Source of the DNA: a bacterium
GTDB lineage: Bacteria; UBP18; UBA7526
Length of the DNA stretch: 16,050 bases
NCBI GenBank assembly: GCA_030619985.1
Contig: JAUXAI010000027.1
Location: 1-16,050, forward strand
Direction: 5' to 3'
Shown: positions 1 through 16,050 of the stretch, one piece after another
Layout of the letters: every line of letters starts with the position of its first letter
Position numbering within the stretch: position 1 is the first letter of the stretch
The notes under the pieces: generated by a model
Databases searched by the model: none
The model's input: the letters and a program-made list of their open reading frames with translations, nothing else
Told to the model about the DNA's origin: nothing
Translations under genes and position numbers: made by a program

Positions 1-2
1 TT

Positions 3-560
3 GTGGAGCGCATCACTGCCAAAGAATTAAAAGGTACCACCTTACGAGATGAATTAAGGGAGATTATAATTGAGCGAGACAAGATCGTTGAAGATAGATT
101 TGATCGCCTGATAAGAAACTCCAAAATTTTAGATATAGACCATCCCGTATCACTAAAAGAGATGTTTACAATGTTATCCACTACTCTCTCCCAGCGCGTA
201 GGAGTAGCTGAAAAGACCCTCTTTGATCTCTTTGTGGAGAGGGAGAAACAGACCAGCACCGTGATTGCCCCTGGGCTGGCCATACCCCACGTCATTGTCA
301 AAGGAGTCCAAGAGTTCGACATTCTCTTAGTCCGTTGTAAAGAAGGAATTATCTTCCCTGATGTACCTCAACCGGTTCACACCATGTTTGTTCTGGTAGC
401 TTCTCCTGACGAACGCAATTTCTACCTCCGCGCCCTGGCGGCCATTGCCCAGATTGCTCAGGATAAAGACTTCGATAAGAATTGGTTAAAGGCCCGCAAT
501 ATCGAGGAGTTGAGAGATATTATTCTCCTGGCGGAAAGGAAACGTGTTGGTGTGATATAA
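3..560 (+). CDS. PTS EIIA (PtsN-like) domain protein, C-terminal part
   Basis: The reading frame is already open at the left edge, and the GTG at position 3 has no visible ribosome binding site, so this is probably the C-terminal end of a longer protein. Residues about 45-180 read as a PTS EIIA type-2 (fructose/nitrogen) domain. The motif GLAIPH (residues 91-96) matches the phosphohistidine site of that family, with His96 as the likely phosphorylated residue. EIIA domains take phosphate from HPr-like proteins and pass it to EIIB or use it for regulation. No other PTS component is visible. In several bacterial groups such a domain is fused to the end of ion or amino-acid transporters carrying CBS or UspA domains. 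That fusion is inferred here, helped by the charged, helical lead-in at residues 1-45. The domain call is fairly firm; the identity of the full protein is open. Confidence 0.72.
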   Translation: MERITAKELKGTTLRDELREIIIERDKIVEDRFDRLIRNSKILDIDHPVSLKEMFTMLSTTLSQRVGVAEKTLFDLFVEREKQTSTVIAPGLAIPHVIVKGVQEFDILLVRCKEGIIFPDVPQPVHTMFVLVASPDERNFYLRALAAIAQIAQDKDFDKNWLKARNIEELRDIILLAERKRVGVI

Positions 561-625
561 AGCAAATTCAGCCCCTACTCTTATGGATTATCTCAGGCAA
601 AATTACTGATTTCCTATTCCTGATA

Positions 626-660
626 TCCTCAATGAGGGGATGTGAGGACCATCTTGTTTT
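626..660 (+). terminator. Weak candidate terminator after the EIIA gene
   Basis: TCCTCA (626-631) and TGAGGA (643-648) form a perfect 6-bp stem with an 11-base loop, followed by CTTGTTTT (653-660). It sits 65 bases after the stop codon and just before the hflK promoter. The stem is short and the T-tract is interrupted. Confidence 0.3.
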
Positions 661-667
661 GTAGTAC

Positions 668-696
668 TTGACATCCCCTATAAAGTATGTTACTAT
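668..696 (+). promoter_or_regulatory. Sigma70-type promoter of hflK-hflC
   Basis: A perfect -35 box TTGACA (668-673) is followed after exactly 17 bases by TACTAT (691-696), one mismatch from the TATAAT consensus. Transcription would start near 703 and give an 80-base leader before hflK. An 8-bp inverted repeat, GGGGATGT (636-643) and ACATCCCC (671-678), overlaps the -35 box and could be an operator, but this is speculative. Confidence 0.72.
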
Positions 697-784
697 GTGC
701 CGAGATCAAGAACTGACCTGGAAGGTAGAAGGTACAATATTGAAGGATAAAAGTATAAACGATGCAAAAAAGAGGAGATGAATT

Positions 785-1813
785 ATGGAATATCGTACGC
801 CCGAAGACGCAATTGAGGCGTGGAAGAAAAATTTTAGTGATTTTATGAGGAAGAAAAACCTGGGTGACTTTAAAAAGTTTGCGCCATTAATTGTGGTAGT
901 ATTATGGCTTTTGTCGGGTATTTACATTATTGGACCGGATGCGCAAGGGGTGGTGAGAAGGTTTGGTAAGATGGTCAGGATAACCGGGCCCGGGCCACAT
1001 TATCGCATCCCCTGGCCAATTGAGGCTGTAGATAAACCAAAAGTAAAGCAGGTAAAGAGGTTAGAGGTTGGGTTTAAAACTGTATACCCCGGACCACCAG
1101 CAAGATATCAATTTATCCAGGCAGAGTCAATAATGTTAACCGGGGATGAGCAGATAGTGGATGCCCAGATTATAGTTCAGTATCAGATAAAAGATGCTGC
1201 AGATTATCTATTCAATGTCAGAGATTTGGAAAGGCCCGGGGGAGCACTTAAGGATGCAGCGGAGGTGGCTCTAAGACAGGTTGTTGGTCAGAGGCCGATC
1301 GATGATGTCCTCATAGAAGAAAAGCTTCAAATTGAGATTGATACCACGAAGCTTTTGCAGCGAATAATGGACGGATATGATAGTGGGCTGCGAATAATTG
1401 AGGTGAAATTGCAGACCGTGCGGCCACCCGAAGCGGTAGTAGCTGCATTTAACGATGTAGTCAGTGCCAAGGAGGATAGAGAGAGGCTTATCAAGCAGGC
1501 TGAAGGATATCGTGAGGATATAATCCCCAAGGCCAGAGGTAAGGCAGAGAGTATGATTAGGGGGGCAGAAGCCTATAAGGAGGAGAGAATAAAACATGCT
1601 CAAGGCACTGCCAAGAAGTTCTTGGACGTCTTAAAAGAATATAATAAGGCAAAAGATGTAACCAGAAAGAGGTTATATCTGGAGACTATGGAGCAGGTTT
1701 TACCTCAGGTTAAAAAGTTTATTATTGATAGAGATGTTGGCGGTGGCCTATTACAACTGCTGCCCCTTGAGAAAGGTATAGGCCGAATGCCGAAAGGAGA
1801 GAAAGGAAAATGA
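785..1813 (+). CDS. hflK: HflK, FtsH protease modulator
   Basis: This SPFH/band-7 protein of 342 residues pairs with HflC in a large inner-membrane complex that encloses FtsH and tunes its proteolysis of membrane proteins. A single membrane segment lies at residues about 32-50, after a short cytoplasmic N-terminus. The SPFH domain follows directly (GPDAQGVVRRFGK, then GPGPHYRIPWPIE), with a charged helical region at about 220-290 typical of HflK. The ATG at 785 has a good Shine-Dalgarno AGGAG (773-777) 7 bases upstream. It is first in a two-gene operon and its stop overlaps the hflC start (ATGA). It is shorter than the E. coli protein (about 420 residues) and lacks that protein's long glycine-rich N-terminus. 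No ftsH is visible here. The call is firm from the sequence and from the pairing. Confidence 0.93.
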   Translation: MEYRTPEDAIEAWKKNFSDFMRKKNLGDFKKFAPLIVVVLWLLSGIYIIGPDAQGVVRRFGKMVRITGPGPHYRIPWPIEAVDKPKVKQVKRLEVGFKTVYPGPPARYQFIQAESIMLTGDEQIVDAQIIVQYQIKDAADYLFNVRDLERPGGALKDAAEVALRQVVGQRPIDDVLIEEKLQIEIDTTKLLQRIMDGYDSGLRIIEVKLQTVRPPEAVVAAFNDVVSAKEDRERLIKQAEGYREDIIPKARGKAESMIRGAEAYKEERIKHAQGTAKKFLDVLKEYNKAKDVTRKRLYLETMEQVLPQVKKFIIDRDVGGGLLQLLPLEKGIGRMPKGEKGK

Positions 1814-2670
1814 GTAAAAAAGCTATTGCGGTAACAATATTAGTAATATTTATCCTGGTGGGAATGAAGGGAATGCTATTTACGGTAGATGAGAGAGAAC
1901 AGGCGATTATCCTTCAGTTAGGAAAGCATGTCAGGACTATTCAGGAGCCGGGTTTGTATTTTAAGGTTCCTTTAGTTCAAAACATACTCCGTTTTGAAGA
2001 CAGAATATTGGAGTATGATGCCTCCGCCGCTAAAATAATCACCGCGGATAAAAAGCACTTGGTGCTTGACAACTACGCTCGCTGGAAGATTATCGACCCC
2101 CTCAAATTTTATGAAACGGTGAGAAATGAATTTGGGGCTCAGGCCAGGTTAGATGATATCGTCTTCTCTGAGATAAGAGAAGAGTTAGCCAGGCATACCT
2201 TGACTGAAGTAGTCTCCCTCCGGCGAGAGATGATAATGGATAAGGTAGGCGAGCAGTGTGACCAAAAGGCTCGAGAATACGGTATTCAGGTAATCGATGT
2301 CAGGATAAAACGGGCTGATCTACCTAAAGAAGTTACTCATTCCGTTTATGCCCGTATGAAGGCTGAGAGAGAAAGAATAGCCAAGAAGTATCGCTCGGAA
2401 GGGGAAGAAGAGGCAGTGAAAATCAGGGCTAAGGCCGATAGAGAAAGGACTATCCTCCTGGCTGAAAGCTACCGAAAGGCAGAGATCCTGAGAGGAAGAG
2501 GGGATGCTCAGGCTATTAAGATATATGCCCGGGCCTTTGGGAAAGACCCTGAGTTTTACTCCTTCCTGAGGACTTTGGAGGTATACAGAAAATCTCTGGC
2601 TGAAGGAACAACTATTGTCTTATCCAGCGATTCAGAACTTTTCCAGTATTTAAGTCCAACCCAAAAATGA
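1810..2670 (+). CDS. hflC: HflC, FtsH protease modulator
   Basis: HflC is the partner of HflK, 286 residues long, close to the usual 290-330. The N-terminal membrane anchor is at residues about 4-22. The SPFH domain starts with FTVDEREQAIILQLGK and continues with GLYFKVPLVQ, both characteristic of HflC. The C-terminal half is charged and helical (RMKAERERIAKKYRSEGEE), as in family members that build the HflKC cage. The ATG at 1810 overlaps the hflK stop by four bases, so translation is probably coupled. The stop codon TGA (2668-2670) lies inside the first unit of a 42-bp tandem repeat, so the last one or two residues may come from repeat sequence. A rho-independent terminator about 150 bases downstream would end the operon. 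Confidence 0.93.
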   Translation: MSKKAIAVTILVIFILVGMKGMLFTVDEREQAIILQLGKHVRTIQEPGLYFKVPLVQNILRFEDRILEYDASAAKIITADKKHLVLDNYARWKIIDPLKFYETVRNEFGAQARLDDIVFSEIREELARHTLTEVVSLRREMIMDKVGEQCDQKAREYGIQVIDVRIKRADLPKEVTHSVYARMKAERERIAKKYRSEGEEEAVKIRAKADRERTILLAESYRKAEILRGRGDAQAIKIYARAFGKDPEFYSFLRTLEVYRKSLAEGTTIVLSSDSELFQYLSPTQK

Positions 2671-2745
2671 GCCAAGCAAGTTATCTCTTTCTTCGTTAGC
2701 ACTCAAAAATGAGCCAAGCAAGTTATCTCTTTCTTCGTTAGCACT
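2662..2745 (+). repeat. 42-bp perfect tandem duplication at the end of hflC
   Basis: Two identical 42-bp units (2662-2703 and 2704-2745) each start CAAAAATGAGCCAAGCAAG and end TTCGTTAGCACT. The first unit contains the hflC stop codon. A third, diverged copy lies at 3071-3112. Shorter relatives of the core word TTCGYTARYGCTCA occur at 2692, 2734 and 2761. The units are adjacent and without spacers, so this is not a CRISPR array. Confidence 0.9.
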
Positions 2746-2821
2746 CAGAAATAAGAACCCTTCGCTAACGCTCAGGAACCTTGTTTTACTTATTGAAGTT
2801 CCGATACCTCAAAATAAATCC

Positions 2822-2881
2822 AGCACCCCCGCACTTTCTAAACCTCATATTTGGAGATTGGAAAGTGGTGAGGGGCTTTTT
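2822..2881 (+). terminator. Rho-independent terminator of hflK-hflC
   Basis: CACTTTC (2832-2838) pairs with GAAAGTG (2861-2867). Outside this, a CCCC run (2826-2830) pairs with GGGG (2872-2875) across small bulges. TTTTT follows at 2877-2881. The shape and position, about 150 bases after hflC and before the trpE promoter, fit an intrinsic terminator. Confidence 0.6.
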
Positions 2882-2959
2882 ACCCCGTTAGAAGTAGGCC
2901 GCCCCTGAAAGGGACGGATGCCCCGTCCGGCAAAGACGGACGAGAACTTCTAACGGGGT
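2882..2959. repeat. Palindromic repeat element with 14-bp arms
   Basis: The arms ACCCCGTTAGAAGT (2882-2895) and ACTTCTAACGGGGT (2946-2959) are perfect inverted repeats enclosing about 50 bases. The interior holds alternative hairpins: CGTCCG (2924-2929) with CGGACG (2937-2942), or GGACGG (2912-2917) with CCGTCC (2923-2928). It encodes no protein. It resembles a REP- or MITE-like dispersed element; no other copy is in this window. Confidence 0.65.
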
Positions 2960-2988
2960 TTGCTTTTGAGGGCATATTATGTTATAAT
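2960..2988 (+). promoter_or_regulatory. Extended -10 promoter of trpE-holA
   Basis: TATAAT (2983-2988) is a perfect -10 box preceded by TG at 2980-2981, an extended -10. TTGCTT (2960-2965) serves as a weaker -35 with 17-base spacing. The -35 directly abuts the right arm of the palindromic element. The leader to trpE is about 135 bases and contains no run of Trp codons, so no classical attenuator peptide is visible. Confidence 0.6.
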
Positions 2989-3031
2989 TAAAATTTAGAA
3001 ATCACAAGATTGTTTCAAAATAAGAAAGCCT

Positions 3032-3113
3032 TTCACTAACGCTCAAGAACCTTGTTTTTTCGTTAATGCTCAAAAATGAGCCAAGCAAGTTGTCTCTTTC
3101 TTCGCTATGCTCA
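3032..3113 (+). repeat. Second block of the TTCGYTARYGCTCA repeat family in the trpE leader
   Basis: Three further copies of the core word seen after hflC lie here: at 3032-3045, 3059-3072 and 3101-3113. The stretch 3071-3112 is a diverged copy of the 42-bp unit. The phrase GAACCTTGTTTT recurs at 2776-2787 and 3047-3058, so a longer composite was duplicated on both sides of the terminator and palindrome. The trpE ribosome binding site AGAGG (3121-3125) follows immediately. Confidence 0.75.
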
Positions 3114-3129
3114 GAAATAGAGAGGTAGA

Positions 3130-4611
3130 ATGTATCATCCTTCTTTGGAAGAGTTTATTAGAAAGGCTAAAAAGGGGAATCTGGTCCCGGTTTATAAAGA
3201 AATACCAGCGGATTTAGAGACTCCAATATCCGTCTTCAGCAGGATTGAGACCAGAAAATATGCCTTTCTTTTAGAAAGCGTAGAAAAAGGAAAGAAAATC
3301 AGTCGTTACTCTCTTCTAAGTTCTGACCCTTCTCTCATTTTCAAGATTAAGGGTAAGAAGATAGAGATTATTAGAGGAAATAGAAAAGAAGACTATGAAA
3401 CACCTAAGCCTTTAGAGGCCTTGAAGAAGTTGGTACTCAGTTATAAGACGGTGAAGGATGAGAGCTTACCGGGGTTTAGTGGTGGAGCAGTGGGCTATCT
3501 TGGCTATGATATGGCACGTGTCCTCGAAGAGTTACCGGATGAAAATCCTGATGATCTCAATCTACCTGATGCCCTATTCTTCTTCGCCCATACCTTTCTT
3601 CTCTTTGACCATCTGAAGCATAGCATCAAGATAGTATCCTGTGCTCAAATTGGGGAGAATCCTAAAGAAGCATATCAAGAAGCGACTAGAAAGATTGAAA
3701 ATTTAATAAATCAGCTGGAGAAACCAACCCCCCATCACCGATCACCGGTCACTGCGGGCACCCCGACAGAGGTCGGGGTCGGATCACCGATTACTATAAG
3801 ATCCAATCTCGCTAAGGAAGAATTCAAGAGAATGGTAAAGAAGATTAAAGAATATATTAAGGCCAAAGAGGTGCTTCAGGTTATTATCTCCCAGAGGTTA
3901 GAGACTAAGATTAATGTTCCTCCCTTTAATATCTATAGAGCCCTGCGTGCCATCAATCCTTCCCCCTATATGTTCTATTTGAAGTATGGAAATCTGAGAT
4001 TGATCGGCGCCTCTCCGGAAAACCTGGTAAAACTTAAAGGCAGAATGGTAACAACCAGACCCGTAGCCTCAACCAGACCGAGGGGAAAGGATGCCCGGGA
4101 AGATGAGAGAATGGTCCAAGAACTCTTCAATAGCCCCAAAGAGAGATCGGAGCATCTGATGCTTGCCCGTTTATGCAAGAAGGAACTGGAAGAGGTATGC
4201 CAGAGGAATAGTATAAAGATGGAGAGGGAGATGGAGATTGAGAGATATTCCCATGTGATGCATTTAGTCTCTACCATATCGGGAAGACTTAAGAAGGATA
4301 GGGATGCCTTCGATCTCATCTATACCTGTTTTCCTTCAGCCACTATCACCGGGGTACCGAAGAAGAGGGCCATGGAGATTATTGAAGAGGTAGAATCGAT
4401 AAAGAGGGGTCCTTATACTGGAGCCATAGGAACTTTGAGTTTTTCTGGCAATCTGGATCTGGGCATCATAGTCAGAAGTATCATCATTAAGGGAAAGCGA
4501 GCCTATATCCCGGTGGGATGTGGGATTGTAGCGGCCTCTATTCCAGAGAAGGAATATCAGGAGACCAGGCATAAGGCCCAGGCCCAGATTGAGGCCATAG
4601 AGGCTGCTTAA
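3130..4611 (+). CDS. trpE: Anthranilate synthase component I (TrpE-like)
   Basis: TrpE makes anthranilate from chorismate, with ammonia supplied by TrpG, as the first step of tryptophan synthesis. The 493 residues fit. The N-terminal domain carries LLES (47-50) and RYSLLSSDP (59-67), the region that binds feedback tryptophan. The chorismate-binding domain starts near residue 226 and has PVASTRPRG (311-319), SEH (340-342), HVMHLVSTISGRL (375-387) and TITGVPKKRAMEII (405-418). Ala313 in PVAST favours TrpE over PabB, which has Lys there. AGAGG lies 4 bases before the ATG. Oddities: residues about 199-222 are a repeat-derived insert in the interdomain linker, and several normally invariant residues differ (see findings). 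No trpG or other trp gene is adjacent; holA follows after 12 bases. The family call is firm; full activity is less certain. Confidence 0.85.
   Translation: MYHPSLEEFIRKAKKGNLVPVYKEIPADLETPISVFSRIETRKYAFLLESVEKGKKISRYSLLSSDPSLIFKIKGKKIEIIRGNRKEDYETPKPLEALKKLVLSYKTVKDESLPGFSGGAVGYLGYDMARVLEELPDENPDDLNLPDALFFFAHTFLLFDHLKHSIKIVSCAQIGENPKEAYQEATRKIENLINQLEKPTPHHRSPVTAGTPTEVGVGSPITIRSNLAKEEFKRMVKKIKEYIKAKEVLQVIISQRLETKINVPPFNIYRALRAINPSPYMFYLKYGNLRLIGASPENLVKLKGRMVTTRPVASTRPRGKDAREDERMVQELFNSPKERSEHLMLARLCKKELEEVCQRNSIKMEREMEIERYSHVMHLVSTISGRLKKDRDAFDLIYTCFPSATITGVPKKRAMEIIEEVESIKRGPYTGAIGTLSFSGNLDLGIIVRSIIIKGKRAYIPVGCGIVAASIPEKEYQETRHKAQAQIEAIEAA
3733..3795 (+). repeat. Heptamer array plus palindrome inserted in trpE
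   Basis: The heptamers CATCACC, GATCACC and GGTCACT (3733-3753) precede a perfect hairpin, CCCCGAC (3761-3767) and GTCGGGG (3772-3778). GATCACC and GATTACT (3782-3795) follow. The block is translated in frame and lies between the two TrpE domains. Confidence 0.8.
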
Positions 4612-4623
4612 GTAAGTGCTAAG

Positions 4624-5616
4624 ATGAGATACCAAGATTTAATAAGAGAGATAGAGACCGGTAAAATAAAGCCGGTTTATTTATTTAGTGGAGAGGAAGA
4701 ATATCTGAAAGAAGAGGCCTTAAAGAGAATAAAAAAGACTTTGGTAAGGCTAGAATTTTCGCAGTTTAACTATGATCTTCTCTCTGGCAAGGAAATAAGT
4801 GGGACAGAACTTCTGAATAAGCTTCTTACTCTACCTGTAGGAGAGGGGAAGAGGCTAATAGTAATAAGGGATGCCCAGAAATTAAACCCTTCTGCTAAAG
4901 AGAGAATAATAGAATATTTGGAGAACCCTTCTCAGACCAGTTGCCTCATTCTTTGGGCTCCTAAAGTAGACTTAAGGAAGAAATTCTATACCACCATAGA
5001 AAAGCAAGGGGAATCTGTTACTTTCTATCCCTTGAGGAATAGGGAATTATCTCTCTGGGTAAGGAATTATCTCTCTCAAAGGAAGAAAAAGATTTCTGCC
5101 GACGCCCTTAATCTTCTGCTTGAAAGAGTAGGGAATAATCTGGGTGAGATGGCAGGGGAACTCGAGAAACTACTCATCCATATTGGGAAGAGGGACGAGA
5201 TTAATCTTGAGGATGTGGAAAGCCTGGTAGGGACAGTAAAGACCTACACTATCTTTGAATTGACCGATGCTATAGGAAAGAAGAGAGAGAAGGAGACCCT
5301 GGGTATCCTTTCCCGGATGCTAGATGAGGGAACTTCGACTACTGAGATTCTATATATGATCGTTCGCCAGTTCCGCCTCCTCCTACGTACCAAAAATCTA
5401 CTGGAGAAGAAGTTCTCTGAAAATAAAATTACCCCGGCCTTAGCCTTAAAACCTTTTGTAGTGAAGAATCTGGTCAGCCAGGCCAAGAATTTCTCTTTAG
5501 AAAAGTTAATAGAAAGTTTTGGAAACTTGCTTCAGGCAGAAGTAGAAATAAAATCGAGTATCAAAACCCCCAGGATAGTATTGGAATTACTTATTCTCAA
5601 GTTATGTAGCCAGTGA
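4624..5616 (+). CDS. holA: DNA polymerase III delta subunit (HolA)
   Basis: Delta is the clamp-loader subunit that opens the beta sliding clamp during replication. At 330 residues it has the family's normal length. The N-terminal RecA-like fold starts with KPVYLFSGEEEYLKEEALKRI, the typical HolA opening. Later features are LILWAPKVDLRKKFY near residue 108 and the domain-II/III stretch GNNLGEMAGELEKL with YTIFELTDAIGKK. As usual for delta, no functional Walker A motif is seen. It starts 12 bases after trpE without a strong Shine-Dalgarno, so it is probably co-transcribed and coupled with trpE. The stop codon (5614-5616) lies inside a heptamer repeat array that continues downstream. Confidence 0.9.
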   Translation: MRYQDLIREIETGKIKPVYLFSGEEEYLKEEALKRIKKTLVRLEFSQFNYDLLSGKEISGTELLNKLLTLPVGEGKRLIVIRDAQKLNPSAKERIIEYLENPSQTSCLILWAPKVDLRKKFYTTIEKQGESVTFYPLRNRELSLWVRNYLSQRKKKISADALNLLLERVGNNLGEMAGELEKLLIHIGKRDEINLEDVESLVGTVKTYTIFELTDAIGKKREKETLGILSRMLDEGTSTTEILYMIVRQFRLLLRTKNLLEKKFSENKITPALALKPFVVKNLVSQAKNFSLEKLIESFGNLLQAEVEIKSSIKTPRIVLELLILKLCSQ

Positions 5617-5639
5617 TCAGTAATCGGTGATCAGTAATC
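5612..5639 (-). repeat. GATYACY heptamer array at the end of holA
   Basis: Read on the + strand, four heptamers AGTGATC, AGTAATC, GGTGATC and AGTAATC run end to end (5612-5639). The 14-bp unit starting at 5613 is repeated exactly. On the - strand these read GATTACT and GATCACY, the same family as in trpE and lnt. The holA stop codon is within the first unit. Confidence 0.85.
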
Positions 5640-5760
5640 GGATTACGAGCAACAGGTAACGAGTTACGTGTGACGGGGAAGCGGAGAAAGTGAGCAGGTG
5701 AGAAAGTGGGAAACGGAGAGACGAATAGAAAATAACGAAATTCCACTGGACTTAATCTCC
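5640..5760. other. Noncoding spacer with degenerate short repeats
   Basis: No gene or promoter is visible. GAGAAAGTG occurs twice (near 5683 and 5700), and phrases such as GGTAACGAGTTACG suggest decayed word repeats like those on either side. Confidence 0.4.
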
Positions 5761-5837
5761 AATTCCTAATTCCTAATTTCTAATGACTTATTAACTTATC
5801 GACTTGTCCACTTGTCAACTTATCAACTTGTTAACTT
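5761..5837 (+). repeat. Heptamer and octamer tandem arrays upstream of murJ
   Basis: Three heptamers AATTCCT, AATTCCT and AATTTCT fill 5761-5781. Six octamers of pattern NACTTRTY then run without a gap through 5785-5832: GACTTATT, AACTTATC, GACTTGTC, CACTTGTC, AACTTATC and AACTTGTT. A partial AACTT ends the array 19 bases before the murJ start. No clear promoter is visible, so murJ may depend on upstream transcription or on a promoter hidden in the repeats. Confidence 0.85.
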
Positions 5838-5856
5838 CCAAGCAAAGTGAGGAGCA

Positions 5857-7410
5857 ATGACGGATAGTGAAAAAATAACTAAGAGGGCGGCGGTGGTCAG
5901 TCTGGGCACCATGACCAGCCGCATACTGGGTCTGGCGCGCCTTATGGCCATTGCCACCATGCTTACCTCTGGGATGAGAGATATCTTCTTCTTCGCCTTC
6001 ACTATACCTAATCTGTTTAGAAGATTATTGGGCGAGGGAGCTCTCTCTGCGGCCTTCATCCCGGTCTTTAACGACTACCTTGCTAAGAAGAAGAAAGAAG
6101 AGGCTTTCCGGGTAGCAAATACCACCTTTCACTTATTATTTCTAATTCTGGTTCTTCTTACCATTATTGGTATCCTGATTGCTCCCCTGATCGTTCACCC
6201 CACTGGCTTTGATGCCGAGGGCAAGATATTAACCCTGGGTCTCCTCAGGGCTATGCTTCCCTTCATGATCTTCATCTGTCTTGCTGCTCTTATCATGGGG
6301 ATTCTCAATTCCTTTGGAAACTTTGCTGTTCCTGCCTTTGCCCCTTGTATCTTAAACATCTTTATCATCGCCTCGGCATTTACTATCTGCAATAGATTTA
6401 GATATCCAGTTATGGGATTGGCTCTGGGAGTGATCCTCGGCGGTGCCGGGCAGTTATTATTCCAGGTTCCCTTTGCTGTGAAGAAAGGATTTTCTCTTCT
6501 TCCGCGGATAGATTATAGACACCCAGCGGTTAAAAAGATCGGACTCCTCTTTCTTCCTGCGGCATTGGGTCTGGCCAGCACACCCATAAATACCTTCGTT
6601 GACCGCTTGTTGGCCTCCCTTCCCAGATTCTGTCCTCCGGGGAGTGTTTCTGCCTTATGGGTTAGCAATAGATTATTCCAGTTCCCCCTGGCCCTATTTG
6701 GCATCGCCATTGCTACCGCTATCTTCCCCACTATGTCCCGCCAAGCCACTCTCAGAAAAATAGAAGAACTGAAGGAAACTCTATCTCATGCTTTAGGCCT
6801 GGCCTTCTTTACTACTGTTCCGGCAACTATAGGCTTGATTATCCTAAGGGTACCTATCATTCGTCTCTTATTCCAGTATAAAAAATTCACTGCCTACGAT
6901 ACTTCTGCTACTGCCTGGGCCCTTCTCTTCTATTCCCTGGGGCTATTTGCTTTTGGCGCAGTAATCATTTTGGTAAGAGTATTCTATTCTTTGAAGGATA
7001 CCAAGACTCCAGCCAAGCTCGCCTGCTTTGTGGTCATGAGTAATATCATTCTTGACCTTATCCTTATGAGACCTCTAGCCCAGGGAGGATTAGCTCTGGC
7101 TACTAGTTTAGTGGCATTCTTAAATATGTCTCTTCTCTTCTGGCTCTTGAGGAGAAGGATTGGTAGGTTAGGGGGAAGAAGGATTCTTACCAACTTTATC
7201 CGCATACTCATCGCTTCTTCTCTTATGGGTGGAATCTGTTGGTTAGTAGCAAGGGCTTTCGAGCCCTATGTTGTTACTATTGGCTTCAGAATTCTCCAGG
7301 TGGTGGTAACGATTATCGCTGGTTTAGTGACTTTAATTATCGCCTCCATCATATTAAGGATTAAGGAGATGAGAACCATCTTAGAAATAGTAACTGGAAG
7401 GATAAAATGA
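5857..7410 (+). CDS. murJ: Lipid II flippase MurJ (MviN)
   Basis: MurJ moves lipid II across the inner membrane for peptidoglycan synthesis. The 517 residues and many hydrophobic segments fit the 14-helix MOP-superfamily flippase. The N-terminus VVSLGTMTSRILGLAR matches the MurJ signature. Residues corresponding to the functional charged positions of the E. coli protein are present: Arg22, Arg28, Asp42 (MRDIFF) and Arg55/56 (NLFRRLLGEGALSAAF). The ATG at 5857 gives the normal family start. GAGGAG lies only a few bases upstream, slightly tight but acceptable. The stop overlaps the uvrC start (ATGA), so the two are co-transcribed and probably coupled. The call is firm. Confidence 0.94.
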   Translation: MTDSEKITKRAAVVSLGTMTSRILGLARLMAIATMLTSGMRDIFFFAFTIPNLFRRLLGEGALSAAFIPVFNDYLAKKKKEEAFRVANTTFHLLFLILVLLTIIGILIAPLIVHPTGFDAEGKILTLGLLRAMLPFMIFICLAALIMGILNSFGNFAVPAFAPCILNIFIIASAFTICNRFRYPVMGLALGVILGGAGQLLFQVPFAVKKGFSLLPRIDYRHPAVKKIGLLFLPAALGLASTPINTFVDRLLASLPRFCPPGSVSALWVSNRLFQFPLALFGIAIATAIFPTMSRQATLRKIEELKETLSHALGLAFFTTVPATIGLIILRVPIIRLLFQYKKFTAYDTSATAWALLFYSLGLFAFGAVIILVRVFYSLKDTKTPAKLACFVVMSNIILDLILMRPLAQGGLALATSLVAFLNMSLLFWLLRRRIGRLGGRRILTNFIRILIASSLMGGICWLVARAFEPYVVTIGFRILQVVVTIIAGLVTLIIASIILRIKEMRTILEIVTGRIK

Positions 7411-7979
7411 GGTTAGAAGAGAGAATAAGATTCCTTCCCCGGAGCTGCGGAGTCTATCTATTCAAGGATGCTTCAGGAAAGATCCTCTACGTAGGCAAGG
7501 CAGCCAACCTTGCCAAGCGCGTGAAGAGTTACTTCCAGGTTTCACGTCTCTTGACCCCCAAATTGAATGCCCTTCTCTCCCAGATAGGAGACTTGGATTA
7601 TGAAATTACGGATAATGAGGTAGAGGCCCTGCTCTTAGAATGTAACCTCATTAAGGAGTACCATCCAAGATATAATGTAAGCCTCAAGGATGATAAGAGA
7701 TATCCTTATCTGAAGATAACCAAAGAGGACTTCCCCAGGGTATTTGTTACCCGCAAGGTAAAGAGTGATGGGGCAAAGTACTTCGGCCCCTATACCAATG
7801 CCAAGGCCATCCGCCAGACTCTGAAACTCTTAAGGACCCTCTTTCCCATCAGGACCTGCAAGAGAAAAATAGTTACCCAGTTACCCAGTTACCCAGTTAC
7901 CCAGATTGAAAGGAGCAAACCGGCCAACCGACAAACCGGCCAACCGGCAAACCGGCCAACCGGCTCAACCATGCCTTAA
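7407..7979 (+). CDS. uvrC: UvrC excinuclease subunit, N-terminal part (frameshifted)
   Basis: UvrC makes both incisions around DNA lesions in nucleotide excision repair. This 190-residue part holds the GIY-YIG nuclease domain for the 3' incision: CGVYLFKD (14-21), KILYVGKAANLAKRVKSYF (25-43) and NEVEALLLE (70-78). The family region KYFGPYTNAKAIRQTLKLLR (124-143) follows, up to FPIRTCK (146-152). After that the frame enters tandem repeats, reads repeat-coded residues such as PANRQTGQPANRP and stops at 7979. The conserved continuation PCLNYHIKRCLAPC is in the +1 frame (see the next part). The ATG overlaps the murJ stop, with GGAAGGA (7396-7402) as ribosome binding site. The domain call is firm. 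Whether the break is a real mutation, a reversible switch or an assembly error cannot be told from one sequence. Confidence 0.88.
   Translation: MRLEERIRFLPRSCGVYLFKDASGKILYVGKAANLAKRVKSYFQVSRLLTPKLNALLSQIGDLDYEITDNEVEALLLECNLIKEYHPRYNVSLKDDKRYPYLKITKEDFPRVFVTRKVKSDGAKYFGPYTNAKAIRQTLKLLRTLFPIRTCKRKIVTQLPSYPVTQIERSKPANRQTGQPANRPTGSTMP
7873..7904 (+). repeat. Four perfect 8-bp repeats inside uvrC
   Basis: TTACCCAG is repeated four times without interruption (7873-7904). The unit is not a multiple of three, so each gain or loss moves the reading frame. Both frames needed to join the two uvrC parts are open across the array. Confidence 0.95.
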
Positions 7980-9114
7980 TTATCATATTAAAAGGTGTTT
8001 AGCACCCTGTGCTGGGAAGATTGGCAAGGAGAACTATGAGAAGATTGTGGAAGAGGTCAGCCTATTTCTGAGAGGAGAACAGGATAGACTGATAAAGAGA
8101 TTGGGGAAGAGGATGGAAGAGGCAAAAGAGACCCTGAAGTTTGAAGAAGCCTCCCTACTGCGCGATCAGATAAGCTCCTTGGAGAAGATAAGCGCCAAGC
8201 AGAAGGTCATCTCGACAAGGCCAATAGATCAAGATGTCATGGCCTTCGCCCTAGATCCAGACAATGCCTGCAGTCAAATATTCTTCATTCGTAAGGGAAA
8301 ACTCATTGGTGGAGAGCACTTCTTCTTGAGGGGAATAAAGGATAAATCCCAAGAAAAGATTCTAACTTCTCTGGTTAAACAGTACTACTACAATGCGACT
8401 TATATTCCAAAAGAAGTTATTCTCCAGAACGAGATTGAGGAGAAGGGGCTAATCAGAGACTATCTTGAGAAGAAGGGTAAACGTAAAGTTAGTTTTGTTG
8501 TCCCCAAAAGAGGTGATAAGTTAAAGTTAATTAAATTAGCCCAGAAAAATGCTACCCTTGCCCTTTCTCAGAGATATTCTGTAAGCCAGCAGATGAGGAA
8601 GGAGGCATTAGGAGAACTTCAGAGAACTCTGGGTTTAAGAGAACTTCCCTTCCGAATAGAAGCCCTTGATATCTCAAATATAAGTGGGACCTTGGCTACT
8701 GGCTCTCTGGTGGTCTTTAAGGGCGGTGAGCCAGAGAAGAATGAATATCGCAGATTCAGGATTAAAAGAGCAAAGGGAATTGATGACTACGCTATGATGG
8801 CTGAGGTAGTAGAGAGACGTTACCAGCGTCTTTTAAAAGAAAGAAAGATCCTGCCCGATCTAATCCTAGTTGATGGCGGAAAGGGCCAACTTAGCACCGC
8901 CTCGAAGGTCTTAAAGAGATTAAGAGTAGAACTCCCAGTTGCTGCCTTAGCCAAAGAGTATGAACATCTCTTCATCCCTGGCAGATCACTTCCCATTATC
9001 CTTGCCAAGAACTCTTCTGCCCTGTATCTTTTAAAGCAAATCAGAGACGAAGCCCATAGGTTTGCCCTGGCCTACCACAGAAAACTTCGCAAGAAAAAGA
9101 TCATCCATGACTAA
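7906..9114 (+). CDS. uvrC: UvrC excinuclease subunit, C-terminal part (frameshifted)
   Basis: This frame continues UvrC after the repeat block. Recognisable UvrC begins near 7969 with PCLNYHIKRCLAPCAGK. The TTG at 7906 only marks where the frame can formally start and is probably not a real start. A UVR-type helical segment follows (RMEEAKETLKFEEASLLRDQ). The RNase H-like 5'-incision domain keeps all expected acidic and His motifs: LDISNIS, DDYAMM, LVDGGKGQL and EAHRFA. The protein ends at RKLRKKKIIHD, so the helix-hairpin-helix domain that normally adds about 50-60 residues is absent. The next gene overlaps this end by 8 bases. Joined with the N-terminal part, the protein would have about 570 residues against about 610 in E. 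coli. Confidence 0.88.
   Translation: MKGANRPTDKPANRQTGQPAQPCLNYHIKRCLAPCAGKIGKENYEKIVEEVSLFLRGEQDRLIKRLGKRMEEAKETLKFEEASLLRDQISSLEKISAKQKVISTRPIDQDVMAFALDPDNACSQIFFIRKGKLIGGEHFFLRGIKDKSQEKILTSLVKQYYYNATYIPKEVILQNEIEEKGLIRDYLEKKGKRKVSFVVPKRGDKLKLIKLAQKNATLALSQRYSVSQQMRKEALGELQRTLGLRELPFRIEALDISNISGTLATGSLVVFKGGEPEKNEYRRFRIKRAKGIDDYAMMAEVVERRYQRLLKERKILPDLILVDGGKGQLSTASKVLKRLRVELPVAALAKEYEHLFIPGRSLPIILAKNSSALYLLKQIRDEAHRFALAYHRKLRKKKIIHD
7917..7964 (+). repeat. Three 16-bp repeats (8-bp half-units) inside uvrC
   Basis: Units 7917-7932, 7933-7948 and 7949-7964 read AAACCGGCCAACCGRC; the second and third are identical and the first differs by one base. Each unit is made of two related octamers (AAACCGGC, CAACCGGC). 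This is the second 8-bp-period array in the same UvrC linker, with an unrelated sequence. Confidence 0.92.
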
Positions 9115-9370
9115 ACTTGATTTGAGCAAGCTTACCCCTTTTCAGAGGAAAGTTTTAAGAGTAGTAAAGACCATTCCCTATGGAGAGACAAGGAACTATA
9201 AGTGGGTGGCAGAGAGAATTGGAAATCCAAAGGCAGCCCGGGCAGTGGGCCAGGCTTTGAAAAGAAATCCCTATCCTATAATTATTCCCTGCTACAGGGT
9301 AATCCGTAGCAATGGAAAATTGGGAGGCTACTTAAAAGGAATCCAGAAAAAGAGACAACTCCTTAAATAA
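9107..9370 (+). CDS. MGMT/Ogt-family DNA-alkyltransferase domain protein
   Basis: This small protein of 87 residues is only the C-terminal DNA-binding and active-site domain of O6-alkylguanine-DNA alkyltransferases. PFQRKVLRVVKTIPYGET, ARAVGQALKRNP and PCYRVIRSNGKLGGY follow the family in order. The acceptor cysteine of the PCHRV motif is kept, but the next residue is Tyr instead of His. The protein stops at RQLLK, just before where the family has a Glu-Gly pair. It is therefore not a typical ATL protein, which lacks the cysteine, nor a full Ogt. It may repair, or only sense, alkylated guanine and hand it to UvrC, as ATL proteins do. The start at 9107 matches the domain better than an upstream in-frame ATG at 9062. 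It overlaps the uvrC end by 8 bases, so it is co-transcribed with a repair partner. Confidence 0.8.
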   Translation: MTKLDLSKLTPFQRKVLRVVKTIPYGETRNYKWVAERIGNPKAARAVGQALKRNPYPIIIPCYRVIRSNGKLGGYLKGIQKKRQLLK

Positions 9371-9379
9371 GAAGGAGTT
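9357..9379 (+). terminator. 8-bp hairpin spanning the MGMT-gene stop codon, possible terminator
   Basis: AACTCCTT (9357-9364) and AAGGAGTT (9372-9379) are perfect inverted repeats with a 7-base loop that contains the TAA stop. Only a weak T-rich stretch (TATTTT near 9391) follows, so terminator function is uncertain. The hairpin does separate the murJ operon from the arsR promoter. Confidence 0.35.
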
Positions 9380-9412
9380 ATTAGATAGACTATTTTCGGT
9401 TTCGCTCTTCTA

Positions 9413-9441
9413 TTGACAATCTGCCTCAAGTAGGGTAGAAT
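9413..9441 (+). promoter_or_regulatory. Sigma70-type promoter of arsR
   Basis: A perfect -35 box TTGACA (9413-9418), a 17-base spacer and TAGAAT (9436-9441) form one of the best promoters in the window. The start of transcription, near 9448, falls at the edge of the palindromic element at 9451-9476. Confidence 0.8.
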
Positions 9442-9450
9442 AATGTTGGT

Positions 9451-9476
9451 ATCATTCGCACGAATGAGCGAATGAT
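9451..9476. promoter_or_regulatory. Putative ArsR operator, copy 1 (arsR promoter)
   Basis: The 26-bp element starts ATCATTCGCA and ends GCGAATGAT. It holds one CGAATGA half-site on the - strand and two on the + strand, the latter in 8-bp direct repeat. The outer 9 bp on each side (ATCATTCGC and GCGAATGAT) are perfectly inverted, and CATTCG-CA-CGAATG is a second, inner palindrome. Lying directly after the -10 box, it is well placed for repression by the product of the gene downstream. That binding is inferred. Confidence 0.6.
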
Positions 9477-9523
9477 ATTTCATACATTTTCATCTGTGTA
9501 AAATTGTGGTTCAGGAGGGAAGG

Positions 9524-9802
9524 ATGAAGGAACTGACCAAGCTCTTTAAGGCCTTGGCCAACGAGAGGAGACTTAAGATACTATACCTCTTGGCTAAAAG
9601 AGGTAAGGTAACGGTCTCCAGTATTAGCCGTAATTTGGGCCTCTCCATCAGGAGTATCTCCAAGCATCTCTTGAAGTTAGAAGATGTTGGTTTAGTAGTG
9701 CGCAAACAGACGAGTAAATGGGTCTATTATTCCTTGAATGACAATCCAAAAGAGGATGTAAAATACCTACTTAAAGTACTTCGTAAGAAACGAAGAAGAT
9801 AA
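9524..9802 (+). CDS. ArsR-family winged-helix transcriptional regulator
   Basis: This 92-residue DNA-binding protein has the ArsR/SmtB shape. LTKLFKALANERRLKILYLL is the classical opening helix pair. The recognition helix region is VSSISRNLGLSIRSISKHLL, and the wing is LVVRKQTSKWVYYSLND. It has no cysteine, so the usual Cys-based metal or arsenite site (ELCVCDL) is missing and its signal is unknown. The ATG at 9524 is chosen over an upstream GTG (9506) because AGGAGG (9513-9518) lies 5 bases before it. A strong promoter and a palindromic element lie upstream, the same element follows its stop codon by about 10 bases, and 23 bp of it lie before secA. Autoregulation is therefore likely. Confidence 0.85.
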   Translation: MKELTKLFKALANERRLKILYLLAKRGKVTVSSISRNLGLSIRSISKHLLKLEDVGLVVRKQTSKWVYYSLNDNPKEDVKYLLKVLRKKRRR

Positions 9803-9812
9803 TTTTCTTGGA

Positions 9813-9838
9813 ATCATTCGCACGAATGAGCGAATGAT
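9813..9838. promoter_or_regulatory. Putative ArsR operator, copy 2 (before the TPR/HExxH gene)
   Basis: This copy is identical over all 26 bases to copy 1. It starts 10 bases after the arsR stop and ends 27 bases before the next start codon. A possible -10 box GATAAT (9798-9803) lies just upstream, but no matching -35 is seen. As RNA it would form a 9-bp hairpin without a T-tract. Confidence 0.5.
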
Positions 9839-9865
9839 AGAAAGCCTGATTAAAGGACCGCAAAA

Positions 9866-11728
9866 TTGAAGAAGGCAGTAGGTTTATGTTTAATAATATT
9901 CCTGATGCTATGGGCATCTGTTGTTTATGCTGATGTAATTCATTTAAGAGATGGGGGAACAATTGAGGGAGAGATAATAGAGGAAACTAAAGACATAGTT
10001 AAAGTAAAAACTACCTATGGAGTAATATCCCTTCAGAAAAATCAGATAGCTTCCACAGAGAAGCGAGTTACGGATGAGAAGATTTACAAAAAGAGGGCAT
10101 CGAAGATAAAACCCAATGACCCTGAAGCACACTATCAACTCGGTCTCTTCTGTATCAAGAAAAGATTAAATGACTATGCCATTAAAGAGTTAGAAGCAGT
10201 TTTAAGACTGAAGCCAGAGCATATCGATGCTTCCTACTATCTGGGCATCGCTTATGAAAGAAAAGAAAAGTATAAAAAAGCATTGGGGAAATTTGAAGAA
10301 GTATTGAAGCAGAACCCATTCTATAGTGCTCGAGACAAAGATCGATTTTTCAACCTTCTGAAGAAAGCAAAAGAGAGTGAAAATTACTTTGAAGTTCACT
10401 CCTATTTGGGGAATGCCTATGAAAGGCAAGGGAAACATGAAGAAGCATTGGCTGCGTGGGAGAGGGTGATCGACACCTGCTTTGAATCGACGGAGGAGGA
10501 AAGAGAGAGGGCAAGAAGACATCTAAGAATATTACATAAGAAAATCCCCCCCAATAAAAACCCTGCCAAGGCCAATGTCTGGGACATGTTCATTGCCATC
10601 GTTAGGAAAACGGACTTTACCTGGGTAGATAAGGAAGGGGTTGTAAAGCATGTCGCTGTCTCTTTAACCGACAAACAGATTGATGCTATACGCTCGAGCA
10701 TGATGGACTTTGCCCAGTGGGTATTTGAGCATTCAAGGGGTCAGATGCGAATCAATCTTAAATTTAAAGCCATCGATGAACCGATATCCAAGATTAGCAC
10801 CTCGCGCGGGAAATATATGCTCAAACCAGAGGACATGAGGAACTCCATTATCAAACTCTATAAGCAGGGAGAGGCTGATACCCTTGCCATTTTCTGGAAT
10901 TCAGGGGATATTCCACTTGCTCACGGTGGTTACTGTTTCTCTCATGGGAGCGCAAGAAAGAATGCCTCTGTTTTCTTATGTGCTATTCTCCCTAAATTTG
11001 ATATTGTTTCTAGAACTTTTAATGTGGCCAGGCACGAATGGCTACATAATCTCGATAGTGCAATCACCAATATATTAAAATACAAAAAGGAACTCTTTCC
11101 CGATATTCATCATCCGCCAGCAAGTTATAAGGGATATTCCAAAGACCTTTTCTATGAGGATATGATGAAGACCTGGGTAACATCGAAGATGTGGCAGGAG
11201 GCCACAATTATAGACGTAATTACCGCTCCTTTTATCAGAAACTGGCTAGTCTGTGGTCCCTTTGATAACTCAAAGAAGAATGGCTTAGCTACCGATTTTA
11301 TCTATGAGGAGCATGTAAAGCCATCTTTAGGTAAGGTAAGTAATGGAAAGAGATGGAAAGAACTGAAGAGTGCTAAGGATAATATAGATCTCAGGAAAAG
11401 TTTCAAGCCGAATAATTATGTCGTTGCCTATGCCCATACCTACATCTACTCACCCAAAGAAGAGAGGGCTAGATTATGGATAGGAAATGATGATGGTGCT
11501 AGGGTATGGTTGAATGGCAGATTAATACGGGAAAGTCCTGCACCCGGTGGGGCACGACCCTGGGAAGAGTTAATACCTATTATTTTAAAGAAGGGCTGGA
11601 ACCGGCTCTTGGTAAAGGTTGATCAACTGGGAAAGGGTTGGGGATTCTACGCTCGAATATGCGACAACCGAAGTAAAGAGATTAAAGGGCTGAAGTATCA
11701 ATTAAATAGACCACAAGAGATGAAGTAA
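9866..11728 (+). CDS. Secreted TPR protein with HExxH metallopeptidase-like domain
   Basis: This 620-residue protein starts at a TTG with AGGA 8 bases upstream. Residues 1-22 are a Sec signal peptide ending VVYA before Asp23, so it is exported. A small domain at 23-65 (VIHLRDGGTIEGEIIEE) resembles beta-barrel modules seen before TPR repeats. Three or four TPR units cover about 83-225 (HYQLGLFCIKKR, SYYLGIAYERKEKYKKAL, SYLGNAYERQGKHEEALAAW). The region 236-445 contains HEWLH (390-394), the zinc-binding HExxH pattern, with His415/His416 or Asp413 as possible third ligands. A C-terminal beta-sandwich-like module (about 451-601; RLWIGNDDGARVWLNGR, GWNRLLVKV) is of the kind often attached to extracellular enzymes. 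I recognise no named family for the whole protein; peptidase activity is inferred from HExxH alone. It lies between arsR and secA, flanked by the same palindromic elements. Confidence 0.72.
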   Translation: MKKAVGLCLIIFLMLWASVVYADVIHLRDGGTIEGEIIEETKDIVKVKTTYGVISLQKNQIASTEKRVTDEKIYKKRASKIKPNDPEAHYQLGLFCIKKRLNDYAIKELEAVLRLKPEHIDASYYLGIAYERKEKYKKALGKFEEVLKQNPFYSARDKDRFFNLLKKAKESENYFEVHSYLGNAYERQGKHEEALAAWERVIDTCFESTEEERERARRHLRILHKKIPPNKNPAKANVWDMFIAIVRKTDFTWVDKEGVVKHVAVSLTDKQIDAIRSSMMDFAQWVFEHSRGQMRINLKFKAIDEPISKISTSRGKYMLKPEDMRNSIIKLYKQGEADTLAIFWNSGDIPLAHGGYCFSHGSARKNASVFLCAILPKFDIVSRTFNVARHEWLHNLDSAITNILKYKKELFPDIHHPPASYKGYSKDLFYEDMMKTWVTSKMWQEATIIDVITAPFIRNWLVCGPFDNSKKNGLATDFIYEEHVKPSLGKVSNGKRWKELKSAKDNIDLRKSFKPNNYVVAYAHTYIYSPKEERARLWIGNDDGARVWLNGRLIRESPAPGGARPWEELIPIILKKGWNRLLVKVDQLGKGWGFYARICDNRSKEIKGLKYQLNRPQEMK

Positions 11729-11753
11729 AATTTTTTAGAGAAAGGAAGATAGA

Positions 11754-11776
11754 ATCATTCGCACGAATGAGCGAAT
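11754..11776. promoter_or_regulatory. Putative ArsR operator, copy 3 (before secA)
   Basis: The first 23 bases of the 26-bp element are present without mismatch; the right end diverges (GCGAATAAC). A possible -10 box TAGAAT (11750-11755) overlaps its left edge, but no good -35 is visible. It ends 41 bases before secA. Confidence 0.5.
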
Positions 11777-11817
11777 AACACTTGAAGCAGATTTTGGTGT
11801 TTGAAGGATAAAAGGAA

Positions 11818-14634
11818 ATGTTGGGGTTTATTTTAAAGAAGATATTTGGGACAAAGCAGGAGAGGGATATCAAGCAGTTAAAACCTCTTACAGGAGAGAT
11901 TAATGCTTTGGAGCCGGATATCTCAAGGTTGAGTGATGAAGAACTTCGGGCCAAGACGGATGAGTTCAGATCCCGCATCAAAGAAAAAGAGAAGGAATTT
12001 GAGGAAGAGATAAGGGGTTTGAAGGTTCAGTTACAGGAAGCAGCCTCCTCAAAGGAAAGGAATAAGATTAAGGAAAGGCTAAAGGAGACCAGGAATAAGA
12101 TATCTGAGGATATCCTTCCCGAGGCCTTTGCTGTGGTGCGGGAAATAGGAAAGAGAACCATTAATATGAGACACTTCGATGTCCAGTTGATAGGGGGCAT
12201 TGTCTTACATCGGGGGAAGATCGCCGAGATGGCTACAGGAGAGGGAAAGACCCTGGTGGCTACCTTAAACGCTTACTTGAATGGTTTGACTGGAGAAGGG
12301 GTACATATCATTACTGTCAATGACTATTTAGCCAGAAGGGATACGGAGTGGATGGGCCCCATATATGATTTTTTGGGCCTCTCTGTGGGATGCATCCAGC
12401 ACGATAAGTCGTTTCTTTTCGATCTATCCCTGAGCGAAACCGGAAGATGGGAACTGGACAAAGTGGGCTCTGGAATCTATCTCCGTCCGGTAAGCCGCCA
12501 GGAGGCCTATCAGGCAGATGTCACTTATGGGACGAATAATGAGTTCGGCTTCGATTATCTAAGGGATAATATGGCCCTTAGACTAGAGGACAGGGTTCAG
12601 AGGAAACTCAATTATGCCATTGTCGATGAGGTGGATTCCATATTAATCGATGAGGCGAGGACTCCCTTAATTATCTCCGGACCAGCAGAGGAGTCAACGG
12701 ACAAATACTTCATTGTCAATAAACTAATTCCCGGGCTAAAAGGAAGATTCATCTTGGAGGAAAAGGAGAAGGAGGCCAAGAAGGAGGGGATAGACTTAGA
12801 GAAGGGATATGACTATATTGTCGATGAGAAGGCCGGGACGGTAAAACTTACCGAGGAAGGGGTAAAGAAGTGTGAGAAAATACTTGGGGTGAGCAACCTA
12901 TACGATGATATACAATCTGAGTGGGAGCATCATATCAGACAGGCGTTAAGGGCCCATAACCTATTCAAAAGGGATCGTCACTATGTGGTAAAGGATGGCC
13001 AGGTAATTATTGTTGATGACTTTACCGGAAGACTGATGCCGGGCAGAAGATGGAGTGAAGGTTTGCATCAGGCGATAGAGGCCAAGGAGAATGTGAAGAT
13101 CGCCAGGGAGAATCAGACCTTAGCTACCGTCACTTTCCAGAATTACTTCCGGATGTATGATAAATTAGCGGGGATGACGGGAACCGCAGCCACGGAGGCA
13201 GAGGAGTTTAATGAAATCTATAAGTTAGACGTCGTAGTTATCCCTCCCAATAAGTCTTTAATAAGATACCAGTGGTCGGATGTGATATATAAGACAGAAG
13301 AGGAGAAGTTCAAGGCAGCGGTAGAGGAGATAGCAAAATTACATAAGGAGGGAAGACCGGTCTTAGTAGGAACGGTATCCATCGAGAAGAGCGAATACCT
13401 GAGTAATCTATTGCGAAGGAAGGGAATTCCTCATGAGGTATTGAATGCCAAGAATCATGAGAGAGAGGCCCACATCATTGCTAAAGCTGGTCAGAGAGGC
13501 TCAGTGACCATCTCTACCAATATGGCGGGAAGGGGAACGGACATCGTCTTAGGAGAAGGGGTGGCCCAGATGGATGGGCTACATGTCTTAGGGACAGAGA
13601 GGCATGAAGCAAGGAGGGTCGATAACCAGTTGAGGGGAAGGGCGGGGAGACAGGGGGACCCTGGCTCTTCAAGGTTCTACCTCGCCTTACAAGATGACCT
13701 TATGAGGCTCTTTGGTTCGGATCGGATCTCCTTCATCATGGATAAACTTCGCATCCCTTCCGATCAGCCTATTGAACATGCCCTGGTGACCAGGGCCATT
13801 ACCACTGCCCAGAAGAGGGTGGAGCAGCGAAACTTTGAGATAAGAAAACATCTCTTAGAATATGATGATGTCATGGAGAAGCAGAGGGATTATATCTATA
13901 GAAGGAGAAGAGAGATTTTAGAGAAGGAAGACCAGAGCCAGACCATCAAGGAATGGATGGAGGGGATCTTGGATAGTGCTTTAGATACCCATATCCCGGA
14001 GAAGGTTCATCCCGAGGATTGGGATATTGAGGGATTGAATAGAGGCCTCGGCCAGATATTTCCTATTGCCTTGAGAAAAGAGGATATCGATCTCTCCCGA
14101 ATAACGAAAAAGGATTTGAAAAAAATACTCTGGGATGCTATTCTCAAAGCCTATCAAGAGAAAGAGGAAAGAATCGGCCCGGAAAGTATGCGTGCCCTGG
14201 AGAGAGATATCATGCTCCACATCGTCGATTCCAGGTGGAAGGATCACCTCTACAATCTGGACCATTTGAAAGAGGGGATCGGCCTTCGGGCCTATGGCCA
14301 GAGGGATCCTTTAATAGAATATAAACACGAAACCTTTAACTACTTTACTACGCTCTGTGAAGCCATTCCCCAAGAAACGATTGGGCTCTTATTTAAGGTT
14401 CGCCTACCAGGAGAAGCGGCGCCCAGAGAAGCACCGGTTAGAAGACACTTCATCCATCAACGCTACTCGACCTACGACATGGCAGAAGCAAAAGGAGAGG
14501 TTGAACAGCCGGATATCAAGGGAGAGCCAGAGGCCAAGCCCCTTCCCTTTAAGAGGCCGGGGAGGAAGATCGGGAGGAATGAACCCTGCCCCTGCGGCAG
14601 TGGGAAGAAGTATAAGTACTGCTGTGGCAGGTAA
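11818..14634 (+). CDS. secA: Preprotein translocase ATPase SecA
   Basis: SecA drives unfolded proteins through SecYEG. The 938 residues cover the whole protein. MATGEGKT (138-145) is the Walker A motif and DEVD (270-273) the Walker B/DEAD motif. [29 protein letters not shown] and [14 protein letters not shown] mark the helicase-like motor. The C-terminal SEC-C tail ([18 protein letters not shown]) has the C-X-C-X8-CC zinc pattern used to bind SecB or ribosomes. GAAGGA (11803-11808) is the likely ribosome binding site. Walker A Lys144 lies about 36 positions later than in E. coli because of a charged, probably coiled-coil insert at about 56-95. The gene follows a secreted-protein gene and a copy of the putative ArsR element. 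Confidence 0.96.
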
Positions 14635-14673
14635 CACGGATAGGCACGGATGGGAAAACTGATGAGCACGGAT
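14635..14673 (+). repeat. CACGGAT word repeats between secA and the VanZ gene
   Basis: CACGGAT occurs at 14635-14641, 14645-14651 and 14667-14673. The first copy begins directly after the secA stop codon. The ATG at 14650 overlaps the second copy. Confidence 0.7.
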
Positions 14674-15036
14674 ACGAAACACTTTATGCGTTATTGGATG
14701 CCGGTGATTCTCTATGCCGGATTGATATTTACCATCTCTTCCTTTCCTCTGCCACCACCAAAGGTTGAGATCCCCTTTGTAGATAAGTTCATCCATTTGA
14801 TAGAATATGGAATACTGGGCTTTCTCTTCTATCGTGCCCTGAAAGTCTCTAAGTTGGCAAGTCGAGTATTTCTTTTAGCCATTACCTTTTCTATCCTCTA
14901 TGCTCTGAGCGATGAGATTCATCAGTTTTTTGTTCCCGGAAGAGAGTTCGACCTCTGGGACTTAGCTGCCGATAGTTTAGGAATCGTTTTGATTGCTTTA
15001 TATCTGAAACATAAGCAGGGGTTAGCACGAAAATAA
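14650..15036 (+). CDS. VanZ-like membrane protein
   Basis: This membrane protein of up to 128 residues has about four hydrophobic segments (roughly 15-30, 48-62, 70-88 and 105-120). The signature SDEIHQFFVPGREFDLWDLA, near residues 87-106, is the VanZ-family motif. VanZ confers low-level teicoplanin resistance in enterococci, but most chromosomal members have no known role; resistance should not be assumed here. The start is uncertain. The ATGs at 14650 and 14662 lie in a CACGGAT repeat without a convincing ribosome binding site, and a third at 14686 (MRYWMPVILY) would give a protein beginning directly at the first membrane helix, as many relatives do. It lies between secA and lnt, so it may belong to an envelope gene group. 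Confidence 0.8.
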   Translation: MGKLMSTDTKHFMRYWMPVILYAGLIFTISSFPLPPPKVEIPFVDKFIHLIEYGILGFLFYRALKVSKLASRVFLLAITFSILYALSDEIHQFFVPGREFDLWDLAADSLGIVLIALYLKHKQGLARK

Positions 15037-15037
15037 G

Positions 15038-15074
15038 AGGGTTATTAACAATTTTAACTGGTATTAACCTTTTT
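15038..15074 (+). terminator. Weak candidate terminator after the VanZ gene
   Basis: GGTTA and TAACC, extended by TA/TA across one mismatch, can pair (about 15040-15069), and TTTTT follows at 15070-15074. The stem is A/T-rich and interrupted, so lnt may equally be co-transcribed. Confidence 0.25.
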
Positions 15075-15091
15075 CTTAGCAAGGATAAATA

Positions 15092-16050
15092 ATGAGATAT
15101 CGCTCAATGTTTTTGGCCATTCTTTCTGGAATTTTCTTAGTCCTTATCTTCCCTAGGGCTAACTTAGAGTTTCTCGCCTGGATAGCATTAGTTCCTCTCT
15201 TTCTTGCCATTAGAGGTGAAAAACCAAAGAGTGCCTTTGGCCTGGGCCTTCTCGCTGGACTGGTCAGCTTTTTAGGGATTCTCTACTGGATAAGAATTCT
15301 TTCTCCTCTAATCGCCCTTCTTATTTTAGCCTTTTACCTCGCTCTCTACATCGCCCTTTTTTGCTTCTTGTTTAATCTCTGTTTACGGTTTACGGTTTAC
15401 GGTTTACAGTTTATTGCGGCTCCATGTCTCTGGGTTTCGTTAGAGTATCTCCGTTCTATCTTCTTATCCGGCTTTCCCTGGGCCCTCTTAGGACATAGCC
15501 AGTATCTAAACATACCTCTCATCCAGATTTCAGAATTTACGGGAGTATATGGAATTTCGTTTTTGATTGTTCTGGTGAATGTTACCATTGCTCATCTGAT
15601 TACCGATTACCGATCACTGATCACTGTTCACCGTAAGGTTCTTCCGGTTGGAATAGTAGTATTAATTGTGGGTGCTTGCTTTACTTATGGGAAGTTAATA
15701 CTTCGCACCGCGCATCTCGTACCCCGTATCTCAGAACTTAAGGTGGGCATTGTTCAGGGGAATGTTGATTTAAAGGAGAAGTGGAGCGGAATTCTTCACG
15801 AAAAGGTCTTGGATACCCATATCAGATTGACAGAGGAAGTAGCAAAAGAAGAGCCAGAACTAATTGTCTGGAGTGAGACCGCTACCGCTTCCTGCCTGAA
15901 ACATGAGGGGGGAGATTTAGTCCGGCTCTCGGATTTAGCGAGAAGGTTAAGAACTTATTTACTCATCGGTTCTTTAGATTTGGCTTCTGAAGATAATTAT
16001 TACAACAGCGCCTTTCTCATCTCCCCCAAAGGGGATATCGCCTATCAATA
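15092..16050 (+). CDS. lnt: Apolipoprotein N-acyltransferase (Lnt), 3' end beyond window
   Basis: Lnt adds the third acyl chain to lipoproteins in the inner membrane of diderm bacteria. The frame is open from the ATG at 15092 to the right edge (319 codons); AAGGA (15081-15085) is the ribosome binding site. The N-terminal half is a multi-pass membrane region. VSLEYLRSIFLSGFPWALLG and QISEFTGVYGISFLIV are typical Lnt sequences. The periplasmic nitrilase-like domain starts with LKVGIVQGNVDLKEKW. Glu262 in LIVWSETA corresponds to the catalytic Glu of the Glu-Lys-Cys triad; the Lys and Cys would lie beyond the window. Two heptamer repeat arrays are translated in frame, near residues 98-106 and 170-181, both between membrane segments. 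Confidence 0.92.
   Translation, partial: MRYRSMFLAILSGIFLVLIFPRANLEFLAWIALVPLFLAIRGEKPKSAFGLGLLAGLVSFLGILYWIRILSPLIALLILAFYLALYIALFCFLFNLCLRFTVYGLQFIAAPCLWVSLEYLRSIFLSGFPWALLGHSQYLNIPLIQISEFTGVYGISFLIVLVNVTIAHLITDYRSLITVHRKVLPVGIVVLIVGACFTYGKLILRTAHLVPRISELKVGIVQGNVDLKEKWSGILHEKVLDTHIRLTEEVAKEEPELIVWSETATASCLKHEGGDLVRLSDLARRLRTYLLIGSLDLASEDNYYNSAFLISPKGDIAYQ
15382..15409 (+). repeat. TTTACGG heptamer array inside lnt
   Basis: TTTACGG three times and TTTACAG once run end to end (15382-15409). Translated in the lnt frame they give LRFTVYGLQF, in a loop between membrane helices. Confidence 0.9.
15598..15632 (+). repeat. GATYACY heptamer array inside lnt
   Basis: GATTACC, GATTACC, GATCACT, GATCACT and GTTCACC run end to end (15598-15632). 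This is the same heptamer family as in trpE and, inverted, after holA. It encodes ITDYRSLITVH next to a membrane segment. Confidence 0.9.

Follow-up and report, generated by a model that had tools for sequence, protein, structure and literature searches.

The pattern known for regulators of the ArsR/SmtB family is that of 12-2-12 repeats lying 5′ of the regulated genes or within them (PMC8790569). The palindromes of REP/RAYT systems carry GTAG or CGTC tags at the foot of the stem (PMC3733652). As to secA, the control that we met in the literature is translational and relies on arrest peptides of the SecM type (PMC10987492), and our literature search found nothing on a link between ArsR and secA or on the palindrome reported here. 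We analysed a stretch of 16,050 nucleotides, hereafter the window, in which the same palindrome precedes both an arsR gene and secA. From sequence comparison, we consider it probable that this palindrome serves as operator for an ArsR protein that lacks cysteine and represses its own gene, with an operator class of its own, and that the regulon includes secA.

Three copies of a palindrome in the window

The features of the locus, all on the forward strand, are listed below.

9413..9441, + strand: sigma-70 type promoter of arsR, TTGACA-N17-TAGAAT
9451..9476, + strand: palindrome copy 1, about 10 bp 3′ of the −10 hexamer; putative autoregulatory operator of arsR
9524..9802, + strand: arsR, start codon ATG at 9524; 92 aa, winged-helix, without cysteine, recognition helix LSIRSISKHL
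9813..9838, + strand: palindrome copy 2, directly after arsR and 27 bp 5′ of the TPR gene start
9866..11728, + strand: gene of a secreted TPR/HExxH protein, TTG start, between arsR and secA in the window's genus
11754..11776, + strand: palindrome copy 3, 41 bp 5′ of the secA start codon; putative secA operator
11818..14634, + strand: secA (Pfam SecA_DEAD, SecA_SW, SecA_PP_bind, SEC-C)

The sequence ATCATTCGCACGAATGAGCGAAT(GAT) was found three times in the window, before arsR, before the TPR gene and before secA. As the original prediction had stated, copies 1 and 2 are the same over 26 bp and copy 3 matches them over 23 bp. The same prediction described one inverted and two direct CGAATGA half-sites; this arrangement was found as described, except that the final half-site of copy 3 reads CGAATAA. 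Ten occurrences of the heptamer CGAATGA were counted in the window where 1.6 were expected; none of 200 shuffles reached 10, and eight of the ten fall within the three palindrome copies. When the window was searched with ATTCGCNNGAATNNGCGAAT, allowing up to three mismatches, matches were obtained at the three copies only (0.14 expected). The genome from which the window comes (G000, 1.25 Mb, 84% complete) contains the exact 21-mer at the three window copies only, and a variant, GCGCGAATGGGC, was found at two places outside them. The spacer between the TPR gene stop and the secA start measures 89 bp, 23 of which are filled by the palindrome, and no convincing promoter of their own was found for copies 2 and 3. 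The counterpart of copy 2 in the related genome G002 is a full 28-bp dyad. As a separate observation, short CTGTG-rich repeats (ATCTGTG units) lie beside copy 1 (window 9487-9516) and beside the copy on contig C4 of G002 (L191; L116).

The arsR gene, its product and its promoter

The near-consensus promoter that had been proposed just 5′ of copy 1 is indeed there (TTGACA-N17-TAGAAT at 9413-9441, 11 of the 12 consensus bases). The 92-aa product scored 40.6 bits against Pfam HTH_5 (cut-off 22) and 78 against NCBIfam NF033788 (cut-off 55). Its AlphaFold model has a pLDDT of 89, and the nearest PDB folds to this model, according to Foldseek, are HlyU, CzrA and SmtB (prob 1.00). Pfam, NCBIfam and the predicted fold thus assign the protein to the ArsR family, with a canonical winged-helix fold. 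It contains no cysteine, in agreement with the original prediction; cysteine is also absent from the G002 ortholog and from most clade members, with one or two in a few. The cysteine-based metal or thiol sensing site, a feature of many but not all ArsR/SmtB proteins, is therefore lacking in the window protein.

The arsR-secA order in other genomes

G002 keeps the arsR-TPR-secA order together with all three sites. In G004, which belongs to a different genus, the TPR/HExxH gene is absent between arsR and secA and the order reads ogt-(promoter and site)-arsR-(site)-secA; since contigs C20 and C90 of this genome overlap by exactly 141 nt, arsR-(site)-secA is contiguous. Orthologs of copy 1 stand at the same place before arsR in G002 and G004, and the upstream regions of both have in common the hexamers and spacing of TTGACA-N17-TAGAAT, the distance from promoter to site being the same in three genomes of two genera. 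The G004 site before arsR has altered outer arms, with core and promoter spacing unchanged. As is usual for ArsR/SmtB operators, an inverted repeat of 12-2-12 size is thus found at the regulator's own putative promoter, in the form of a dyad of about 30 bp located 3′ of TTGACA-N17-TAGAAT and kept in G002 and G004.

Beyond these genomes, the order is guaB-(site)-arsR-(site)-secA in Giovannonibacterium G060, where arsR is divergent, and hpf-(sites)-arsR-(site)-secA in Liptonbacterium G070; in another Liptonbacterium, G064, hpf and secA are about 3 bp apart, without the arsR block of G070 (SecA and Hpf identities were assigned by Pfam). The distance from the core to the secA start is 50-68 bp in G000, G002, G004, G060 and G070. 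Loss of the element from a conserved arsR-secA order would have spoken against the original prediction; the element was present wherever that order was found (G002, G004, Giovannonibacterium and Liptonbacterium). Where secA was located in further Patescibacteria with arsR or the palindrome, no site stood just before it; the link between site and secA is therefore recurrent rather than general.

The palindrome follows one class of ArsR recognition helix

The core ATTCGNNCGAAT, within its palindrome of about 30 bp, flanks cysteine-free ArsR genes in the window's family and in Patescibacteria. Homologs of the window ArsR repeatedly adjoin the palindrome, with one site 5′ of the gene and often another right after the stop codon. 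We collected ArsR proteins by searches blind to the palindrome and looked for ATTCGNNCGAAT within 260 bp upstream or 120 bp downstream of each gene: it was near 7 of the 12 ArsRs of the window's helix class, a class defined for these counts after the first protein set had been seen, and near none of the 19 others (Fisher p 3e-4). The contrast was 8 of 12 versus 0 of 19 for any near-perfect palindrome, that is with at least 12 of 13 pairs (p 6e-5), and 11 of 12 versus 0 of 19 for ATTCGNNCGAAT or another strong dyad. In one case (L038, G003) the helix is present and the palindrome absent. ArsRs with altered helix letters carry altered half-sites, AGTCG..CGACT in G257 and ATTCTATAGAAT in G187. 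In 54 sites the arm sequence varies, yet at 7, 8, 10 and 11 bp from the centre the outer arms show more dyad complementarity than expected, a pattern that homodimers of differing specificity would give. Altogether, as judged from these sequences, the palindrome goes across phyla with ArsR genes that share one class of recognition helix.

A second paralog of arsR, whose putative operator has a spelling of its own, AAACCATTCGCGCGAATTCGCAAGTG, was observed at the head of nadC-birA (L186, G001:C106; L173, G000:C39). Contigs C39 and C72 of the window's genome share a 126-nt end, which indicates that the second arsR and its site head nadC and birA there as in G001.

Distribution of the palindrome and copies inside genes

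In a scan of 257 billion bases, 41 stretches contained the 21-mer. They came from Patescibacteria and from relatives of the window's genome (CSMAG_2709, CSMAG_2684, KR13, UBP18_UBA7526), and the MAG bacterium isolate clean1841 contributed two; no match was obtained in IMG/VR viral contigs. Two records (L092 and L095), from Curtissbacteria and Uhrbacteria, have identical site flanks, possibly owing to a misbinned contig. The dozens of scattered copies that the original prediction had set against a regulon were not seen: genomes of the window's genus hold 8-14 exact cores each, mostly just 5′ of genes. Indeed, most of the 40 core sites in five family genomes lie 5′ of a co-directional gene, often 20-60 bp from its start; two are between convergent genes and four are orthologous copies within birA. 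One more family site, tabulated as convergent, is about 50 bp before arsR2. By position, the candidate targets include prfB, etfB, metG and a GIY-YIG gene adjoining lipA (names read from the protein sequences). A short ORF 5′ of prfB ends in CTTTGAC, the RF2 programmed-frameshift stretch, with the palindrome further 5′ (L172, G000:C12:1-3500; L178, G002:C12:6500-11500). A second palindrome family of similar architecture, CATTCCCG.ATTCCCGGGAAT.CGGGAATG, was noted at G000:C7:3013-3040 and G000:C86:22329-22356 (L012, L018).

Some copies are inside genes. In birA, a palindrome variant encodes part of a 19-aa in-frame insertion relative to solved BirA structures. Patescibacterial copies lie within truB, as a 14-aa insertion, within ppsA, with no net insertion, and within dinB, a helicase gene and the N-terminus of rnhB. 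Given these copies and those between convergent genes, not every copy can be an operator. Because the in-frame insertions in birA and truB are clear, the palindrome evidently can spread and has a mobile component beside its putative operator function. The window copies show neither a GTAG nor a CGTC tag at the foot of the stem. A search for PF01797 (Y1 transposase) gave no match in G000-G005, and mobilisation by RAYT was rejected. A comparison of orthologous spacers for empty sites showed no target-site duplication, the spacers being too diverged.

Discussion

An ArsR regulon around secA, as originally predicted, is supported by comparison, both through the tie of the sites to the ArsR helix class and through the recurrence of arsR with secA; binding is presumed. 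From this comparison we infer binding, repression, release by a signal and the action of copies 2 and 3 in the following form. The recognition helices of an ArsR homodimer would contact the inner dyad, ATTCG-NN-CGAAT, and its wings the outer arms, which lie about 7-14 bp from the centre; in size, such a site falls within the range of the 12-2-12 repeats known for ArsR/SmtB proteins. Copy 1 would cover the arsR transcription start and bring about autorepression. Through copies 2 and 3 this repressor would also control the TPR gene and secA, whether each copy acts on a promoter of its own or forms a roadblock inside an operon. The regulators of the clade would differ in the outer arms they use. 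Release would depend on a signal, which in the window protein is not one read by a cysteine metal site.

Several other explanations have to be weighed against an ArsR operator. The palindrome could be a mobile repeat, dispersed in the manner of REP, MITE or Rickettsia palindromic elements, that has no part in regulation and stands near arsR by chance. This was our early reading in its plain form, based on unrelated loci and the copy within birA, and it was dropped after the tie to ArsR genes emerged. The near-identical 21-mers in 41 stretches of the window's family and Patescibacteria fit it, as do the in-frame insertions in birA and truB and the copies in ppsA, dinB, the helicase gene and rnhB. 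However, copy number is low, the palindrome is strongly tied to a single ArsR helix class with its variants, and in G004 the site persists at an unchanged distance from the promoter although its arms differ; moreover, the window copies lack both tags and no Y1 transposase match was obtained in the family. We hold this explanation to be unlikely. Very improbable in our view is an action at the RNA level, in which a hairpin in 5′ leaders and intercistronic spacers would govern how stable the mRNA is or how it is translated, the dyad being maintained for base pairing and not for a protein. Copies 1 and 2 and the G002 copy do fold well (z −4.0, −4.5 and −5.2) and the outer arms vary in a compensatory manner, but the hairpin is weakened by the poor folding of copy 3 before secA (z −1.5); moreover the core sequence stays constant while the arms vary, the arms are asymmetric in many copies, and the association with ArsR is left unexplained.

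The block formed by arsR and its two sites could instead be a small spreading cassette, made of an autorepressor between its own operators, that inserts between genes, regulation of a neighbour such as secA being a by-product. Many loci of the clade have a site on each side of arsR, presence is patchy (a match in 12 of 192 Patescibacteria) with varied neighbours, and the block lies between hpf and secA in G070 and not in G064. Yet the block carries neither transposase nor recombinase, no target-site duplications were shown, and three distant lineages each have it before secA, which suggests that the link is under selection, so that we regard such a cassette as quite unlikely. The operator explanation can itself be widened, tentatively and at rather long odds, to a spreading module: small ArsR repressors with operators on both flanks, whose palindromes would also disperse alone, even in frame into genes, the module as a whole having come to stand directly 5′ of secA in three or more distant lineages, so that an ArsR switch would govern protein export.

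If secA is indeed under this operator, a dedicated DNA-binding repressor would be linked to secA in uncultured lineages, a different logic from translational control. The clade also contains numerous putative regulator-operator pairs whose half-sites and helix letters vary jointly and from which ArsR specificity could be read, as well as a candidate signal independent of cysteine.

Compared with known systems, the locus resembles the SecM type in that secA would be controlled from the region just upstream; SecM acts through a nascent peptide, whereas the proposal here involves a repressor gene and a dyad in the DNA (PMC10987492). Palindromic elements of the Rickettsia type are inserted in frame into coding genes; here such an insertion is clear in birA and truB, ppsA shows no net insertion, and most family copies are intergenic. 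REP/RAYT elements are likewise palindromes of 20-40 bp, mostly intergenic with some inside genes (PMC3733652), but the window element has no tag, few copies, no Y1 transposase in the family genomes and a link to ArsR. The SdpR-type autorepressors (NCBIfam NF033789) are also small members of the ArsR family; the window ArsR scores 50.7 against this model, below the cut-off of 100, and its gene context differs. With the ArsR/SmtB proteins SmtB, CzrA, AzuR and HlyU, the window system shares the winged-helix fold, an imperfect inverted repeat of about 26-30 bp at the regulator's promoter, and sites 5′ of or inside target genes (PMC8790569). It differs from them in the absence of cysteine, in the ATTCG/CGAAT half-site with variable outer arms, in the sites on both sides of arsR and in having secA as a putative target.
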